Positions 1 to 64,000 of a DNA stretch of 64,000 nucleotides are shown here, piece by piece. The DNA is from Streptomyces cinnamoneus (GTDB taxonomy: Bacteria; Actinomycetota; Actinomycetes; Streptomycetales; Streptomycetaceae): contig NZ_PKFQ01000001.1 of assembly GCF_002939475.1 (NCBI RefSeq), positions 4,337,001 to 4,401,000 of the forward strand, read 5' to 3'. Position 1 is the stretch's first letter. The number at the start of each line of letters is the position of its first letter. Below the pieces are notes generated by a model. That model was not told the DNA's origin. It ran no database searches and saw only the letters and a program-made list of their open reading frames with translations. Made by a program: the position numbers and the translations under genes.

Positions 1-711
1 ATGAACGCCGTCTCCACCGAGATGGGCCGCGGCGTCATGGAGGCCACCGCCGCCCTCGCCGCGGACCGTGACGTGCGCGCCGTCGTGCTGACCTCCTCCC
101 ACGAGCGGGCCTTCTGCGTCGGCGCCGACCTGAAGGAGCGCAACTCCTTCACCGACGCCGACCTGCAGCGCCAGCGCCCCTTCGCCCGCGCCTGCTACAC
201 GGGCGTGCTGGAGCTGCCCATGCCGGTCATCGCGGCCGTGCACGGCTTCGCCCTCGGCGGCGGCTTCGAGCTGGCACTGTCCTGCGACCTGATCGTCGCG
301 GACCGCACGGCCGTGGTGGGGCTGCCCGAGGTGTCGGTCGGCGTGATCCCCGGCGGGGGCGGCACCCAGCTGCTGCCGCGTCGCGTCGGGTCGGCCCGGG
401 CCGCCGAGCTCATCTTCAGCGCCCGCCGGGTGCAGGCCGAGGAGGCCCACGCGCTGGGCCTCGTCGACCAGCTCGTCCCCGAGGGCCAGGACCGTACGGA
501 GGCCCTGGCGCTGGCCGGGCGGATCGCGGCCCACTCACCGGTCGGGCTGCGTGCCGCCAAGCGGGCGCTGCGCCTGGGCCACGGCCTCGACCTGAGGGCC
601 GGGCTGGAGGTGGAGGACGCCGCGTGGCGCACGGTGGCCTTCTCCGGTGACCGGGCGGAGGGCGTGGCGGCCTTCAACGAGAAGCGGCGCCCCGACTGGC
701 CCGGCGAGTGA
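1..711 (+). CDS. enoyl-CoA hydratase/isomerase (5'-truncated by window edge)
   Basis: Crotonase-fold enzyme, most likely a cytoplasmic enoyl-CoA hydratase of fatty- or branched-acid catabolism. The frame is open from base 1 and the first visible residues (MNAVST) match the segment that normally follows the first beta strand, so about 20-25 N-terminal residues lie outside the window. Landmarks seen: the oxyanion segment AFCVGADLKE (38-47), HGFALGGGFELAL (81-93) and LPEVSVGVIPGGGGTQ (108-123). Glu90 and Glu110 fall where the two acid/base glutamates of hydratases sit, which favours hydratase over a non-hydratase crotonase. The C-terminal NEKRRPDW is typical of the family. The exact acyl substrate cannot be read from sequence. 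Confidence 0.9.
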   Translation: MNAVSTEMGRGVMEATAALAADRDVRAVVLTSSHERAFCVGADLKERNSFTDADLQRQRPFARACYTGVLELPMPVIAAVHGFALGGGFELALSCDLIVADRTAVVGLPEVSVGVIPGGGGTQLLPRRVGSARAAELIFSARRVQAEEAHALGLVDQLVPEGQDRTEALALAGRIAAHSPVGLRAAKRALRLGHGLDLRAGLEVEDAAWRTVAFSGDRAEGVAAFNEKRRPDWPGE

Positions 712-830
712 TCCGCCGTGCCGGGCCCCGGCCGCGGTGAGCCGGACCCCCGTCACGCGGGAAGTCCGGCCGGGGAAGCCGGAGGTGGGGCTGCGGCGAT
801 CCGGCCCCGTCCAGGCCCCCGGACGCAAGG

Positions 831-863
831 AACCGGCGTTTTCAGGGGCTGAAAACCGGCGTT
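831..863. promoter_or_regulatory. composite direct/inverted repeat upstream of the GGDEF gene
   Basis: The 10-mer AACCGGCGTT occurs at 831-840 and again at 854-863. Between them TTTTCA (839-844) and TGAAAA (850-855) form a perfect inverted repeat around a 5-bp spacer. The cluster ends about 55 bp before the diguanylate cyclase start and looks like a regulator-binding site. No known regulator box was recognised. Confidence 0.4.
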
Positions 864-918
864 CCCAGCGAATGATTCCGGCCACGAGGCGGAATGAGCC
901 GAACATTCTTACGCTGGA

Positions 919-2115
919 GTGCGAGATCCGCACACGGTGACGGAATGTGAGGCCCGGGTGGCAGGGAACGGGGAGTGCGACGCCCGGCTGCGCGCCGTCG
1001 TGGAGCTCGCGCAGGCGATGGCGGCGGCGCCGTCCCCGCTGGAGAGCGTGGAGGCGGCCGCCGAAGGCGCGCGCCGGGCCCTGGGCGGCACGTTCGCCGC
1101 CGTCTCGGTCTGGGAGCGCGAGCACGGCCGGCTCCGGGTGCTGGTGAACGCCGGTGAGCGCACCGGCGGGGAGGAACGTTTCCCCAGTGCCGAGTCCTAC
1201 CCCGTGCACGATTTTCCGGAGATCGCGGAGTTCCGGCACGAGCACTGGATGGGCGGCCAGCCGCACGCGTGGGTGGAGACCGCGGGCGACGTGGACGAAC
1301 ACGGGGGCACCTTCCGCCACCAGAGGGTCGCCGCACTGCGGCGGCGCGGGCGGGGCTGCTGTGTGATCGCCCCGATCGTGCTGCACGGGCGGGCCTGGGG
1401 CGAGCTGTACGTCGCGCGCCCGGCCGGGGCACCGGTCTTCGACCGTACGGACGCGGACTTCGCGACCGTTCTCGCCGCCGTGACGGCGTCCGGCATCGCC
1501 CAGACCGAACGGCTGGAGGAGGTGCGCAGGCTGGCCTTCACCGACCCGCTCACCGGGCTCGCCAACCGGCGGGCGGTCGACGCGCGGCTCGACGAGGCGG
1601 TCGAACGGCACCTCGGGGACGGGGTGGTGGTCAGCCTGGTGGTCTGCGACCTCAACGGCCTCAAACGGGTCAACGACACCCTGGGGCACGCGGTCGGCGA
1701 CCGTCTGCTCGAACGTTTCGCGTCGTTGCTGTCGCTGTGCGGCGCCCAGTTGCCGGGGGCGCTGGCCGCGCGGCTGGGCGGTGACGAGTTCTGCCTGCTG
1801 ACGGTGGGGCCGACGGCGGACGAGGTGGTCCGGGTGGCCGACGAACTGTGCGGGCGCGCGGGCGAGTTGGAGCTGGGCGAGGGCGTGGCCTGCGGCATCG
1901 CCTCCACCGGCGACCCCATCGGCCCCCTGCGGTCCGCGCGGCGGCTCTTCCGCCTCGCGGACGCCGCCCAGTACCGGGCGAAGGCGGCGCGGGCCGCGAA
2001 GCCGGTGGTCGCGGGGCGCGAGGGGGGCCGTGAGGACCCGGTGGTGCGCCTGGCCGACCGCCCGCCGGAGCCGCCGCGGGCCGAGCGCCGCCGGTTCCGG
2101 GGGCGGCGGGGGTAG
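919..2115 (+). CDS. GAF-GGDEF diguanylate cyclase
   Basis: Soluble protein predicted to make cyclic di-GMP from two GTP. In Streptomyces this messenger acts through BldD and WhiG/RsiG to delay development. The N-terminal ~190 residues look like a GAF sensor domain. The GGDEF domain follows, with DPLTGLANRR, the substrate loop DLNGLKRVNDTLGH and an intact GGDEF active site at residues 287-291 (LGGDEFCLL). No RxxD inhibitory site precedes GGDEF by the usual spacing, so product inhibition may be absent. There are no membrane segments and no EAL domain. The basic C-terminal tail is low complexity. GTG 919 is used; GTG 937 is an alternative, and neither has a strong ribosome site. It sits just upstream of hutH in the same direction. 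Confidence 0.9.
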   Translation: MRDPHTVTECEARVAGNGECDARLRAVVELAQAMAAAPSPLESVEAAAEGARRALGGTFAAVSVWEREHGRLRVLVNAGERTGGEERFPSAESYPVHDFPEIAEFRHEHWMGGQPHAWVETAGDVDEHGGTFRHQRVAALRRRGRGCCVIAPIVLHGRAWGELYVARPAGAPVFDRTDADFATVLAAVTASGIAQTERLEEVRRLAFTDPLTGLANRRAVDARLDEAVERHLGDGVVVSLVVCDLNGLKRVNDTLGHAVGDRLLERFASLLSLCGAQLPGALAARLGGDEFCLLTVGPTADEVVRVADELCGRAGELELGEGVACGIASTGDPIGPLRSARRLFRLADAAQYRAKAARAAKPVVAGREGGREDPVVRLADRPPEPPRAERRRFRGRRG

Positions 2116-2192
2116 GCGGAGGCCCGCCACCCGGCATGTCGCGCTCGTCCGCGGCGTTGTAACGATCAGGAGGCTGGCGGACGCGAAAAATC

Positions 2193-2226
2193 CGCTAGTG
2201 ACAGCTAGCGATTCAGTCTCTAGGGT
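2193..2226 (+). promoter_or_regulatory. hutH promoter with operator overlapping the -35 box
   Basis: GTGACA (2198-2203) and TAGGGT (2221-2226) form a sigma-70-type -35/-10 pair with a 17-bp spacer. Transcription would start at about 2233-2235, at or next to the ATG, giving a leaderless mRNA. A perfect inverted repeat CGCTAG-6 bp-CTAGCG (2193-2210) encloses the -35 hexamer, exactly where a repressor would block polymerase. This fits inducible histidine catabolism. The hut regulator gene is not in this window. Confidence 0.65.
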
Positions 2227-2234
2227 GCCTGAAT

Positions 2235-3779
2235 ATGGATATGCACACTGTGGTGGTGGGGCCGGCCGGGACGACCGCGGACGACGTGATCGCCGTGGCG
2301 CGCGACGGTGCGCGCGTCGTCGTGTCGGACGAAGCGCTCGCGGCCGTCGCCGCGGCCCGTCAGGTGATCGACGACCTCGCCGCCAAGCCCGACCCGGTCT
2401 ACGGCGTCTCCACCGGCTTCGGCGCCCTCGCCGTCCGTCACATCAGCCCGGACCTGCGCACCCAGCTCCAGCGCAACATCGTCCGCTCGCACGCCGCCGG
2501 CATGGGCCCGCGCGTCGAGCGCGAGGTCGTGCGCGCGCTGATGTTCCTGCGCCTGAAGACGCTCGCCTCGGGCCACACGGGCGTGCGCCCGCTCGTGGTG
2601 GAGACCATGGCCGCCATCCTCAACGCCGGGATCACCCCGGTGGTGCACGAGTACGGCTCGCTGGGCTGCTCCGGCGACCTCGCCCCCCTGTCGCACTGCG
2701 CGCTCACGCTCATGGGCGAGGGTGACGCGGAGGGCCCCGACGGGGTCGTGCGGCCGGCCGCCCAGCTGCTCGCGGAGCACCGCATCGAGCCCGTGGAGCT
2801 GCGCGAGAAGGAGGGCCTCGCGCTGCTGAACGGCACCGACGGCATGCTGGGCATGCTCGTCATGGCCTGCGCCGACCTGGCCCGCCTGATCACCTCGGCC
2901 GACGTGACCGCCGCGCTCTCCCTGGAGGCGCTGCTCGGCTCCGAGAAGGTCCTCGCCCCCGAGCTGCACGCCATCCGCCCGCACCCCGGGCAGGCCGCCA
3001 GCGCCGGCAACATGCTGCGCGTGCTGACCGGCTCCGGCCTCACCGGCCACCACCAGGACGACGCTCCGCGCGTCCAGGACGCCTACTCCATCCGCTGCGC
3101 CCCGCAGGTCGCCGGCGCGGGCCGCGACACGCTCGCGCACGCCCGGCTCGTCGCCGACCGCGAGCTGGCCGCCGCCGTGGACAACCCGGTGGTCCTGCCC
3201 GACGGCCGGGTGGAGTCCAACGGGAACTTCCACGGCGCCCCCGTGGCGTACGTGCTGGACTTCCTCGCGATCGCCGCCGCCGACCTCGCCTCCATCGCCG
3301 AGCGCCGCACCGACCGGCTCCTGGACAAGAACCGCTCGCACGGCCTGCCGGCGTTCCTGGCCGGGGACGCGGGCGTCGACTCGGGGCTGATGATCGCGCA
3401 GTACACGCAGGCGGCGCTGGTCAGCGAGATGAAGCGGCTGGCCGTGCCCGCGTCGGTGGACTCGATCCCGTCCTCCGCCATGCAGGAGGACCACGTCTCC
3501 ATGGGCTGGTCGGCGGCGCGCAAGCTGCGGACGGCCATCGACGCGCTCGGCAAGGTCGTCGCCGTCGAGCTGGTCGCCGCGACCCGGGCGATCGAGCTGC
3601 GGGAGGGCCTGGTGCCGGGCCCGGCCGCGCGGGCGGTCATCGAGGCCGTACGCGCGGCGGGCGTGGAGGGACCGGGCGGGGACCGCTTCCTGGCCCCCGA
3701 CCTGGCGGCGGCCGAGGCGTTCGTGCGCGCCGGGAAGCTCGTCGAGGCGGCCGAGCCGCTGACGGGGCCGCTGGCCTAG
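2235..3779 (+). CDS. hutH: histidine ammonia-lyase
   Basis: Histidase: converts L-histidine to urocanate and ammonia, the first step of histidine use, in the cytoplasm. It is 514 residues, the normal length for the family. The MIO prosthetic group forms from an internal tripeptide; here the motif reads GSLGCSGDLAPLSH with Cys145-Ser146-Gly147 in place of the usual Ala-Ser-Gly. GVSTGFGAL near residues 57-65 and the NGNFHGAP segment are further lyase hallmarks. ATG 2235 and ATG 2241 are both possible starts. No Shine-Dalgarno is visible and the promoter spacing suggests leaderless translation. No other hut genes are adjacent, as usual in Streptomyces where hut genes are scattered. Confidence 0.97.
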   Translation: MDMHTVVVGPAGTTADDVIAVARDGARVVVSDEALAAVAAARQVIDDLAAKPDPVYGVSTGFGALAVRHISPDLRTQLQRNIVRSHAAGMGPRVEREVVRALMFLRLKTLASGHTGVRPLVVETMAAILNAGITPVVHEYGSLGCSGDLAPLSHCALTLMGEGDAEGPDGVVRPAAQLLAEHRIEPVELREKEGLALLNGTDGMLGMLVMACADLARLITSADVTAALSLEALLGSEKVLAPELHAIRPHPGQAASAGNMLRVLTGSGLTGHHQDDAPRVQDAYSIRCAPQVAGAGRDTLAHARLVADRELAAAVDNPVVLPDGRVESNGNFHGAPVAYVLDFLAIAAADLASIAERRTDRLLDKNRSHGLPAFLAGDAGVDSGLMIAQYTQAALVSEMKRLAVPASVDSIPSSAMQEDHVSMGWSAARKLRTAIDALGKVVAVELVAATRAIELREGLVPGPAARAVIEAVRAAGVEGPGGDRFLAPDLAAAEAFVRAGKLVEAAEPLTGPLA

Positions 3780-4183
3780 GCCGACGGCCGGCGGAGCGCC
3801 GTGCGCGACCTGCGCGCGGCGCCCGTCACCAGCGCGCCGCCCGCGGCGAGCAGGGCGATGCCCCCGAAGACGTACGGGGTGGTGTCGACACCGCCGGTGG
3901 CGGCGAGGGCGAGGTCGGCTGAGGCCGCCTCGCCCTTGGCGTTCGCCGGGACGTTCGTCTGGGCGTTCGCCTCGGCGGTCATGTCGCTTTTGGCGTTCGT
4001 GGTGTTCGCGTTGCCCACGGCGCTGCCCGGGCCCGTGGTGCCGGGGGCGGGTCGCGGGGAGGCCGAGGCGGCTGGGGGCCGGTTCACCGGCTGCTCGGCC
4101 GTCGCGTTGGCGCTGGGGACGAACCACACGGCGCTCAACAGTGTTCCGGCGGCCACGGCGGTCAGCAGCGGGCGTGCGGTCAC
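3776..4183 (-). CDS. small LAxTG-type sortase-anchored surface protein
   Basis: Secreted protein of 135 residues with the three parts of a sortase substrate: an N-terminal signal peptide ending near ANA-TAEQ, a Pro/Ala/Asn-rich low-complexity body, and a C-terminal sorting signal LAATG followed by a hydrophobic stretch (GGIALLAAGGALVTG) and a basic tail (ARRSRTALRR). LAxTG is the sequence used by class E sortases of Streptomyces, so wall anchoring is inferred. No catalytic or binding domain is recognisable. The GTG start at 4183 has AGGGGGA about 9 bp upstream. The stop overlaps the hutH stop by 4 bp, so the two genes converge without a terminator between them. Confidence 0.8.
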   Translation of the reverse strand: MTARPLLTAVAAGTLLSAVWFVPSANATAEQPVNRPPAASASPRPAPGTTGPGSAVGNANTTNAKSDMTAEANAQTNVPANAKGEAASADLALAATGGVDTTPYVFGGIALLAAGGALVTGAARRSRTALRRPSA

Positions 4184-4529
4184 AGGATGAATCCCCCTAG
4201 CGGCGACGAGGATTGGTGAGGGAAGACGGGGTCGTGGATCTCCGGCGAGCCCCGACTGACACGATGTTAGTGAGCGGGACGCCCGCCGGGGAAGCCGCGC
4301 TTCCCGGCGGTCCTGTAACAGCGCGTCCGCCCTTTATCAAGACCCCGGTTGCCGTGTCCGCCCCCGGAGGGGCTTTACTGGCGTGGTCTTCCCCACACTT
4401 GGCCGAAGGGTGGAACGGCTGATTCGGTGCCGGCGTTCTTGAAGGGTGTAGCCGGGATACGGGTCACCCCACGAGCCCCACGGTCGGCTCGGGGGATTTC
4501 GGGGTCCAGGAGCAATGGAGAAGCGTGTG
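4184..4529. other. intergenic region between divergent surface-protein genes
   Basis: Holds the promoters of the LAxTG protein (minus) and the L,D-transpeptidase (plus). The only structure seen is an imperfect hairpin at 4285-4308, GCCGGGGAAG against CTTCCCGGC with one bulged base. No coding potential was seen. Confidence 0.5.
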
Positions 4530-5783
4530 ATGACGTACGGCAAGCGCCGCAAGGGCCTGGTGGCCGCGGCCGCTGTGCTCGGCGGTGTACTGACTCTGGC
4601 AGCCTGCGGCGGCGACGGCGACGACGACGCCAAGGACGGCTCCGGCAAGTCGCAGGGTCAGGTGGACGCCGCGGCGGCCAAGGACGCGTCGAAGGCGCAG
4701 ATCAAGATCACGCCCAAGGGCGGGACGACCGACGCCGGCATCAGCACCGACGCCGTCCAGGTCACCGTCAGCGACGGTGAGCTCACGAGCGTCAAGATGA
4801 CGACGGAAAAGGGCACCCCCGTCGAGGGTTCAATATCTTCGGACAAGAAGACCTGGAAACCGAACAGCCAGCTCGAACGTTCGACGAAGTACAAGGTCGT
4901 CGCCGAGGCAAAGGACGACAAGGGCCGCAAGGCCACCGAGAACTCCTCCTTCTCCACGGTCTCCCCGGCGAACAGCTTCATCGGCGCGTTCACCCCGGAG
5001 GACGGCTCGACGGTCGGCGTCGGCATGCCCGTGTCGATCAACTTCAACAAGCCGATCAAGGACCGCAAGGCCGTGCAGTCGCACCTGGAGGTCACCTCCA
5101 GCAGCGGTCAGAAGGTCGTGGGCCACTGGTTCGGCGACCAGCGCCTGGACTTCCGTCCGCAGGACTACTGGAAGGCCAACTCGCAGGTCACCCTGAAGAT
5201 GAACCTCGACGGCGTCGAGGGCGCCCCGGGCATCAAGGGCGTCCAGAACAAGACGATCAACTTCAAGATCGGCCACGCCCAGGTCTCCACGGTCGACGCC
5301 AAGACCCACAAGATGACGGTCACGCGCGACGGCCAGGTCGTCAAGACCATCCCGATCTCGGCCGGCAGCCCGTCGAACCCGACCTACAACGGCAAGATGG
5401 TGATCTCCGAGAAGTTCAAGGAGACCCGCATGGACGGCTCCACGGTGGGCTTCTCCAAGGCCGACGGCAAGGGCGAGTACGACATCAAGGACGTGCCGCA
5501 CGCCATGCGCCTGTCCACGTCGGGCACGTTCATCCACGGCAACTACTGGGGCAGCGGCGTCTTCGGCGTCGCCAACACCAGCCACGGCTGCGTGGGCCTG
5601 GAGGACAAGCAGGGCGCGGACGACCCGAACACGCCGGGCTCCTGGTTCTTCTCCAACTCCATCCTGGGCGACGTCGTCGAGGTGAAGAACTCCGACGACA
5701 AGACCATCGCCCCGGACAACGGCCTCAACGGCTGGAACATGGACTGGAACCAGTGGGTCCAGGGCAGCGCCACGGGCTCGTGA
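4530..5783 (+). CDS. L,D-transpeptidase lipoprotein (YkuD family)
   Basis: Cell-envelope enzyme predicted to form 3-3 peptide cross-links in peptidoglycan. It starts with a basic n-region, a hydrophobic stretch and the lipobox LAAC (Cys26), so it should be lipid-anchored on the outer face of the membrane. An acidic linker is followed by two Ig-like beta modules (roughly 45-225), then the YkuD catalytic domain. The active-site block has HGNYWG followed by the signature SHGC, with Cys354 as nucleophile. The order Ig-Ig-YkuD matches mycobacterial Ldt enzymes. ATG 4530 (or GTG 4527) is preferred over ATG 4515 because GGAGAAG lies about 7 bp upstream and the signal peptide is then compact. Confidence 0.93.
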   Translation: MTYGKRRKGLVAAAAVLGGVLTLAACGGDGDDDAKDGSGKSQGQVDAAAAKDASKAQIKITPKGGTTDAGISTDAVQVTVSDGELTSVKMTTEKGTPVEGSISSDKKTWKPNSQLERSTKYKVVAEAKDDKGRKATENSSFSTVSPANSFIGAFTPEDGSTVGVGMPVSINFNKPIKDRKAVQSHLEVTSSSGQKVVGHWFGDQRLDFRPQDYWKANSQVTLKMNLDGVEGAPGIKGVQNKTINFKIGHAQVSTVDAKTHKMTVTRDGQVVKTIPISAGSPSNPTYNGKMVISEKFKETRMDGSTVGFSKADGKGEYDIKDVPHAMRLSTSGTFIHGNYWGSGVFGVANTSHGCVGLEDKQGADDPNTPGSWFFSNSILGDVVEVKNSDDKTIAPDNGLNGWNMDWNQWVQGSATGS

Positions 5784-5802
5784 CGCCCTGACCGAACCCC
5801 GG

Positions 5803-5842
5803 CAGGGGCCCTCCCGGCGGATCTCCGCGGGGAGGGCCCCTG
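5803..5842 (+). terminator. terminator of the L,D-transpeptidase gene
   Basis: Perfect 13-bp stem CAGGGGCCCTCCC / GGGAGGGCCCCTG with a 14-base loop, followed by TGGTTTTC. It lies 20 bp after the stop codon. Confidence 0.85.
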
Positions 5843-5930
5843 TGGTTTTCGCGGAGGCGTCGGCCTCCCGGGCCGGGACAATGGGGGTGCGGCCGTGCCG
5901 AGCGGCGTATCCCGTCCAGGAAGAGAGACC

Positions 5931-7244
5931 GTGGCCAAGGGCAAGAAGCAGCCGGGACAGCCGGGACAGCCTGGGTCGTCGCAGCGGCCCGAGCGGCCCG
6001 ACGAGAAGGAGCTGGCACGGGACGTCGAGGCGGCCGTGCGGGGGCTGCGGGGGCTCGGCGGGGACGATCTCGACGACGCCGTCTACGCCGCCGCGTCCGC
6101 GCTGGCCGCGGCGCCCGCCGGCTGGGAGGCGGTCGGGCGCGCCGTCCTGCGCTGCGCCGAGGGGGCGGTGCGGCGCTGCTGGGAGGGCGGCTGGCAGCCG
6201 GCCGACGTCGTCCGGCTCGTACGCCGGGACCTCGCCCCCGGCCAGGAACGCTTCACCGTCGACGTGATCGCCGCCGAGGCCCGCCGGTACGCGCGGGACA
6301 CGCTCGCCCCGCGCTGGGCGGCGCAGCTGGAGGAGCTGGACGCCCGGGTCCGGTGGGAGGACACCGCCGCGACGGACGGCTTCCTTGAAGGGTTCGCGCG
6401 GCGGGAGCGGCTGAGCCGGTTCGAGACGGTGGCGTGCGCCCTGGGCGTGCTGCGGCTGATCGCGGGGCTGCCGCGGATCGGGGCGGTGGGGCCGCTGCCG
6501 GGGGCCGCCCACGTGACGGTGCCGGCCGCCGTGGAACCCCGCATGCTCGGCCGCATCCGGGCGCTGCTCGCCAAGGCCGAGTCCACGCAGTTCCCGGAGG
6601 AGGCCGAGGCCCTCTCGGCGAAGGCCCAGGAGCTGATGGCGCGCCACTCCCTGGACGAGGCGCTGCTGGCCGCCGCCTCCGACGCGCCCGCCGACGGGCC
6701 GGGCGCCTGCCGGATCGGCGTCGAGGGCCCGTACGAGTCCGCGAAGGCGCTGCTCCTGGACGCGGTGGCGGCCGCGAACCACTGCCAGGCCGTCTGGTCG
6801 GGCGAGTACGGATTCTCCACCGTCGTCGGCTTCGACGCCGACCTGGAACTGGTGGAGCTGATGTACACGTCGCTGCTGGTCCAGGCGACCACCGCGATGC
6901 GCCGTGCCGCCGACGACCACCACGCACGTGGCCGCTCCCGGCGCACGCGGGACTTCCGCGAGTCGTTCCTGATCGCCTACGCGGGCCGGATCAGCGACCG
7001 CCTGTCCGCCGCCGCGCACGACGTGGCGGCGGAGGACGACCGTCCGGAGGTGCTGCCGGTGCTGGCCGCCCGGGACGTGGCGGTGGGCGAGACGGCCGGG
7101 CGGCTCTTCCCCCAGACGACCTCACACCGGCTCAGGGGCCGCGACGCGGAGGGCTGGGCGCGGGGGACGGAGGCCGCCGACGCGGCGGTCATCGCGCGTG
7201 GCCGGCACGACCGTCCCGGCCGCCGCGGCCCGGGGGCGGCGTGA
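5931..7244 (+). CDS. DUF2786 domain-containing protein
   Basis: Soluble protein of about 437 residues and unknown biochemical role. The recognisable part is the DUF2786 helix pair in the middle, around RIRALLAKAESTQFPEEAEALSAKA, which in the family directs attention to HSLDEALL just after it. The N-terminal half is helix-rich with no named domain. The C-terminal part contains a histidine/arginine-rich stretch around DDHHARGRSRRTRDFRESF. GTG 5931 is chosen over GTG 5895 because AGGAAGAGAG lies a few bases upstream. It converges on the thioesterase gene; no partner genes suggest a pathway. Confidence 0.75.
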   Translation: MAKGKKQPGQPGQPGSSQRPERPDEKELARDVEAAVRGLRGLGGDDLDDAVYAAASALAAAPAGWEAVGRAVLRCAEGAVRRCWEGGWQPADVVRLVRRDLAPGQERFTVDVIAAEARRYARDTLAPRWAAQLEELDARVRWEDTAATDGFLEGFARRERLSRFETVACALGVLRLIAGLPRIGAVGPLPGAAHVTVPAAVEPRMLGRIRALLAKAESTQFPEEAEALSAKAQELMARHSLDEALLAAASDAPADGPGACRIGVEGPYESAKALLLDAVAAANHCQAVWSGEYGFSTVVGFDADLELVELMYTSLLVQATTAMRRAADDHHARGRSRRTRDFRESFLIAYAGRISDRLSAAAHDVAAEDDRPEVLPVLAARDVAVGETAGRLFPQTTSHRLRGRDAEGWARGTEAADAAVIARGRHDRPGRRGPGAA

Positions 7245-7344
7245 GCCGGCCCCGGGGGAGGAGACTTGGACGGGGGGCTCAGAGGGGGGAAGAGCCTCAG
7301 GTGGGGGAGGAGAATGAGAGGTTCGGAAAGGAAGACGTAGGGCT

Positions 7345-7767
7345 TCAGAGGCCGAGCACGCGCGTGTCGGACGCGAGCGCGCGGAAGTACCCGGCCGGCT
7401 CGGCCACCAGCCGCCGCTCCCGCAGGTCCAGCAGCCCGCCCACGCTCGTCACTTCGGCGGCGAGCGTCCCGTCGGCCTTCACGATCCGCTGGTCGATCCG
7501 GAACGTCTTTCCCCCGTCGTAGGCGAACGCACAGCTGACGCCGACCTCGTCGCCCGCCCGCAGCTCCCGGTGGAAACGCAGGTTCGTCTCCAGGTTGACG
7601 GGCCCCACACCCTTCTCCAACAGGGCGCTCTGCCGGATGCCGGCGGCCTCCAGCGCACACCAGCGGGCGTGCTCGGCGTACTGCATGTACACGCTGGTGT
7701 TGAGGTGGCCCTGGGAATCGGTCTCGTAGCCACGGACGGTGACGGTCACGCTGAATGGTTCGCTCAC
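7345..7767 (-). CDS. hot-dog fold acyl-CoA thioesterase
   Basis: About 140 residues, one 4HBT/YbgC-type hot-dog domain, expected to hydrolyse acyl-CoA thioesters in the cytoplasm. The helix-start motif YETDSQGHLNTSVYMQYAEHARW matches the family consensus Y-x-D-x-x-G-H-x-N-x-x-Y-x-x-y-e-x-a-R, with the Asp as likely catalytic residue. GTG 7767 (VSEPFSV) gives the usual length; an in-frame ATG at 7800 would add about 11 residues lacking family similarity. Neither start has a strong ribosome site. The substrate is unknown. Confidence 0.82.
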   Translation of the reverse strand: MSEPFSVTVTVRGYETDSQGHLNTSVYMQYAEHARWCALEAAGIRQSALLEKGVGPVNLETNLRFHRELRAGDEVGVSCAFAYDGGKTFRIDQRIVKADGTLAAEVTSVGGLLDLRERRLVAEPAGYFRALASDTRVLGL

Positions 7768-7902
7768 GGCTGCTTCAAACGCGGGACCGCACGGGGGCAT
7801 TCCCGCCACTCCCGCTTACCCCGCCGGTAATCGACCCGCGCACCAGGTTCGCGGCAGTGTGGTCGGCGCAAGGGGGAGACCACCGCATCCGCAGGAGGAC
7901 AC

Positions 7903-8247
7903 ATGACCGCGTACGCGCTCGCACACCTCGCCCAGGGCGCGCCGAACGCCGACGTCCTGGAGTACATGGAGCGGATCCAGACGACGCTGGACCCGTTCGG
8001 CGGCCGGTTCCTCGTGCACGGGGCGACGGTGGAGGTCCGCGAGGGGACGTGGCCGGGCGCCCTGGTGGTGATCGGCTTCCCGGGCATCGCCGAGGCCCGC
8101 GCGTGGTACGACTCGCCCGCCTACCAGGACATCCTGCCGCTGCGGACCCGGCACCTCGCAGGCGACCTGCTCCTCGTCGACGGGGTGGCGCCGGGCTACG
8201 ACCCGAAGAGCCTGGCGGACAAGCTCCGCCCGCAGATCGCGGCGTGA
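7903..8247 (+). CDS. DUF1330 family protein
   Basis: Small cytoplasmic protein (114 residues) of the ferredoxin-like dimeric alpha/beta-barrel superfamily. The segment GFPGIAEARAWYDSPAYQDILPLR is the characteristic DUF1330 block. A perfect AGGAGGA ribosome site stands 4 bp before the ATG. Function is unknown; the fold is shared with YciI and antibiotic-monooxygenase-like proteins. It is followed 93 bp later by the RamS-like peptide gene in the same direction, so the two could be cotranscribed. Confidence 0.8.
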   Translation: MTAYALAHLAQGAPNADVLEYMERIQTTLDPFGGRFLVHGATVEVREGTWPGALVVIGFPGIAEARAWYDSPAYQDILPLRTRHLAGDLLLVDGVAPGYDPKSLADKLRPQIAA

Positions 8248-8340
8248 GGCCTCGCCGGGCGCACGCTCCCGGCGCCCGGGTGCGCGGCCTGGCGGGCACC
8301 GGCCCCACGGGGCATCCATGGGGACGGGAGGTGAGAGGAA

Positions 8341-8469
8341 ATGGTGCTTCTCGACCTGCAAGTCATGAAGCCGGGGGAGGGCGAAGAGGTGCTCCTGCAC
8401 TTCGGAGCGAGCGTCGGCGCGAGCGAGCTCAGCTTGCTGCTCTGCCACGATCCGGAGGAACCGGAGTGA
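8341..8469 (+). CDS. orphan SapB/AmfS-like class III lanthipeptide precursor
   Basis: A 42-residue peptide gene with a strong GGGAGGTGAGAGGA ribosome site directly before ATG. It begins MVLLDLQVM: the (L/F)LDLQ leader box of RamS and AmfS that class III synthetases (RamC/AmfT) recognise. Its core contains S-E-L-S-L-L-L-C-H-D (residues 28-37), the Ser-x2-Ser-x3-Cys pattern that becomes labionin/lanthionine, and nearly the S-x-x-S-L-L-L-C-x-D of the first SapB ring. Unlike RamS it has only one Cys and ends in an acidic tail (DPEEPE), so at most one such ring could form. No LanKC enzyme or ABC exporter is in the window, so maturation would have to occur in trans through a ram/amf locus elsewhere. 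An intact terminator follows at 8482-8506. Function as a morphogen or signal is inference. Confidence 0.75.
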   Translation: MVLLDLQVMKPGEGEEVLLHFGASVGASELSLLLCHDPEEPE

Positions 8470-8481
8470 CCGTGAGAGCGA

Positions 8482-8506
8482 GGGGGCACTCCGGGTGGGT
8501 GCCCCC
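8482..8506 (+). terminator. terminator after the RamS-like peptide gene
   Basis: Inverted repeat GGGGGCAC (8482-8489) and GTGCCCCC (8499-8506) with a 9-base loop, 13 bp after the peptide stop codon. It has no T run, as is usual in Streptomyces. Confidence 0.7.
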
Positions 8507-8568
8507 GACCAGACCGCGGGCAGCGGTCACCACACCGCCGAGCTGTTGCCCGAAGCGATCGACTGCGT

Positions 8569-8632
8569 GTCGCCGCTCTCCACCCGCCGCGCAGCAGGAC
8601 GTTGCCGCTCTCCACGCGCCGAGCAGCGGGAA
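8569..8632. repeat. 32-bp imperfect tandem duplication
   Basis: Two adjacent 32-bp copies (8569-8600 and 8601-8632) match at 27 of 32 positions by eye and share the core GCCGCTCTCCAC. They are gene-free, between the lanthipeptide-like gene and the protease gene. Confidence 0.75.
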
Positions 8633-8807
8633 CAGAGGCCGGTGGCCTCCTTCGACGGCCGTGAGCAGGTGGCCGGGGCGAGTGCTTGATCAGATCTCGT
8701 GACAAAAACGCATCCGTGTTCTTCCATGTGCGTGATTGCCGATGCGGCAGTCGGCTGGGGCCGTTGTCCCCTCCCGGCCGTACCCGTCCCGTACAGGAAG
8801 TGATCGC

Positions 8808-9593
8808 ATGCTGCGTGCGTTACGCACCCTCGGTCTCGCCGTTCTCGCGGCTGGCCTGACCCTCACCGCGACCCCGGCCGCGACAGCCGCCCCGGCCGCC
8901 GCCACCGCCCCCGCCCGGGAGCTCACGCCCGTCGGCGGCGGCACGGGGATCATCTTCCGGATGACCCCGACCCCGGAGGAGCGCCAGGGCTTCTACGTCT
9001 GCACCCTCACCGCCGTCGGCCGCGACAACGCCGGCAACCTGGTCGGTCTGACCAACGCCCACTGCTTCATCGACGAGAAGGGCAACAAGCTGGTCGGGGA
9101 GAAGGTCTACCGGGACACCTCTCCCGCCGGGACCGCGGCCGCCCCGGCCGACCTCAACGCCAGCCGCCCCGACCTGGAGACGGGCCCCATCGGCACCGTG
9201 ACCTCCGTCAGCACGCCCAACAACCTGCTGAACGCCGGACCCAAGGGCCTCGACTTCGCGGTCATCAAGCTGGACGAGTCGAGAGTCGCCCCCACCGCCA
9301 CCGTCGGCGGAGTGACCATCTCGTCGATCGGCGCCCCGCCCGCCAACGGCACCCGCATGTGCAAGCAGGGCCACCGGACGGGCCTGACCTGCGGCATCAA
9401 GCTGGGCACCCACGACATCTGGTTCACCCACCTCATCTGGACCAACGGCGGGGACTCCGGCTCCCCCGTGGTCAGCGGTCAGACGCTGGTCGGAAACGCC
9501 TGGGGCGCGCAGCACAGTTCGGCGATCCTCGACATCATCGCTGAGATGAACGCCAACGGCGGCGTCGGCGCGGGATTCCACCTGGCGACCTGA
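8808..9593 (+). CDS. secreted trypsin-fold serine protease
   Basis: Exported protein of 261 residues with a signal peptide (MLRALRTLGLAVLAAGLTL then an Ala/Pro/Thr-rich segment up to about residue 40). The chymotrypsin-fold triad is visible in order: His in LTNAHCF, Asp in LDFAVIKL, Ser in GGDSGSPVV. Two further Cys residues (MCKQGH and LTCGIK) may form a disulfide. Length without the leader suits a small extracellular protease with no pro-domain as long as that of alpha-lytic enzymes. AGGAAG stands 7 bp before the ATG. The substrate is unknown. Confidence 0.88.
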   Translation: MLRALRTLGLAVLAAGLTLTATPAATAAPAAATAPARELTPVGGGTGIIFRMTPTPEERQGFYVCTLTAVGRDNAGNLVGLTNAHCFIDEKGNKLVGEKVYRDTSPAGTAAAPADLNASRPDLETGPIGTVTSVSTPNNLLNAGPKGLDFAVIKLDESRVAPTATVGGVTISSIGAPPANGTRMCKQGHRTGLTCGIKLGTHDIWFTHLIWTNGGDSGSPVVSGQTLVGNAWGAQHSSAILDIIAEMNANGGVGAGFHLAT

Positions 9594-9994
9594 GCCGGCC
9601 GGGGCACCGCCCCGCCCCGCGCCTCGGGGCGGCCCCCGCCGGATGTCAGTACGCGGACACGACGTCAGCGCGTGCTGCGGGGCGCCCGGCCAAGTGATCC
9701 TGCGGCCTGGAGAGTCCAGCCTGGCGGCTTCGGCCTAGCGGCTTCGACCGGGCGCCTGATCGCGCGCATGCTCGGCGCTGTCGCCCGGCATGAAGCCGAG
9801 CACAAGGCAGAGCGCAAGGCCGAGCGCCAGCAGCGGCCGCGCCGCCAGGCCACGGAGGCGGGAAGGGTGGGCAGCGCTGAGCGGTTCTCTCCCGGCATCG
9901 GGGGCATCGAGATCCGCACCCACGGGAGACGCTCTGTGGGCGTTGACCAGGTGATGCCCCGGAGCCGGCACGGCCGTGCGGGGCGCCCCGGAGT
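9594..9994. other. gene-poor gap between protease and msrA
   Basis: Beyond the terminator this 400-bp stretch holds no convincing gene. A minus-strand frame at about 9735-9921 encodes a hydrophobic run (LLALGLALCLVLG) but lacks a ribosome site and homology, so it is left uncalled. GCGGCTTCG occurs twice close together near 9723-9747. Confidence 0.45.
9612..9632 (+). terminator. terminator after the secreted protease gene
   Basis: CCGCCCCG / CGGGGCGG 8-bp perfect stem with a 5-base loop, 18 bp past the stop codon. Confidence 0.65.
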
Positions 9995-10642
9995 TCAGTC
10001 CTGGGCGGGTGCGACGCCGACAGGGCAGCTGACGCCCGTCCCGCCGATCCCGCAGTAGCCCGCCGGGTTCTTGGCCAGGTACTGCTGGTGGTACGCCTCC
10101 GCGTGGAAGAAGGGGGGCGCGGGGGCGATCTCCGTGGTGATCGGGCCGTAGCCCGCCGACGTCAGCACCGGCTGGTACGCCGTGCGCGAGGACTCCGCCG
10201 CCGACTGCTGGGCGGGGGAGTGGGTGTAGATCGCCGAGCGGTACTGGGTGCCCACGTCGTTGCCCTGGCGGTTGCCCTGCGTGGGGTCGTGGGACTCCCA
10301 GAAGACCTTGAGGAGGGTCTCGTACGGCACCACCGAGGGGTCGAAGACGACGCGCACCACTTCGGCGTGGCCCGTCAGGCCACTGCACACCTCCTCGTAG
10401 GCCGGGTGCTGGGTGCCGCCGCCCTGGTAGCCGACGAGGGTCGTCCAGACGCCCTCGGTCTGCCAGAAGATGCGCTCCGCGCCCCAGAAGCAGCCCAGGC
10501 CGAAGTCGGCCACCGCCAGGCCCTCGGGATACGGGGGCGCCAGCGGGTTGCCGAGCACCGTGTGGCGCTCCTGGAGGGCGAACTGCGGGGCGGGGCGGCC
10601 CTTGAGGGGCCCCTCGGGGTTCTGCTGGCGGTTCGGGGACAT
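9995..10642 (-). CDS. msrA: peptide methionine sulfoxide reductase A
   Basis: Repairs methionine-S-sulfoxide in proteins using thioredoxin. It is 215 residues, the E. coli MsrA length class. The catalytic motif GCFWG is at residues 50-54 with Cys51 as nucleophile. The C-terminal pair in [13 protein letters not shown] supplies resolving cysteines. [21 protein letters not shown] is the conserved MsrA block around the active site. It is apparently monocistronic, with the next minus-strand gene ending about 80 bp upstream. A GAGGAGAG ribosome site precedes ATG 10642. It fits the oxidative-stress theme at the far end of the window (AhpCD/OxyR), but the genes are not linked. Confidence 0.96.
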
Positions 10643-10724
10643 CCGGCTCTCGCTCTCCTCGGCTCAGTGGTCCGTCGACAAGAACGTACGGCCGGGGCCG
10701 TGGATTCCGGCCCCGGCCGGGCGG

Positions 10725-11765
10725 TCAGCGGCGGGCGCCCGCGATCGCCGCGTCACGCACCTGGCAGAACGCCTCCGCCGGCTCGGGGGCGTACGCCCAC
10801 GGCTCGGCCCCCACGTGGCCGTCCACCCGCCGGAACTGTTCCACGGCCTCCGCGTACCGCTCCTGCGTGGTCAGGATGAACGCCAGGAAGTGACGCGCCT
10901 CCGCCAGGCGGGGGTGGTCCGGCCGGCACGCCGCCACGTCCATCAGCGCGGCGTCGACCATGATCGTGAGGTCCACCGAGCGGTAGGCGACGTCCGGGGC
11001 GTCGTCGTCGAGGTGGTCGTGCCAGTGCAGCAGCGGCAGCAGCGTCATCAGGTGACCGGGCGGGGCCGTCCGCGCCGCACCCCACGCGAACTCGCGGACC
11101 AGCTCGTCGGAGCCGTGCCACCTCGGGTACCAGTACAGGAGCGCGGACCGGTGGGCCCCGAAGTGGTACGGGGCGCGGGCCGTCACCTCGGCCCACAGCT
11201 TCCGCATCTCCTCGTGCGGCGCGCCCAGGCCCTTGTACAGCGCGATCTGGGCGGCGTACGGGGTGGGGTCCTCGGGCGCGGCCAGCGACACCGCGCGGTC
11301 GAAGTCCTCCCGGGCCTCCGCCAGCATCCGGTGGAAGCCGGCGAACTGCTCGGCCGTGGTGTCCTTGGCCCAGGCCGCGCCGCGGATGTCCCAGGCCACC
11401 GTCACCTTCGCGGAGGCCTTGACGACCGCCGCGGCAGGGTCGCCGGGGCGCGCCGCCTCCCAGGCCCGGAGCCAGGCGTCGTCCTTGGCCGCCTCACCGG
11501 CGACGATCCCGACGAGGGCCGAGCGCCGCTCCCAGTCGGTGCCCGTGGCGGCGAGCGCCTGCGCGGCGGGCTGCCAGTCGCCCCGGGCGAGGGCCGCCAC
11601 CACGGCGTCGGCCTCGGGGTCCGGGAAGGAACGTTCCGTGTTCTGCCGCTCCGGCGGCAGCCAGCCCTCGGCGGCCAGCTGGGCGGCGGACTGTGCCGCG
11701 CGCCGCTTCTGTCTGATCCAGAAGAAGGCGGGCACGGCGATGACGAGGAGGAGGGACAGCAGCAT
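10725..11765 (-). CDS. membrane-anchored helical-repeat protein, paralogue A
   Basis: Protein of 346 residues with one N-terminal membrane segment (MLLSLLLVIAVPAFFWI, then RQKRR), putting a large helical domain in the cytoplasm. The C-terminal two thirds resemble TPR-like helical pairs. Shared blocks with the gene at 13850-14941 are ARAPYHFGAHRSALLYWYPRWHGS and LAFILTTQERYAEAVEQFRRVDGHVGA near the end, so the two are clear paralogues. No catalytic motif is seen; DUF4034-type similarity is possible but not certain. It lies just downstream of an M48 metallopeptidase gene on the same strand (57 bp between them), with the second paralogue upstream, suggesting one functional module. Confidence 0.75.
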   Translation of the reverse strand: MLLSLLLVIAVPAFFWIRQKRRAAQSAAQLAAEGWLPPERQNTERSFPDPEADAVVAALARGDWQPAAQALAATGTDWERRSALVGIVAGEAAKDDAWLRAWEAARPGDPAAAVVKASAKVTVAWDIRGAAWAKDTTAEQFAGFHRMLAEAREDFDRAVSLAAPEDPTPYAAQIALYKGLGAPHEEMRKLWAEVTARAPYHFGAHRSALLYWYPRWHGSDELVREFAWGAARTAPPGHLMTLLPLLHWHDHLDDDAPDVAYRSVDLTIMVDAALMDVAACRPDHPRLAEARHFLAFILTTQERYAEAVEQFRRVDGHVGAEPWAYAPEPAEAFCQVRDAAIAGARR

Positions 11766-11822
11766 GCCTGAGGGTCATCCGATCGGTAATCGAGAGGGCG
11801 GGAGAGGAAGAGTGGAGACAAG

Positions 11823-13610
11823 TCAGAAGGCGGGGGCGGTGGTGCGCAGCAGCTCGCGCAGTGGTGCCGTGTCGGGGACGTCGTCGACGGCCTGCCGTAC
11901 CGCCGCCGCCACCGCCTCGTCGGCCCGGACGCCCGTCGGCAGCAGCAGCCGGGCCGGCTCCGCCCAGGACGGCTGCCAGCGGGCCGCCGCCGTGTCGGCC
12001 AAGGTCAGTTCGGTGAGGTTGCACAGCCCGGAGTACAGCGCGGGGCGCAGGAACTCCCGCGCGGCCCGGCCCCGCGCCCGGGCGGCCTCCGGGGACTTGG
12101 GCAGGTGGCCGGCGACCTGCCACAGCAGGCCCGCGTCGACGGCGTCGAGGAACGCCGCGAGGTCCGCCGCGGGGGCCGGTCCGGGGGCCGGCGGCGCGGG
12201 GACGGGTGCCGATGTCCCGGCTCCCGCCGGGTCCGCCGCGTGAGCCGGCGGTGCGGGGGCGGCTGTCGGCGTCGGGGCCACCGCGTCGGTCGGTCGTGCC
12301 GGCACGGGCGCCGGAAACCCGGCCGTCGCGTCCGCCGTGATGACCGTCCCCGCCGCCGCCAGCGCCTCCCGTACCGGACGCGCCTCCTCCAGCGTCAGCG
12401 CGTACATGGTCCGGTGCGTCAGCTCCGGCCACTCCACCCGTTCCAGGGCCAGGGCCTCGGGGGTGAGGACGGCATCCTCAAGATCCGCCAGGACCCGCTC
12501 CACGTCGCGCAGCAGTGTGAGCGCGGGCCGCGCCGGCGCCGCTTCGCGGCCGTCGTCGGGCAACGCCTCGATCAGGCGGCACCGGTCGGCCAGCGGCGGG
12601 TGGGTGTCGTACGGGGACGGTTCCTCAGACGGGGGTTCGCTCCGCAACTCCGCCAGGTCCTCCTGGCGTTCCGGGGCCGTGAGCAGGTGTCGCAGGCCGC
12701 CGAAGACCTCGCCTCGCGGCGGGAGGAGGCCCGCCGGGACGCCCATCGTCGCGTAGCGGCTCATGTAGAAGTCGTGGGCCGCACCGAGGGCGGCGGTCTC
12801 GCGGAGCGCCGAGGCCGTGGCGTCGCGTCCGGCGATCCGCGCCGCCGTCCGGTCGGCGGCGAGTTCCTGCGCCCGGCCCGCCCCGTGGGTGGCCCGCAGG
12901 TAGAACCGGGCGTACGCGAGGAAGGGCCTGGCCATCGTCCGGTAGGTGAGCCCGGCCCTGCCGGTCTTCACCGGCTTGGCCTCGCGGCCCTTGGCGACCG
13001 CCTTGGCGGCGGCCCTCTCCTGGCGCGAGTGCTCCTTGTCGATCCGCTTCCGTTCTTGCTCCTGGAAGGCCTCCACGGTCCGCAGCACGCTGTCGCGGCC
13101 GCGGTGGGTGATGCCGGCGAGCCGGGTGTCGGTGTTGCCGTAGTGGGCGAGCTCATGGGCGAGCACGGCGTGCAGCTGCGGCTCGGTGAGCCCGGTCAGC
13201 AGCGGTACCCCGACGTAGAGCCGGCGGGGGCCGGGCAGCAGGCCGAGCAGGCGGGCGTCCTCGGAGACGCCCGCGTTCGCGTCCCCGGTGAGGAGGATCG
13301 TGTCGGGCGGCCGGGTGTCGGCCCGCTCGGCCAACGAGCGGACCGTACGCCACAGTTCGGGCTGTTCGGCGTCCGTGACGGGCAGTCCGGCGACGTCGGC
13401 GTGGCCCGGCCTGCCGAGCGTCAGGGTTCCCCGGACGACGGGGACGCCCAGCAGGACGGACAGGACGGTCAGCTTGACCGCGACCGCGGTCGGTGCCCAG
13501 GTCCAGGCCGCGACGTCGGCGCCGAGCAGCGCGCCGAGCACGGCCAGCGTGAGCAGATGGAATCCGGCCAGCAGGGCGAATGCCCGTAAGGCGCGCAGAG
13601 ATGTGCCCAC
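11823..13610 (-). CDS. M48-family membrane zinc metallopeptidase
   Basis: Integral membrane protease of 595 residues in the HtpX/Ste24 class. Two hydrophobic segments lie near the N terminus (about 10-30 and 40-58). The zinc-binding HELAH is at residues 152-156 and the third ligand is Glu249 in QELAADRTAARIAG. A charged insert (about 185-215, EQERKRIDKEH) separates them. The C-terminal half is unlike HtpX: a Pro/Ala-rich linker near 430-480 and a helical end domain of unknown role. HtpX-type enzymes clear misfolded membrane proteins; a similar role here is inference. It is flanked on both sides by two paralogous anchored proteins on the same strand. Confidence 0.88.
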   Translation of the reverse strand: MGTSLRALRAFALLAGFHLLTLAVLGALLGADVAAWTWAPTAVAVKLTVLSVLLGVPVVRGTLTLGRPGHADVAGLPVTDAEQPELWRTVRSLAERADTRPPDTILLTGDANAGVSEDARLLGLLPGPRRLYVGVPLLTGLTEPQLHAVLAHELAHYGNTDTRLAGITHRGRDSVLRTVEAFQEQERKRIDKEHSRQERAAAKAVAKGREAKPVKTGRAGLTYRTMARPFLAYARFYLRATHGAGRAQELAADRTAARIAGRDATASALRETAALGAAHDFYMSRYATMGVPAGLLPPRGEVFGGLRHLLTAPERQEDLAELRSEPPSEEPSPYDTHPPLADRCRLIEALPDDGREAAPARPALTLLRDVERVLADLEDAVLTPEALALERVEWPELTHRTMYALTLEEARPVREALAAAGTVITADATAGFPAPVPARPTDAVAPTPTAAPAPPAHAADPAGAGTSAPVPAPPAPGPAPAADLAAFLDAVDAGLLWQVAGHLPKSPEAARARGRAAREFLRPALYSGLCNLTELTLADTAAARWQPSWAEPARLLLPTGVRADEAVAAAVRQAVDDVPDTAPLRELLRTTAPAF

Positions 13611-13698
13611 AGGGCAGAGTCCCCCACCTGAAGGGTCGGCGAAGCAACAGCTAGGGGATCATATGTGCGATTGGGGTGCAGGTGGGTGGAATTTCGCC

Positions 13699-13776
13699 GG
13701 GCGCCGAACCGCGCGCGCCGAACCGCGCGCGCCGAACCGCGCGCGCCGAACCGGGCGCCGAACCGGGCGCCGAACC
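13699..13776. repeat. six short tandem repeats ending in GCCGAACC
   Basis: Six consecutive units: one GGGCGCCGAACC, three of 14 bp (GCGCGCGCCGAACC), then two of 12 bp (GGGCGCCGAACC). They sit in the 239-bp gap between the M48 gene start and the stop of the upstream paralogue gene. The likely origin is replication slippage; a transcript end or binding array is possible. Confidence 0.85.
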
Positions 13777-13849
13777 CCGCCGGGGGCCGACCTCCGCCCT
13801 TGTCCCCCGATCACACCGGGGCCGGCCCCCTGCGCCTCCCCACCGTCCG

Positions 13850-14941
13850 CTACGCGGAGTGCCGCCCCGCCTCGAAGCCCGCCACCGCGATCGCCCGGTA
13901 CGCGGCGTACGCGGCCACCGGGTCCTGCTCGTACGTCCACGGGAGCGCCCCGATGTGGCCGTCGATCTTCCGGAACTGCTCCAGGGCCTCCCCGTGGCGG
14001 TCGGCGCGGACCAGGAACCAGGCCAGGAGGTGGCGGACGTGCGGCAGCACCGGGTGGTCCTCCGGGGCATGGTTCACCGCGTACTGGGCGGCCTCGACCG
14101 CGTCGCGGATCACCGCGCTCTGGAACAGGCTCCGCACCAGCTGCACGTCCGGCAGGTGGTCGAAGACCGCGAACAGCGGCAGAGCGGGCAGCAGGCTGCC
14201 CTGCGGCGCGCTCGCCGCGGCGGCCCGCGCGAAGGACTCGGCGCGCTCCCGGGAGCCGTGCCACTTCGCGCTCCAGTAGCGCAGCGCCGACAGGTGCGCG
14301 CCCATGTGGTGCGGGGCGCGGGCCGTGACCGTCTCCCACAGGGACTGGAACTCCGCCTCGCTCGCGCCCAGGCCCCGGGCCACGCCCAGCTCGACGATCG
14401 CCGGGACGGGATCGCCCGGCGCCAGCAGGGCCGCCTCGGCGCGGACCGAGCGGGCCTCCTCAAGGATCATGCGGTAGTCCTGCGACGACGGGTCGCGCAT
14501 GGCCTGCTGGACCAGGAACTCGGCCTGCACCGCCGCGCCGCCCGGGTCCTTCGGGGCCACCACGCGCCAGTGGCGCAGCCACATGCCGCCCGTGCCCGGC
14601 GCCTCGGCGAGCTCGGCGGCCGCGGCGCCCGCCAGGGTCTGCACCCGCTGCCAGCGCAGCTCGGCGGCGGTGGTCGCGTCCGTGCGGGCCAGCAGGTCGG
14701 CGGCGGGCTTCCAGTCCTGGGTGCGGCGGGCCTCCTCCACGGCCGTCAGCAGCTCCGGGTCCGGGCCGGGCAGCCGTACGTCCAGCCGCTCGGGCGGTGC
14801 GAAGCCGTACGCGCCCGCCGGGTCGACGGCCGGGCCGGCGCCCCGCAGCGCGTCCTCCCCGGCGCGCCTGCGGCGCAGGGCGGGCACCACCACGAACCCG
14901 CACACGACGACGAGTGCCAGCAGGATGATCAGAAACTCCAT
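13850..14941 (-). CDS. membrane-anchored helical-repeat protein, paralogue B
   Basis: Paralogue of the 10725-11765 product: 363 residues, one N-terminal membrane segment (FLIILLALVVVCGFVVV then RRRR) and a long cytoplasmic helical domain. Shared blocks are ARAPHHMGAHLSALRYWSAKWHGS and LLAWFLVRADRHGEALEQFRKIDGHIGA. It is the first gene of the minus-strand trio with the M48 peptidase and paralogue A. Function is unknown; as anchored helical scaffolds the pair might present or regulate substrates of the peptidase, which is inference from position only. ATG 14941 is used; upstream bases show only a weak ribosome site. Confidence 0.75.
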   Translation of the reverse strand: MEFLIILLALVVVCGFVVVPALRRRRAGEDALRGAGPAVDPAGAYGFAPPERLDVRLPGPDPELLTAVEEARRTQDWKPAADLLARTDATTAAELRWQRVQTLAGAAAAELAEAPGTGGMWLRHWRVVAPKDPGGAAVQAEFLVQQAMRDPSSQDYRMILEEARSVRAEAALLAPGDPVPAIVELGVARGLGASEAEFQSLWETVTARAPHHMGAHLSALRYWSAKWHGSRERAESFARAAAASAPQGSLLPALPLFAVFDHLPDVQLVRSLFQSAVIRDAVEAAQYAVNHAPEDHPVLPHVRHLLAWFLVRADRHGEALEQFRKIDGHIGALPWTYEQDPVAAYAAYRAIAVAGFEAGRHSA

Positions 14942-15041
14942 GCGTTGTCCTGAAACCAGAGAGGGATGAGAAACGGCGACATAGACGGACAGGGACGACC
15001 AGCCGGACAGCGGCGGAATCGTTCATCTGCCTGTGACAAGT

Positions 15042-15075
15042 GAACAGGAGTGTTCCGTCGAACGGCGACTACCCT
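15042..15075 (+). promoter_or_regulatory. metB promoter, leaderless, with small inverted repeat
   Basis: TACCCT at 15070-15075 is a plausible -10 element ending 7 bases before the ATG at 15083, predicting a leaderless mRNA. GAACA-GGAG-TGTTC (15042-15055) is an inverted repeat covering the -35 area and may be an operator for methionine-responsive control. No SAM riboswitch is present. Confidence 0.45.
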
Positions 15076-15082
15076 CGGGACA

Positions 15083-16228
15083 ATGAGCGACCAGCACAGC
15101 TTCGAAACCCTCGCGATCCACGCCGGGCAGGACCCGGACCCGCTGACCGGGGCCGTCGTACCGCCCATCTACCAAGTCTCCACCTACAAGCAGGACGGCG
15201 TCGGCGGCCTGCGCGGCGGCTACGAGTACAGCCGCAGCGCCAACCCCACCCGTACCGCCCTGGAAGAGAACCTGGCGGCCCTGGAGGGCGGTGCCCGCGG
15301 CCTCGCCTTCGCGTCCGGCCTCGCCGCCGAGGACTGCCTGCTGCGCACCCTGCTGGCCCCCGGCGACCACGTCGTCATCCCGAACGACGCCTACGGCGGC
15401 ACCTTCCGGCTCTTCGCCAAGGTCGTGGCGCGCTGGGGCGTGGAGTGGTCGGTCGCCGACACCTCCGACCCGGCCGCGGTCCGCGCGGCGATCCGTCCGC
15501 AGACCAAGGCGATCTGGGTCGAGACGCCGTCCAACCCGCTGCTCGGCATCACCGACATCGCCGCCCTCGCCGGCATCGCCCACGAGGCCGGCGTGAAGCT
15601 GGTCGTGGACAACACCTTCGCCAGCCCCTACCTCCAGCAGCCGCTGGCGCTGGGCGCCGACGTCGTCGTGCACTCCACCACCAAGTACATGGGCGGTCAC
15701 TCCGACGTCGTCGGCGGCGCGCTCGTGACGGCGGACGCCGGCCTCGCCGAGGAACTGGCCTTCCACCAGAACGCGATGGGTGCCATCGCCGGCCCCTTCG
15801 ACTCCTGGCTGACCCTGCGCGGCATCAAGACCCTCGCCGTGCGCATGGACCGGCACAGCGCCAACGCCGAGCGCATCGCCGAGCTGCTGGTCGCGCACCC
15901 GAAGGTGACCCAGGTCTTCTACCCCGGCCTGCCCGGCCACGCCCTGCACGAGGTCGCGGCGAAGCAGATGCGCGCCTTCGGCGGCATGGTCTCCTTCCGG
16001 GTCGAGGGCGGTGAGGAGGCGGCGGTCGAGCTCTGCAACCGCACCGAGCTGTTCACCCTGGGCGAGTCCCTGGGCGGCGTGGAGTCGCTCATCGAGCACC
16101 CGGGCCGGATGACGCACGCCTCCGTGGCCGGTTCGGCGCTGGAGGTCCCCGCGGACCTGGTGCGCCTGTCGGTCGGCATCGAGTCGGCGGACGACCTGAT
16201 CGCCGACCTGACCCAGGCACTGGGCTGA
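15083..16228 (+). CDS. metB: cystathionine gamma-synthase / PLP Cys-Met metabolism enzyme
   Basis: PLP enzyme of 381 residues joining cysteine to an activated homoserine to give cystathionine for methionine synthesis. Family marks: [11 protein letters not shown] near residues 47-57, ASGLAAEDC (phosphate-binding part), [21 protein letters not shown], and the PLP lysine Lys201 in [12 protein letters not shown]. The C-terminal [19 protein letters not shown] is typical of gamma-synthase/gamma-lyase members, and the two activities cannot be separated by eye; Streptomyces copies in this setting are usually called MetB. An upstream in-frame start at 15050 is rejected because the -10 element falls inside it. 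Confidence 0.93.
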
Positions 16229-16365
16229 CGGCTGACCGGTACGGGCAGCGGGCCGGCCCGCGAGGGCACCGGGCCGGCCTGTGGAGCACCGAGCCGGGCC
16301 CCGGCGCCGTGTCCGGCGCCCGGGGCCACCGTGGGAGCCGGCCGTCCCCCCGCTGCGGGATCGTT

Positions 16366-16617
16366 TCACCACCCCCGCAGCGGTGGCGTGCGCTCGGCCG
16401 GCCGGGCTGCCCACGGCTCCGCGACGGCGGCCCACACGCAGAACGCCACCACCACCGCCACCAGCAGCGCCCACCCCACGGCCCGTACGGCCCGGCGGCG
16501 GCGCAGCAGACGGCGGCCCTCCTCGGCGGCCCGCCGGACCACGTCCGGCGGGAGCGCCGGATGACGGCCCTCCAGCATCCGGCGGACCTCGTCCTCCTTG
16601 CGGTCGTGGCCGCTCAT
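16366..16617 (-). CDS. small membrane protein coupled to a sigma factor gene
   Basis: An 83-residue protein with a charged N-terminal helix (EDEVRRMLEGRHPALPPDVVRRAAEEGRRLLRR, quoted here only in part as motif text), one membrane segment (AVGWALLVAVVVAFCVWAAVA) and a short outer tail. The start ATG overlaps the stop of the sigma-factor gene (ATGA), implying translational coupling. The topology, cytoplasmic N-terminus and single span, is what a minimal membrane-bound anti-sigma factor or sigma partner would have, but no zinc-binding ZAS motif is present. Confidence 0.72.
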   Translation of the reverse strand: MSGHDRKEDEVRRMLEGRHPALPPDVVRRAAEEGRRLLRRRRAVRAVGWALLVAVVVAFCVWAAVAEPWAARPAERTPPLRGW

Positions 16618-17066
16618 GGCACCGGCGGCGTACGCCGCCCGCGCATCGTTGCCACCGCCCGCGCGCAGACGGCCCGTACGCGCTCCTCCGACAGGCCCAG
16701 CGCCGCTGCCGCCTGCTCCTCGGCCACGCCCTCGTGGAGCCGCAGCACGAGCACCAGACGTTCCTGGGGCGTGAGCCGGTCCAGCAGCCCGCCGCGGGCG
16801 CGGCGATGGCGCCGCGCGGTGCGTGCGTAGCGGGCCGCGAGCTCCTGACGGGCCAGGTCGTAGGGGTCCTCGCCGCGCAGGCGGTCCCACGCGGCGTACG
16901 TCCGCGCCAGTGCGGCGGTCAGCAGGCGCTCGGCGGCCTCGGGCCGTCCGGCGGGCTCACCGGTCAGCAGCAGCGCGGCGTGCAGGAGCCGGCCGCCCGC
17001 GCCCGCGGCGAACGCCTCGAACTCCCGGGCGCGCACCCGCTCGCGCTCCGCCCGCCGCTCGCGCAC
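16614..17066 (-). CDS. sigma-70 family (ECF-like) RNA polymerase sigma factor
   Basis: A 150-residue protein with a divergent region 2 (helical segment EFEAFAAGAGGRLLHAALLLTG and LLTAALARTYAAWDRLRG) and a clear region 4 helix-turn-helix (LTPQERLVLVLRLHEGVAEEQAAAALGLSEERVRAVCARA). It is closest in style to the Streptomyces SigE-like small sigma factors. The GTG start at 17066 has GGAGGGGG upstream. It overlaps the membrane protein gene by 4 bp. The absence of a well-formed -10 recognition helix leaves open that it is a DNA-binding regulator rather than an active sigma. Confidence 0.78.
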   Translation of the reverse strand: MRERRAERERVRAREFEAFAAGAGGRLLHAALLLTGEPAGRPEAAERLLTAALARTYAAWDRLRGEDPYDLARQELAARYARTARRHRRARGGLLDRLTPQERLVLVLRLHEGVAEEQAAAALGLSEERVRAVCARAVATMRGRRTPPVP

Positions 17067-17129
17067 CGCCCCCTCCGTTCCCCCTGCGGGACAAGGCGGT
17101 TCCAGGACAAGGCAGCCGGGCGGGCCGGG

Positions 17130-17630
17130 TCAAGAGGTCGGCGGCACCTGGGGCAGCGCGGTGTGGATGCCGGAGAGGGCGGCGTTGAAGCGGGTGAGCA
17201 GGGCGCAGAAGGCGTCGCGGTCGTCCTCCGACCAGCCGGCCGTGCACAGCGCCATGAGCTCGCGCCGGGAGGCGCGCACCTCCTCCAGGCGGGCCTTGCC
17301 GCGCGGCGAGAGCTGCAGGACGACGGCGCGGCCGTCCTCCGGGTGCGAGGTGCGCTTGACCAGGCCGGTGTCGACCAGGGGCGCCACCTGGCGGGTGACG
17401 GTCGAGGAGTCGATTCCCATGCCCGCGGCGAGGGCCTTGACCCCCATCGGGCCTTCCTGGTCGAGGCGGTTGAGCAGGAGGTAGGCGGCGCGGTCCATGG
17501 AGTTGTGGACCCGGCCGACGCCGCCGAGCCGGGTCTGCTCGGCGCGGCGGGCGAAGACGGCCACCTGGTGCTGGAGGGCGTCGAGGACACCGGGGGCGAG
17601 GTCGGTCGTCATGTCCTGAGAGGTGGGCAT
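17130..17630 (-). CDS. MarR-family transcriptional regulator
   Basis: A winged helix-turn-helix regulator of about 166 residues, dimeric by family. Dimer helices frame the DNA-binding core (LLLNRLDQEGPMGVKALAAGMGIDSSTVTRQVAPLVDTGLVKR) and the wing HPEDGRAVVLQLSPRG. This is the canonical MarR pattern. ATG 17630 is used; ATG 17612 (MTTDLA) is an alternative. It is transcribed divergently from ilvA with 234 bp between starts, which may be its operator region, although no clear palindrome was found. The effector is unknown. Confidence 0.88.
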   Translation of the reverse strand: MPTSQDMTTDLAPGVLDALQHQVAVFARRAEQTRLGGVGRVHNSMDRAAYLLLNRLDQEGPMGVKALAAGMGIDSSTVTRQVAPLVDTGLVKRTSHPEDGRAVVLQLSPRGKARLEEVRASRRELMALCTAGWSEDDRDAFCALLTRFNAALSGIHTALPQVPPTS

Positions 17631-17864
17631 GGCCTGGGGCTCACTTCGGTACGGCGGGCAGGGAGACGGGCTGGAATTGCTGAGAATGGGGGACAGAGTA
17701 CGCGGCTCGGCCCCCGCTCGTACCGGGGCTTCGCAAACCGGTCGGTATGCGGGGGTGGCAGGGGGTCTCAGGGGGTCCCGCGCGACGCCCCGCCCGGTGG
17801 CTGCCGGGGGCACGCCCGGCGGCGTGCCCGCCCGGTCCGGGGGCCGGGCAGCATACTGGGCACC

Positions 17865-19148
17865 ATGGCTGCGCGAGTTGGTGACGAGGACGTCCCCGGA
17901 ACGTCCCCCCTGCCCCCGATACCTCCCCTGTCCCCGGCGGCTTCGGCCCCGGTCACGCTCGACGACGTGCGCGAGGCACAGAAGATGCTCTCGGGGGTGG
18001 CCCGGACGACCGTCATGGAGAGCAGCCGCACCCTGTCCGCGCTGGCCGGCACCCCCGTCCACCTCAAGTGCGAGAACCTCCAGCGCACCGGGTCCTTCAA
18101 GGTGCGCGGCGCCTACGTGCGCATCGCGGGGCTGACGGAGGCCGAGCGCGCGGCGGGCGTCGTCGCCGCCAGCGCCGGCAACCACGCGCAGGGCGTGGCG
18201 CTGGCCGCGTCTTTGCTGGGCGTGCGGTCCACGGTGTTCATGCCCGAGGGCGCGCCGCTGCCGAAGGTCGCGGCCACCCGTGAGTACGGGGCCGAAGTGC
18301 GGCTGCACGGCGAGGTCGTGGACGAGACGCTGCGCGCCGCGAAGGACTGGGCCGAGCGGACGGGCGCCGTCTTCATCCACCCCTTCGACCACCCGGACAT
18401 CATCGCCGGCCAGGGCACGGTGGGCCTGGAGATCCTGGAGCAGTGCCCCGAGGTGCGCACCATCGTGGTGGGCATCGGCGGCGGTGGGCTGGCGGCCGGC
18501 ATCGCGGTGGCGGTCAAGGCGCTGCGGCCGGACGTGCGGATCGTGGGCGTGCAGGCGGCCGGTGCCGCCGCGTACCCGCCCTCGCTGCGGGCGGGGCACC
18601 CGGTGTCGATCCCGGCGCCGGCGACGATGGCGGACGGCATCAAGGTGGGCCGCCCCGGCGACGTGCCGTTCCGCATCATCGGCGACCTGGTCGACGAGGT
18701 CCGTACGGTCTCCGAGGACGAGCTCTCCAGCGCGCTGCTGCTGTGCCTGGAGCGGGCGAAGCTGGTCGTCGAACCCGCCGGGGCGAGCCCCGTGGCGGCG
18801 CTGCTGGCCGCCCCCGGCTCGTTCGAGGGGCCGGTCGTGGCGGTGCTGTCGGGCGGCAACGTGGACCCGCTGCTGATGCAGCGCGTGCTGCGGCACGGCA
18901 TGGCGGCCGCGGGTCGCTACCTCTCCCTGCGGCTGCGGCTGACGGACCGTCCGGGCGCGCTGGCGGCGCTCCTGGAGGTGCTGTCGGCGGTCGACGCCAA
19001 CGTGCTGGACATCAGCCACGTCCGCACCGACCCCCGGCTCGGGCTCACCGAGGCGGAGGTGGAGCTGCACCTGGAGACGATGGGGCCGGAGCACTGTGCG
19101 GAGGTGGGGGCGGCGCTGCGGGAGGCTGGTTATCTGGTGATGCCGTGA
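17865..19148 (+). CDS. ilvA: threonine ammonia-lyase with C-terminal ACT domain
   Basis: PLP enzyme deaminating threonine to 2-oxobutyrate, the first step toward isoleucine. It is 427 residues. Family features: the N-terminal fold-type II domain with PLP Lys79 in GSFKVRGA, SAGNHAQGVA, the phosphate loop VGIGGGGLAAG, and a C-terminal ACT-like domain from about residue 350 (LTDRPGALAALLEVL). The short ACT form resembles catabolic-type or Streptomyces IlvA, so allosteric behaviour cannot be assumed. ATG 17865 is chosen: CATACT at 17852-17857 is a possible -10 element 7 bases upstream, again suggesting a leaderless mRNA. The frame stays open far upstream, but that part is non-coding in style. Confidence 0.93.
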   Translation: MAARVGDEDVPGTSPLPPIPPLSPAASAPVTLDDVREAQKMLSGVARTTVMESSRTLSALAGTPVHLKCENLQRTGSFKVRGAYVRIAGLTEAERAAGVVAASAGNHAQGVALAASLLGVRSTVFMPEGAPLPKVAATREYGAEVRLHGEVVDETLRAAKDWAERTGAVFIHPFDHPDIIAGQGTVGLEILEQCPEVRTIVVGIGGGGLAAGIAVAVKALRPDVRIVGVQAAGAAAYPPSLRAGHPVSIPAPATMADGIKVGRPGDVPFRIIGDLVDEVRTVSEDELSSALLLCLERAKLVVEPAGASPVAALLAAPGSFEGPVVAVLSGGNVDPLLMQRVLRHGMAAAGRYLSLRLRLTDRPGALAALLEVLSAVDANVLDISHVRTDPRLGLTEAEVELHLETMGPEHCAEVGAALREAGYLVMP

Positions 19149-19302
19149 GGGGATGACGGCGGCGGAGCCGAATGCGGCTCCGGGAGATGCCGCTGGCCAC
19201 CGGAGAATCGAGGCCCATATCCGGTGGCTTTCATTCACGGGGCGGGATGTCCCCGGTGAACGTAAAATCGTGTATTACGTCACCTCAATGGGGAGAACAT
19301 CC

Positions 19303-20286
19303 ATGCCAGGCGCTATATACGCCGAAGGCCTGGTCAAGACCTTCGGCGACGTCACGGCTCTGGACGGCGTTGATCTCGACGTTCCGGAAGGAACCGTTCT
19401 AGGACTTCTCGGCCCCAACGGAGCGGGCAAGACCACCGCCGTGCGGGTGCTCACCACCCTCATCAAGCCCGACCGCGGCAGAGCCGTGGTCGCGGGCATC
19501 GACGTACTGAAAAAACCCAACGAAGTCCGCCACGCCATCGGCCTGTCGGGGCAATTCGCCGCGGTGGACGAATACCTGACGGGCCGTGAGAACCTGCGCA
19601 TGGTCGGCCGGCTCTACCAGATGGGCGCGCGCGAGGCGAAGGCGCGGGCGGCCGAGCTGCTGGAGCGCTTCCACCTCGCCGACGCCGCGGACCGCCCCGC
19701 CAAGACCTACTCCGGCGGCATGCGCCGGCGCCTCGACCTCGCCGCCGCCCTGGTCGTCAGCCCACCCGTGATGTTCATGGACGAGCCCACCACGGGTCTG
19801 GACCCCCGCAACCGCCAGCAGCTGTGGGAGGTCATCCAGGAGCTGGTCGCGGGCGGGACGACCCTGCTGCTCACCACCCAGTACCTGGAGGAGGCCGATC
19901 ACCTCGCCCACGACATCTGCGTGATCGACCACGGCAGGGTCATCGCCCGCGGCACCTCCGACCAGCTCAAGGCGCGCACCGGCGGGGAGCGCGTCGAGCT
20001 CGTCGTGCACGAGCGCGAGCGCATCCCCGACGCGGTCGAGGTCGTGCGGGCGTTCGGCAAGGGCGAGACCACCGTCGAACAGCACACCCGCAAGGTCGTG
20101 GTGCCGGTCTCCGGCGGTGCCAGGCTGCTCGCCGAGGTCATCCGGGAACTCGACGTCCGCGGCATCGAGATCGACGACATCGGGCTGCGCCGCCCGACGC
20201 TGGACGACGTGTTCATCTCGCTCACCGGGCACGTCGCCGAGGCCGCGGCCGTGGGGGGCGAGGAGAGGGAAGGAGCCCTGTCATGA
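19303..20286 (+). CDS. ABC transporter ATP-binding protein, DrrA family
   Basis: ATPase of 327 residues that would power an ABC-2 exporter. Walker A GPNGAGKTT (37-45), Q-loop GLSGQFAAVDEYLTG, signature YSGGMRRRLDLA, Walker B VMFMDEPTTGLD and the switch region TTQYLEEADHLA are all intact. The DrrA-type C-terminal extension after the ATPase domain (about 230-327) is present. ATG 19303 with GGGGAGA upstream is favoured over ATG 19288. The upstream 90 bp are AT-richer than the rest (CGTGTATTACGTCAC), consistent with a regulated promoter. It overlaps the permease gene by 4 bp (ATGA). The substrate is unknown; the family exports drugs and lipids. Confidence 0.94.
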   Translation: MPGAIYAEGLVKTFGDVTALDGVDLDVPEGTVLGLLGPNGAGKTTAVRVLTTLIKPDRGRAVVAGIDVLKKPNEVRHAIGLSGQFAAVDEYLTGRENLRMVGRLYQMGAREAKARAAELLERFHLADAADRPAKTYSGGMRRRLDLAAALVVSPPVMFMDEPTTGLDPRNRQQLWEVIQELVAGGTTLLLTTQYLEEADHLAHDICVIDHGRVIARGTSDQLKARTGGERVELVVHERERIPDAVEVVRAFGKGETTVEQHTRKVVVPVSGGARLLAEVIRELDVRGIEIDDIGLRRPTLDDVFISLTGHVAEAAAVGGEEREGALS

Positions 20287-21143
20287 CCGCGGTCGGCGAC
20301 GGCCTGTCCCGGCGTCCCGTGCCGCGCGCACGCGGCGGCGCCGTCCAGTCCGTGCGGGACTCCCTGGTGGTGGCCCAGCGCAACCTGATCCGCATGATGC
20401 GCATCCCCGAGGTGGTGATCTTCGGGTTGGTGCAGCCGATCATGTTCGTGGTGCTGTTCAGCTACGTCTTCGGCGGCTCGATCGCCGTGGGCGGCAGCAC
20501 GGACCCGAGCACGTACCGGCAGTTCCTGATGGCCGGCATCTTCGCGCAGACCGTCACCTTCGCCACGGCCGGCGCGGGCGCGGGCATCGCCGACGACATG
20601 CACAAGGGCCTGATCGACCGCTTCCGCTCCCTGCCCATGGCGCGCGGGGCGGTCTTGACCGGCCGCACCCTCGCGGACCTGGTACAGACCGCGTTGACGC
20701 TGGTGGTGCTGGCGATCGTCGCCGTGATCGTCGGCTGGCGGGTGCACAACGGCATCCCGAAGGCCCTGGCCGGCTTCGCCCTGCTGCTCCTGCTGGGCTA
20801 CGCCTTCTCGTGGATCGGCGCCCTGATCGGGCTGTCGGTGCGCACACCGGAGGCGGCCACCTCGGGCGGCCTGATCTGGCTCTTCCCGCTGACCTTCATC
20901 TCCAACGCGTTCGTGCCCGCCGACAACATGCCCACGGTCCTGCGCCACATCGCCGAGTGGAACCCCTTCAGCGCCACGGTGCAGGCGGCCCGGCAGCTCT
21001 TCGGCAACCTGCCGCCGGGTTATCCGGTGCCGTCGGCGTGGCCCATGCAGCACCCGGTGTGGGCGTCGCTGATCTGGTCCGTGGTGATCGTCTTGGTGTT
21101 CCGGTCGCTGTCGGTGCGCAAGTACCGCTCGGCGACGGCCTGA
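20283..21143 (+). CDS. ABC-2 type permease, DrrB family
   Basis: Membrane partner of the preceding ATPase, 286 residues with six predicted membrane segments starting near IFGLVQPIMFVVLFSYVFGG. The family motif IADDMHKGLIDRFRSLPMARGAVLTGRTLADL between spans 2 and 3 is the ABC-2/DrrB signature loop. Translational coupling with the ATPase gene (ATGA at 20283-20286) supports a two-gene exporter. A strong terminator follows the stop by 16 bp. No biosynthetic genes surround it, so self-resistance to a local product is not supported. Confidence 0.93.
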   Translation: MTAVGDGLSRRPVPRARGGAVQSVRDSLVVAQRNLIRMMRIPEVVIFGLVQPIMFVVLFSYVFGGSIAVGGSTDPSTYRQFLMAGIFAQTVTFATAGAGAGIADDMHKGLIDRFRSLPMARGAVLTGRTLADLVQTALTLVVLAIVAVIVGWRVHNGIPKALAGFALLLLLGYAFSWIGALIGLSVRTPEAATSGGLIWLFPLTFISNAFVPADNMPTVLRHIAEWNPFSATVQAARQLFGNLPPGYPVPSAWPMQHPVWASLIWSVVIVLVFRSLSVRKYRSATA

Positions 21144-21159
21144 GCCCCTGACGTGCGAG

Positions 21160-21186
21160 AGCCCCGGACCGATGCGGTCCGGGGCT
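21160..21186 (+). terminator. terminator of the DrrAB-like operon
   Basis: Perfect 11-bp stem AGCCCCGGACC / GGTCCGGGGCT with loop GATGC. It stands between convergent genes and may serve both. Confidence 0.9.
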
Positions 21187-21216
21187 CAGGCGTGCGCTGC
21201 GGCGCGTCGACGGGCG

Positions 21217-21714
21217 TCAGCCGGTGTAGGGCTTGGCGTCCAGGATGCGCACCTTGGCCTTGCGGCCGTTGGGCAGCTCGTACTCGGCGTCCTCGCCGAT
21301 CTTCTTGCCGTTGACACCGGAGCCCAGCGGGGACTGGGGGGAGTACGTCTCGATGTCCGAGCTGGCGTACTCGCGTGAGGCGAGCAGGAAGCCGAGCGTG
21401 TCGTCCGGGTCGCCGTCGAAGGCGATGGTGACGACCATGCCCGGGGCGACCACGCCGTCGGCGGCGGGAGCCTCGCCGACCTTGGCGGACTCCAGCAGCT
21501 GCGTCAGCTGGCGCACGCGGAGCTCCTGCTTGCCCTGCTCCTCCTTGGCCGCGTGGTAACCGCCGTTCTCTCGCAGGTCACCTTCCTCGCGGGCCGCCGC
21601 GATCTTCGCCGCGATCTCGGTGCGAGCGGGACCAGACAGGTACTCCAGCTCGGCCTTGAGCTGGTCGTACGCCTCCTGAGTCAGCCAGGTGACGTTGTCG
21701 CTGGTCTGGGTCAC
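21217..21714 (-). CDS. greA: transcription elongation factor GreA
   Basis: Rescues backtracked RNA polymerase by stimulating transcript cleavage. It is 165 residues with the two GreA parts: an N-terminal coiled coil with the acidic tip region AAREEGDLRENGGYHAAKEEQ, and a C-terminal FKBP-like domain (ending with PNGRKAKVRILDAK). The tip acids (EEGD, EN) are intact, so cleavage activity is expected. The GTG start at 21714 has GAGGAGCACC directly upstream. The gene is monocistronic and convergent with the ABC operon. It is universally present in Streptomyces. Confidence 0.97.
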   Translation of the reverse strand: MTQTSDNVTWLTQEAYDQLKAELEYLSGPARTEIAAKIAAAREEGDLRENGGYHAAKEEQGKQELRVRQLTQLLESAKVGEAPAADGVVAPGMVVTIAFDGDPDDTLGFLLASREYASSDIETYSPQSPLGSGVNGKKIGEDAEYELPNGRKAKVRILDAKPYTG

Positions 21715-21961
21715 AGGTGCTCCTCGTCGGTACTGGGGGAATGCTGGGGATACATCGCGATAACAAATGAACGCCCTACTGAGAAGGGTGCACCTTCCAA
21801 GCGGGGCGAAACCACGAGCCTAACAATTACGTCCGTAAAGGGGGAAGAAGTAAAGGGTGGAAACCACGTAAGTTCCGCGTCAGTGCAGGTCACAGTGGTG
21901 TGACGACTGCGTCAGGACGCGCCCGCGGCCTGCCGGGCCCCCTCGCGGAGCCCTTCCCGTC

Positions 21962-22375
21962 TCAGTGGCCGGACGGGGCGTCGCGGCAGCCCTCCAGCTC
22001 CGTGGCGAACGCCCTGGCGGTCGTGCGAAGCGTGACCAGCTCGGTGAAATGGCTCTCACGGCGGTCGAGGGTGACGTCCTTGCGGGCCACCTCGGAGCCG
22101 TCCTCACCCAGCGAGCGCAGCGTGCACACGCCGACCGAATCCTTGCTCTTGCGGATCTCCAGCACCACCTGGACCGTGTCGTCCGACATCGTCTTGCGAC
22201 GCACCAGCTCGGCGGAGATGTCCGACTTGGTGATGTAATGCACACCCGCCCAGCCGACGAAGCCGAGCAGCACGGCGAGCAGCACCCCGCCGACGATCTT
22301 CAGCTTGCGGTCGGCCCGCTCGTCCGCCGAGCGGCCGTAGCGGCCTTCGGGCAGCGTCTGCGGCTCCGCAGCCAT
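21962..22375 (-). CDS. DUF4307 membrane protein
   Basis: Actinobacterial protein of 137 residues with a short cytoplasmic N-terminus containing RYGRSADERADRKLK, one membrane segment (IVGGVLLAVLLGFVGWAGVHYI) and an extracytoplasmic beta-rich domain with two Cys (GVCTLRSLG and ELEGCRDAP) that may form a disulfide. This arrangement is the DUF4307 family. It is divergent from mca, a neighbour arrangement long conserved in actinobacteria. Function is unknown; the link with mycothiol metabolism is positional only. Confidence 0.85.
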   Translation of the reverse strand: MAAEPQTLPEGRYGRSADERADRKLKIVGGVLLAVLLGFVGWAGVHYITKSDISAELVRRKTMSDDTVQVVLEIRKSKDSVGVCTLRSLGEDGSEVARKDVTLDRRESHFTELVTLRTTARAFATELEGCRDAPSGH

Positions 22376-22501
22376 GGTCGTTCCTCCTGCTCGGGCCGGG
22401 GGCGGCCGGTCGGGTTCCGCTTTCGGGACACGGAATGAATCGGCGCCCGCTTCGGTCACTATAGGAGTCGTCTGACATGACCAGTGACTGAGGATCGAGC
22501 C

Positions 22502-23371
22502 TTGACTGAGCAGCTGCGAATGATGGCCGTTCACGCCCACCCCGACGATGAGTCGAGCAAGGGCGCGGCCACGATGGCCAAGTACGTGTCCGAGGGGGTG
22601 GACGTGCTGGTCGCCACCTGCACGGGTGGTGAGCGTGGCTCCATCCTCAACCCCAAGCTCCAGGGTGACCCCTACATCGAGGAGCACATCCACGAGGTCC
22701 GCGCCAAGGAGATGGCCGAGGCCCGCGACATCCTGGGCGTCAAGCAGGAGTGGCTGGGCTTCGTCGACTCCGGCCTGCCCGAGGGCGACCCGCTGCCGCC
22801 GCTGCCGGACGGCTGCTTCGCGCTCCAGGACGTGGACGAGGCGGCGGGGGAGCTGGTGAAGCTGATCCGCGAGTTCCGGCCGCACGTGATCACCACGTAC
22901 GACGAGAACGGCGGCTACCCCCACCCGGACCACATCATGACCCACAAGGTCTCGATGGTGGCCTTCGAGGCCGCCGGCGACCCGGAGCGCTACCCCGACG
23001 CCGGCGAGCCCTGGCAGCCCCTGAAGCTCTACTACAACCAGGGCTTCAACCGCCCGCGCACCCAGGCGCTGCACGAGGCCCTGCTGGAGCGCGGCATGGA
23101 GTCCCCGTACGGGGAGTGGCTGGAGCGCTGGCACACCATGGGCCGCGAGCGCACCCTGACCACCTATGTGCCCTGCGGTGAATTCTTCGAGATCCGCGAC
23201 AAGGCGCTGATCGCCCACGCCACCCAGATCGACCCCGACGGCGGCTGGTTCCGGGTGCCGCTGGACCTCCAGCGCGAGGTCTGGCCCACCGAGGAGTACG
23301 AGCTGGCGAAGTCCCTCGTCGACACTTCCCTCCCCGAGGACGACCTCTTCGCGGGCATCCGCAACAATTGA
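22502..23371 (+). CDS. mca: mycothiol S-conjugate amidase
   Basis: Zinc hydrolase of 289 residues that splits mycothiol S-conjugates of toxins into a mercapturic acid and GlcN-Ins, the actinobacterial detoxification route. It is a LmbE-like fold with zinc motif HAHPDDESSKG near the N terminus and HPDH (in GGYPHPDHIMTH) later. The length and the LPEGDPLPPLPDGCFAL segment fit Mca better than the paralogue MshB. TTG 22502 (then TEQLRMMAVH) is chosen because GAGGATC stands about 8 bp upstream and Mca proteins begin this way; GTG 22484 would extend it by 6 residues. TATAGG at 22461-22466 is a possible -10 element. Confidence 0.94.
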   Translation: MTEQLRMMAVHAHPDDESSKGAATMAKYVSEGVDVLVATCTGGERGSILNPKLQGDPYIEEHIHEVRAKEMAEARDILGVKQEWLGFVDSGLPEGDPLPPLPDGCFALQDVDEAAGELVKLIREFRPHVITTYDENGGYPHPDHIMTHKVSMVAFEAAGDPERYPDAGEPWQPLKLYYNQGFNRPRTQALHEALLERGMESPYGEWLERWHTMGRERTLTTYVPCGEFFEIRDKALIAHATQIDPDGGWFRVPLDLQREVWPTEEYELAKSLVDTSLPEDDLFAGIRNN

Positions 23372-23375
23372 CCCC

Positions 23376-23594
23376 ATGATGAGCGCGTCCGCTACCCTCG
23401 CCGCCCTGCCGCTCGCCGCCGCTGACCTGGACAAGGACAAGGTCACTCCCGGCGTGCTCGGCTTCATCGTCTTCGCCGTGATCGGCGGAGCCGTCTGGCT
23501 GCTCATGAAGAGCATGAACAAGCACATGAAGCGCGTGGACTTCGTGGAGGCCCCGGAGCCGGGCGCCCCCGGCGAGGGCGCGGCCGACAAGTAA
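23376..23594 (+). CDS. small conserved membrane protein next to mca
   Basis: A 72-residue protein with a periplasmic-like N-terminal stretch (TLAALPLAAADLDKDKVTPG), one membrane segment (VLGFIVFAVIGGAVWLLMKSM) and a basic then acidic tail ending GEGAADK. It starts 4 bp after the mca stop, so it is cotranscribed and probably translationally coupled. No domain of known function. Actinobacterial genomes commonly carry a small membrane protein here; a role in mycothiol chemistry is not established. Confidence 0.8.
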   Translation: MMSASATLAALPLAAADLDKDKVTPGVLGFIVFAVIGGAVWLLMKSMNKHMKRVDFVEAPEPGAPGEGAADK

Positions 23595-23678
23595 CCGCAC
23601 CAGGGGGCTCGCCCCCCACTTCGGGCAAGGGGCGGGTCAGGGGCTCGTCCCGGCGCCGCCGTGGTGAAGGATGGGCCC

Positions 23679-25730
<2,052 letters not shown>

Positions 25731-25742
25731 CGGCCGGGGAGG

Positions 25743-26375
25743 TCAGAGGGTCAGGCCGCGGCCCAGCACGTCCAGGGTGCGGTCGATGAGGGCGACGACG
25801 TCCTCGGTCTGGCCCTGCTCGACCCAGTACATCATCGCCTCCTGCATCGAGGCGAGGACCGCGGTGATGACGATGCGCAGTTCGAGGTCGTCGGCGTCGC
25901 GGCCGGTGCGCTCGGCCAGGACCTTGCAGAGCATGCGGGCGGACTCGCCCATGCCCTCGGCCGACCGGCCGCGCAGCGCGGGCACGTCGCGGACGAGCCG
26001 GGTGCGCTCGCGCAGCTCGACGAGGTCGTGCTCGATGATCTGCCGCATCGAGTCGAGGACGCCCTGCCGGATGGCCTCGACCGGCGACTCCTGCGCGGGG
26101 CGGGCACGGATCGCGGCTTCCAGCACCGGGTCGTACTCGTCCGTGAGCACGATGTCCTCCTTGGTGGGGAAGTAGCGGAAGACGGTGCTGGGGGAGACGT
26201 CGGCGGCCTCGGCGATCCGGTCGACGGAGGTGCTGTCGTAGCCGTGCTCCGCGAAGAGCCGGTAGGCGGCGCGGCGGATCGCCTGACGGGTCTGGATCTT
26301 CTTCCGCTCGCGCAGCCCGAGTCTGGAACCGGGCTGTGCGGTGGGGGACGTCTGTGCTGAGGCCATGGTCAACAT
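25743..26375 (-). CDS. TetR-family transcriptional regulator
   Basis: About 210 residues. An N-terminal helix-turn-helix (RQAIRRAAYRLFAEHGYDSTSVDRIAEAADVSPSTVFRYFPTKEDIV) of classic TetR form is followed by a helical ligand/dimer domain that includes TetR_C-like MNFT8-style sequence VLDSMRQIIEHDL. ATG 26375 (or 26366) is taken as start; no good ribosome site is visible for either. The stop lies only 12 bp beyond the convergent DUF255 gene. An inverted repeat at 26491-26504 upstream may be its operator. The regulated genes and ligand are unknown. Confidence 0.88.
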   Translation of the reverse strand: MLTMASAQTSPTAQPGSRLGLRERKKIQTRQAIRRAAYRLFAEHGYDSTSVDRIAEAADVSPSTVFRYFPTKEDIVLTDEYDPVLEAAIRARPAQESPVEAIRQGVLDSMRQIIEHDLVELRERTRLVRDVPALRGRSAEGMGESARMLCKVLAERTGRDADDLELRIVITAVLASMQEAMMYWVEQGQTEDVVALIDRTLDVLGRGLTL

Positions 26376-26490
26376 TGTCGGGCATCGGCCTTTTCGCCCA
26401 CCACCTCCTGGTCGGCGGTCGCTCCCCCGCCGAGCACCGCACGGGTGGGGGACGGGACGGGTGCCCACGGGCGCATCTCCGAGGACATCA

Positions 26491-26504
26491 CTGTCACATG
26501 ACAG
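26491..26504. promoter_or_regulatory. inverted repeat upstream of tetR gene
   Basis: CTGTCA-CA-TGACAG, 6-bp arms with 2-bp spacer, 116 bp upstream of the regulator start and 130 bp upstream of the small membrane protein gene on the other strand. Size and symmetry fit a TetR dimer half-operator. Confidence 0.4.
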
Positions 26505-26635
26505 CAACCCCCGGAAATGATGGGGTATCAGATGTGGGGGCCGGGGGTTCCTTAACGGGGTGCTGATTGTCAGTGGGGTGTGTGACCCTGTGTGCAGGGC
26601 AGGGGACCGGTCAGTGAGATCGGAAGGGGTGGGTC

Positions 26636-26926
26636 ATGACCGTCATGGCTGTGTTGCTGGCCGCGGTGATGTGCGTGGGCGGGTACGTCCTCGCGGGGGA
26701 GGCGGCCGTGGTCGCCCTGGTGCTGGCGGCCGTCGGCTCGCTGGCATGGCGAGTGGCCGTGGCCTCCAGGCCACGGCCACTGCGTGGGGGCGCCCGCCGG
26801 CGCTCCCCGGGCGATGCCGCGTCAGGCGTGCGAATAGGCCACCAGCGAGATGCCCACGTAGTGCGCGATGAAGGCGGCCAGCGTGAAGGAGTGGAACACC
26901 TCATGGAAGCCGAACCACCGCGGTGA
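26636..26926 (+). CDS. putative small two-span membrane protein
   Basis: A 96-residue frame beginning with two hydrophobic stretches (VMAVLLAAVMCVGGYVLAG and AVVALVLAAVGSLAWRVAV) and then a basic tail. GGAAGGGGTGG precedes the ATG at good distance. The last third runs antisense to the 3' end of the hemolysin III gene for about 105 bp, and codon usage there is dictated by the other strand, so either the true protein is this long with overlap or the frame is partly fortuitous. The N-terminal part is what supports the call. Confidence 0.4.
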   Translation: MTVMAVLLAAVMCVGGYVLAGEAAVVALVLAAVGSLAWRVAVASRPRPLRGGARRRSPGDAASGVRIGHQRDAHVVRDEGGQREGVEHLMEAEPPR

Positions 26927-27520
26927 CGGGTTGGGGCGCTTGACCCCGTAGATCACGCCGCCCGCGCTGTAGAGCAGGCCACCGACGATCACCAGGACCA
27001 GGACGGCGATTCCGCCCCTGTGCAGGAAGTCCGGCAGGAAGAAGACGGCGGCCCAGCCCATGGCGATGTAGCAGGGGAGGTAGAGCCAGCGCGGCGCGCC
27101 GACCCAGAAGACCCGGAAGGCGATGCCGGCCGTGGCGGCCGCCCAGACCGCCCACAGCAGCGCCTGCCCCCTGCCGCCGGGGACCAGCAGCATGGTCAGC
27201 GGGGTGTACGTGCCCGCGATGATCAGGAAGATGTTCGCGTGGTCCAGCCGGCGCAGCACGGCCGTCGTCCGGGGGCTCCAGTCCCCGCGGTGGTAGAGCG
27301 CGCTGATGCCGAAGAGCAGGCAGGCGGTCAGGACGTAGACCGCGCAGGCGATCCGCCCGCGGGTGCTGTCGGCCAGGGCTGTGAGGAAGACGCCGGCGAT
27401 CAGCACGGCGGGGAACATCCCCGCGTGCAGCCAGCCGCGCAGCCGCGGCTTGACCGGCGGCGGCGCGGGGACTGCTACGGCGTCGAGGGCTGCTGTGGGC
27501 GCAGGAGTCATGGGCGCCAT
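26822..27520 (-). CDS. hemolysin III family membrane protein (PAQR/YqfA type)
   Basis: Seven-span membrane protein of 232 residues in the hemolysin III / progestin-adipoQ receptor superfamily. The conserved polar residues that bind zinc in eukaryotic members are visible: SALYHR after span 2 and the C-terminal pair in FHEVFHSFTLAAFIAHYVG. An N-terminal Ala/Pro-rich extension precedes span 1. Bacterial members are linked to membrane stress and lipid homeostasis; hemolytic activity should not be assumed from the name. ATG 27520 or ATG 27511 is the start. It is monocistronic. Confidence 0.9.
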   Translation of the reverse strand: MAPMTPAPTAALDAVAVPAPPPVKPRLRGWLHAGMFPAVLIAGVFLTALADSTRGRIACAVYVLTACLLFGISALYHRGDWSPRTTAVLRRLDHANIFLIIAGTYTPLTMLLVPGGRGQALLWAVWAAATAGIAFRVFWVGAPRWLYLPCYIAMGWAAVFFLPDFLHRGGIAVLVLVIVGGLLYSAGGVIYGVKRPNPSPRWFGFHEVFHSFTLAAFIAHYVGISLVAYSHA

Positions 27521-27691
27521 GCTACCTACGGCACCGTAGGTTACGGGCTGGTATCACGTGGTGATGGTCACGGGGGTGCCCCCTGGACAGATCGGATGAG
27601 TAGTCGGATGATCAAATGAGTGCGGGCGGCACCGGATGAGCGGTCACGAAGCGTCTGGGTCGCAGCCCCCAAGGGGCATACATGTGCAGAG

Positions 27692-27720
27692 ACGGACCTT
27701 GTGGACATAGCGGGGTCCGT
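27692..27720. promoter_or_regulatory. inverted repeat in the pckG upstream region
   Basis: ACGGACC (27692-27698) and GGTCCGT (27714-27720) with a 15-bp spacer, 57 bp before the pckG start. It could be an operator or a leader hairpin for carbon-source control. The rest of the 256-bp gap shows nothing else. Confidence 0.35.
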
Positions 27721-27776
27721 TCCACCCTCAACCATCTGACGCCGGGCACAGCGGGTCCCGGCGGAACGGAGCGATC

Positions 27777-29597
27777 GTGGCGCGCACCAGTGCGGCTCCC
27801 ACCACCCCCACCCATCACCAGGAGCTGATCTCCTGGGTCGACGAGATCGCCGCCCTCACTCAGCCGGACCAAGTGGTCTGGTGCGACGGATCCGAGGCCG
27901 AGTACGAGCGCCTGTGCGAGGAGCTCGTGGCCAAGGGCACGTTCAAGAAGCTCGACCCGGTCAAGCGCCCCAACTCCTACTACGCCGCCTCCGACCCCAC
28001 CGACGTGGCGCGCGTCGAGGACCGCACCTTCATCTGTTCCGAGAAGGAGGAGGACGCCGGTCCCACCAACCGCTGGAAGGCCCCCGCCGAGATGCGGGAG
28101 GTCTTCACCGGCGACAAGGGCCTCTTCCGCGGCTCCATGCGCGGCCGCACCATGTACGTCGTGCCGTTCTGCATGGGCCCCCTCGGCTCGCCGCTGTCGG
28201 CCATCGGCGTCGAGATCACCGACTCCGCCTACGTCGCGGTCTCCATGCGGACGATGACGCGCATGGGCCAGCCCGTCCTCGACGAGCTCGGCACCGACGG
28301 CTTCTTCGTCAAGGCCGTCCACACCCTCGGCGCCCCCCTGGCGAAGGGCGAGGCCGACGTGCCGTGGCCCTGCAACTCCACCAAGTACATCTCCCACTTC
28401 CCCGAGGACCGGGAGATCTGGTCCTACGGCTCCGGCTACGGCGGCAACGCCCTCCTGGGCAAGAAGTGCTACGCCCTGCGCATCGCCTCCGTCATGGCGC
28501 GCGACGAGGGCTGGCTGGCCGAGCACATGCTCATCCTCAAGCTGACCCCGCCGCAGGGCGAGGCCAAGTACGTCGCCGCCGCCTTCCCCTCCGCCTGCGG
28601 CAAGACCAACCTCGCCATGCTGGAGCCCACCGTCTCCGGCTGGACCGTGGAGACCATCGGCGACGACATCGCCTGGATGCGCTTCGGCGAGGACGGCCGC
28701 CTCTACGCCATCAACCCCGAGGCGGGCTTCTTCGGCGTCGCCCCCGGGACCGGCGAGAACACCAACGCCAACGCCATGAAGACCCTCTGGGGCAACGCCG
28801 TCTTCACCAACGTCGCCCTCACGGACGACGAGGACGTGTGGTGGGAGGGCATGACCGACGAGCAGCCCGCTCACCTGACGGACTGGAAGGGCAACGACTG
28901 GACCCCGGCCTCGGGGACCCCGGCCGCCCACCCCAACGCCCGCTTCACCGTGCCCGCCTCGCAGTGCCCGATCATCGCGCCCGAGTGGGAGGACCCCAAG
29001 GGCGTGCCGATCTCGGCGATCCTCTTCGGCGGCCGCCGCGCCTCGGCCGTGCCGCTGGTGACCGAGTCCTTCACCTGGCAGCACGGCGTCTTCCTCGGTG
29101 CCAACGTCGCCTCCGAGAAGACCGCCGCCGCCGAGGGCAAGGTCGGCGAGCTGCGCCGCGACCCGTTCGCCATGCTGCCGTTCTGCGGCTACAACATGGG
29201 CGACTACATGGGCCACTGGGTCAAGGTGGGGCAGGACAAGGACCAGTCCAAGCTGCCGAAGATCTACTACGTCAACTGGTTCCGCAAGGACGCCGACGGC
29301 CGTTTCGTCTGGCCGGGGTTCGGCGAGAACAGCCGCGTCCTGAAGTGGATCGTCGAGCGCCTCGACGGCAAGGCGGAGGGCGTCGAGACGCCCATCGGCG
29401 TCCTGCCGACGAAGCAGGCTCTCGACCTCGACGGCCTCGACCTCGCCGACGCCGACCTCGACCTGCTGCTCACGGTCGACAAGGACGTCTGGCGCGAGGA
29501 GGCGGCGCTCGTGCCCGAGCACCTCAACACCTTCGGCGACCACACCCCGAAGGAGCTGTGGGACGAGTACCGCGCGCTCGTCCAGCGCCTGGGCTGA
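27777..29597 (+). CDS. pckG: phosphoenolpyruvate carboxykinase (GTP)
   Basis: Gluconeogenic enzyme of 606 residues converting oxaloacetate and GTP to PEP, CO2 and GDP. The GTP-type P-loop [13 protein letters not shown] contains the hyper-reactive active-site Cys274 and Lys276. [23 protein letters not shown] and WKGNDWTP are further marks of the GTP class; the ATP-type class lacks them. The GTG start at 27777 follows GGAGCG. It appears monocistronic with a very strong terminator. It links the TCA cycle to sugar phosphate supply when amino or fatty acids are the carbon source, as with the hutH product earlier in the window. Confidence 0.97.
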
Positions 29598-29619
29598 GCC
29601 CCGCCGGCGGGTGACGGCG

Positions 29620-29662
29620 CCCGAGGACCCGGCCCGGACGAGATCCGGACCGGGCCCTCGGG
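29620..29662 (+). terminator. terminator of pckG
   Basis: Long stem starting CCCGAGG and ending CCTCGGG (29620-29662), nearly perfect over 19 pairs with two mismatches and loop CGAGA. It lies 22 bp after the stop. Confidence 0.9.
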
Positions 29663-29818
29663 CCGTCCTCGTGCTCAGCGGTCCGGACGGGCCGGGTACC
29701 CGGCGGTCGCCGCCCGTACAGCGCGTCGGTCCGGGCTCGGTGAAGAGGGCCCGCCGCCCAGGCCGCGGTCCCTCACGAGCCCGGCTTTCGCCCGCCGGGC
29801 TCCCTGGCGCGCGCCCCC

Positions 29819-30214
29819 TTACACGGCGTCGGCGATTCCCAGGGCCGCCGCGTGGGCCTGCATCCGCTCCGCCGCCAGGGCGGCTCCCGCCGCGTCGCCG
29901 CGGGAGGTCGCGACGACCAGGGCCTGGCCCGCGAGGGTATGGGCGCGCTGGTGCAGGGAGGCGACGCGGGTCGCGGTGGTGTCGCCCACCGTGGGGGCCG
30001 CCCGGAGGGGCGCGTGGCCGCGCAGCCGCTCGACCCGCAGCGCGAGCCGGCGCGCCGCGTCGTCCAGCGCGCCGGAGGGCGTCAGCGCGCGCAGCTCGTC
30101 GGTGACGGTCAGCAGCGCGGTCAGGTGCCCGGCGAGCCGGATGTCCAGCTCCTCCTGGCGGGTGCGGTGGGGCCCGTGTGCGTGGACCGACTTGGTGCGG
30201 ATCGGCTCGTACAT
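29819..30214 (-). CDS. conserved helical hypothetical protein
   Basis: A 131-residue, probably all-helical soluble protein of unknown function. Notable features: a His/Arg-rich start (SVHAHGPHRTRQEELDIRLAGH), long amphipathic helices (LTALLTVTDELRAL, DAARRLALRVERL) and an Ala-rich end. Such four-helix forms occur in adaptor or chaperone-like proteins, but nothing specific is recognised. Its expression signals are striking: a palindrome in the promoter spacer (30253-30267) and an mRNA hairpin that would bury the perfect AGGAGG ribosome site (30215-30248), so tight control is likely. Confidence 0.7.
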   Translation of the reverse strand: MYEPIRTKSVHAHGPHRTRQEELDIRLAGHLTALLTVTDELRALTPSGALDDAARRLALRVERLRGHAPLRAAPTVGDTTATRVASLHQRAHTLAGQALVVATSRGDAAGAALAAERMQAHAAALGIADAV

Positions 30215-30248
30215 GGATGGCCTCCTGAATTACCTCTGAAGGCCATCC
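30215..30248 (-). promoter_or_regulatory. leader hairpin covering the ribosome site
   Basis: On the minus strand, GGATGGCC pairs perfectly with GGCCATCC across an 18-base loop. The second arm overlaps the AGGAGG ribosome site and ends at the ATG (30214), so folding would mask translation initiation. It could be a protein-, RNA- or temperature-responsive switch. Confidence 0.5.
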
Positions 30249-30252
30249 TAAC

Positions 30253-30267
30253 TTAGACGGCGTCTAA
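30253..30267. promoter_or_regulatory. palindromic operator candidate
   Basis: TTAGACG-G-CGTCTAA, a perfect 15-bp palindrome. On the minus strand it fills the space immediately before TAGGAT, a good -10 element, so a bound dimer would occlude polymerase. Confidence 0.6.
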
Positions 30268-30310
30268 AGTTGTTTCGCTTGCAAGTCCGGGCCCCTCGCC
30301 GCCGGCCCCG

Positions 30311-31522
30311 CTACGGCTGCCCGTACCCGTCGAGGAAGTTCCCGATCCGCGTCACCGCGTCCGCCAGGTCCTTGGCGTTCGGCAGGGTGACCAGGCGGAA
30401 GTGGTCCGGCTCCGGCCAGTTGAAGCCCGTACCGTGCACGACCATGATCTTCTCGGCGCGGAGCAGGTCCAGCACCATCTGCCGGTCGTCCTTGATCTTG
30501 TAGACCTTGGGGTCCAGCCGGGGGAAGGCGTACAGCGCGCCCTTCGGCTTCACGCAGCTCACACCGGGGATCTGGGTCAGCAGCTCGTGCGCCACGTCGC
30601 GCTGCTCCAGCAGCCGGCCGCCCGGCAGGACCAGGTCGTTGATCGACTGGCGTCCGCCGAGGGCGGTGGCCACGGCGTACTGGGCGGGCATGTTGGCGCA
30701 CAGCCGCATGTTGGCCAGGATCGTCAGACCCTCGATGTAGCTGTCGGCGTGCGCCTTGGGGCCGCAGACCGCCATCCAGCCGCTGCGGTAGCCGGCGACG
30801 CGGTACGCCTTGGACAGCCCGTTGAAGGTCAGCGTCAGCAGGTCGGGGGCGAGGGCGGCGGTCGGGGTGTGCGTCACGCCGTCGTAGAGGATCTTGTCGT
30901 AGATCTCGTCGGAGCAGACGATCAGGTTGTGGCGGCGGGCGATCTCCGTCAGGCCGCGCAGCATCTCGTCGTCATAGACCGCACCCGTGGGGTTGTTGGG
31001 GTTGATGATGACGATGGCCTTGGTGCGGTCGGTGACCTTGCGCTCGATGTCGGCCAGGTCCGGCATCCAGTCCGCCTGCTCGTCGCAGCGGTAGTGCACG
31101 GCCGTGCCGCCCGCGAGCGAGACGGACGCCGTCCACAGCGGGTAGTCCGGAGCCGGGACGAGGACCTCGTCGCCGTCGTCGAGCAGCGCCTGCATCGACA
31201 TCTGGATCAGTTCGGAGACGCCGTTGCCGAGGTAGACGTCCTCGACGGAGAGCTCGATGCCCCTGGTCTCGTAGTGCTGCACCACCGCGCGCCGGGCCGA
31301 GAGCAGCCCCTTGGCGTCGCCGTAGCCGTGCGCGTCGCCGACGTTGCGCAGCATGTCCTCGAGGATCTCCGGCGGGCACTCGAACCCGAAGATCGCGGGG
31401 TTGCCGGTGTTCAGCTTGAGGATGCGGTGGCCTGCTGCTTCCAGCCGCATGGCCTCCTCGAGGACCGGGCCACGGATTTCGTAGCAGACGTTGGCGAGCT
31501 TCGTTGACTGGATCACCTGCAT
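30311..31522 (-). CDS. PLP-dependent aminotransferase (AlaA-like)
   Basis: Class I/II aminotransferase of 403 residues, closest in style to glutamate-pyruvate aminotransferase AlaA. Visible marks: LNTGNPAIFGF at the N terminus, YGDAKGLLSARRAV, NPNNPTGAVYD, and the PLP-lysine motif SKAYRVAGYRSGW followed by the substrate-binding Arg. The probable reaction is alanine or branched amino donor to 2-oxo acid exchange. The ATG at 31522 (MQVIQSTKLANV) matches the family start; the frame upstream to 31639 has no family similarity. It is the last gene of a minus-strand run with the D-amino-acid genes but separated by 88 bp from the deacylase stop. Confidence 0.93.
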   Translation of the reverse strand: MQVIQSTKLANVCYEIRGPVLEEAMRLEAAGHRILKLNTGNPAIFGFECPPEILEDMLRNVGDAHGYGDAKGLLSARRAVVQHYETRGIELSVEDVYLGNGVSELIQMSMQALLDDGDEVLVPAPDYPLWTASVSLAGGTAVHYRCDEQADWMPDLADIERKVTDRTKAIVIINPNNPTGAVYDDEMLRGLTEIARRHNLIVCSDEIYDKILYDGVTHTPTAALAPDLLTLTFNGLSKAYRVAGYRSGWMAVCGPKAHADSYIEGLTILANMRLCANMPAQYAVATALGGRQSINDLVLPGGRLLEQRDVAHELLTQIPGVSCVKPKGALYAFPRLDPKVYKIKDDRQMVLDLLRAEKIMVVHGTGFNWPEPDHFRLVTLPNAKDLADAVTRIGNFLDGYGQP

Positions 31523-31610
31523 GACGGCCACCCTACGGGGACGCCTCCCGGCACGCTCGCCCTTTTGCCGCCCCGTGCATCCCGCCGGAAGCGGCCCGGA
31601 CGGTGGTCCT

Positions 31611-33224
31611 TCAGGCTCCCGGCACCCGGCGGACCGCACGCCCCGCCAGCACGTCCGTCCGCCGTCCGTCTTCCATCACAAAGCGCCCGGCAATCAGGAC
31701 ATAAGGAATGCCGGTCGGAAGGCCCGACGGGGCTTCGAAAGTAGAGCCCGCGGCGACCGTGTCGGGATCGAAGAGCACCAGGTCCGCCCGGTTTCCCTCC
31801 CGCACGAGACCCCGGTCGGACAGCCGGAGACGGGCCGCCGGGCGCGACGTGAGATGCGCCACGCACTCCTCCGGGGAGAACATCCCCAGCTCCCGCGCAT
31901 AGCGCCCGAGATAGTGCGGAAAGGTGCCGTAGGCGCGCGGGTGCGGCTTGGCGCCGTGCAGGATCCCGTCGCTGCCGCCGGTGTGCGCCGGGTGCCTCAT
32001 CAGCGTGCGGACGTTGTCCTCGTCGCCGACGTGGAGCAGGACCGTCGTGCCCAGCCGGTCCGCGGTCAGCAGCCGCCGGGCCGTGGTCCAGGGCTCCTCG
32101 TCGCGCTCGCGGGCCGAGCGGGCGAGGCTGCGGCCCACGTAGGGCGTGAGGGCCGGGTCCGTGACGCCGGAGACCTCGACGGTGTCCCAGTCGACGGGCA
32201 CGCCGTGACAGCCGTCCGCGCCCTCCACCTCCAGCGCGTGCCGGATGCGCCCGGCCGTCGCGTCGTCGCCCAGCCGCGCCAGCAGGCTCGCGGGGCCGCC
32301 CTCGCCCGCCCAGCTCGGCAGCAGCGCGGCGAGCGTGGTGCATCCCGGTGTGTAGGGGTAGCTGTCGAAGGAGACGTCGACGCCCTCGGCCCGGGCGGCG
32401 TCCAGCAGGGTCAGCAGCTCGGGGGCGCGGCCCCGGTTCCCGTCGTGGTTGAGGACGGCGTGCGCGAGGTGCAGGGCGCAGCCGGCCGTCCGCGCGACGG
32501 CGATCATCTCCTCGTACGCGGCGAGGGCGCCGGCCCCGTACGAACGGTGGTGCGGGCAGTAGTAGCCGCCGTACGCCGCCACGACGCGGCACAACTCGGT
32601 CAGCTCCGCGTCGTCGGCGTACATCCCGGGCGTGTAGGTGAGCCCGGACGACATCCCCACGGCGCCCTGCTCCAGCCCCTCGGCGACCAGACGTCGCATG
32701 CGGGCCAGCTCGGCGGCGGTCGCCGGCCGGTCCTCCCAGCCGACGGCGAGCATCCGCACCGTGCCCTGGGGGACGAGGTAGGCGGCGTCGACGGCGACGC
32801 CCTCGCCGCCGTGGCCGTGGTCGAGGCGGTCGAGGTAGCCGCCGACGCTCCGCCAGCTGAAGTCGACGTCGTGCCCGTCGCCGTTCCAGCCGGTGATCTG
32901 GGTGCGCACCCCGGCCAGGGTGCGGTCGTCGACGGGCGCGTAGGACAGGCCGTCCTGGCCGAGGACCTCCAGGGTCACGCCCTGCGCGACCTTCGCGGTG
33001 TGGGCGGGGTCGCGCAGCAGGGCGAGGTCGCTGTGGGCGTGCATGTCGACGAAGCCGGGAGCCAGGGCGAGGCCGTGGGCGTCGAGGACGCGGCGGGCCG
33101 TGGGCCTGCGGTCGCCCTCGCGGGCGATGGCGGCGATCCGGCCGTCGGCCAGGGCGACGTCGGCGCGGTAGGAGGGGGCGCCGGTGCCGTCGATGACCGC
33201 TGCTCCGCGGATGACGAGGTCCAT
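31611..33224 (-). CDS. N-acyl-D-amino-acid deacylase
   Basis: Amidohydrolase-superfamily enzyme of 537 residues (D-aminoacylase type). It opens with the beta domain (LVIRGAAVIDGTG) and metal site GFVDMHAHSDL, followed by VTLEVLGQDGLS, HLAHAV, and GGSDGILHGAKPHPRAYGTFP with the catalytic Asp. These match D-aminoacylases that free D-amino acids from N-acyl forms. The neighbouring upstream gene encodes a D-serine dehydratase-like PLP enzyme, so the pair would release and then break down D-amino acids, perhaps from peptidoglycan or peptide debris. Confidence 0.92.
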   Translation of the reverse strand: MDLVIRGAAVIDGTGAPSYRADVALADGRIAAIAREGDRRPTARRVLDAHGLALAPGFVDMHAHSDLALLRDPAHTAKVAQGVTLEVLGQDGLSYAPVDDRTLAGVRTQITGWNGDGHDVDFSWRSVGGYLDRLDHGHGGEGVAVDAAYLVPQGTVRMLAVGWEDRPATAAELARMRRLVAEGLEQGAVGMSSGLTYTPGMYADDAELTELCRVVAAYGGYYCPHHRSYGAGALAAYEEMIAVARTAGCALHLAHAVLNHDGNRGRAPELLTLLDAARAEGVDVSFDSYPYTPGCTTLAALLPSWAGEGGPASLLARLGDDATAGRIRHALEVEGADGCHGVPVDWDTVEVSGVTDPALTPYVGRSLARSARERDEEPWTTARRLLTADRLGTTVLLHVGDEDNVRTLMRHPAHTGGSDGILHGAKPHPRAYGTFPHYLGRYARELGMFSPEECVAHLTSRPAARLRLSDRGLVREGNRADLVLFDPDTVAAGSTFEAPSGLPTGIPYVLIAGRFVMEDGRRTDVLAGRAVRRVPGA

Positions 33225-33282
33225 GCGGTCACCTCCCCCACCCCGCCCCTGCCCGAAACACGGGGCCCGGCTTCGGACTCCG

Positions 33283-33342
33283 CCGGCCGGCCGGGGAAGC
33301 CCACTCCCGGCCGGCCGGGGAAGCCCACTCCCGGCCGGCCGG
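33283..33342. repeat. 24-bp tandem repeat between operon genes
   Basis: Two identical 24-bp units, starting CCGGCCGGCCGGGGAAGC, at 33283-33306 and 33307-33330, then a 12-bp partial third copy. It fills half of the gap between the two D-amino-acid genes. Each unit contains the self-complementary CCGGCCGG, so the transcript can fold strongly here. Confidence 0.85.
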
Positions 33343-33351
33343 CGGTGCCGG

Positions 33352-34638
33352 TCAGAAGAACGTGCGGATGTACTCCAGCACCGTGCCGTCCGCCGCCGCC
33401 AGCGGGATCAGCGGCCACTTCTCGAAGACCGTGCACGGGTGGGACAGGCCGAGTCCGACCCAGTCGCCCACCTCCAGGGCCTGCGCCCCTTCCGCCACCG
33501 AGACGAACGCGTGCTGGTCGGCCAGGCGCGTCACCGTCAGCCCGGTGGCCGGCCGGAGGGATCCGTCGCGGGCGGAGCGGACGACCTGGGGTTCCGGCAG
33601 GCCGAGGTCGTAGGAGACGTCGCGCTTGCCGGCGTTGAGGTAGGCCATGCCCGGCTCGGGGCGGGAGACGACCTGGGTCCACAGCCGCAGCGCGGGTTGC
33701 AGCGCGCCCTCACCGGTGAGCCGGTTGAAGGGGGTCTTGTTCCGGTACTGCCCGTCGTCGTGCGTGATGTACGCGCCGGAGCGCAGCAGCCTGAGCACCG
33801 GCGCGGACAGCGTCGCGAGCTCCGCGAAGACCTCGGCGACCGTGTCGAACCAGGCGCTGCCGCCCGCGCTCACCACGATCTCCTCCACCCCGGCGAAGCG
33901 GCCCGCCTCGTCGAAGGCGACGGCCAGGCCGGTGAGCCGGCGCAGCCAGGCCCCCACGAGAGCGGCGTCCGCGTCGGGGATCTCGGCCTCGTAGCCGGCG
34001 ACGCCGACGAGGCGGAGGGTGCCGGTGGCGGCCACCGCGTCGGCGACGGCTTCGGCTTCCTTCTCGGTGCGCACGCCGGTGCGGGCGCCGTCCGCGCCCA
34101 GTTCGACGACGACGTCCAGGGGGCGGGCCGTTCCGGTCTCGCGCAGGGCCGCGTCCATCAGTTCGACGCCGCGCACGGAGTCGACGTAGGTCAGCAGCCG
34201 GAAGTCCGGGTCCGCGGCCAGTTCGGCCGCGAGCCAGCGCAGGGCGGCGGGGTCGACGACCTCGTTCGCGAGGAAGATCCGGCGGACGCCGAAGGCGCGG
34301 TAGACGCGGACCTGGGCGGGTGTCGCGGCGGTGATGCCCCAGGCGCCGTGGTCGAGCTGGCGCTGGAAGAGCCGCGGTGCCATGGAGGTCTTGCCGTGCG
34401 GGGCGAAGGCCAGCCCGTGCCCGGCGGACCAGCGCTCCATCAGCACGAGGTTGTGGTCGAGGGCCTCGGCGGAGAGGGTCAGCACCGGCGTGGTGAAGCC
34501 GCCGGTGAACAGGGAACGCCGCTCGGCCGCCAGCTCGCCGACCGTCCGGCCGTCCGCGTCCGGGGGCAGGCCCCTGAAGCGGTGGTCCACCCGTTCCCGG
34601 GCGAGGCTGGCGACGGCGTCGTCGGCTATGGCGGCCAT
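33352..34638 (-). CDS. D-serine dehydratase-like PLP enzyme (alanine racemase fold)
   Basis: About 428 residues: an N-terminal alanine-racemase-like TIM barrel and a C-terminal D-serine-dehydratase beta domain. The PLP lysine sits in FAPHGKTSMAP and the barrel ends with VSAGGSAWFDTV. The metal site region near the C-terminus (GLGLSHPCTVFEKW, with His and Cys) matches eukaryote-type D-serine dehydratase (DSD1), a zinc-dependent enzyme making pyruvate and ammonia. It could also be a D-threonine aldolase-like activity. It leads the minus-strand D-amino-acid operon, with a palindrome-rich promoter upstream. Confidence 0.9.
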   Translation of the reverse strand: MAAIADDAVASLARERVDHRFRGLPPDADGRTVGELAAERRSLFTGGFTTPVLTLSAEALDHNLVLMERWSAGHGLAFAPHGKTSMAPRLFQRQLDHGAWGITAATPAQVRVYRAFGVRRIFLANEVVDPAALRWLAAELAADPDFRLLTYVDSVRGVELMDAALRETGTARPLDVVVELGADGARTGVRTEKEAEAVADAVAATGTLRLVGVAGYEAEIPDADAALVGAWLRRLTGLAVAFDEAGRFAGVEEIVVSAGGSAWFDTVAEVFAELATLSAPVLRLLRSGAYITHDDGQYRNKTPFNRLTGEGALQPALRLWTQVVSRPEPGMAYLNAGKRDVSYDLGLPEPQVVRSARDGSLRPATGLTVTRLADQHAFVSVAEGAQALEVGDWVGLGLSHPCTVFEKWPLIPLAAADGTVLEYIRTFF

Positions 34639-34716
34639 GGGTTCTCCCGTCGGATCATGTGCAACATTCGCACCACCCGCACCCTTCGATGCGGGACATG
34701 TTGGCGGCTGTCTAAC

Positions 34717-34766
34717 ACCCCGGTACGTACCGGGTCAACGGACCAAAGGTACGCAACGTACGCAAA
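34717..34766. promoter_or_regulatory. palindrome and direct repeats upstream of D-amino-acid operon
   Basis: A perfect 18-bp palindrome ACCCGGTAC/GTACCGGGT (34717-34734), then GTACGCAAC (34749-34757) and GTACGCAAA (34758-34766) as adjacent direct repeats. They lie 79-128 bp upstream of the D-serine dehydratase-like gene start. No regulator gene is adjacent. Confidence 0.55.
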
Positions 34767-34823
34767 GGGCCGGGACGGGTGCGCGGGGGTGCCGGGCCGG
34801 ACGCCCGACACCCCCGCCGGGCG

Positions 34824-34943
34824 TCAGACGGACCAGCGCTCGCGCATGGTCTTGATCTCGTCGCCCTTGGCGTCGAGCGTGACCTCGTAGACGTTGCCGT
34901 GGCAGGAGAAGGGCTCCTTGACGCGGCTGTGGTCGCTTGCCAC
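34824..34943 (-). pseudogene. 3' fragment of an unidentified gene
   Basis: A frame with strong Streptomyces codon bias encodes a beta-rich end piece (SDHSRVKEPFSCHGNVYEVT, then DAKGDEIKTMRERWSV and stop). The similarity is to C-terminal parts of small secreted actinobacterial proteins, but no family is certain. A GTG at 34943 gives 39 residues without ribosome site; the frame continues upstream only into GC-rich non-coding sequence before the carboxypeptidase stop. It is best read as a decayed or truncated gene. Confidence 0.4.
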
Positions 34944-35015
34944 GCAGGCGTCGAACGATCTACCGATCGGGCCGGGGCGGCCCCCTCCGGCGGCCCGGCC
35001 CCGGCCCCGCGCTCG

Positions 35016-36347
35016 TCACGCGCAGTACTGCCCCTCCTTCCCGATCGCCCGGTACGGGCAGTCCGCGGCCTCCAGCAGCTGGAGCACCGCCTCCCGGTTC
35101 CTCGCCGTCTCCCGCGCGATCACCTCGTCGGGCGGGTAGAAGCCGCCGCCGGAGCCGCTCGCGTCCGGGTACATCTCGAACGTGTAGGCGAAGACCTTCT
35201 GGGTGCCCCACAGCCAGTCGTCGATCGAGCCGTCCGTGATGTACAGGTCGCTCGACTGCTCGGGCGTGTAGCCGTTGCTCGCGGCCATGGACTTGCCGAT
35301 CGCGGCGAAGGTGTCGCGGTCGTCCCGGGTCATGCCGGGCGCGGTGTCGTCGTACGTCCAGCCGAACGGCCACAGCACCAGCTCGCTGTAGGTGTGGAAG
35401 TCGATGGCGGCCTTGATCTGCTGCCTGCCGTCCACGACCCGGCTGCGCACGAAGTCGGCGACGACCTTCACCTCGGGGGCCGACTCGGGGGCGGCGCCGC
35501 GGTAGGTCTCGGAGCCGGTGCTGCCGGAGGAGCCGCCGCAGCAGCCCCACTTGAAGTTCCAGTTGCGGTTGAGGTCCGTGCCCCGGCTGGAGGAGCCGGA
35601 GTTGGGCTGGCGGTTCTTGCGCCAGCCTCGGTAGGTGCCCGTCGCGACGTCGTATTCGCCCCCGTCGGGGTTGACGTCGGGCACGACCCAGATCACCCGG
35701 CTGTCGAGCATCTTCGTCACGCGCGCGTCCTTGCCGTACTGCGAGCCGAACTCCTTGAGCAGGTAGAGGGCCATCTCCACGGTCAGGTGCTCGCGCGCGT
35801 GCTGGTGGTGGGTGAAGAGCACCTCGGGCTTGGCGGCCCCGCCGGGCGCCGCCCCCTTCGCGCTGTTGGTGATCTTCACGGCGATGATGTCCCGGCCCTC
35901 GTGGGACTTGCCGATGACCTGCTTGCTCATGAGGGACGGGTGGGCGGCGACGTCGGCGTCGATCTCCGCCATCGCCTCCTTGTAGTTGTGGTAGTTCGCG
36001 TCGGCGGGCGGGAAGTCGAACGGCGTCGCCGTCCGCCCGTCGTCGCGGTCCGGCGGGCCGGGCAGGGCCCGCACGGTGTAGCCCATGCCGCGGACGCGGT
36101 CGGCCTGGTCCCTGCTCGCCGTGATGACGACGGAGCCGCCGCGCACCGCGTCGACAGACGCTCCGGTGGCGGCGACGGCCGTCCGCTGGGCGGCGGTCCG
36201 CGGGCCGGTGACCTCGTACGAGCGCGCGGAGTGCTCCTCGCCGCCGGAGGACGCCGGGGCGGCGAAGGCCAGGCTGAGCGTGGCGGCGAGGGCTGCCGTC
36301 GCCCATCTGCCGATGTTCTTGCGGGGGTGGGGGAGTGACGGTCGCAT
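35016..36347 (-). CDS. secreted M14 zinc carboxypeptidase
   Basis: Exported peptidase of 443 residues resembling carboxypeptidase T. Signal peptide at 1-33 ([18 protein letters not shown]), a propeptide of about 80 residues, then the M14 domain. Zinc ligands: His and Glu of [10 protein letters not shown] and His of [10 protein letters not shown]; the general base Glu lies in [20 protein letters not shown] with adjacent Cys pair and a Gly/Ser-rich loop follow DLNRN. The C-terminal [15 protein letters not shown] likely forms a disulfide. It is divergent from the serine protease gene at 36563, so the two secreted peptidases share a 215-bp control region. Confidence 0.93.
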
Positions 36348-36562
36348 GCGGCCTCCTGAGGGGTCCGTTCGTGCGACGGATGAGGGGGGTGGGCTTCTTC
36401 AGTGTTCGAGTCGTGACGTGTACTCGTCAAGCAATTCGGCGCGGGCGAAACAGGCCAACTTCTTCATAACTTCAGACCAGCTGATTGCCCGTCGGCTACG
36501 GCGGCCCCAACAATGCACACGTCAATCCGGATGCACTTCTGATCGGAGAGGACCACCCCCCC

Positions 36563-37465
36563 ATGAGACGACCTCTCGTCGGTGCGCTCACGACGCTGCT
36601 GCTCGCTGGAACGGCCGTCACCGGCGCCGGTACGGCCTCCGCCACCGCCGCCCCGCAGGACCAAGGTCCCGGCGGCGCCCGGGTCGTCGAGGTCGAGGGC
36701 CAGGACGGGGCGGGCGGCAAGGGCCGGACCAAGGCCGTCGACTTCGCCGGCACCGTCGCGCTCAGCAACTGCTCCGGCTCGCTCGTCCGCATGCCCTCCT
36801 CGTCCGACGGCGACCCCGCCCTCGTGATGACCAACGGCCACTGTCTGGAGACCGGCATGCCGGGCGCCGGCGAGGTCATCACCGACCAGCCGTCCAGCCG
36901 CACCTTCAGCCTCCTCAACTCGACCGCCGGCAAGGCCGCCACGCTGCGCGCCACCAAGGTCGTCTACGCGACCATGACGGACACCGACATCACCCTCTAC
37001 CAGCTGGACACCACGTACGCCCGGATCAAGCAGCAGTACGGCATCAGCGCGCTGGCCCTGTCCGGCGACCACCCGGTCGCGGGCACGGCCATCAAGGTCG
37101 TCTCCGGCTTCTGGAAGCGCATCTACACCTGCAACGCCGACGGGTTCGTCTACCGCCTCCGCGAGGCCGACTGGACCTGGAAGGACTCCCTGCGCTACAC
37201 CTCCGCCTGCAACACCATAGGCGGCACGTCCGGCTCGCCCGTCCTCGACGCGACCACCGGAAAGGTCGTCGCCATCAACAACACCGGCAACGAGAACGGT
37301 GAGCGCTGCACCATGAACAACCCCTGCGAGGTCGACGAGAACGGCACCGTCACCGTGCGCCAGGGCATCAACTACGCCCAGGAGACGTACGGCATCACCA
37401 AGTGCTTCGCACCCGGGAACAAGCTCGACCTCGACCTGCCGGACTGCGTCCTGCCCCAGCCGTAG
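36563..37465 (+). CDS. secreted trypsin-like serine protease
   Basis: Exported protein of 300 residues: a signal peptide with twin Arg (RRPLVGALTTLLLAGTAV), a short pro-region, then a trypsin fold. The triad appears in order: His in VMTNGHCLE, Asp in TDTDITLYQL, Ser in GGTSGSPVLD. Several Cys (YTCNADG, YTSACNTIGG, ERCTMNNPCEVD, KCFAPG) suggest disulfides. ATG 36563 is preferred because GGAGAGGA stands upstream and the leader then begins correctly. The ending PDCVLPQP is unusual. It is divergent to the carboxypeptidase gene, and an endo/exo-peptidase pair acting on the same extracellular protein is plausible. Confidence 0.9.
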   Translation: MRRPLVGALTTLLLAGTAVTGAGTASATAAPQDQGPGGARVVEVEGQDGAGGKGRTKAVDFAGTVALSNCSGSLVRMPSSSDGDPALVMTNGHCLETGMPGAGEVITDQPSSRTFSLLNSTAGKAATLRATKVVYATMTDTDITLYQLDTTYARIKQQYGISALALSGDHPVAGTAIKVVSGFWKRIYTCNADGFVYRLREADWTWKDSLRYTSACNTIGGTSGSPVLDATTGKVVAINNTGNENGERCTMNNPCEVDENGTVTVRQGINYAQETYGITKCFAPGNKLDLDLPDCVLPQP

Positions 37466-37470
37466 CCGCG

Positions 37471-37513
37471 CGGACGGCTCCGGGCGCGGCGCCGCCGCGC
37501 CGGCGTCCGGGGC
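37471..37513 (+). terminator. probable terminator of the serine protease gene
   Basis: A G+C hairpin with outer arms CGGACGG / near CGTCCGG and inner arms GCGGC / GCCGC, beginning about 5 bp after the stop. No T run. Boundaries are approximate. Confidence 0.5.
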
Positions 37514-37713
37514 CGTCCCCACCCGTGCGGCGCCCGGAAGTTGACGCGGGGAGGCAGCTCGCGCGCACGCCGGCCGGCGGGCCGCGGGGGAAACATCGAG
37601 GAACGGTTCTCAGCCGCTCCATTCGTGGATAAAGTGCGGAGGCACCCAGCACCGGGCAGTATCGATCCGCGACCGCCGGAGCCCCCGCGGGCGGAGGGAA
37701 CGGGGTAGCCGAC

Positions 37714-38628
37714 GTGCCGATTGCCATAGCGGTCACCAGCTCCGACCTGGTGCTCCCGCAGCCCGGCGGGCCCGTCCCCACCGCCGCCGTCCTCCAGCCG
37801 CCCGGGGAACAGCCCCTGGCCACCGCCGTCACCCAGGCGGCCGTACTGCTCGAACAGTGCGGCCACCTCGTCGTGCTCTACCCCGACAGCCTCGCCGCCC
37901 CCTACGTCCAGCGCCTGCACACCATCCGCTCCTTCCTGGAGAGCGACCGCGTCGCCCTGCTGCCCGTCGGCCTGCCGCCGCTGGCCGTCGGCGTGCTGGC
38001 CCGCCAGTTACGCCAGTTGTCGGTCTCCGACCTGAGCCCCGGCGTGCTGGCCTCCGCCGCACGGCTGCTCGCCCACTACATCCACGCCGGCGCCGACCTG
38101 CCCTCCGTCGCCCGGCTGGACCGCGTGCGCGTCGGGCTCGGCGCGCACGTCGCCTCCCTCCTGCCCGGCTCGCACTTCGCGGTCCTGGTCAACCCCGCCC
38201 CCCACCTCGTCCGCGCCGGCTCCGGCGAGCCCCCCGACGGCCCCGGCTTCGCCACCCGGCTGACCGTCGCCCGCGGCAGGCCCCCCAAGGGCGACGACTG
38301 GGTGACCGGCACCCTCGCCCCGCACTGGCGGGTGCAGGGCGTCCAGGAGGTCCAGCCGCTGCCCGCGGAGTCCGTCCGCTGGTGGGGCACCCACCGCGCC
38401 GTGGAGTTCGCGGCCGCCATCCCCGACCCCTCGGTGCTCTACCAGCTCGTCGCCTCCGTGCGGCGCGAGGAGTGCCACTGGTGCGGCCACGAACTGATCG
38501 GCGACCGCTGCGCCTTCTGCTGCGCCCCCGTGGCCCGCGCCGACGCCGCCCACGCCCCGGACCCGCCGGCCCCCCGCCAAAGCGCCGCGGCGGGCGCCGC
38601 CGCCCCGACCCTGGTGGCGGGCCGCTGA
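37714..38628 (+). CDS. Tad-locus lead gene: zinc-ribbon protein of unknown function
   Basis: Protein of 304 residues with no recognised catalytic domain. Most of it is an alpha/beta-looking body (AVTQAAVLLEQCGHLVVLYPDS; VRWWGTHRAVEFAAAIPDPSVLYQLVASV); near the C-terminus CHWCGHELIGDRCAFCC has the CxxC-x8-CxxC spacing of a zinc ribbon. An Ala/Pro-rich tail follows. It is the first gene of the pilus operon, 52 bp before cpaB. A TTA codon (38008-38010, codon 99) makes its translation depend on the bldA tRNA. GTG 37714 follows GGAGGGAACGGGG. Confidence 0.75.
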   Translation: MPIAIAVTSSDLVLPQPGGPVPTAAVLQPPGEQPLATAVTQAAVLLEQCGHLVVLYPDSLAAPYVQRLHTIRSFLESDRVALLPVGLPPLAVGVLARQLRQLSVSDLSPGVLASAARLLAHYIHAGADLPSVARLDRVRVGLGAHVASLLPGSHFAVLVNPAPHLVRAGSGEPPDGPGFATRLTVARGRPPKGDDWVTGTLAPHWRVQGVQEVQPLPAESVRWWGTHRAVEFAAAIPDPSVLYQLVASVRREECHWCGHELIGDRCAFCCAPVARADAAHAPDPPAPRQSAAAGAAAPTLVAGR

Positions 38629-38680
38629 ACCACCGCCCGGTCACATCCCGAACGAGGTCCCGAACGAGGTTCGCCGTCCC

Positions 38681-39409
38681 ATGAATTCACGTCAGCGCCG
38701 CGGGGTCGTCCTGCTGCTCCTGTCGGCTCTCTGCGCCGTCGGCGCCTGCGCCGGAGTGTTCGCCGTCATCGAGGACGCCGAGTCCAAGACCGGCCCCGGG
38801 ACCACCGCCTACCGGCTGAGGACCGACGTGCCCGCCTACCAGGACCTGAAGGCGGACGCGTTCGAGAAGGTGTCCGTGCCCAAGCGCTGGCTGCCCGCCA
38901 CCGCCGTCACCGACCTCTCCGCCCTGCGCGGCAAGATCGCCGTCACCCCGCTGCGCAGGGGTTCCCTCCTCCAGAGCGACATGATCGTCGCCCGGCCCGC
39001 CCTAGAACCGGGCAAACAGGAGATCGCCATCATGATCGACGCCGCCACGGGCGTCGCCGGAAAGATCAACCCCGGTGCGCGGGTCAACATCTACGCCACG
39101 TACGACGCCAAGGAACAGGGCGCCAAGCCCGTCTCCAAGGTCATCGTCACCGGCGCCCAGGTCGTCAACGTCGGCAAGCTCACCCCCTTCGACCGCGACG
39201 GCGGCCGGGCCCGCGGCGCGTCCGCCGGCAGCCGGCAGGCGGCGGGCGAAGCGGTGCCGATCACCTTCGCCCTCGACACCAAGGACGCCCAGCGGGTGGC
39301 CTACGCCGAGTCGTTCGCCACCCACGTCAGGCTCGCCCTCGTCGCCCCCGGCGGCGATCCCGGGGTCAGCAGCGGCGACCGCACGTACACCCTCGACGGC
39401 GACAAGTAA
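38681..39409 (+). CDS. cpaB: Flp pilus assembly protein CpaB/RcpC (SAF domain)
   Basis: Membrane-anchored pilus assembly factor of 242 residues. One N-terminal span (GVVLLLLSALCAVGACAGVFAVI) is followed by the SAF domain (roughly 45-110, including DLSALRGKIAVTPLRRGSLLQSDM) and the RcpC domain (AIMIDAATGVAGKINPGARVNIY). In Tad systems this protein stabilises the pilus channel at the envelope. Upstream there is a direct repeat CCCGAACGAGGT. Placement between the zinc-ribbon gene and tadZ is typical of Streptomyces tad loci. Confidence 0.88.
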   Translation: MNSRQRRGVVLLLLSALCAVGACAGVFAVIEDAESKTGPGTTAYRLRTDVPAYQDLKADAFEKVSVPKRWLPATAVTDLSALRGKIAVTPLRRGSLLQSDMIVARPALEPGKQEIAIMIDAATGVAGKINPGARVNIYATYDAKEQGAKPVSKVIVTGAQVVNVGKLTPFDRDGGRARGASAGSRQAAGEAVPITFALDTKDAQRVAYAESFATHVRLALVAPGGDPGVSSGDRTYTLDGDK

Positions 39410-39465
39410 CCGCACCGGTCGCGGGTCGGCCCGGACCGGTTGTTGTGGATGGAGGCAGGGCCACG

Positions 39466-41181
39466 GTGACGATCAGAATCCTCCCGGCCGTCGGCGAACC
39501 GGAGACCGCCCGCGCCATCGGAGGGCTGCTCGCCCAGCTCCCCGGCGTCGAGCCCCTCCAGACCGTCGGCGACTCGGCACGCCTGCTGGACACGCTCGCC
39601 GTGCTGGCCGCCTCCTCGGTCGGCGACCTGCCCGAAGTCGTCCTCGTCCACGAGCGCGTCGGGCCCGTGCCCGCCCTCGAACTCGTCCGCGAGGTGGCCC
39701 TGCGCTTCCCCGCCACGGGCGTCGTCCTGGTCACCGCCGACGCGGGGCCCGCGCTGTACGCCGCGGCCATGGACAGCGGCGCCCGCGGCATCGCCGTCCT
39801 GCCGCTGTCGTACGAGGAACTGGGCACCCGCGTCCAGGCCGCCGCCCACTGGGCCACCGGCGTACGCCGCCACCTCGGCGCCGCCGGGGACGGCCTCCCG
39901 GCCGGCGGCGGGCACGGCGGCACCCTCGTCGCCGTCGTCGGCGCCAAGGGCGGCGTCGGCACGACCGTCACGGCCGTCCAGCTCGCCCTCGCCGCCCAGG
40001 CCGCCGGACGCAGCGTCGCCCTGGCCGACCTGGACCTCCAGTCCGGGGACGTCGCCTCCTACCTCGACGTGCGGTTCCGGCGCTCCATCGCCGACCTCGC
40101 CGGCATCAGCGACATCTCGCCCCGGGTCCTCCAGGACGCCGTCTTCCCCCACCCCACCGGCCTCGGCCTGCTGCTGGCCCCGGCCGAGGGGGAGCGCGGC
40201 GAGGAGATCGGCGACCTCGCCGCCCGGCAGATCACCGCGGCCCTGCGCGGCCGGTACGAGGTGGTGATCGCCGACTGCGGCACCCAGGTCACGGCGGCCG
40301 GCGCGGCCGTCATCGAGACGGCAGACGTGGCGTTACTGGTCACGACGCCGGACGTGGTGTCCGTACGGGCGGCCAAGCGCATGGTCCGGCTCTGGGAACG
40401 GCTCCAGATCCGCAAGGCCGAGGAGACGACGACCGTGGTCAACCGCCACACCCGCGGCGCCGAGATCCAGCCCGCGCTGGTGGCCCGGGCCACCGGCACG
40501 ACCGCCGCCCGCACCACCGTCCCGGCCGGCTACAAGGACCTCCAGGGCGCCGTCGACGCGGGACGCATGCAGGACCTCGACGCCAGGTCCGGGGTGCGGC
40601 AGGCGCTGTGGGCGCTGGCGGCCGAAATCGGCCTGGGCACCCCCGGCGGCAGGGCGCCGGCACAGGGCGGCGACCGCGGGGGCCCGTCCGCCGACCGCCC
40701 GGCCGGCACCGGACTGCACCGGCGCCGTGCCATAGGGGCCGCGCCCCCGCCGCCCGGTGGCGGCACCGGCCCCGACCAGCTGGCGCCCGTGCCGAGCGGG
40801 TCGCCGGCGCCGCTCGGCCGGTTCCGCAGGCGCGGCGGCCGGTTCGGCGACCGGGGACAGGTGGCCGTGGAGTTCGTGGGGGTGCTGCCGCTGATCCTCG
40901 TGGCGCTGGCGGTCGTCTGGCAGTGCGTCCTGGTCGGCTACACCTACTCCCTCGCCGGGCACGCCGCCGACAAGGGCGCCCGCGCCGGGGCCGTCGGCCG
41001 CGACTGCGTCGCCGCGGCCGTGTCGGACCTCCCGGCGGCATGGCGGAGCGAGCCGGACTGCGGCCCCGACGGCGGGGTGTACCGCGCGAGCGTGCGGGTG
41101 CGGGTGCCGGTCCTCTTCCCCGGTTCGGTCAACTGGCCGTGGACGGTGGAGAGTACGGCCGGAGTGGCGCGGGAGGACTGA
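39466..41181 (+). CDS. TadZ/CpaE ATPase fused to a TadE-type prepilin
   Basis: A 571-residue fusion. Residues ~1-130 resemble the atypical receiver of TadZ/CpaE; ~145-390 is a ParA/MinD ATPase with deviant Walker A GAKGGVGTT (159-167) and ADLDLQSGD, the part that localises the Tad machine to a pole. A ~75-residue Pro/Gly/Arg linker follows, then the pilin-like sequence FGDRG/QVAVEF-GVLPLILVALAVVW with Gly464 at -1 and Glu at +5 of a prepilin peptidase site, and a TadE-like outer domain. The order (cytoplasmic ATPase, cut site, span, outer domain) is topologically sensible. TTA at codon 290 (40333-40335) implies bldA control. GTG 39466 has GGAGG upstream; no internal start with a good ribosome site was seen before the TadE part. 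Confidence 0.85.
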   Translation: MTIRILPAVGEPETARAIGGLLAQLPGVEPLQTVGDSARLLDTLAVLAASSVGDLPEVVLVHERVGPVPALELVREVALRFPATGVVLVTADAGPALYAAAMDSGARGIAVLPLSYEELGTRVQAAAHWATGVRRHLGAAGDGLPAGGGHGGTLVAVVGAKGGVGTTVTAVQLALAAQAAGRSVALADLDLQSGDVASYLDVRFRRSIADLAGISDISPRVLQDAVFPHPTGLGLLLAPAEGERGEEIGDLAARQITAALRGRYEVVIADCGTQVTAAGAAVIETADVALLVTTPDVVSVRAAKRMVRLWERLQIRKAEETTTVVNRHTRGAEIQPALVARATGTTAARTTVPAGYKDLQGAVDAGRMQDLDARSGVRQALWALAAEIGLGTPGGRAPAQGGDRGGPSADRPAGTGLHRRRAIGAAPPPPGGGTGPDQLAPVPSGSPAPLGRFRRRGGRFGDRGQVAVEFVGVLPLILVALAVVWQCVLVGYTYSLAGHAADKGARAGAVGRDCVAAAVSDLPAAWRSEPDCGPDGGVYRASVRVRVPVLFPGSVNWPWTVESTAGVARED

Positions 41182-41184
41182 GCG

Positions 41185-41724
41185 ATGGCGTTACGGGGTA
41201 CGAACACGCGTTCAACCCGGCCGGGCGGCAACTCCCCGGCTGCGGGCGGCGGTCCGGCACGCCCCTGCCGGTGGGTACGCGCCCGCACACGCGTACGTGT
41301 ACGCGCGGGCACCGGCGGCCCCGCCTCCGACCGGGGCTCCGCCTCCGTCGAGTTCCTCGGCTTCCTTCCCCTGCTGCTCCTGCTCGCGCTCGGCGCCGTC
41401 TACCTGGGCCTCACCGCCTTCGCCGCCGAGCAGGCCGGCACCGGTGCCCGCGCGGCGGCCCGTACGGCCACCCAGGACGAGCCGCAGGGCGCGCCGGAGG
41501 GGGCCGGACGGGCCGCGATGACGGCGTGGGTGGCGGACCGGGCGGACGTCGTCGCGCCGCGCTGCGCGAGCGGGGGCGAGATCACCGTGACGGTCACCGT
41601 GGACGTCCCGGCCCTCATCCCCGGCACGGACTTCAGCGTCAGCCGCCGGGCCACCATGCCGTGCCCCGACGACCCGGCCCCCGTCCCGGCCGTCCCCGCG
41701 CCCGCCCCGGCCGGTGCGCGATGA
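41185..41724 (+). CDS. tadE: TadE-like minor prepilin
   Basis: A 179-residue minor pilin. An unusually long basic leader of 51 residues precedes DRG/SASVEF, where Gly51 is -1 and Glu +5 of the prepilin cleavage site; the span GFLPLLLLLALGAVYLGL follows, then an outer domain with two Cys (APRCASG, TMPCPDD) and a Pro/Ala tail. The third codon is TTA (41191-41193), placing a bldA checkpoint at the very start of translation. The gene starts 3 bp after the fusion gene, using GGGAGGA inside it, and its stop overlaps the tadA start (ATGA). Confidence 0.88.
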   Translation: MALRGTNTRSTRPGGNSPAAGGGPARPCRWVRARTRVRVRAGTGGPASDRGSASVEFLGFLPLLLLLALGAVYLGLTAFAAEQAGTGARAAARTATQDEPQGAPEGAGRAAMTAWVADRADVVAPRCASGGEITVTVTVDVPALIPGTDFSVSRRATMPCPDDPAPVPAVPAPAPAGAR

Positions 41725-43049
41725 GCCTGCGGGCCCGCATCACCGCCCCCCAGGAGCCCGCGGACGGGCGCGAGCCGGGCCATCTCGTCCCCGTCTACCG
41801 GGCGAAGCTGCTGGAGGAGATCGACCTCGCGGAGATGTCCGGGCTCGCCGCGTCCGAGCGGCGCATCCGCCTGGAGCGGGTGCTCGGGCACATCATCAGC
41901 CGCGAGGGCCCGGTCCTGTCCACCGCCGAGCGGGCCCGCCTCATCCGGCGCGTCGTGGACGAGGCCCTGGGCCTGGGTGTGCTGGAACCCCTCCTGGAGG
42001 ACCCCTCGGTCACCGAGATCATGGTCAACGGGCCCGACCAGGTGTACGTGGAGCGGGCGGGCCGCGTCGAGCTGGTGCCGGTGCGGTTCGCCTCGAACGA
42101 GCAGCTGATGCAGACCATCGAACGCATCGTCTCCACCGTCAACCGCCGCGTGGACGAGTCCCACCCGATGGTCGACGCCCGGCTGCCGAGCGGGGAGCGC
42201 GTCAACGTGATCATCCCGCCGCTCGCCCTGAACGGCGCGACCCTGACGATCCGCCGCTTCCCCCGCGTCTACACCCTGCGCGAGCTCATCGGCACGGGCA
42301 CCCTGGACGAGCACATGCTGCTGCTGCTCTCCGCGCTGGTCAGGGCGAAGTTCAACGTGGTCGTCTCCGGCCCGACCGGCGCCGGCAAGACGACCCTGCT
42401 GAACGCCCTGTCCGGACTGATCCCCGAGGGCGAACGCATCATCACCGTCGAGGACGCGGCCGAACTGCAACTGCAACAGCACCACGTCATCCGCCTGGAG
42501 TCCCGCCCCCCGAACGTCGAGGGCAAGGGCCGCATCACCATCCGCGACCTCGTACGCAACTCCCTGCGCATGCGCCCCGACCGCATCATCGTCGGCGAGG
42601 TGCGCGGCGGAGAGACCCTGGACATGCTCCAGGCCATGTCCACCGGCCACGACGGCTCCCTGGCCACCGTGCACGCCAACAGCGCCGAAGACGCGCTGAT
42701 GCGGCTGCGGACGCTGGCCTCCATGTCCGAGGTCAAGATCCCCTACGAGGCGCTGCGCGACCAGATCAACAGTGCCGTGGACTGCCTGGTGCAGCTCGCC
42801 CGCAGCGCGGACGGCTCGCGCCGCATCGCCGAGATCGCCCTCCTCGACTCCCGGGGCGGCTGGGACGAGGGCCACCGCCTGGCCACCGTCTGCCGCTTCG
42901 AGGCCGAGCCGATGGGCGCGGACCGCGTCGTGCGCGGCAGGTTCGTCCACTCCCCCCTGCCCGCGCGGGCCGCCGAACGGCTTCGGCTCGCCAACGAGTC
43001 CGTACCGCCGGCGTTCGGCGTCGCACCGGCCTGCGGCCCGGACCGGTGA
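41721..43049 (+). CDS. tadA: Tad secretion ATPase TadA/CpaF
   Basis: Type II/IV secretion-superfamily ATPase of 442 residues that drives Flp pilus extension and perhaps retraction. Walker A GPTGAGKTT, Asp box RIITVEDAAELQLQQ, the Walker B region LRMRPDRIIVGEVRGGE and the His box GHDGSLATVHANS are intact. The N-terminal helical domain (DPSVTEIMVNGPDQVYVERAG) matches the CpaF subgroup. It begins inside the tadE stop (ATGA overlap), showing translational coupling. No TTA codon was seen. Confidence 0.96.
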   Translation: MSLRARITAPQEPADGREPGHLVPVYRAKLLEEIDLAEMSGLAASERRIRLERVLGHIISREGPVLSTAERARLIRRVVDEALGLGVLEPLLEDPSVTEIMVNGPDQVYVERAGRVELVPVRFASNEQLMQTIERIVSTVNRRVDESHPMVDARLPSGERVNVIIPPLALNGATLTIRRFPRVYTLRELIGTGTLDEHMLLLLSALVRAKFNVVVSGPTGAGKTTLLNALSGLIPEGERIITVEDAAELQLQQHHVIRLESRPPNVEGKGRITIRDLVRNSLRMRPDRIIVGEVRGGETLDMLQAMSTGHDGSLATVHANSAEDALMRLRTLASMSEVKIPYEALRDQINSAVDCLVQLARSADGSRRIAEIALLDSRGGWDEGHRLATVCRFEAEPMGADRVVRGRFVHSPLPARAAERLRLANESVPPAFGVAPACGPDR

Positions 43050-43074
43050 AAGCCGTGAGACGAGAGAGGACACC

Positions 43075-44013
43075 ATGGGCGATCCGGCGCTGCTGACCGT
43101 CGGCACCACCCTGCTCTGCGCGGTGCTGGCCGTGGCGGGCGTACGGGCGTACGTCACCGGCCGGGACCGGCACCAGGCCCTCGTCGACCGCCTCGCCGAC
43201 GTGCCCGCGCTGGAGCCCGCGGGCCGTGGCCGCGCCTTCCGCCGCACCGACCGGCGGCTGCGGGGCACCCGTCTGGGCAGGTGGCTGGAGCCCCGGATCG
43301 CCTCGACGGGGCTGGACGTCACGGTGGGCGAGTTCACGGTGTACACCGTGGGCGGGGCGGCCGGCCTGTGGCTGGTGGCGGCCGCGGCCCTCGCCCCCTT
43401 CTTCGGGCCGCTCGCGGGAGTGACCGGGGTGTGGTCGGCCTACGCGTTCCTCACCTGGCAGCGGCGCAAGCGCACCGAGCGGTTCATCGGCCAGCTGCCG
43501 GAGCTGGCCCGGATCCTCGCCAACGCCACCCAGGCCGGACTGGCCCTCCGCACGGCCCTGGCCATGGCGGCCGAGGAGATGGAGGCACCGGCGGGCGAGG
43601 AGCTCGGCAAGGTCGCCGACCGGCTCGCCGTCGGCCACTCCGTCGACGACGCCCTGGCCGAGCTCGCCCGCAGGCTGCCCTCGCGCGAACTGGTGGTGCT
43701 GGTGACGACCCTGGTGCTCTCCAACCGCGCGGGCGGCACCGTCGTCAGTTCCCTGCGCAACCTGACCACGACGCTGGAGGAGCGCAAGGAGACGCGGCGC
43801 GAGGTGCGCACGCAACTGTCCCAGGTCACCGTCACCGCCTACGTCGTGCCCCTGATGGGCGTCGGCACGCTGCTGCTCATGGACCGCGTCGCGCCCGGGT
43901 CGATCGACCGGATGACGGACGGCTGGCTGGGGCAGGCGGCGGTCGTCGCCGCGTTCTGTCTGTACGGGGTGGGGTTCGTCCTGATCCGCCGCATGTCCCG
44001 GATCGATGTGTGA
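43075..44013 (+). CDS. tadB: Tad inner-membrane platform protein TadB
   Basis: A 312-residue membrane protein of the T2SSF/GspF family, one of two platform subunits on which TadA acts. One N-terminal span, a further span pair (TVGGAAGLWLVAAAALAPFFGP; TGVWSAYAFL), then the cytoplasmic T2SSF domain with QLPELARILANATQAGLALRTALAMAAEEM and SLRNLTTTLEERKETRREV, and a C-terminal span pair. It follows tadA by 25 bp with a GAGAGGA ribosome site. It pairs with TadC downstream. Confidence 0.92.
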   Translation: MGDPALLTVGTTLLCAVLAVAGVRAYVTGRDRHQALVDRLADVPALEPAGRGRAFRRTDRRLRGTRLGRWLEPRIASTGLDVTVGEFTVYTVGGAAGLWLVAAAALAPFFGPLAGVTGVWSAYAFLTWQRRKRTERFIGQLPELARILANATQAGLALRTALAMAAEEMEAPAGEELGKVADRLAVGHSVDDALAELARRLPSRELVVLVTTLVLSNRAGGTVVSSLRNLTTTLEERKETRREVRTQLSQVTVTAYVVPLMGVGTLLLMDRVAPGSIDRMTDGWLGQAAVVAAFCLYGVGFVLIRRMSRIDV

Positions 44014-44023
44014 GGGAACCGTG

Positions 44024-44917
44024 ATGCTCGCTTTGCTGCTCGCCCTGCTGGCGGGGGCGTCCGTGGTGGGCCTCTGCTACGGCGTCGCGCTGTGCCGCAG
44101 CGAGGCCAGGCTGCCGCCCGACCTGGCGCTGGCCCTGGAGGTCGGCTCGACCCGCACGACCGCCGTCGGCTCGGCCGTGGACCGGCTGGGCATGCGCTAC
44201 GCGCCCCTCGTGCTGCGCATGATGGGCGACAAGCGCGTGGCGAGGGTGCGGCGCAGGATCGACCGGGCGGGCAACCCCGGCGGGCTGACCGTCGACCGCT
44301 ACGCCGCCCGGCGGGCCGTCTACGGGGCGCTGGGGTTCGGCGGCGCGCTGGTGATGCTCCTCAAGGGCCAACTGGTCCTCGCCGTCGTGCTGGTGGCCTT
44401 CGGGCTGTTCTGGATCGAGGTCGGTATCTGGGCGGCGGTGCGCGAGCGCCGCGACGCGATCGAGCGCACGCTGCCGGACTTCCTGGACGTCCTGGCCGTG
44501 GTCGTCAGCGCCGGGCTGGGGTTCCGGCAGGCACTGGACCGGGTGGCGGAGCGGTACGAGGGCCCGTGGTCCGACGAACTGCGCATCACGCTGCGGCAGA
44601 TGGACATGGGCGTCAGCCGCCGTCAGGCCTTCGACGAGCTGCGCAAGCGCAACGACTCGGAGCAGGTGGCCCAGTTCGTCACCGCCCTGCAGCAGGGGGA
44701 GGAGCTGGGCACGCCGATCGTCGACACCCTCATCGAGATCGCCACGGACATGCGCCGCACGGACGCCCAGCTCGCCCGGCGGCGGGCGGCCAGGGCGGTG
44801 CCCAAGGCCACGGTGGTGATCACGACGTTCATGGTGCCGGGGACGATGATCCTGCTGATCGCGGGGTTCTTCCTGGGCTCGGGGATGGACTTCGGGTCGC
44901 TCACGGCGGACCGGTGA
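44024..44917 (+). CDS. tadC: Tad inner-membrane platform protein TadC
   Basis: A 297-residue T2SSF-family membrane protein, the second platform subunit. N-terminal span LALLLALLAGASVVGLCYG, mid spans around GALVMLLKGQLVLAVVLVAFGLFWIEV, and the T2SSF block ERTLPDFLDVLAVVVSAGLGFRQALDRVAE with LRKRNDSEQVAQFVTALQQGEELGTP; a last span ends near LIAGFFLGSG. ATG 44024 (or GTG 44021) follows GAGGGAA. It starts 10 bp after tadB. Confidence 0.92.
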   Translation: MLALLLALLAGASVVGLCYGVALCRSEARLPPDLALALEVGSTRTTAVGSAVDRLGMRYAPLVLRMMGDKRVARVRRRIDRAGNPGGLTVDRYAARRAVYGALGFGGALVMLLKGQLVLAVVLVAFGLFWIEVGIWAAVRERRDAIERTLPDFLDVLAVVVSAGLGFRQALDRVAERYEGPWSDELRITLRQMDMGVSRRQAFDELRKRNDSEQVAQFVTALQQGEELGTPIVDTLIEIATDMRRTDAQLARRRAARAVPKATVVITTFMVPGTMILLIAGFFLGSGMDFGSLTADR

Positions 44918-45150
44918 GCGGCGGGGCGGGCGGCCGGGGGGAGCCGGCGAAGTCCGTGAAGAGCCTTCGCGACCGCAATGCGATATGGGACAGTCGAGTA
45001 CCGGGGGCGTGGCCGATCGGGGGTGAAACGTGGTGTCCCAACTGCCTTATGGGGGAAGGGAATGGCGTCGGACCCGGAGTCGGGACCAGACTCGTCCAGT
45101 GACTCGTGTGCCGGGCCGCTCCGGCCGGGCCGCCTCCCATGAAGGGGATC
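44918..45150. other. gap before the flp gene, probable own promoter
   Basis: The only sizeable gap inside the Tad locus (233 bp). It is AT-richer at its centre (CAATGCGATATGGGACAG; TTATGGGGGAAGGG). The major pilin needs far more copies than the machine, so a separate promoter here is expected. An imperfect GACCCGGAGTCGGGACC repeat lies near 45068-45086. Confidence 0.45.
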
Positions 45151-45339
45151 ATGATGCCGAAGCGCTTGTGGGCACGCTCGCGGGACCGCTCGCCGGTGGA
45201 CGACCGGGGGCAGACCTCGGTCGAGTACCTGGGCATCATCGCGGTGGTGGTCGCGATCATCCTGGTGCTGACGACGACGGACTTCGGCACGATGATCGCG
45301 ACGGCCATCACCAACAAGATCCAGCAGATCACGGGTTGA
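45151..45339 (+). CDS. flp: Flp-type pilin
   Basis: The major pilin: 62 residues. The leader of 20 residues ends DDRG and the mature start is QTSVEYLGIIAVVVAIILVL, with Gly at -1, Glu at +5 and Tyr at +6, the hallmark EY of Flp pilins. A short tail (TDFGTMIATAITNKIQQITG) completes a mature protein of 42 residues. AAGGGG precedes; ATG 45151 and 45154 are both possible. The stop overlaps the TTG start of the next gene. Confidence 0.94.
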   Translation: MMPKRLWARSRDRSPVDDRGQTSVEYLGIIAVVVAIILVLTTTDFGTMIATAITNKIQQITG

Positions 45340-46037
45340 GCGCGGCGGCGGACGGCGGTGCGGCCGGCCGGCCGGTCGCCGGGCCCGCCCGCGACGCGGG
45401 GCAGGCGTTCCCGCTGTACGTCACCGCCGTCGCGGCCCTGCTCCTCCTCGCGCTGGCCTTCTTCGTCGTCGGCCGGGCGGGCGCCGTCAAGAACGGCGCC
45501 CAGACCGCCGCGGACGCCGCCGCGCTGGCGGCCGCCCAGGACTACCGGGAACAGCTGCGCGCGGGCTTCCTCGCGGCCCTCGGCGCCGGCGGCGACTGGG
45601 CCGGCTGGCTGGCGGGCACGGGCGCGCAGACGGGCCCGGCCTGCCGGGCGGCCGCGGCGTACGCGGGCCTGAACGACGCCCGGCCGGACATCCGCTGCGA
45701 TCCCGGCGAGGCGCCCGGCTCGTTCACGGTGACGGTCACCTCGGCGCGGCCGGTGGGCCGGTCCGTCGTGCCGGGCACGGAGACGCGGCACGCGAAGGCG
45801 ACGGCCACGGCGGAGGTGGCCCCGCGCTGCACGGCGGGGCCGCAGCCGGCCCCGGCCCCCACGCCCACCGCCGCCCCCACCCGGCAGCCCTCGCCGGCGC
45901 CCACGGGGACCCCCGCTCCGCAGCCGGCCCAGCCGGTGACCCTGACCTGCGATGACGGGCCGCTGGTCATCGACCTCCAGCGCGCCGGCGCCGTCGTGAA
46001 AGCCACGGACCTGTTCACCGTGCACCTCGCGGACTGA
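45336..46037 (+). CDS. TadG-like pilus-associated protein
   Basis: A 233-residue protein with a basic/Ala leader, DAG/QAFPL and a span (YVTAVAALLLLALAFFVVG) followed by NGAQTAADAAALAAAQDYRE, the TadE/G-type block. The usual Glu at +5 of the prepilin site is absent (QAFPL), so it may not be processed. A Pro/Thr/Ala-rich segment (PAPAPTPTAAPTRQPSPAPT) and a short Cys-containing domain end the protein. The TTG start overlaps the flp stop (TTGA); no other start in frame fits. It is probably an outer-face pilus component. Confidence 0.8.
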   Translation: MSAAADGGAAGRPVAGPARDAGQAFPLYVTAVAALLLLALAFFVVGRAGAVKNGAQTAADAAALAAAQDYREQLRAGFLAALGAGGDWAGWLAGTGAQTGPACRAAAAYAGLNDARPDIRCDPGEAPGSFTVTVTSARPVGRSVVPGTETRHAKATATAEVAPRCTAGPQPAPAPTPTAAPTRQPSPAPTGTPAPQPAQPVTLTCDDGPLVIDLQRAGAVVKATDLFTVHLAD

Positions 46038-46073
46038 CCATCGCGGACTGATCAGCAAAGGATGTACGCGCCC

Positions 46074-46649
46074 ATGAGCCCTCGAACGGTGGCCGCAGCA
46101 GCGCTCGTCGTCGTGACAACCCTCGCCGTCGCCGGTTGCGGAGGCGAAGACGACGGGGGCAAGAAGAAACTGGACCTGGACTCGGCGAAGACTCCCGCGG
46201 CGTCGACGGGAGGGAAGACGGACACCTCCGACGACGCCGGCGGGCCCCGCCCCGGCGCCACGATCGGGGAGATCGAGGGCCCGGACGGCATCGTCGTCAC
46301 CCTCAGGGCGGCGGTCCGGGACAAGGGCGGCTTCGTCACCGTCAGCGGAGCGGTCGCCAACCGGGGCACCAAGCCGTACACGCCGCTGACATGGCGGTCC
46401 AAGGAGACGGAGATGAAGTCCCAGTCGTCGGTGTCCGGGGCCTCCCTCATCGACGCGGCCGGCAAGAAGAGATACCTGGTCCTGCGGGACACGGACGGCG
46501 AGTGCCTGTGCACCACGGGCCTGGTCAACATCCGCCCGGGCGAGAGCCGCGCCCTCTTCGCCCAGTTCCCGGCGCCGCCGGACGGCGTCCGGGACGTCGA
46601 CTTCCAGCTGCCGACCATGCCGTCCGTCCGCATCAAGATTTCGGGGTGA
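46074..46649 (+). CDS. Tad-locus lipoprotein
   Basis: Lipoprotein of about 191 residues with lipobox LAVAGC near residue 24, an acidic/Gly-rich linker, then a beta-sandwich-looking domain (TVSGAVANRGTKPYTPLTWRSKE; RDTDGECLCTTGLVNIRPGESRALFAQFPAPP) like the DUF4352/immunoglobulin-type modules of envelope proteins. It is 36 bp after the TadG-like gene and 6 bp before the OmpA-like gene, so it is an operon member. Its Cys pair CLC may hold a disulfide. ATG 46074 fits AAAGGA better than ATG 46062. Confidence 0.85.
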   Translation: MSPRTVAAAALVVVTTLAVAGCGGEDDGGKKKLDLDSAKTPAASTGGKTDTSDDAGGPRPGATIGEIEGPDGIVVTLRAAVRDKGGFVTVSGAVANRGTKPYTPLTWRSKETEMKSQSSVSGASLIDAAGKKRYLVLRDTDGECLCTTGLVNIRPGESRALFAQFPAPPDGVRDVDFQLPTMPSVRIKISG

Positions 46650-46655
46650 GGTCCC

Positions 46656-47246
46656 ATGCCGGTGCTGACCACCGCCGTGGTCGTCGTCGCGGCCGTCACG
46701 GCCCTCGCCCCCGCCCCCGCCGACAGCGGGCCGGGCAGGGCGGCTGACACCACCCCGCCGGTACGGATCGACAGCTCGGCCCCGGGCCTCAAGCTCCGCT
46801 CGGGCGCGAAGCTGGCACCGGGGCGGGTCCTCGACATCAAGTCCGTCATCGAGTCCGGTGACGGCGACGAGCGCCGTGAGGACACCAACGTGGACGTCAC
46901 CTTCGCCCTCCAGGCCGAGGTCATCTTCGGCAAGGACAGCGCGGGCCTGAGCCCCACGGCCACGGCCCGCATCCGCGCCATCGCCGACGAGGTCCGCAGG
47001 CAGCACGCGACCACGCTGCGGGTCTTCGGCTTCACCGACAACCTCGGCTCGGCGGAACACGGCCTGGCCCTGTCGAAGGAGCGTGCGGACGCGGTGCAGC
47101 GCGAGCTGGCCAGGGACCTGGGCTCGTCCGCCATCACGTACCAGATCCGCGGCTACGGGGAGCAGTACCCGCTCGCCGACAACGCGACGGAGGACGGCCG
47201 GCGGAAGAACCGCCGGGTCGAGGTCAGCTTCCCGCGCGGGGGGTGA
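46656..47246 (+). CDS. OmpA-like peptidoglycan-binding protein
   Basis: Exported protein of 196 residues: signal peptide (TTAVVVVAAVTALAPAPA), a spacer, then an OmpA C-terminal domain. It has the strand/loop FALQAEVIFGKDSAGLSPTA, TDNLGSAEHGLALSKERADAVQRELA and NATEDGRRKNRRVEVSF, where the Asp and Arg bind diaminopimelate. It would tie the pilus base to the wall. It is the last gene of the Tad operon and converges with the MFS gene 30 bp later. Confidence 0.92.
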   Translation: MPVLTTAVVVVAAVTALAPAPADSGPGRAADTTPPVRIDSSAPGLKLRSGAKLAPGRVLDIKSVIESGDGDERREDTNVDVTFALQAEVIFGKDSAGLSPTATARIRAIADEVRRQHATTLRVFGFTDNLGSAEHGLALSKERADAVQRELARDLGSSAITYQIRGYGEQYPLADNATEDGRRKNRRVEVSFPRGG

Positions 47247-47276
47247 GGGCGGTCCAGTGCTGCGAGGCCATGTGCC

Positions 47277-48683
47277 TCATGCCGCCTTCCGGGCCGGTGG
47301 GGTCGCCGCCCGGGCGGCTCGTGCCACGACGAAGAGGAACAGTCCGCAGGCCGTCACGAGCAGCCAGCCGGGGCGGGACGCGTGGGCGAGGCCGGCGGGG
47401 CCGACGTCCGCGACCAGGCCCCCCGCGACGGCGATGCCGACCGCCGAGCCGACCTGGCGCGCGGTGGAAGTGATGGCCCCGGCCACGCCGGCGCGGGACG
47501 GCGGCAGGCCGCCGACCGCGGTGTTGGTGATCGGCGCGTTGGCGAAGCCGAACCCGATGCCGATGAGCAGGTAGGCCAGCAGGAGCAGCAGGACGCTGGT
47601 GCCCTGGCCGACGGTGACCATGCAGAGGCCGCCGGCGGCGGTGAACCCGCCCGCCAGGACGAGCGGGCGGCGCGGTCCGAGGCGCCCCACCAGGCTGCCG
47701 GACCACGGCGCGCACAGGGTCGCCCCGAGGGCCATCGGCAGCGTCGCCGTGCCCGTCTCGAACGCCGTCCAGCCGCGGGCGTGCTGGAGGTAGAACGTGT
47801 TGAGCAGGAGCGTCACGTTCAGCGCGACGAACACCGCGACGGCCCCCAGCGTCGACGTGGTGAAGAGCGGCCGCCGGAACAGCCCGAGGTCCATCAGGGG
47901 TTCGCTCCGGCGCAGTTCGACCCGGGCGAACCCGGCCGTCGCCGCCCCGATCACGGCGTAGCCGGTGAGCGCCGGGGGCGAGGCCCAGCCGATGCGGGGG
48001 CCTTCGATGAGGACGCCGACGGAGACGCACAGGGCCAGCGTGAGGAGCGCCTGGCCGGGAAGGTCGAGCCGCCGGGCGCGCTGCCCATGGGACTCGGGCA
48101 CGAACACCGCGACCAGGAGGAGGGCGGCGACGATGACGGGCGCGTTGACCCAGAACACCGACCGCCAGCCGAACGCCGCGATGAGCGCCCCGCCGGTGAC
48201 CGGGCCCGCCGCCATGCTGAGCCCGAAGACCGACGCCCACACGCCGATGGCCCGGGCCCGTTCCCGCGGGTCGGGCATCGCGTTCACCACGATCGCCAGG
48301 GCCACGGGGCTCAGCATGGACGCTCCGACGCCCTGCGCGGCGCGTGCCGCGACGAGGAAGCCGAGCGACGGGGCGAGGGCGCACGCGAGGGACGCGACGC
48401 CGAAGACGACCAGCCCGCACCGGAACACCCGCCGCCGTCCGAAGCGGTCCGCGAGCGCGCCGGAGGCGGTCAGGAGGCTGGCCAGGACCACCGTGTAGGC
48501 GTCGACGACCCATTCCAGGCCGCGGGTGCCCACGTCCAGGCCGCGTCCGATCTCGGGCAGGCCCACGTTGACGATGGTGGTGTCCAGGCCGACCAGGAAC
48601 ATGCTCAGCGCACAGACGGCCAGCACCGTCCAGCGCCGTCGCGCACTCAGTACGGGTGGGTCGGCCAAGGTTGTCGTGGTCAC
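47277..48683 (-). CDS. MFS drug transporter, EmrB/QacA type
   Basis: Membrane exporter of 468 residues with about 14 hydrophobic segments. Motif A (GALADRFGRRRVF) follows span 2, motif C region SMAAGPVTGGALIAAFGWRSVFWVNAP matches DHA2/14-span drug antiporters. The GTG start at 48683 is preceded by AGAAGG. It is divergent from the XRE-cupin regulator, which is probably its controller through the repeat at 48754-48770. Substrates are likely small toxic compounds, but cannot be named. Confidence 0.92.
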   Translation of the reverse strand: MTTTTLADPPVLSARRRWTVLAVCALSMFLVGLDTTIVNVGLPEIGRGLDVGTRGLEWVVDAYTVVLASLLTASGALADRFGRRRVFRCGLVVFGVASLACALAPSLGFLVAARAAQGVGASMLSPVALAIVVNAMPDPRERARAIGVWASVFGLSMAAGPVTGGALIAAFGWRSVFWVNAPVIVAALLLVAVFVPESHGQRARRLDLPGQALLTLALCVSVGVLIEGPRIGWASPPALTGYAVIGAATAGFARVELRRSEPLMDLGLFRRPLFTTSTLGAVAVFVALNVTLLLNTFYLQHARGWTAFETGTATLPMALGATLCAPWSGSLVGRLGPRRPLVLAGGFTAAGGLCMVTVGQGTSVLLLLLAYLLIGIGFGFANAPITNTAVGGLPPSRAGVAGAITSTARQVGSAVGIAVAGGLVADVGPAGLAHASRPGWLLVTACGLFLFVVARAARAATPPARKAA

Positions 48684-48753
48684 GGGCGCACCTTCTGTCC
48701 GGGGTCGTCTGGGCGCCCATGCTCGGACCGGGTGACGGCGACGGCCCAGCGAA

Positions 48754-48770
48754 TTTGCGAAGACCGCAAA
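48754..48770. promoter_or_regulatory. operator candidate between MFS and XRE-cupin genes
   Basis: TTTGCG-AAGAC-CGCAAA, a perfect 6-bp inverted repeat with 5-bp spacer in the 96-bp divergent region. It lies 9 bp before the regulator start, so autoregulation is likely. Confidence 0.5.
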
Positions 48771-48779
48771 ATAGTTCCC

Positions 48780-49376
48780 ATGGACGCCAAGGAACCCGCG
48801 GACACCGGACTCGCGGAGACGCTCGCCGGCATCGGGCCGCGGCTGCGGGCGCTGCGACGCGACCGCGGCCTCACGCTTGAGGCGCTCGCGGAGGACACCG
48901 GGATCTCCGTGAGCACGCTGTCACGTCTGGAGTCGGGTAAACGGCGCCCTACGCTCGACCTGCTCATCCCGCTCGCGCGCACGCACCGCGTCGCGCTGGA
49001 CCAGCTCGTGGCCGCTCCGGCCACCGGTGACCCGCGCGTCCACCTCAAACCCCACCGCAGGGAGCGCGGCAACGTCCTCGTGCCGCTGACGCAGTACCCG
49101 GGCCGGGTCCAGGTCTTCAAACAGGTGCTCGCGTACCGTGAGCCGAAGCTCGTGACCCACGCCGGCTACGAGTGGCTGTACGTGCTCGCCGGCGAACTCC
49201 GTCTCATCCTCGGGGAACGCGAGTTCACCCTCCGTCCGGGCGAGGTGGCGGAGTTCGACACCGGTGAACCGCACTGGTTCGGCCCCGCCGACAAGAACGC
49301 GGTGGAGATCCTCCACTTGTTCGGCCCGCGGGGCGACCAAGCCGTCGTCCGCACCGGCCCGTCGGCCACGTCCTGA
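48780..49376 (+). CDS. XRE-cupin transcriptional regulator
   Basis: Regulator of 198 residues. The N-terminal helix-turn-helix (RRDRGLTLEALAEDTGISVSTLSRLESGKRRPTLDLLIPLAR) is of XRE type; the C-terminal cupin barrel (EWLYVLAGELRLILGEREFTLRPGEVAEFDTGEPHWF) probably senses a small ligand. This two-domain form commonly controls a neighbouring exporter, which fits the divergent MFS gene. The ATG at 48780 lies 7 bases after CAAAAT, a possible -10, so translation may be leaderless. Confidence 0.93.
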   Translation: MDAKEPADTGLAETLAGIGPRLRALRRDRGLTLEALAEDTGISVSTLSRLESGKRRPTLDLLIPLARTHRVALDQLVAAPATGDPRVHLKPHRRERGNVLVPLTQYPGRVQVFKQVLAYREPKLVTHAGYEWLYVLAGELRLILGEREFTLRPGEVAEFDTGEPHWFGPADKNAVEILHLFGPRGDQAVVRTGPSATS

Positions 49377-49477
49377 CCCACGGTGTCCTTGGGCCCGCGG
49401 CAGCCCGTGGCCCGCGGTTCCGCGCTCCCGCCGGCGGCGCGGGTCCGTTGTCAGTGGTGGCTGGCAGGCTGTGCCGC

Positions 49478-49879
49478 ATGACCGTGCCATGGACCTTGGG
49501 CGACATCACCGACGCCCTGCGCGGCGCGTGGGCCGCCGACACCTGTTCGCCCGACGACGCCGCGCGCGAGCCCTGGGGATCCGGCAATCCCGCGTGGGGG
49601 CACTGCGACGTCACCGCGCTCGTCGTGAACGACATATTCGGCGGCGACCTCCTGGTCGGCGAGGTGTACCTCGACGGTGAACAGCACGGTTTCCACTGGT
49701 GGAACCGGCTGCCGAGCGGGGTCGACGTCGACCTGACACGGGAGCAGTTCCGGCGGGGCCAGCGCGTCACGGGGGCGCGCGTCGTGAAGCGTCCGGCGGG
49801 TCCGCTGCCCCGCCGTCACGAGGAGTACGTACTCCTTCGCGAGCGGGTCGCCGCGCGGCTCGGCCCGTTGCCCGGCTGA
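49478..49879 (+). CDS. YunG-like protein
   Basis: Soluble protein of 133 residues. WGSGNPAWGHCDVTALVVNDIFGGDLLVGEV is the YunG-family block, with a conserved His-Cys pair and NDxFGG. HGFHWWNRLPSGVDVDLTREQF completes it. The layout of Cys (GHC) and two later His (QHGFHWW) suggests a papain-like or metal site, but activity is unproven. It is convergent to nothing and not coupled to the XRE gene (101 bp away). ATG 49478 is the best start. Confidence 0.75.
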   Translation: MTVPWTLGDITDALRGAWAADTCSPDDAAREPWGSGNPAWGHCDVTALVVNDIFGGDLLVGEVYLDGEQHGFHWWNRLPSGVDVDLTREQFRRGQRVTGARVVKRPAGPLPRRHEEYVLLRERVAARLGPLPG

Positions 49880-50225
49880 CGGGGGAAGCCGAGGACTCGC
49901 CGCCAGGCGCCGGCCGGGACGGCGGGAGCGGTGGGCGTGGCCGTGGACGGGTGGAGGGTGCGGGCGGAGTGGCGTCGGCTTCACAGCGCGTGGGCAGACT
50001 CCTCGCGTGGGGTCGCATGGGGCGTGCGCTGGTGAACCCGGCGTTGTCGGCGAGGAATTCGCATCATATGACTCGTCATTGACTCTCCATAAGCACGCAT
50101 CTGAACACGCGTTCGTCGGTCGAAAACACCGTTCCGTAAGTTTCGCCAAATCTCCCCGCCTCCCATGACTCTGCGATAGGTATGGGCGGTTGAATACACC
50201 GACGGTGCCGACGTAAGGGAGCGGA
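49880..50225. other. gap upstream of the unknown membrane pair
   Basis: The second half is clearly less GC-rich (TTCGCATCATATGACTCGTCATTGACTCTCC; TTCCGTAAGTTTCGCC; TGCGATAGGTATGGGCGG). TAGGTA near 50176 is a plausible -10. A minus-strand frame at 49981-50199 has no ribosome site or known domain. Confidence 0.45.
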
Positions 50226-50807
50226 ATGAGCAGTCCGACGGCCCATTCCTCCGGAGAGGCGACCGGACCTCCCGGTGCCGGCGGCCCGGCAGCCGGCCCC
50301 GTCGACGCCGCAGCGGACGCCGCCGCGCAGGGAGGCGAGCCGTCCGCCGCGCCCGCGGGTGCCGAAGGCGCGTCGGCGAGGGCCGAGCGCCGCAATGACG
50401 CCTGGGAGCGGCTCCTGCACTGGTTGTTCTTCAGCGTGCTGCTGGCCGTCATGCCCATCGGCGCCGGAGTCCTCGTCGACCTGACCAGAAAACAGAACCG
50501 GCCCTTCTTCGAGCTGATCAGCCACGGAGACCTCTACATCGTCTCGACCGGGCTGACGGCCACCGCCGTCGGTGACGCCCTGATGAGGCAGAAGGAACGC
50601 TTCCGGCCCCTCCAGCTGGTGCTCGCCTTCACCAATATCGCGATCTGCCTGCTGACCTGCATTCTCTACGCCGACATCGGCGCGGCCACTCAGGACGGAA
50701 AGGAACTCGACCATCAGTTCCTCGGCGAGATGTCGCTCGTCTTCTTTGCCATCACCCTCGTGACCACGGGGTCCAGCACTTTCCTCAACGAGTTGGAGAA
50801 GCAGTGA
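50226..50807 (+). CDS. four-span membrane protein of unknown function
   Basis: A 193-residue protein: about 55 residues of Ala/Pro/Gly-rich, disordered sequence, then four predicted spans (LLHWLFFSVLLAVMPIGAGVLV; DLYIVSTGLTATAVGDALM; LVLAFTNIAICLLTCILYADIG; EMSLVFFAITLVTTGSSTFL). Charged loops (DLTRKQNRPFF, RQKERFRPLQ) lie between. It is coupled to the next gene by a 4-bp GTGA overlap. No family is recognised. The AGGGAGCGGA ribosome site is good. Confidence 0.7.
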   Translation: MSSPTAHSSGEATGPPGAGGPAAGPVDAAADAAAQGGEPSAAPAGAEGASARAERRNDAWERLLHWLFFSVLLAVMPIGAGVLVDLTRKQNRPFFELISHGDLYIVSTGLTATAVGDALMRQKERFRPLQLVLAFTNIAICLLTCILYADIGAATQDGKELDHQFLGEMSLVFFAITLVTTGSSTFLNELEKQ

Positions 50808-51004
50808 GAGCAGACCTGGTCGCCATCGTCGGCTCCATCACCACCGGCCTCAGTGGCATCGTGTCCGCGGTCCTCGTCGCGCTCACCGCACGAAGAAGGA
50901 CGCACGGCGCGCCGGGCCGCGGTGGGCTGCCGCGCCTGGCCCCGGAGGACATCCTGTGCAAGGCGGAGATCCCCCGTCCCAGTGATCGCCGCAACGCGCC
51001 CTGA
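50804..51004 (+). CDS. small single-span membrane protein, coupled partner
   Basis: A 66-residue protein with one membrane segment (LVAIVGSITTGLSGIVSAVLVALTA), then a basic turn RRRTHG and a soluble tail (LPRLAPEDILCKAEIPRPSDRR). The GTG start overlaps the stop of the four-span protein gene, so the two are made together and may form a complex. Function unknown. Confidence 0.65.
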   Translation: MRADLVAIVGSITTGLSGIVSAVLVALTARRRTHGAPGRGGLPRLAPEDILCKAEIPRPSDRRNAP

Positions 51005-51126
51005 CGCCAACGGCCTTCGCCCTCCACTCGCACCCTTCCGACCGGTCGCGTCCCCACCCGCCACACGGCAGGATGGGCCTCACCCGGGCTGGCAGGGAGC
51101 GCAGGGACGGGTGAGGGAGGCGGGGC

Positions 51127-52362
51127 ATGAGGGGCGGGCTCGTCGGGGTGACGGCGTTAGGTGTGCTCGTGGGGGTGCCGCCGGCCGGGGCGGCCGCCAC
51201 ACGGGCGGAAGGGCCGGCCGCGTACCGCGTGGCGGCCGGTGCCACGGCGGTGCGGGGGGCGGCGACCAGCTCGGACGGCCCCCTGATCAGGGCCGGCACG
51301 GGCACGTACACGGACAGCCTCAAGCCCGGCGAGAGGAAGTACTACACCGTCGAACTCGACGCCGCCTCCAGCGCGTACGTCTCCGCCGTCGCCGCCCCGA
51401 AGCCCGGCGGCACGATGGGCGTGCGGGACGGGATCGAGGTGTCGTTGCAGGCGGCGGACGGCACGCAGTGCGGGGCCGGGCACCACCGGTCGTTCCTGTC
51501 GGCCGGCGGCGCCTACCCCCTCGCCGACTACGCGGAACGCGTGGTGAAGCCGGGCGCCCCGTGCCGTTCTGCGGGCGCCTACCGGTTCGTCGTGGAGCGG
51601 GGCGACGCCAAGGGCGGCGACGATTCGGCCGTTCCGCTGGAGCTGCGGTACGTGGCCGAGCCGCCGAGGAAGAACGAGACGGAGGAGCCGGCCGGCCCCG
51701 GTGGCTGGAGCACGCGGGCCCCGTCCGGGCCGCCCCCGGGGGACGGCGAGAGCGTGGCCGGAGGCACCGGCTTCAACGACGCGGCCGAGCTGCGGCCCGG
51801 GGCGTGGAAGGACGAGCTGCGCCCCGGAGAGACGCGCTTCTACCGCGTGGCCGTCGAGGCGGGCGAACAACTCTTCGCCGACGCCGAGTTCGGTGCCGAG
51901 CGGGGCGGCGCGGTCCCGTTCGTCGTCAGCGGCGTACGAGTGGGTCTCAGCAACGAGGCACGCGGCCACGTGCTGAACAAGACGGGCGGATACCAGGGCC
52001 GCCCGGCGACGGTCTCCCTGGCCACACCGCCGGCCGCGTACGGCGGCGGCGCGGGAGGCGGGGAGGCGGCGAGGGGCATGCGGCTCGCGGGCTGGTACTA
52101 CCTCCAGGTCAGCGTGAACCCGAAGGTCCGGCAGACGGCCGTGCCCGTCACGCTCAAGATCGCCACGGCGGCCGCCCGCAGGTCCGAGCAGGAGCCTGGC
52201 GCGGGCCGCGCCGCAGGTGGCGTGGAGCCGGTCGCGGCGACGTCCCGCGGCACGCACCGGCAACGCCTGCGGCTCATCGGCTACGCCGGCATCGGCACCG
52301 GCACCGCGCTCCTGCTGGGCCTCGGCGTCTGGACCCTGCTCGCGCGCCGCCGGCAGGGCTAG
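51127..52362 (+). CDS. secreted type I membrane protein, bldA-dependent
   Basis: A 411-residue protein with a signal peptide (GVTALGVLVGVPPAGAAA), two similar beta-rich halves (YTDSLKPGERKYYTVELDA and ELRPGETRFYRVAVEAGEQLF, each a D/EL-x-PGE-x-x-Y motif) and a C-terminal span (LIGYAGIGTGTALLLGLGVWTLL) with a basic tail. The repeated PGE...YY/FY motif is like the pre-peptidase C-terminal / galactose-binding modules of extracellular proteins. The leucine at codon 11 is TTA (51157-51159), so expression should need the bldA tRNA and be late or development-linked. Confidence 0.78.
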   Translation: MRGGLVGVTALGVLVGVPPAGAAATRAEGPAAYRVAAGATAVRGAATSSDGPLIRAGTGTYTDSLKPGERKYYTVELDAASSAYVSAVAAPKPGGTMGVRDGIEVSLQAADGTQCGAGHHRSFLSAGGAYPLADYAERVVKPGAPCRSAGAYRFVVERGDAKGGDDSAVPLELRYVAEPPRKNETEEPAGPGGWSTRAPSGPPPGDGESVAGGTGFNDAAELRPGAWKDELRPGETRFYRVAVEAGEQLFADAEFGAERGGAVPFVVSGVRVGLSNEARGHVLNKTGGYQGRPATVSLATPPAAYGGGAGGGEAARGMRLAGWYYLQVSVNPKVRQTAVPVTLKIATAAARRSEQEPGAGRAAGGVEPVAATSRGTHRQRLRLIGYAGIGTGTALLLGLGVWTLLARRRQG

Positions 52363-52405
52363 GGGGTGTCCGAGGGGTCGGCACGGGCCCTGCGGCGCGA
52401 CCGGC

Positions 52406-52954
52406 TCAGCGGCAGAGCGCGCAGAGGCCCTCGGCGAACGCCGGGAACTCGGCCTGGGCCTCGGCGACGATCTCCCGGGCGGGCCGGCGCGGAGTGGTCG
52501 CGTGCCGCGCGGCGAGCTCGGCCGGGGCCGCGCCCGGACCCGTCTCGTGTGCCTCGTCGGCCTCGCCGGCCCCGTACAGAGCGGCCGCCATCGGACCGAA
52601 GCCGTCGGCCAGCACCCACAGGAACCCGGACAGGTCGCCGGCCACCACGCCGCATTCGCCCTCCGAGCCGATGTAGACCACGGGCTGCTCGGTGAGCGGC
52701 CGCCCCGGCCGAGCGCACCAGAGGGCGACGAGACCGCCGGCACCGTCCTGCCCGAAGACCCGGTAGGCGTCGCCGTCGACCGCCGGGTTGCCGGTCCACT
52801 GCCGTAGCCAGCCGGTGGTCTCCTCCGCGGAGTCGAAGGCGTCGTACGGCTCGAAGTCGATGCCCACGCCGTCCTCGCCGTAGGAGAAGGAGGTGCGGGC
52901 CGCATCGGCGAGCGCGGGGGGAAAACGGCGGTCGGCGCCGGTCTTGTCGGTCAT
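52406..52954 (-). CDS. SUKH-like (SMI1/KNR4) domain protein
   Basis: Soluble protein of 182 residues. The order FEPYDAFDSAEETTGWLRQWTG, YRVFGQDGAGGLVALWCARPG, PVVYIGSEGECGVVAGDLSGFLWVLADG is typical of the SUKH fold, used widely by toxin-immunity and regulatory proteins. No toxin gene sits next to it. It follows the DUF192 gene by 9 bp on the same strand and is likely cotranscribed. Confidence 0.68.
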   Translation of the reverse strand: MTDKTGADRRFPPALADAARTSFSYGEDGVGIDFEPYDAFDSAEETTGWLRQWTGNPAVDGDAYRVFGQDGAGGLVALWCARPGRPLTEQPVVYIGSEGECGVVAGDLSGFLWVLADGFGPMAAALYGAGEADEAHETGPGAAPAELAARHATTPRRPAREIVAEAQAEFPAFAEGLCALCR

Positions 52955-52963
52955 CCGCGCAGG

Positions 52964-53380
52964 CTAAGCGCCCCCACTGACATCGCCGGGCCGCAGGCCG
53001 GCGCCGGGTGCCCCGGGGCGTGGGGGCAGGACCTCCAGCCGTACCCCCCGGCGCAGCCCCCACCGCTCCATCGCCCCCGCCTCCGCCTCCAGCACGTGCC
53101 GGGCCCGCAGGCGCGGGACGCCCAGGCGGCCCGGGGGCATGGTCCGTACGGACAGGACCGTCAAGTCGCGTGTCAGGTAGGCGACATCGATCGTGAACCG
53201 CATCCGCCAGGTGTGCACGCTGCCCGCCGGGGTGAGGAGGAGGGCGCCGTCGAGCCCGTCACGGCCGAGCAGTCCGCGGGTGCGGGAGCGGAAGGAGGCG
53301 GCGACCTCCAGGGGGACCACCGTGCCGCCGGGCACGCGGAGTTGGGTGTTCCCATCGCGAAAGCGCTGGTGGCGGGGCAT
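52964..53380 (-). CDS. DUF192 family protein
   Basis: About 138 residues of DUF192: VAASFRSRTRGLLGRDGLDGALLLTPAGSVHTWRMRFTIDVAYLT is the signature, with the usual M-RF-ID-AYL strand. It has no export signal here although many bacterial homologues are secreted. ATG 53380 is chosen because the minus-strand TAACCT ends 7 bases upstream, predicting a leaderless mRNA; GTG 53398 would lie inside the promoter. It is divergent from the prepilin peptidase gene with 59 bp between starts, implying shared control with the pilus. Confidence 0.85.
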   Translation of the reverse strand: MPRHQRFRDGNTQLRVPGGTVVPLEVAASFRSRTRGLLGRDGLDGALLLTPAGSVHTWRMRFTIDVAYLTRDLTVLSVRTMPPGRLGVPRLRARHVLEAEAGAMERWGLRRGVRLEVLPPRPGAPGAGLRPGDVSGGA

Positions 53381-53387
53381 GCGGACC

Positions 53388-53433
53388 AGGTTATCCACAG
53401 GGGCCGACGGAAGTCGGCGATTGTCCGTAACCT
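53388..53433. promoter_or_regulatory. divergent leaderless promoters with central inverted repeat
   Basis: Both directions use the -10 hexamer TAACCT: minus at 53393-53388 for DUF192 and plus at 53428-53433 for the prepilin peptidase, each 6-7 bases from the ATG. Midway between them GCCGAC-GGAA-GTCGGC (53403-53418) is a perfect inverted repeat near the -35 zone of both promoters. Confidence 0.6.
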
Positions 53434-53439
53434 CGTTGC

Positions 53440-54165
53440 ATGCACTCGCTGTTGATCGTGGTTGCTGTGGTGTACGGCGCCGCGGCCGGTGCGCTGGTGC
53501 CGCGTGCGCGGTACCGGCTGGCCGTGGAGCCGGGGGAGGCGTGGCGATCGGCGGGCCCCTGCGGGCACGCGGTCACGGGCTGGGTGGGTGCGGCCCGCTG
53601 CCGCGCCTGCCGGGGGCGGTACGGGCCCGGGGCGCTGGGGCCCGCGGCCGTCACGGCACTGGTGTGCGGGGCGCTCGCGGCGGCGGTGGGCGGGCGGCCC
53701 GAGCTGGCGGTGTGGCTGGGTGCCGTGCCGTCGGCCGTGGTGCTGGCCGCGGTGGACTGGTCGGTGCGTCGGTTGCCGGACGTGCTGACGCTGCCCCTGG
53801 CGGCGGGGCTGGCCGGGCTGCTGGGGGTGGCGGCGCTGATACCGGGCGCGGAGGGGTCCTGGCCCGGCGCGTTGCTGGGCGGGCTGGCGATGGGCGGCGG
53901 GTACTTCGCGCTGTTCCTGCTGCATCCCGCCGGCATGGGGTTCGGGGACGTGAAGCTCGCGGCGGGGCTGGGGTGCGCGCTGGGGTGGTACGGGTGGCCG
54001 GTCGTGTTCCTGGGGGCCTTCGCCGGCCTGCTGCTGGGGTCTGCCTACGGCTTGGCGCTCCTGGCCACCCGCCGGGCGGGCCGGGGCACGGCCATGCCCC
54101 TGGGGCCCTTCATGATCGCGGGAGCCTGGCTGGGGCTGCTGGCCGGCGCCAGGTCCGGGGGGTGA
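53440..54165 (+). CDS. type IV prepilin peptidase (A24, TadV/CpaA type)
   Basis: Aspartic membrane protease of 241 residues that would cut prepilins of the Tad locus. About seven spans. The catalytic Asp pair is in AVDWSVRRLPDVLTLPL and in the GxGD motif MGFGDVKLAAGLG. A Cys-rich loop (PCGHAVTGW, ARCRACRGRYG) resembles the zinc-binding N-terminal loop of large PilD enzymes although a methylase part is lacking. It is 6 kb from the rest of the pilus genes and has its own leaderless promoter. Confidence 0.9.
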   Translation: MHSLLIVVAVVYGAAAGALVPRARYRLAVEPGEAWRSAGPCGHAVTGWVGAARCRACRGRYGPGALGPAAVTALVCGALAAAVGGRPELAVWLGAVPSAVVLAAVDWSVRRLPDVLTLPLAAGLAGLLGVAALIPGAEGSWPGALLGGLAMGGGYFALFLLHPAGMGFGDVKLAAGLGCALGWYGWPVVFLGAFAGLLLGSAYGLALLATRRAGRGTAMPLGPFMIAGAWLGLLAGARSGG

Positions 54166-54880
54166 CCGGGGGTGGGGGCCACGGCCGTCGGCCGGCCCTT
54201 CCTGACCGTGGCCTCGATGTCATCGGTTCGTCGGTCGGCGGGCTGACTGCGGGCACGTTCGGCCCAAGGGCTCCGTTCCGGCTGGACGCCACCTCCGGCC
54301 GTGGCCGGCCTCGCCACCCTGATCCCCCTGATCCCCCTGATCCTCGACCTCGCCCGGCAGCCGGCGCGCGGCACCCGCACGACACGCCGATGTACGACAC
54401 GCCGACGAAGGGACCTCAGTCGCACCGGCTGTCCCGTCCATCCCGGTAACCCCTTCCACCCCCATACGGGCCGGGCGAAATAATTGGGGTGCCCCCAAAA
54501 GATCATTCGTACGGGCCGCGATGAGGGCCGCCACTTACGCACCGCGCACACATGACTGCTGAAAGTGCAGAGCGCGGCCGTCCGCGACACGCACGTGAAG
54601 CCGGTTACGTAAATGTGATGTGGGTGGCGAGAGTGGCCCCGTCAAGGCGGGGCGTCTTCGGTGAACCTTCTCGGAGGACGGACGGAAGAAAATTTCGACG
54701 AGGTTCATGATGGCTGGAACCCGCCGCCGTGGCACGGCAGTTCTACGCTGTAGGCCCAGTACTGAAGGGCCCCGTGGGGCCCGAAGCGGGCCCGGCCGCC
54801 GTCCTGTTCAAGATCACGTAGGGGGCTCCTGGCCGGCGCGCCACGCATTGTCACCCCCGTCGGTGCGCGAAGTACGGCCC

Positions 54881-54950
54881 CGGACCGGTTATGGTGGAAA
54901 CCCCCCCTCGGGCCGGTCCGTATCCCCCCCACGGACCGGCCCGTTTTTCT
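54881..54950 (+). ncRNA. 6C-type small RNA / intrinsic terminator candidate
   Basis: Two runs of seven cytosines (54901-54907 and 54924-54930). The second is the loop of a perfect 12-bp stem GGGCCGGTCCGT/ACGGACCGGCCC (54910-54921 with 54931-54942) followed by GTTTTTCTTT, a rare T-rich intrinsic terminator for this genome. The first lies between CGGACCGG (54881-54888) and CCGGTCCG (54913-54920), which pair perfectly but compete with the terminator stem. C-loops plus terminator are the hallmark of the actinobacterial 6C RNA; the 5' end is not determined. Confidence 0.6.
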
Positions 54951-55003
54951 TTCTCCCTGATTACTCTCCGTGCCAACACGTGTGGGTTACGGGCGTGGAT
55001 CTC

Positions 55004-55098
55004 GAATCGATCACGAAAATCGATCGGCCGCGCGATTCGAAGCGTGAATCGGTGGCGATTCAGAGCGCGATTCGGCCCGCGAATCACAGCGTCAATCG
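55004..55098. repeat. cluster of GATTC/GAATC motifs at ~13-bp spacing
   Basis: Eight occurrences of GAATCG, ATCGAT or CGATTC-like hexamers in alternating orientation begin at about 55004, 55018, 55033, 55046, 55056, 55068, 55081 and 55094. It resembles a multi-site protein-binding array, or the remnant of a repetitive element. Confidence 0.6.
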
Positions 55099-55166
55099 CA
55101 CGGCCGGGCACGGCGCGGCCCCCCCGCCGCGCCGCAGCCCCCTACCCGGCCCCTTCATGCACCCCG

Positions 55167-56216
55167 CTACGCCTCGCCCCGGCGCGCCCAGATGTTCACG
55201 CCCTCGGTGCTCACCGCCAGCGCGTCGATCTCGGCCAGCTCGTCCTTCGTGAGCGCCGGGGCGCCGAGCGCGCCGACGTTCGCCTCCAGCTGGGCCACGC
55301 TGGACGCCCCGATCAGGGCCGAGGTCATCCGCTCGTCGCGCAGCACCCAGGTCAGGGCCAGCTGGGCCAGGGACTGGCCGCGCCGCCGCGCGATCTCGTT
55401 CAGCCCCCGCAGCCGCTCCACGACCTCCCCGGTCAGCAGCGCCGGGTCCAGCGACGTCCCCCGCGAGGCGCGCGAGCCCTCCGGGACGCCGTCGAGGTAC
55501 TTGTCGGTGAGCATCCCCTGTGCCAGCGGAGCGAAGGCGATGCAGCCCATGCCCTCCTCCTCCAGCGCGTCGAGCAGGGCGTCGTCCTCCGTCCAGCGGT
55601 TGATCATGGAGTAGGACGGCTGGTGGATGAGGGCGGGCACGCCCATCTCCCGCAGCAGCCGGGCGGCCTCCCGCGTCTGTTCCGCGCTGTAGGAGGAGAC
55701 ACCCGCGTACAGCGCCTTGCCCTGCTGGACGGCGGATGCCAGGGCGCCCATCGTCTCCTCCAGCGGCGTGTGCGGGTCGAAGCGGTGCGAATAGAAGATG
55801 TCGACGTAGTCGACACCCATCCGGCGCAACGAGGCGTCGAGCGACGACAGCAGGTACTTGCGCGAGCCCCACTCGCCGTACGGGCCGGGGTGCATCAGAT
55901 AGCCGGCCTTGGTGGAAAGGACCAGCTCATCCCGGTACGGACGGAAATCCTGGGCGAACAGCTTGCCGAAGTTCAGCTCGGCGGAGCCGGGCGGGGGGCC
56001 GTAGTTGTTGGCCAGGTCGAAGTGGGTGACGCCCAGGTCGAAGGCGCGCCGCAGGATGGCGCGCTGCGAGTCGAGGGTGCGGTCGTCGCCGAAGTTGTGC
56101 CACAGTCCCAGAGAGATGGCGGGCAGCTTGAGCCCGCTGCGGCCCGTACGCCGGTACTCCATGGAGTCGTAGCGTGTTCCGGCCGCGCGGTACAGCGAGG
56201 GATCGGTCATGTCCAT
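55167..56216 (-). CDS. aldo/keto reductase (YghZ/Gpr-like)
   Basis: NADPH-dependent TIM-barrel oxidoreductase of 349 residues. The start MEYRRTGRSGLKLPAISLGLW and the catalytic tetrad elements DLANNYGPPPGSAE (Asp, Tyr), STKAGYL (Lys) and IFYSHRFDPHTP (His) match the L-glyceraldehyde 3-phosphate reductase YghZ group. SALIGASSVAQLEANVGAL is the cofactor-phosphate loop. The physiological substrate may be a reactive aldehyde such as methylglyoxal. ATG 56216 or 56210 is the start; GATAGT just upstream on the minus strand may be the -10. Confidence 0.92.
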   Translation of the reverse strand: MDMTDPSLYRAAGTRYDSMEYRRTGRSGLKLPAISLGLWHNFGDDRTLDSQRAILRRAFDLGVTHFDLANNYGPPPGSAELNFGKLFAQDFRPYRDELVLSTKAGYLMHPGPYGEWGSRKYLLSSLDASLRRMGVDYVDIFYSHRFDPHTPLEETMGALASAVQQGKALYAGVSSYSAEQTREAARLLREMGVPALIHQPSYSMINRWTEDDALLDALEEEGMGCIAFAPLAQGMLTDKYLDGVPEGSRASRGTSLDPALLTGEVVERLRGLNEIARRRGQSLAQLALTWVLRDERMTSALIGASSVAQLEANVGALGAPALTKDELAEIDALAVSTEGVNIWARRGEA

Positions 56217-56319
56217 CTGACTATCACGGTCCTGTGACAGGCCTAGTTGGGTGCTCGCGACACGCTGGCAGTAGTGTGGCGCCCTCGGGGCGACGCCATG
56301 GCATGGAGGGGCAGGAAGA

Positions 56320-57081
56320 GTGAAGTTGCGCGACCTGGTGTACAGGCTCTACGCACGCCGGGTGGAAGGCCGACTCGACCATGCCCAGGTGCCCAAGCAC
56401 ATCGGCGTCATCCTGGACGGCAACCGCCGCTGGGCGCGGGCCGACGGCCGGACGCCCGAGCAGGGTCACCAGGCCGGTGCGGACAAGATCTCGGAGCTGC
56501 TCGGCTGGTGCGCCGAGACCGACGTCGAGGTCGTCACGCTCTGGATGCTCTCGACGGACAACCTCGACCGGCCGGCCGTCGAGCTGAACCCGCTGCTCGG
56601 CATCATCGAGAACACGGTGCGGGGCCTGGCCGCGGACGGCCGCTGGCGCGTTCACCACGTGGGCACGCTCGATCTGCTTCCGGCCCAGACCCAGTCGGTG
56701 CTGAAAGAAGCCGAGCAGGACACGGACGGTATCGACGGAATACTGGTCAACGTCGCCGTCGGCTACGGCGGCCGGCAGGAGATCGCCGACGCCGTGCGGT
56801 CCCTGGTCCTGGAGGCCGCGGAGAACGGCACCTCGCACGAGGAACTGGCCGAGACCGTCGACGTCGACGCCATCACCAAGCACCTGTACACGCGGGGCCA
56901 GCCCGACCCCGACCTCATCATCCGCACCAGCGGTGAGCAGCGGCTGTCCGGCTTCATGCTCTGGCAGAGCGCGCACTCCGAGTACTACTTCTGCGAGGTC
57001 TTCTGGCCCGCCTTCCGCAAGGTCGACTTCCTGCGGGCCCTGCGCGACTACGCCGCCCGGCACCGCCGCTACGGCAGCTGA
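56320..57081 (+). CDS. uppS: cis/Z-prenyl diphosphate synthase (isoprenyl transferase)
   Basis: Makes long-chain Z-polyprenyl diphosphate (usually undecaprenyl, the wall carrier lipid) from isopentenyl diphosphate. It is 253 residues. GVILDGNRRWAR with the catalytic Asp33, STDNLDRP, the IPP-binding RTSGEQRLSGFMLWQSAHSEYYF and FWPAFRK are all intact. Actinobacteria often have two such enzymes; this one may make a shorter or different prenyl. The GTG start at 56320 follows GGCAGGAAGA. It is upstream of the PIN-PhoH gene, 430 bp apart. Confidence 0.94.
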   Translation: MKLRDLVYRLYARRVEGRLDHAQVPKHIGVILDGNRRWARADGRTPEQGHQAGADKISELLGWCAETDVEVVTLWMLSTDNLDRPAVELNPLLGIIENTVRGLAADGRWRVHHVGTLDLLPAQTQSVLKEAEQDTDGIDGILVNVAVGYGGRQEIADAVRSLVLEAAENGTSHEELAETVDVDAITKHLYTRGQPDPDLIIRTSGEQRLSGFMLWQSAHSEYYFCEVFWPAFRKVDFLRALRDYAARHRRYGS

Positions 57082-57511
57082 GGCAGCGTCTGCGGCGGGT
57101 CGGGGCCGGTCAGGGCCGGTCCCGGTGGTTTCCCCGCCGCGCCTCGTGCACACGTCGCGGCCCCGGCCGTGAGGGCCGGATGCCCCGGGCACGCTACGGC
57201 CGCTGACGGACCGATCGTTCGACTGCTCGTCGCATATGCCGTTGCATGGTCTCGCGGTCCAGCGGGAATATCCCCTCCAGGCCGACGGTCCGTACCGAGA
57301 CCGTCGCTCTGCCAGCGGACGGCATGGGGCCGTCCGCCCGGGAGGCCCTTTGCACCAGGACGACGACCGTGCGGACCGAGCGGGCGGCAGCGCCCGCACG
57401 GCCGACGCGGCGGGCCGGACGACCGGCCGCCCTGGGAGGGCGTTCACCCGGCCCATTCCCCGCGACTCCGTCGCGCCCTTACCTCTCCCTGAGGGGGTTC
57501 GTCCACCCGTG
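57082..57511. other. gap between uppS and phoH-like gene
   Basis: GC-rich, no gene seen. The phoH frame stays open back to 57236 but lacks family similarity there. CATATGCCGTTGCATGG near 57233-57249 is the AT-richest part and may belong to a promoter. ACGGTCCGTACCGAGACCGT near 57283-57303 is an imperfect inverted repeat. Confidence 0.4.
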
Positions 57512-58831
57512 GTGACCAGCAAGAAGCGCCGTGACGGCGACCGGCGCACCTATGTCCTCGACACCAGCGTCCTGCTGGCCGACCCAGGAGCCATGTCCCG
57601 CTTCGAGGAGCACGAGGTCGTGCTCCCCGTCGTGGTGGTCACGGAGTTGGAGGCCAAGCGGCACCACCCCGAGCTGGGGTATTTCGCCCGTAAGGCACTG
57701 CGCCTGCTCGATGAGTACCGCGTGCAGTACGGCCGGCTGGACGCACCGATTCCGATCGGTGAGCTGGGGGGCACGCTCAGGGTCGAGCTGAACCACTCGG
57801 ATCCGGGCATACTGCCGGCCGGCTTCCGTCTCGGTGACAACGACTCCCGCATCCTCGCGGTCGCCCGCAACCTCCAGGCCGAGGGCTACGACGTCACGGT
57901 CGTCTCCAAGGACCTGCCGCTGCGCATCAAGGCGTCGGCCGTCGGTCTGCTGGCCGAGGAGTACCGCGCCGAGCTGGCCATCACCGACTCGGGCTGGACG
58001 GGGATGGCGGAGCTGACGGTCACCGCCGGGCAGGTGGACGAACTCTTCACGACCGAGCGCGTGTACGTTCCGGAGGCCGCCGAACTGCCCGTGCACACCG
58101 GTCTGGTGCTCCAGTCCGAGCGCGGCAAGGCGCTGGGGCGGGTGGCCGCCGACGGCTCCGTGCGGCTGGTGCGGGGCGACCGGGAGGCCTTCGGCATCCA
58201 CGGCCGCAGCGCCGAGCAGCGCGTCGCGCTGGACCTGCTGCTCGATCCCGAGGTCGGGATCGTCTCGATGGGCGGCCGGGCCGGTACGGGCAAGTCGGCG
58301 CTGGCGTTGTGCGCGGGGCTAGAGGCCGTGCTGGAGCGGCAGCAGCACCGCAAGGTGATGGTGTTCCGCCCGCTGTACGCGGTGGGCGGGCAGGAGTTGG
58401 GCTATCTGCCGGGCAGCGAGGCGGAGAAGATGAGCCCGTGGGCCCAGGCCGTCTTCGACACGCTGTCCGCGGTGACGACCGCCGAGGTCATCGAGGAGGT
58501 CGTGGGCCGGGGCATGCTGGAGGTCCTGCCGCTGACCCACATCCGCGGCCGCTCGCTCCATGACGCGTTCGTCATCGTCGACGAGGCGCAGTCCCTGGAA
58601 CGCAACGTCCTTCTGACGGTGCTGTCGAGGATCGGCGCCAACTCGCGGGTCGTCCTCACCCACGACGTGGCCCAGCGCGACAACCTCCGCGTGGGGCGCT
58701 ACGACGGGGTGGTGGCCGTCGTCGAGCGGCTGAAGGGCCACCCGCTGTTCTCCCACGTGACGCTGACGCGTTCGGAGCGTTCGCCGATCGCGGCGCTGGT
58801 GACCGAAATGCTGGAGGACGGCCGTATCTGA
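57512..58831 (+). CDS. PIN domain / PhoH family ATPase (PhoH2)
   Basis: Protein of 439 residues: an N-terminal PIN nuclease domain ([45 protein letters not shown] give the four acids) and a C-terminal PhoH ATPase with Walker [10 protein letters not shown] (Lys261) and Walker [10 protein letters not shown]. PhoH2 proteins unwind and cut RNA, and relatives act like toxin-antitoxin modules in mycobacteria (with an upstream PhoAT); no such small antitoxin was recognised here. GTG 57512 or 57509 is the start, preceded at a distance by GAGGGGG. It is followed by a clear terminator. Confidence 0.92.
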
Positions 58832-58848
58832 GGGGATGCGCGACTGCA

Positions 58849-58881
58849 GCGCGCGGCGGGCCGAGGAGCCTAGCCGCGCGC
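58849..58881 (+). terminator. terminator of the phoH-like gene
   Basis: GCGCGCGGC / GCCGCGCGC, a perfect 9-bp stem with a 15-base loop, 17 bp past the stop codon. Confidence 0.75.
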
Positions 58882-59242
58882 CGTCGTTCGCCGCAGGCGT
58901 TTCCACGAAGCCGCAGGCATAAACGGCGTGTGAGCTTTCCCACGTAACCAAGAATTGCCTCGGAGCGTGCCGTTCAGGCAAAGTCTGGGTCCTGTCAGGC
59001 CCCGCATACGGCACTTGAACCCCTCCGGGGGCAGATGCGGAACACGCGACAACTGAACAGCGTCGCCGTATGCCGCCCGAGCATCATGCGGACCTCCCCC
59101 GCGGAGGGCCCACCGGGTCAGTGCCTCCCGTGACCAGCCGGTCACCCGCGTCCTCGTGGGTCCGGTGCTATTGGAGGCCAGCGCCAGGGGCACGATCGCG
59201 CCCGCGAGGTCACCCATGCGGGCGATGCTGGAAGGAAACCGT
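58882..59242 (+). promoter_or_regulatory. structured leader region of the SLT gene
   Basis: Gene-free 361 bp ahead of the lytic transglycosylase. A direct repeat GCCGCAGGC (58890 and 58910) is followed by less GC-rich sequence, then GCATACGGC (59004-59012) pairing perfectly with GCCGTATGC (59065-59073). Inside this loop CCCCTCCGGGGG forms a small hairpin. More short hairpins follow to the start. Streptomyces wall-hydrolase genes are often under the c-di-AMP riboswitch, but its conserved 3' block was not found here. Confidence 0.45.
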
Positions 59243-59956
59243 GTGAGCCGGATTTCGGTCCGGGGATTCGCCGTGGCGTCCGCCACCGCGGTCACCACCG
59301 TAGGCGCCGTCGTCGGTGTCGCCGCGGGCCACGACCAGGGCACGACCGACCGGGTCGAGGCCACCGCCGCGGGCACGACGCTCCTCGCCGACATACCCGG
59401 CGGACACAACGTCCAGGCCCAGACGGCCTCTCTGCAGCAGCAGGCGGACACGCAGGCGGACGCCGCCGACGCCGCTGCAAAGAAGGACGTCGAGGAATCG
59501 GCGCGCAAGCAGGCCGCCGAGGACGCCACCGCGAAGAAGGAAGCCGCGGAGGCCGAGGCCAAGAAGAAGGAAGCCGAGGCGAAGGCCAAGGAGCGCGAGA
59601 AGGAAGAGATCGCGAGCCGCTCGGCCACGCGTGACGCCTCCTCCTTCGCGGTCAAGGGCTCGTACTCCGTCTCCGAGGTCCAGGCCATGGCCCGGCAGAT
59701 GGTCCCCGGCGACCAGTTCCAGTGCTTCAGCAACATCGTGAACAACGAGAGCACCTGGGACTACACGGCCACCAACGCCTCCTCCGGCGCGTACGGCCTC
59801 GTCCAGGCGCTGCCCGGCACCAAGATGGCGTCCGCGGGCGCCGACTGGCGGACGAACCCGGCCACCCAGATCAAGTGGGGCCTCAGCTACATGAACGAGC
59901 GCTACGGCAGCCCTTGTGGCGCCTGGTCGTTCTGGCAGGCCAACCAGTGGTACTAG
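59243..59956 (+). CDS. secreted SLT-type transglycosylase with coiled-coil stem
   Basis: Exported cell-wall lytic protein of about 237 residues. The start (ISVRGFAVASATAVTTVGAVVGVAAG) is a signal peptide. A long charged coiled coil (about 55-140: repeated AAKKDVEE-, KKEAAEAEAKKKEAE-like heptads) holds the C-terminal lysozyme-like domain. Its catalytic Glu lies in FSNIVNNESTWDYTATN and the second motif is SGAYGLVQALPGTKM; the end AWSFWQANQWY is typical. It cuts glycan strands and in Streptomyces such proteins aid growth and spore germination. GTG 59243 follows GGAAGGAAA. A strong terminator follows. Confidence 0.9.
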   Translation: MSRISVRGFAVASATAVTTVGAVVGVAAGHDQGTTDRVEATAAGTTLLADIPGGHNVQAQTASLQQQADTQADAADAAAKKDVEESARKQAAEDATAKKEAAEAEAKKKEAEAKAKEREKEEIASRSATRDASSFAVKGSYSVSEVQAMARQMVPGDQFQCFSNIVNNESTWDYTATNASSGAYGLVQALPGTKMASAGADWRTNPATQIKWGLSYMNERYGSPCGAWSFWQANQWY

Positions 59957-59996
59957 GCCGTTCCGGCTAGCCGCGCCACATCACTCGTACCCCTGC

Positions 59997-60026
59997 GAAG
60001 CCCCCGGCCGACCGGCCGGGGGCTTC
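59997..60026 (+). terminator. terminator of the SLT gene
   Basis: Perfect 13-bp stem GAAGCCCCCGGCC / GGCCGGGGGCTTC with loop GACC, 40 bp after the stop. Confidence 0.9.
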
Positions 60027-60091
60027 GTGGCGTCCGGGGGCAGGTAACGTCAGCACGGACGGCCACGGGGGAGTGGGGTAGAGGAAGAGGA

Positions 60092-61471
60092 ATGTCCAGA
60101 TTGCCACGATGGGTCGGTGGCGTCGGCTCGGGTCTCATACGGCTCGCCGAACGGCTCGACGCCCGCAAGGCGGCCGCGGAGCACGACACCGCGGCCGCGC
60201 CCGAGGCGGAGGCCGCCCGTGCCACGGCCCCGGACCGCGCTCCCGAGCCGGCCGCCGCGCCCGTACCCGCCTACGAACCCGGTCCGGGCGACCCGCCCGG
60301 GCACGGCCACGTCGCGTCGCCTGTCATGGCCATGCGGCCTGATCCGGTCGCCGCCGTGCCCTGGGGCGTGCGGGTCGCCGCCGAGGTGGGCTGGCGGCTG
60401 CTGGTGCTGGCCGGGACGCTGTGGGTGCTGATGCGGGTGATCAGCGCCGTGCGCCTGGTGGTGCTCGCCTTCGTCGCCGGCCTGCTGATCACCGCACTGC
60501 TCCAGCCGACCGTCGCCTGGCTCAAGCGCCACGGCGTGCCGCGCGGCGTCGCCACGGCCATGACCTTCGTGTCCGGCTTCATCATCATGGGGCTGGTCGG
60601 CTGGTTCGTGGTCTGGCAGGTCACCGAGAACCTCGACGGGCTGTCGGCCAACGTCCAGCACGGCATCACCGACCTCAAGCAGTGGCTGCTCGACAGCCCG
60701 TTCCACGTCACCCAGGACCAGATCAACAACATCGCCGACAACCTCAGCAAGGCCATCGGCAACACCAAGGACCTCACCTCCGCCGCCACCGAGGGCGTCC
60801 AGGTGATCCTCGAGGTGCTCACCGGCATCCTGCTGGCGATGTTCAGCACGCTCTTCCTGCTCTACGACGGCCCCAGGATCTGGAGCTGGATCCTCAAGCT
60901 GGTGCCGGCCGCCGCCCGCGAGGGCGTGGCGGGCGCCGGCCCGCGCGCGTGGACCACGCTGACGGCCTATGTGCGCGGCACGGTGATAGTGGCTCTCATC
61001 GACGCCATCTGCATCGGCGTCGGCATCTTCTTCCTCGACGTGCCGATGGCCGTGCCCCTGGCCGTCTTCATCTTCCTCTTCGCCTTCATCCCGCTGGTCG
61101 GCGCCGTCGTCTCCGGTGCGCTGGCGGTGGTCGTCGCGCTCGTCACCCGGGACGTCTTCACGGCGGCCATGGTGCTGGTGGTCGTCCTGGCCGTGCAGCA
61201 GATCGAGGGCCACGTCCTCCAGCCGTTCATCCTCGGGCGCGCCGTGCGGGTCCATCCCCTGGCCGTGGTGCTGTCGGTCGCGGCGGGCTCGATGGTCGCG
61301 GGCATCGGCGGCGCGGTCGTGGCCGTGCCGCTGGTGGCGGTGACCAACACGGTCGTCGGATACCTGCGGGCCTACGCGAAGGAGAACGCGGCGCGGGCCC
61401 GCCTGGACGTCTCCCCCGGGGAGGCGGCCGCGGTGGCGTCGCCCCCGCCGCCCCCGCCGTCCTCCCCGTGA
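60092..61471 (+). CDS. AI-2E family transporter
   Basis: Membrane protein of 459 residues in the AI-2 exporter (YdiK/TqsA/PerM) superfamily. A long Ala/Pro-rich cytoplasmic N-terminus is followed by about eight spans. The family block VPMAVPLAVFIFLFAFIPLVGAVVSG and QQIEGHVLQPFILGRAVRVHPLAVVLSV are characteristic. Members export varied small solutes or act as Na+/H+ antiporters; AI-2 export is not implied. A poly-Pro tail (PPPPPPSSP) ends the protein. The strong bidirectional terminator after it separates it from ahpD. Confidence 0.9.
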   Translation: MSRLPRWVGGVGSGLIRLAERLDARKAAAEHDTAAAPEAEAARATAPDRAPEPAAAPVPAYEPGPGDPPGHGHVASPVMAMRPDPVAAVPWGVRVAAEVGWRLLVLAGTLWVLMRVISAVRLVVLAFVAGLLITALLQPTVAWLKRHGVPRGVATAMTFVSGFIIMGLVGWFVVWQVTENLDGLSANVQHGITDLKQWLLDSPFHVTQDQINNIADNLSKAIGNTKDLTSAATEGVQVILEVLTGILLAMFSTLFLLYDGPRIWSWILKLVPAAAREGVAGAGPRAWTTLTAYVRGTVIVALIDAICIGVGIFFLDVPMAVPLAVFIFLFAFIPLVGAVVSGALAVVVALVTRDVFTAAMVLVVVLAVQQIEGHVLQPFILGRAVRVHPLAVVLSVAAGSMVAGIGGAVVAVPLVAVTNTVVGYLRAYAKENAARARLDVSPGEAAAVASPPPPPPSSP

Positions 61472-61522
61472 TCCCCGCCCGCTGAGCGGGGGCGCTCCCC
61501 CGAAGGGAGCCCCGGTGCACGA

Positions 61523-61556
61523 CGAAGGGCCCCGACCGCGAGGTCGGGGCCCTTCG
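61523..61556. terminator. bidirectional terminator between AI-2E gene and ahpD
   Basis: Perfect 15-bp stem CGAAGGGCCCCGACC / GGTCGGGGCCCTTCG with loop GCGA. It sits between convergent genes. Confidence 0.9.
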
Positions 61557-61580
61557 TCTCGTTCCTGGCGGTGCGCCGGG

Positions 61581-62114
61581 TCAGCCGTTCAGGACGCTTT
61601 CGGCGTCCAGGGTGGCACCGACGGCCTGGAGGACCGAGGCGATCTTGAAGGCTTCCTGGATCGTCTCGCGCTCCACGCCGGCCTTGCGCAGCACCTGCTC
61701 GTGCGAGTCGAGGCACATGCCGCAGCCGTTGATGGCGGAGACGGCCAGGGACCACAGCTCGAAGTCGACCTTCTCCACGCCGGGGTTGCCGATGACGTTC
61801 ATCCGCAGGCCCGCGCGCAGGTTGCCGTACTCCGGGTCCGACAGCAGGTGCCGGGTGCGGTAGTAGACGTTGTTCATCGCCATGATGGCGGCGGCGGCCT
61901 TCGCGGCGGTGTACGCCTCGGGGGAGAGGTTCGCCTTGGCCTCGGGCTCCAGCTCGCGCAGGACGATCGGCGAACGGGTCGCGATCGCGCAGGCGAGGAC
62001 CGTGCCCCACAGCTGCTGCTGGGGGAGGTCGGAGTTGCCGATGACCGAGCCGAGGTTCAGCTTCAGGTCCTTGGCGTAGTCCGGTATGGCGGACTTCAGC
62101 TCATCGAGCGCCAT
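61581..62114 (-). CDS. ahpD: alkyl hydroperoxide reductase AhpD
   Basis: Cytoplasmic peroxidase/reductant of 177 residues. The active pair Cys131-Gly-Met-Cys134 with His138 ([13 protein letters not shown]) and the helical carboxymuconolactone-decarboxylase-like fold ([16 protein letters not shown]) are typical. AhpD passes electrons from lipoyl proteins to AhpC in actinobacteria. It lies 11 bp after ahpC on the minus strand, forming the ahpCD operon controlled by OxyR next to it. Confidence 0.96.
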
Positions 62115-62125
62115 GGGAGATCAGC

Positions 62126-62680
62126 TCACTCGCCCGCGAGGAGCTTGACCGCGTCGAGGGTCTCCTCGCCCTTGGACCAGTTGCAGGGGCACAGCTCGTC
62201 CGTCTGCAGGGCGTCGAGGACCCGCAGGACCTCCTTGGGGTTACGGCCCACGGAGCCGGCGGTCACCATGACGAACTGGATCTCGTTGTTCGGGTCCACG
62301 ATGAAGACGGCGCGCTGGGCGTAGCCGTCCTCGCCCTCGACGCCGCAGGCCTGCATCAGCTCGTGCTTGGCGTCGGCCAGCATCGGGAAGGGCAGGTCGC
62401 GCAGGTCGGCGTGGTCCTTGCGCCAGGCGTGGTGCACGAACTCGGAGTCGCCGGAGACACCGAGGATCTGGGCGTCACGGTCGGCGAACTCGTCGTTCAG
62501 CTTGCCGAAGGCCGCGATCTCGGTCGGGCACACGAAGGTGAAGTCCTTGGGCCAGAAGAAGACGACCTTCCACTTGCCCTCGTAGGTCTTGTTGTCGATC
62601 TGCGCGAAGGCCTTGTCCGCGTCGAGGTCCACACAGGCGGTCAGGTCGAACTCGGGGAACTTGTCACCGACAGTGAGCAC
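62126..62680 (-). CDS. ahpC: alkyl hydroperoxide reductase AhpC (peroxiredoxin)
   Basis: Typical 2-Cys peroxiredoxin of 184 residues that reduces organic peroxides and H2O2. The peroxidatic Cys51 is in DFTFVCPTE with the Thr and Arg of the active site; the resolving Cys is in DELCPCNW near the C-terminus. GTG 62680 (LTVGDKFPEF) follows AAGGAGA closely and gives the family length; the upstream ATG at 62695 would include the ribosome site. It is divergent from oxyR, as known for Streptomyces ahpCD/oxyR. Confidence 0.96.
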   Translation of the reverse strand: MLTVGDKFPEFDLTACVDLDADKAFAQIDNKTYEGKWKVVFFWPKDFTFVCPTEIAAFGKLNDEFADRDAQILGVSGDSEFVHHAWRKDHADLRDLPFPMLADAKHELMQACGVEGEDGYAQRAVFIVDPNNEIQFVMVTAGSVGRNPKEVLRVLDALQTDELCPCNWSKGEETLDAVKLLAGE

Positions 62681-62812
62681 GCGCTCTCCTTGCAATGGAG
62701 GAAAGCCCTGTTCATGGGGTTTCCTGCGGGTTGGACGACAACCACAGTGCCATAGGAGGCATTGATAGCGGAAATAGCTAGACTGGGTGATGTTGATCGG
62801 AGGTGGTTATCA
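62681..62812. promoter_or_regulatory. ahpC-oxyR divergent control region
   Basis: 132 bp between the starts. TAGC-N7-GCTA (62766-62769 and 62777-62780) is a small symmetric site of the T-Nx-A LysR/OxyR type inside an AT-rich block, close to the oxyR start. TAGACT (62779-62784) is a possible oxyR -10 that overlaps it, fitting OxyR autoregulation. Confidence 0.55.
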
Positions 62813-63838
62813 GTGGTGTCCTCGCCCATATCCAAGGGGCAGCAGCACGGTGCGGACCGCGGTCCGGCCCCCTGGCCGGCCCCCGCGAAGGTCCCGCCGG
62901 CGCGGCCCCGTCAGCCCAGCCTCGCGCAGCTCCGCGCGTTCGCCGCCGTCGCCGAGCACCTGCACTTCCGCGACGCGGCCACGGCCATCGGCATGAGCCA
63001 GCCGGCGCTCTCGGGGGCCGTCTCCACGCTGGAGGAGTCGCTCGGCATCCAGCTCCTCGAGCGTACGACGAGAAAAGTCCTGCTCTCGCCCGCCGGGGAG
63101 CGGCTGGCCGTCCGGGCCCGCACGGTCCTCGACGCCGTCGGCGACTTCATGGAGGAGGCCGACGCGGCCCGCGCGCCCTTCACCGGCGTCCTGCGCCTGG
63201 GGGTGATCCCCACCGTCGCGCCCTATCTGCTGCCCGTCGTCCTGCGCCTGGTCCACGACTCCTATCCGGACCTCGACCTCCAGGTCCACGAGGAGCAGAC
63301 CGCCTCGCTGCTGGACGGCCTCTCCCAGGGCCGGCTCGACCTGCTGCTGCTCGCCGTGCCGCTCGGCGCGCCCGGCGTGAGCGAACTGCCGCTGTTCGAC
63401 GAGGACTTCGTCCTGGTCACCCCGAGCGACCACTGGCTCGCCGGCCGCGGCGACATCCCGCGCGAGGCCCTGCGCGACCTCGACCTGCTGCTCCTGGACG
63501 AGGGGCACTGCCTGCGCGACCAGGCGCTGGAGGTCTGCCACGAGGTCGGGCGCGCGACGGGCGCCCCGATGACGACCAGCGCGGCGGGCCTGTCGACCCT
63601 GGTCCAGCTGGTGGGCGGCGGCCTCGGGGTCACTTTGCTGCCGCGTACGGCTCTGCGCGTCGAGACCGGCCGCAGCGACCGCCTCGCCACCGGGTACTTC
63701 GCCGACCCCGCCCCCTCGCGCAGGGTCGCCCTGGCCATGCGGTCGGGGGCGGCGCGGCAGGGCGAGTTCGAGGAGTTCGCGGCCGCGCTCAGGGGAGAGC
63801 TGAGCCGCCTTCCGGTGCGGATCGTCGAGGAGGGCTGA
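62813..63838 (+). CDS. oxyR: hydrogen-peroxide sensing LysR regulator OxyR
   Basis: LysR-type activator of about 341 residues. The N-terminal wHTH (SLAQLRAFAAVAEHLHFRDAATAIGMSQPALSGAVSTLEESLGIQLLERT) is standard. In the regulatory domain LLDEGHCLRDQALEVC holds the redox Cys pair that corresponds to Cys199 and Cys208 of E. coli OxyR, so it is a true peroxide sensor. GTG 62813 or 62816 has GGAGGTGG upstream. Some extra Pro/Ala residues precede the HTH. It activates the divergent ahpCD operon. Confidence 0.96.
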   Translation: MVSSPISKGQQHGADRGPAPWPAPAKVPPARPRQPSLAQLRAFAAVAEHLHFRDAATAIGMSQPALSGAVSTLEESLGIQLLERTTRKVLLSPAGERLAVRARTVLDAVGDFMEEADAARAPFTGVLRLGVIPTVAPYLLPVVLRLVHDSYPDLDLQVHEEQTASLLDGLSQGRLDLLLLAVPLGAPGVSELPLFDEDFVLVTPSDHWLAGRGDIPREALRDLDLLLLDEGHCLRDQALEVCHEVGRATGAPMTTSAAGLSTLVQLVGGGLGVTLLPRTALRVETGRSDRLATGYFADPAPSRRVALAMRSGAARQGEFEEFAAALRGELSRLPVRIVEEG

Positions 63839-63852
63839 GGAGGCGCCGCACA

Positions 63853-63893
63853 CCGGGCGGGGGCGCCGCCGGGTGCGCGGCGCCCCCGCCCGG
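63853..63893. terminator. terminator between oxyR and the converging permease gene
   Basis: Perfect 16-bp stem CCGGGCGGGGGCGCCG / CGGCGCCCCCGCCCGG with a 9-base loop, 14 bp past the oxyR stop. It is symmetric, so probably used from both sides. Confidence 0.9.
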
Positions 63894-63900
63894 CCGTCCC

Positions 63901-64000
63901 TACTCGGTGCGCAGCCCGTCCGGCCGGGTCATCCGCCACAGCGGCGGCAGGCTGGCGAGGGTGACCAGGGCGATCACCCCGGCGCCCGCACCGGTCACGG
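63901..64000 (-). CDS. FtsX-like ABC permease (3' end only)
   Basis: The window ends inside this gene. The last ~33 residues (a membrane segment with VIALVTLASLPPLWRM, then TRPDGLRTE and stop) are typical of the C-terminal ending of FtsX/MacB-like permeases, where a span is followed by a short RPDGLR-type tail. An ATPase partner gene would be expected beyond the window edge. Assignment rests on this short piece. Confidence 0.6.

What the first reader, a model, noticed from the sequence alone, without database searches (positions are those of the whole stretch)
8341..8469. Orphan RamS/AmfS-like class III lanthipeptide precursor gene
A 42-codon gene with strong ribosome site and own terminator encodes a peptide beginning MVLLDLQVM, the leader box of SapB/AmfS precursors, and containing SELSLLLCHD, which closely copies the S-x-x-S-L-L-L-C-x-D first ring of SapB. 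It differs by having a single Cys and an acidic tail. No synthetase, protease or exporter lies in the window. It could be a second substrate of the genome's RamC/AmfT, a decoy or regulator of SapB maturation, or a new one-ring morphogen. Small size makes such genes easy to miss.
Basis: partly seen in the sequence, partly recalled or inferred. Interest (0 to 1): 0.9.

Follow-up and report, generated by a model that had tools for sequence, protein, structure and literature searches.

The report
Stand-alone one-ring SapB-like peptide gene
A 42-residue gene in a whorl-forming type of Streptomyces encodes a shortened, one-ring cousin of the SapB/AmfS peptides that help these bacteria raise aerial filaments; it sits far from any maturation enzyme, is kept in 10 genomes of one branch of Streptomyces, and is probably processed by the enzyme that makes the bacterium's regular SapB-like peptide.

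Summary
ORF 8341-8469 encodes MVLLDLQVMKPGEGEEVLLHFGASVGASELSLLLCHDPEEPE and exceeds the curated cut-offs of NCBIfam SapB_AmfS_lanti (28.8 vs 25 bits) and Pfam RamS (29.3 vs 24.3). It is not chance: ten related genomes encode it as a stand-alone gene, in five of them at the same place, between a DUF2786 gene and msrA. Leader box and SxxSLLLC core are conserved (75-78% of residue comparisons identical) while linker and tail vary (22-25%), as expected of a RiPP precursor. All ten carriers form one rpoB clade (support 0.999) that includes former Streptoverticillium species. Nine are one-ring; one has two rings. No LanKC lies nearby in the carriers examined. The host has three LanKC genes elsewhere: a canonical amfS-amfT locus, and a tandem pair with its own, different precursors. 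AmfT is the only LanKC type found in all ten carriers (one lacks the pair), and the LLDLQ leader matches AmfS. Best reading: a second, one-ring substrate of AmfT acting in trans. That modification, and any morphogen role, are inferred, not shown. The DUF1330 neighbour is not conserved with it. New variant of a known family; product, role and enzyme pairing are directly testable.

The parts
8326..8334 (+). Shine-Dalgarno GGGAGGTGA, six bases before the ATG
   Evidence: read directly
8341..8469 (+). stand-alone one-ring SapB/AmfS-family precursor gene, 42 codons plus stop
   Evidence: translation; NF033212 28.8 bits, PF19402 29.3 bits, both above curated cut-offs; relatives in nine further genomes
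8341..8367 (+). leader box MVLLDLQVM, the class III LanKC recognition motif
   Evidence: 78% of pairwise residue comparisons identical over seven members; the corresponding LELQL motif binds LanKC in ThurKC (PMC10604976)
8401..8412 (+). FGAS, start of a conserved stretch before the core; FG is invariant in seven members; possible leader-removal region
   Evidence: alignment; the cleavage site itself is inference
8422..8445 (+). ring-forming core SELSLLLC (SxxSxxxC)
   Evidence: S28, S31, L33, C35 invariant in eight members; 75% of pairwise comparisons identical
8446..8466 (+). acidic tail HDPEEPE in place of the second SapB ring
   Evidence: translation; short, variable, often acidic tails in relatives
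8482..8506 (+). 10-bp hairpin just after the stop, probable terminator without a T-run
   Evidence: fold -22.7 kcal/mol; hairpins after the stop in five relatives also folded

Best explanation
The gene makes a class III lanthipeptide precursor of the SapB/AmfS family that carries only the first ring of SapB, followed by an acidic tail. It is transcribed alone. Its LLDLQ leader helix is bound in trans by the genome's AmfT/RamC-type LanKC, which dehydrates Ser28 and Ser31 (perhaps Ser24) and closes one lanthionine or labionin ring onto Cys35. Proteases and an exporter encoded elsewhere, most simply those that handle AmfS, finish and release it, giving a small amphiphile with one hydrophobic ring and an acidic end. 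Shown: the gene, its conservation, its family membership, its unlinked position, its restriction to one clade in the sample, and co-occurrence with AmfT. Inferred: separate transcription, modification by AmfT, export, and a role at the aerial-hypha surface (a second surfactant or signal beside AmfS).
For: Family models above cut-off for the window peptide and nine relatives. Leader box and core kept, linker and tail free. dS exceeds dN in all pairs examined. Same locus in five genomes. No LanKC within about 8 kb in the carriers examined. Own genome: canonical AmfS MALLDLQ... next to a LanKC of 1165 bits, plus a tandem LanKC pair. Canonical AmfT-type LanKC found in all ten carriers, split over contigs in one. 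G051 lacks the tandem pair and its other LanKC is only distantly related, which leaves AmfT as the shared enzyme. The tandem pair has its own LELQEL-leader precursors in all seven genomes checked. Precedents: unclustered proteases for class III peptides (PMC10604976; PMC8960859, abstract).
Against: No expression, mass-spectrometric or binding evidence. All ten carriers are related, so co-occurrence with AmfT is partly shared ancestry, and AmfT is common in other streptomycetes anyway. The linker lacks the glycine-rich stretch of AmfS, so leader removal and export may differ. Three clade genomes (G219, G304, G375) gave no clear copy, so the gene is not essential. The peptide varies more than AmfS of the same species.
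Confidence: 0.62

Rival explanations
1. Decoy or regulator: the leader occupies AmfT and tunes AmfS maturation; the core is not a product in its own right.
For: Leader box as well kept as the core; no dedicated enzyme, so it must share one with AmfS or act on it.
Against: Ring residues S, S and C are invariant in eight members, which a pure decoy would not need.
Confidence: 0.13
2. Substrate of the tandem (noursin-like leader) LanKC pair, or of both LanKC systems.
For: Nine of ten carriers have the tandem pair; 0 of 18 other streptomycetes scanned do.
Against: The pair has its own precursors with a different leader, EILELQELEEE, and a different core; G051 carries the peptide without the pair; the co-occurrence is explained by shared ancestry.
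Confidence: 0.12
3. A relic of an AmfS duplication under weak constraint, little or not expressed.
For: Linker and tail drift freely; the gene sits at several chromosomal positions; not found in three clade members.
Against: Start, leader box, ring residues and stop persist in ten genomes, with dS above dN in the pairs examined; 3' hairpins are present in those folded.
Confidence: 0.13

Closest known systems
SapB (RamS) of S. coelicolor and AmfS of S. griseus (NCBIfam NF033212, Pfam PF19402)
   Same: LDLQ-type leader box, SxxSLLLC first ring, length near 42 residues, family models pass
   Different: no second ring, no glycine-rich linker, acidic tail, not next to LanKC or ABC transporter genes
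Durhapeptin (DurA/DurKC, PMC13380574)
   Same: SapB/AmfS-family leader LLDLQ and an enzyme grouped with RamC/AmfT
   Different: two labionin rings, encoded in cis with durKC and durT
Cis-encoded one-ring class III precursors of G264 and G086 (MTILDLQTMETAHHCG...SRLSLLLC)
   Same: LDLQ leader, one SxxSLLLC ring
   Different: encoded beside their LanKC and transporter genes, end at the Cys, extra Cys residues upstream
Noursin (NorA/NorKC, PMC10206099)
   Same: class III precursor with one Cys
   Different: LELQEL leader, labionin plus His-butyrine crosslinks, clustered; its leader resembles the tandem-LanKC locus of this genome, not the finding

Membership tests
SapB/AmfS family lanthipeptide precursor (NF033212 / PF19402) | score above the curated model cut-off | tested here: met
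   28.8 vs 25 and 29.3 vs 24.3 bits; relatives 29.7-36.4 bits on NF033212
SapB/AmfS family lanthipeptide precursor (NF033212 / PF19402) | class III leader motif LxLQ | tested here: met
   LLDLQ present; L3, L4, D5 and Q7 invariant in eight members
SapB/AmfS family lanthipeptide precursor (NF033212 / PF19402) | SxxSxxxC ring motif in the core | tested here: met
   SELSLLLC; S28, S31, C35 invariant in eight members
SapB/AmfS family lanthipeptide precursor (NF033212 / PF19402) | two ring motifs, as in SapB and AmfS (typical of the family; not required by the family models) | tested here: not met
   one Cys only; profile matched over positions 1-32 of 42. Nine of ten relatives one-ring; G259 has two
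SapB/AmfS biosynthetic gene cluster | encoded beside LanKC and ABC transporter genes | tested here: not met
   no LanKC match in the window; own LanKC genes at 0.62 and 2.11 Mb versus 4.35 Mb; none within about 8 kb in the carriers examined
SapB/AmfS family lanthipeptide | mature lanthionine- or labionin-containing peptide | not testable with these tools
   needs mass spectrometry or reconstitution
SapB/AmfS family lanthipeptide | restores aerial growth of a bald mutant | not testable with these tools
   needs a bioassay

The most novel reading that the evidence does not exclude
A one-ring SapB-type peptide gene arose in the verticillate (former Streptoverticillium) branch of Streptomyces, is matured in trans by AmfT beside AmfS, and acts as a second surface amphiphile or signal that shapes the aerial architecture of that branch.
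Probability: 0.12. Interest if true: 0.78.

Novelty: new variant of a known kind. Interest (0 to 1): 0.56.

Why it matters
Class III lanthipeptide mining starts from LanKC genes and looks beside them, so precursors encoded far away are missed by design. A conserved, unlinked precursor family suggests that one LanKC may serve several scattered substrates, and gives a small, easily deleted gene, confined in this sample to one morphologically distinctive branch, for testing whether a one-ring SapB relative takes part in aerial development.

Tried and rejected
The tandem LanKC pair as dedicated enzyme: first suggested by its presence in all seven carriers then known, rejected as sole partner because it has its own precursors and G051 lacks it. 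DUF1330 as functional neighbour: S. hiroshimensis has DUF1330 at the msrA locus without the peptide, and the genes beside the peptide differ between carriers. Plasmid origin: no tblastn match in the plasmid collection. Sigma-70 promoter and T-run terminator scans: nothing. Literature on orphan or one-ring SapB-family precursors: none found in the open-access library. The G120 rpoB row was a bad frame; the tree was redone without it.

Full report
What is there. The ORF at 8341-8469 reads MVLLDLQVMKPGEGEEVLLHFGASVGASELSLLLCHDPEEPE. A Shine-Dalgarno GGGAGGTGA lies six bases before the ATG and a 10-bp hairpin follows the stop. NCBIfam NF033212 and Pfam PF19402 both recognise it above their curated cut-offs; the match covers the leader and first ring and stops where the second ring would begin. 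PGAP, which uses NF033212, would probably name it SapB/AmfS family if the gene is called (inference), so the family assignment itself is not new.

Not chance. A scan of species genomes and searches of genus and family found the same kind of gene in nine further genomes: S. cinnamoneus, S. hiroshimensis, S. klenkii, 'Streptosporangium' nondiastaticum, S. roseoverticillatus and four unnamed ones. Over seven members, residues of the leader box and core are identical in 78% and 75% of pairwise comparisons, against 22% in the linker and 25% in the tail. Synonymous exceeds nonsynonymous divergence in every pair examined (dN/dS 0.26-0.81, from the values; short sequences, so rough).

Locus. In the window, G614, S. 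cinnamoneus, G035 and G051 the gene lies in one orthologous interval, bounded upstream by a DUF2786 gene (window 5895-7244) and downstream, where the contig extends, by msrA (9995-10642) and a cystathionine gamma-synthase-like gene; the genes in between differ. The klenkii, roseoverticillatus and nondiastaticum copies share a second position; hiroshimensis and G259 have others. The msrA interval of hiroshimensis, G259, G304 and G219 has no recognisable copy. DUF1330 is therefore not a partner.

Distribution. The ten carriers form one clade in an rpoB tree of 29 genomes (support 0.999). In a 393-genome sample of the genus, the ten genomes with rpoB identity of 95% or more to the host (itself included) contain all seven carriers found there; the other three are G219, G304 and G375. 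Limits: the A3 search scored only 18 candidates per genome, and 28 weak matches without a stored locus were not translated. Former Streptoverticillium names are recorded for S. cinnamoneus, S. hiroshimensis and S. roseoverticillatus; for the others, the host included, the link to whorl-forming species rests on the tree.

Enzymes. The host has three LanKC genes, all more than 2 Mb from the peptide. One stands beside a canonical two-ring AmfS, MALLDLQSLESDESYSGGGHGGGSNASLLLCWSTASTVLCL, and a transporter-like gene. The other two are a tandem pair with a two-component system, a radical SAM gene and precursors of the type [VM]SEILELQELEEE..WPC[SA]NS, in all seven genomes checked. A canonical AmfT-type LanKC was found in all ten carriers, in one split across contigs. 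G051 has no tandem pair, and its second LanKC is only about 30% identical to AmfT over part of its length. AmfT is thus the enzyme type shared by all carriers, and its own substrate has the same LLDLQ box. In ThurKC the corresponding LELQL motif binds the enzyme and mutations in it stall processing (PMC10604976).

Reading. Most likely a second, one-ring substrate of AmfT, matured in trans. One member, G259, has two ring motifs and the same kind of tail, so ring number has changed within the family; the direction is not determined. A decoy role, use by the tandem pair, and a decaying duplicate remain possible at lower weight. No experiment bears on any of these yet.

Novelty. Family known; the unlinked position, the single ring with acidic tail, and the restriction to one clade in this sample were not found described in the library searched, which holds open-access papers only.

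Noticed in passing
L017 (own genome C1:614000-633000): Tandem pair of LanKC genes with a two-component system, a radical SAM gene and a small precursor VSEILELQELEEEPPAQWPCSNSYHSTLGQV between them; leader resembles noursin NorA, but in the core the Cys precedes the Ser residues. The tandem pair is in nine of ten carrier genomes and in none of 18 others scanned.
   Followed up: partly
L108 near 9866 (G259 C6:1531865): Stand-alone relative with two ring motifs and the same kind of short acidic tail, so ring number changes within this family.
   Followed up: partly
L109 and L110 (G264, G086): One-ring class III precursors in cis with LanKC and transporter genes, ending at the Cys and with extra Cys residues upstream (MTILDLQTMETAHHCG...SRLSLLLC).
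   Followed up: partly
L028 (G484 C1 near 121774): Three tandem copies of a precursor MALLDLQxMELP...STDCSNSSWLWCN in another genus of the family.
   Followed up: no
window 8808-9590 +: Predicted secreted trypsin-like protease (Trypsin_2) gene just downstream of the peptide gene; no close counterpart beside the peptide in the other carriers.
   Followed up: partly
amfS genes of S. klenkii, hiroshimensis, roseoverticillatus, nondiastaticum and G051 (L047, L045, L048, L067, L131): Canonical AmfS here has SLLSC in ring one, whereas the host group has SLLLC; the stand-alone peptide does not follow this switch.
   Followed up: no
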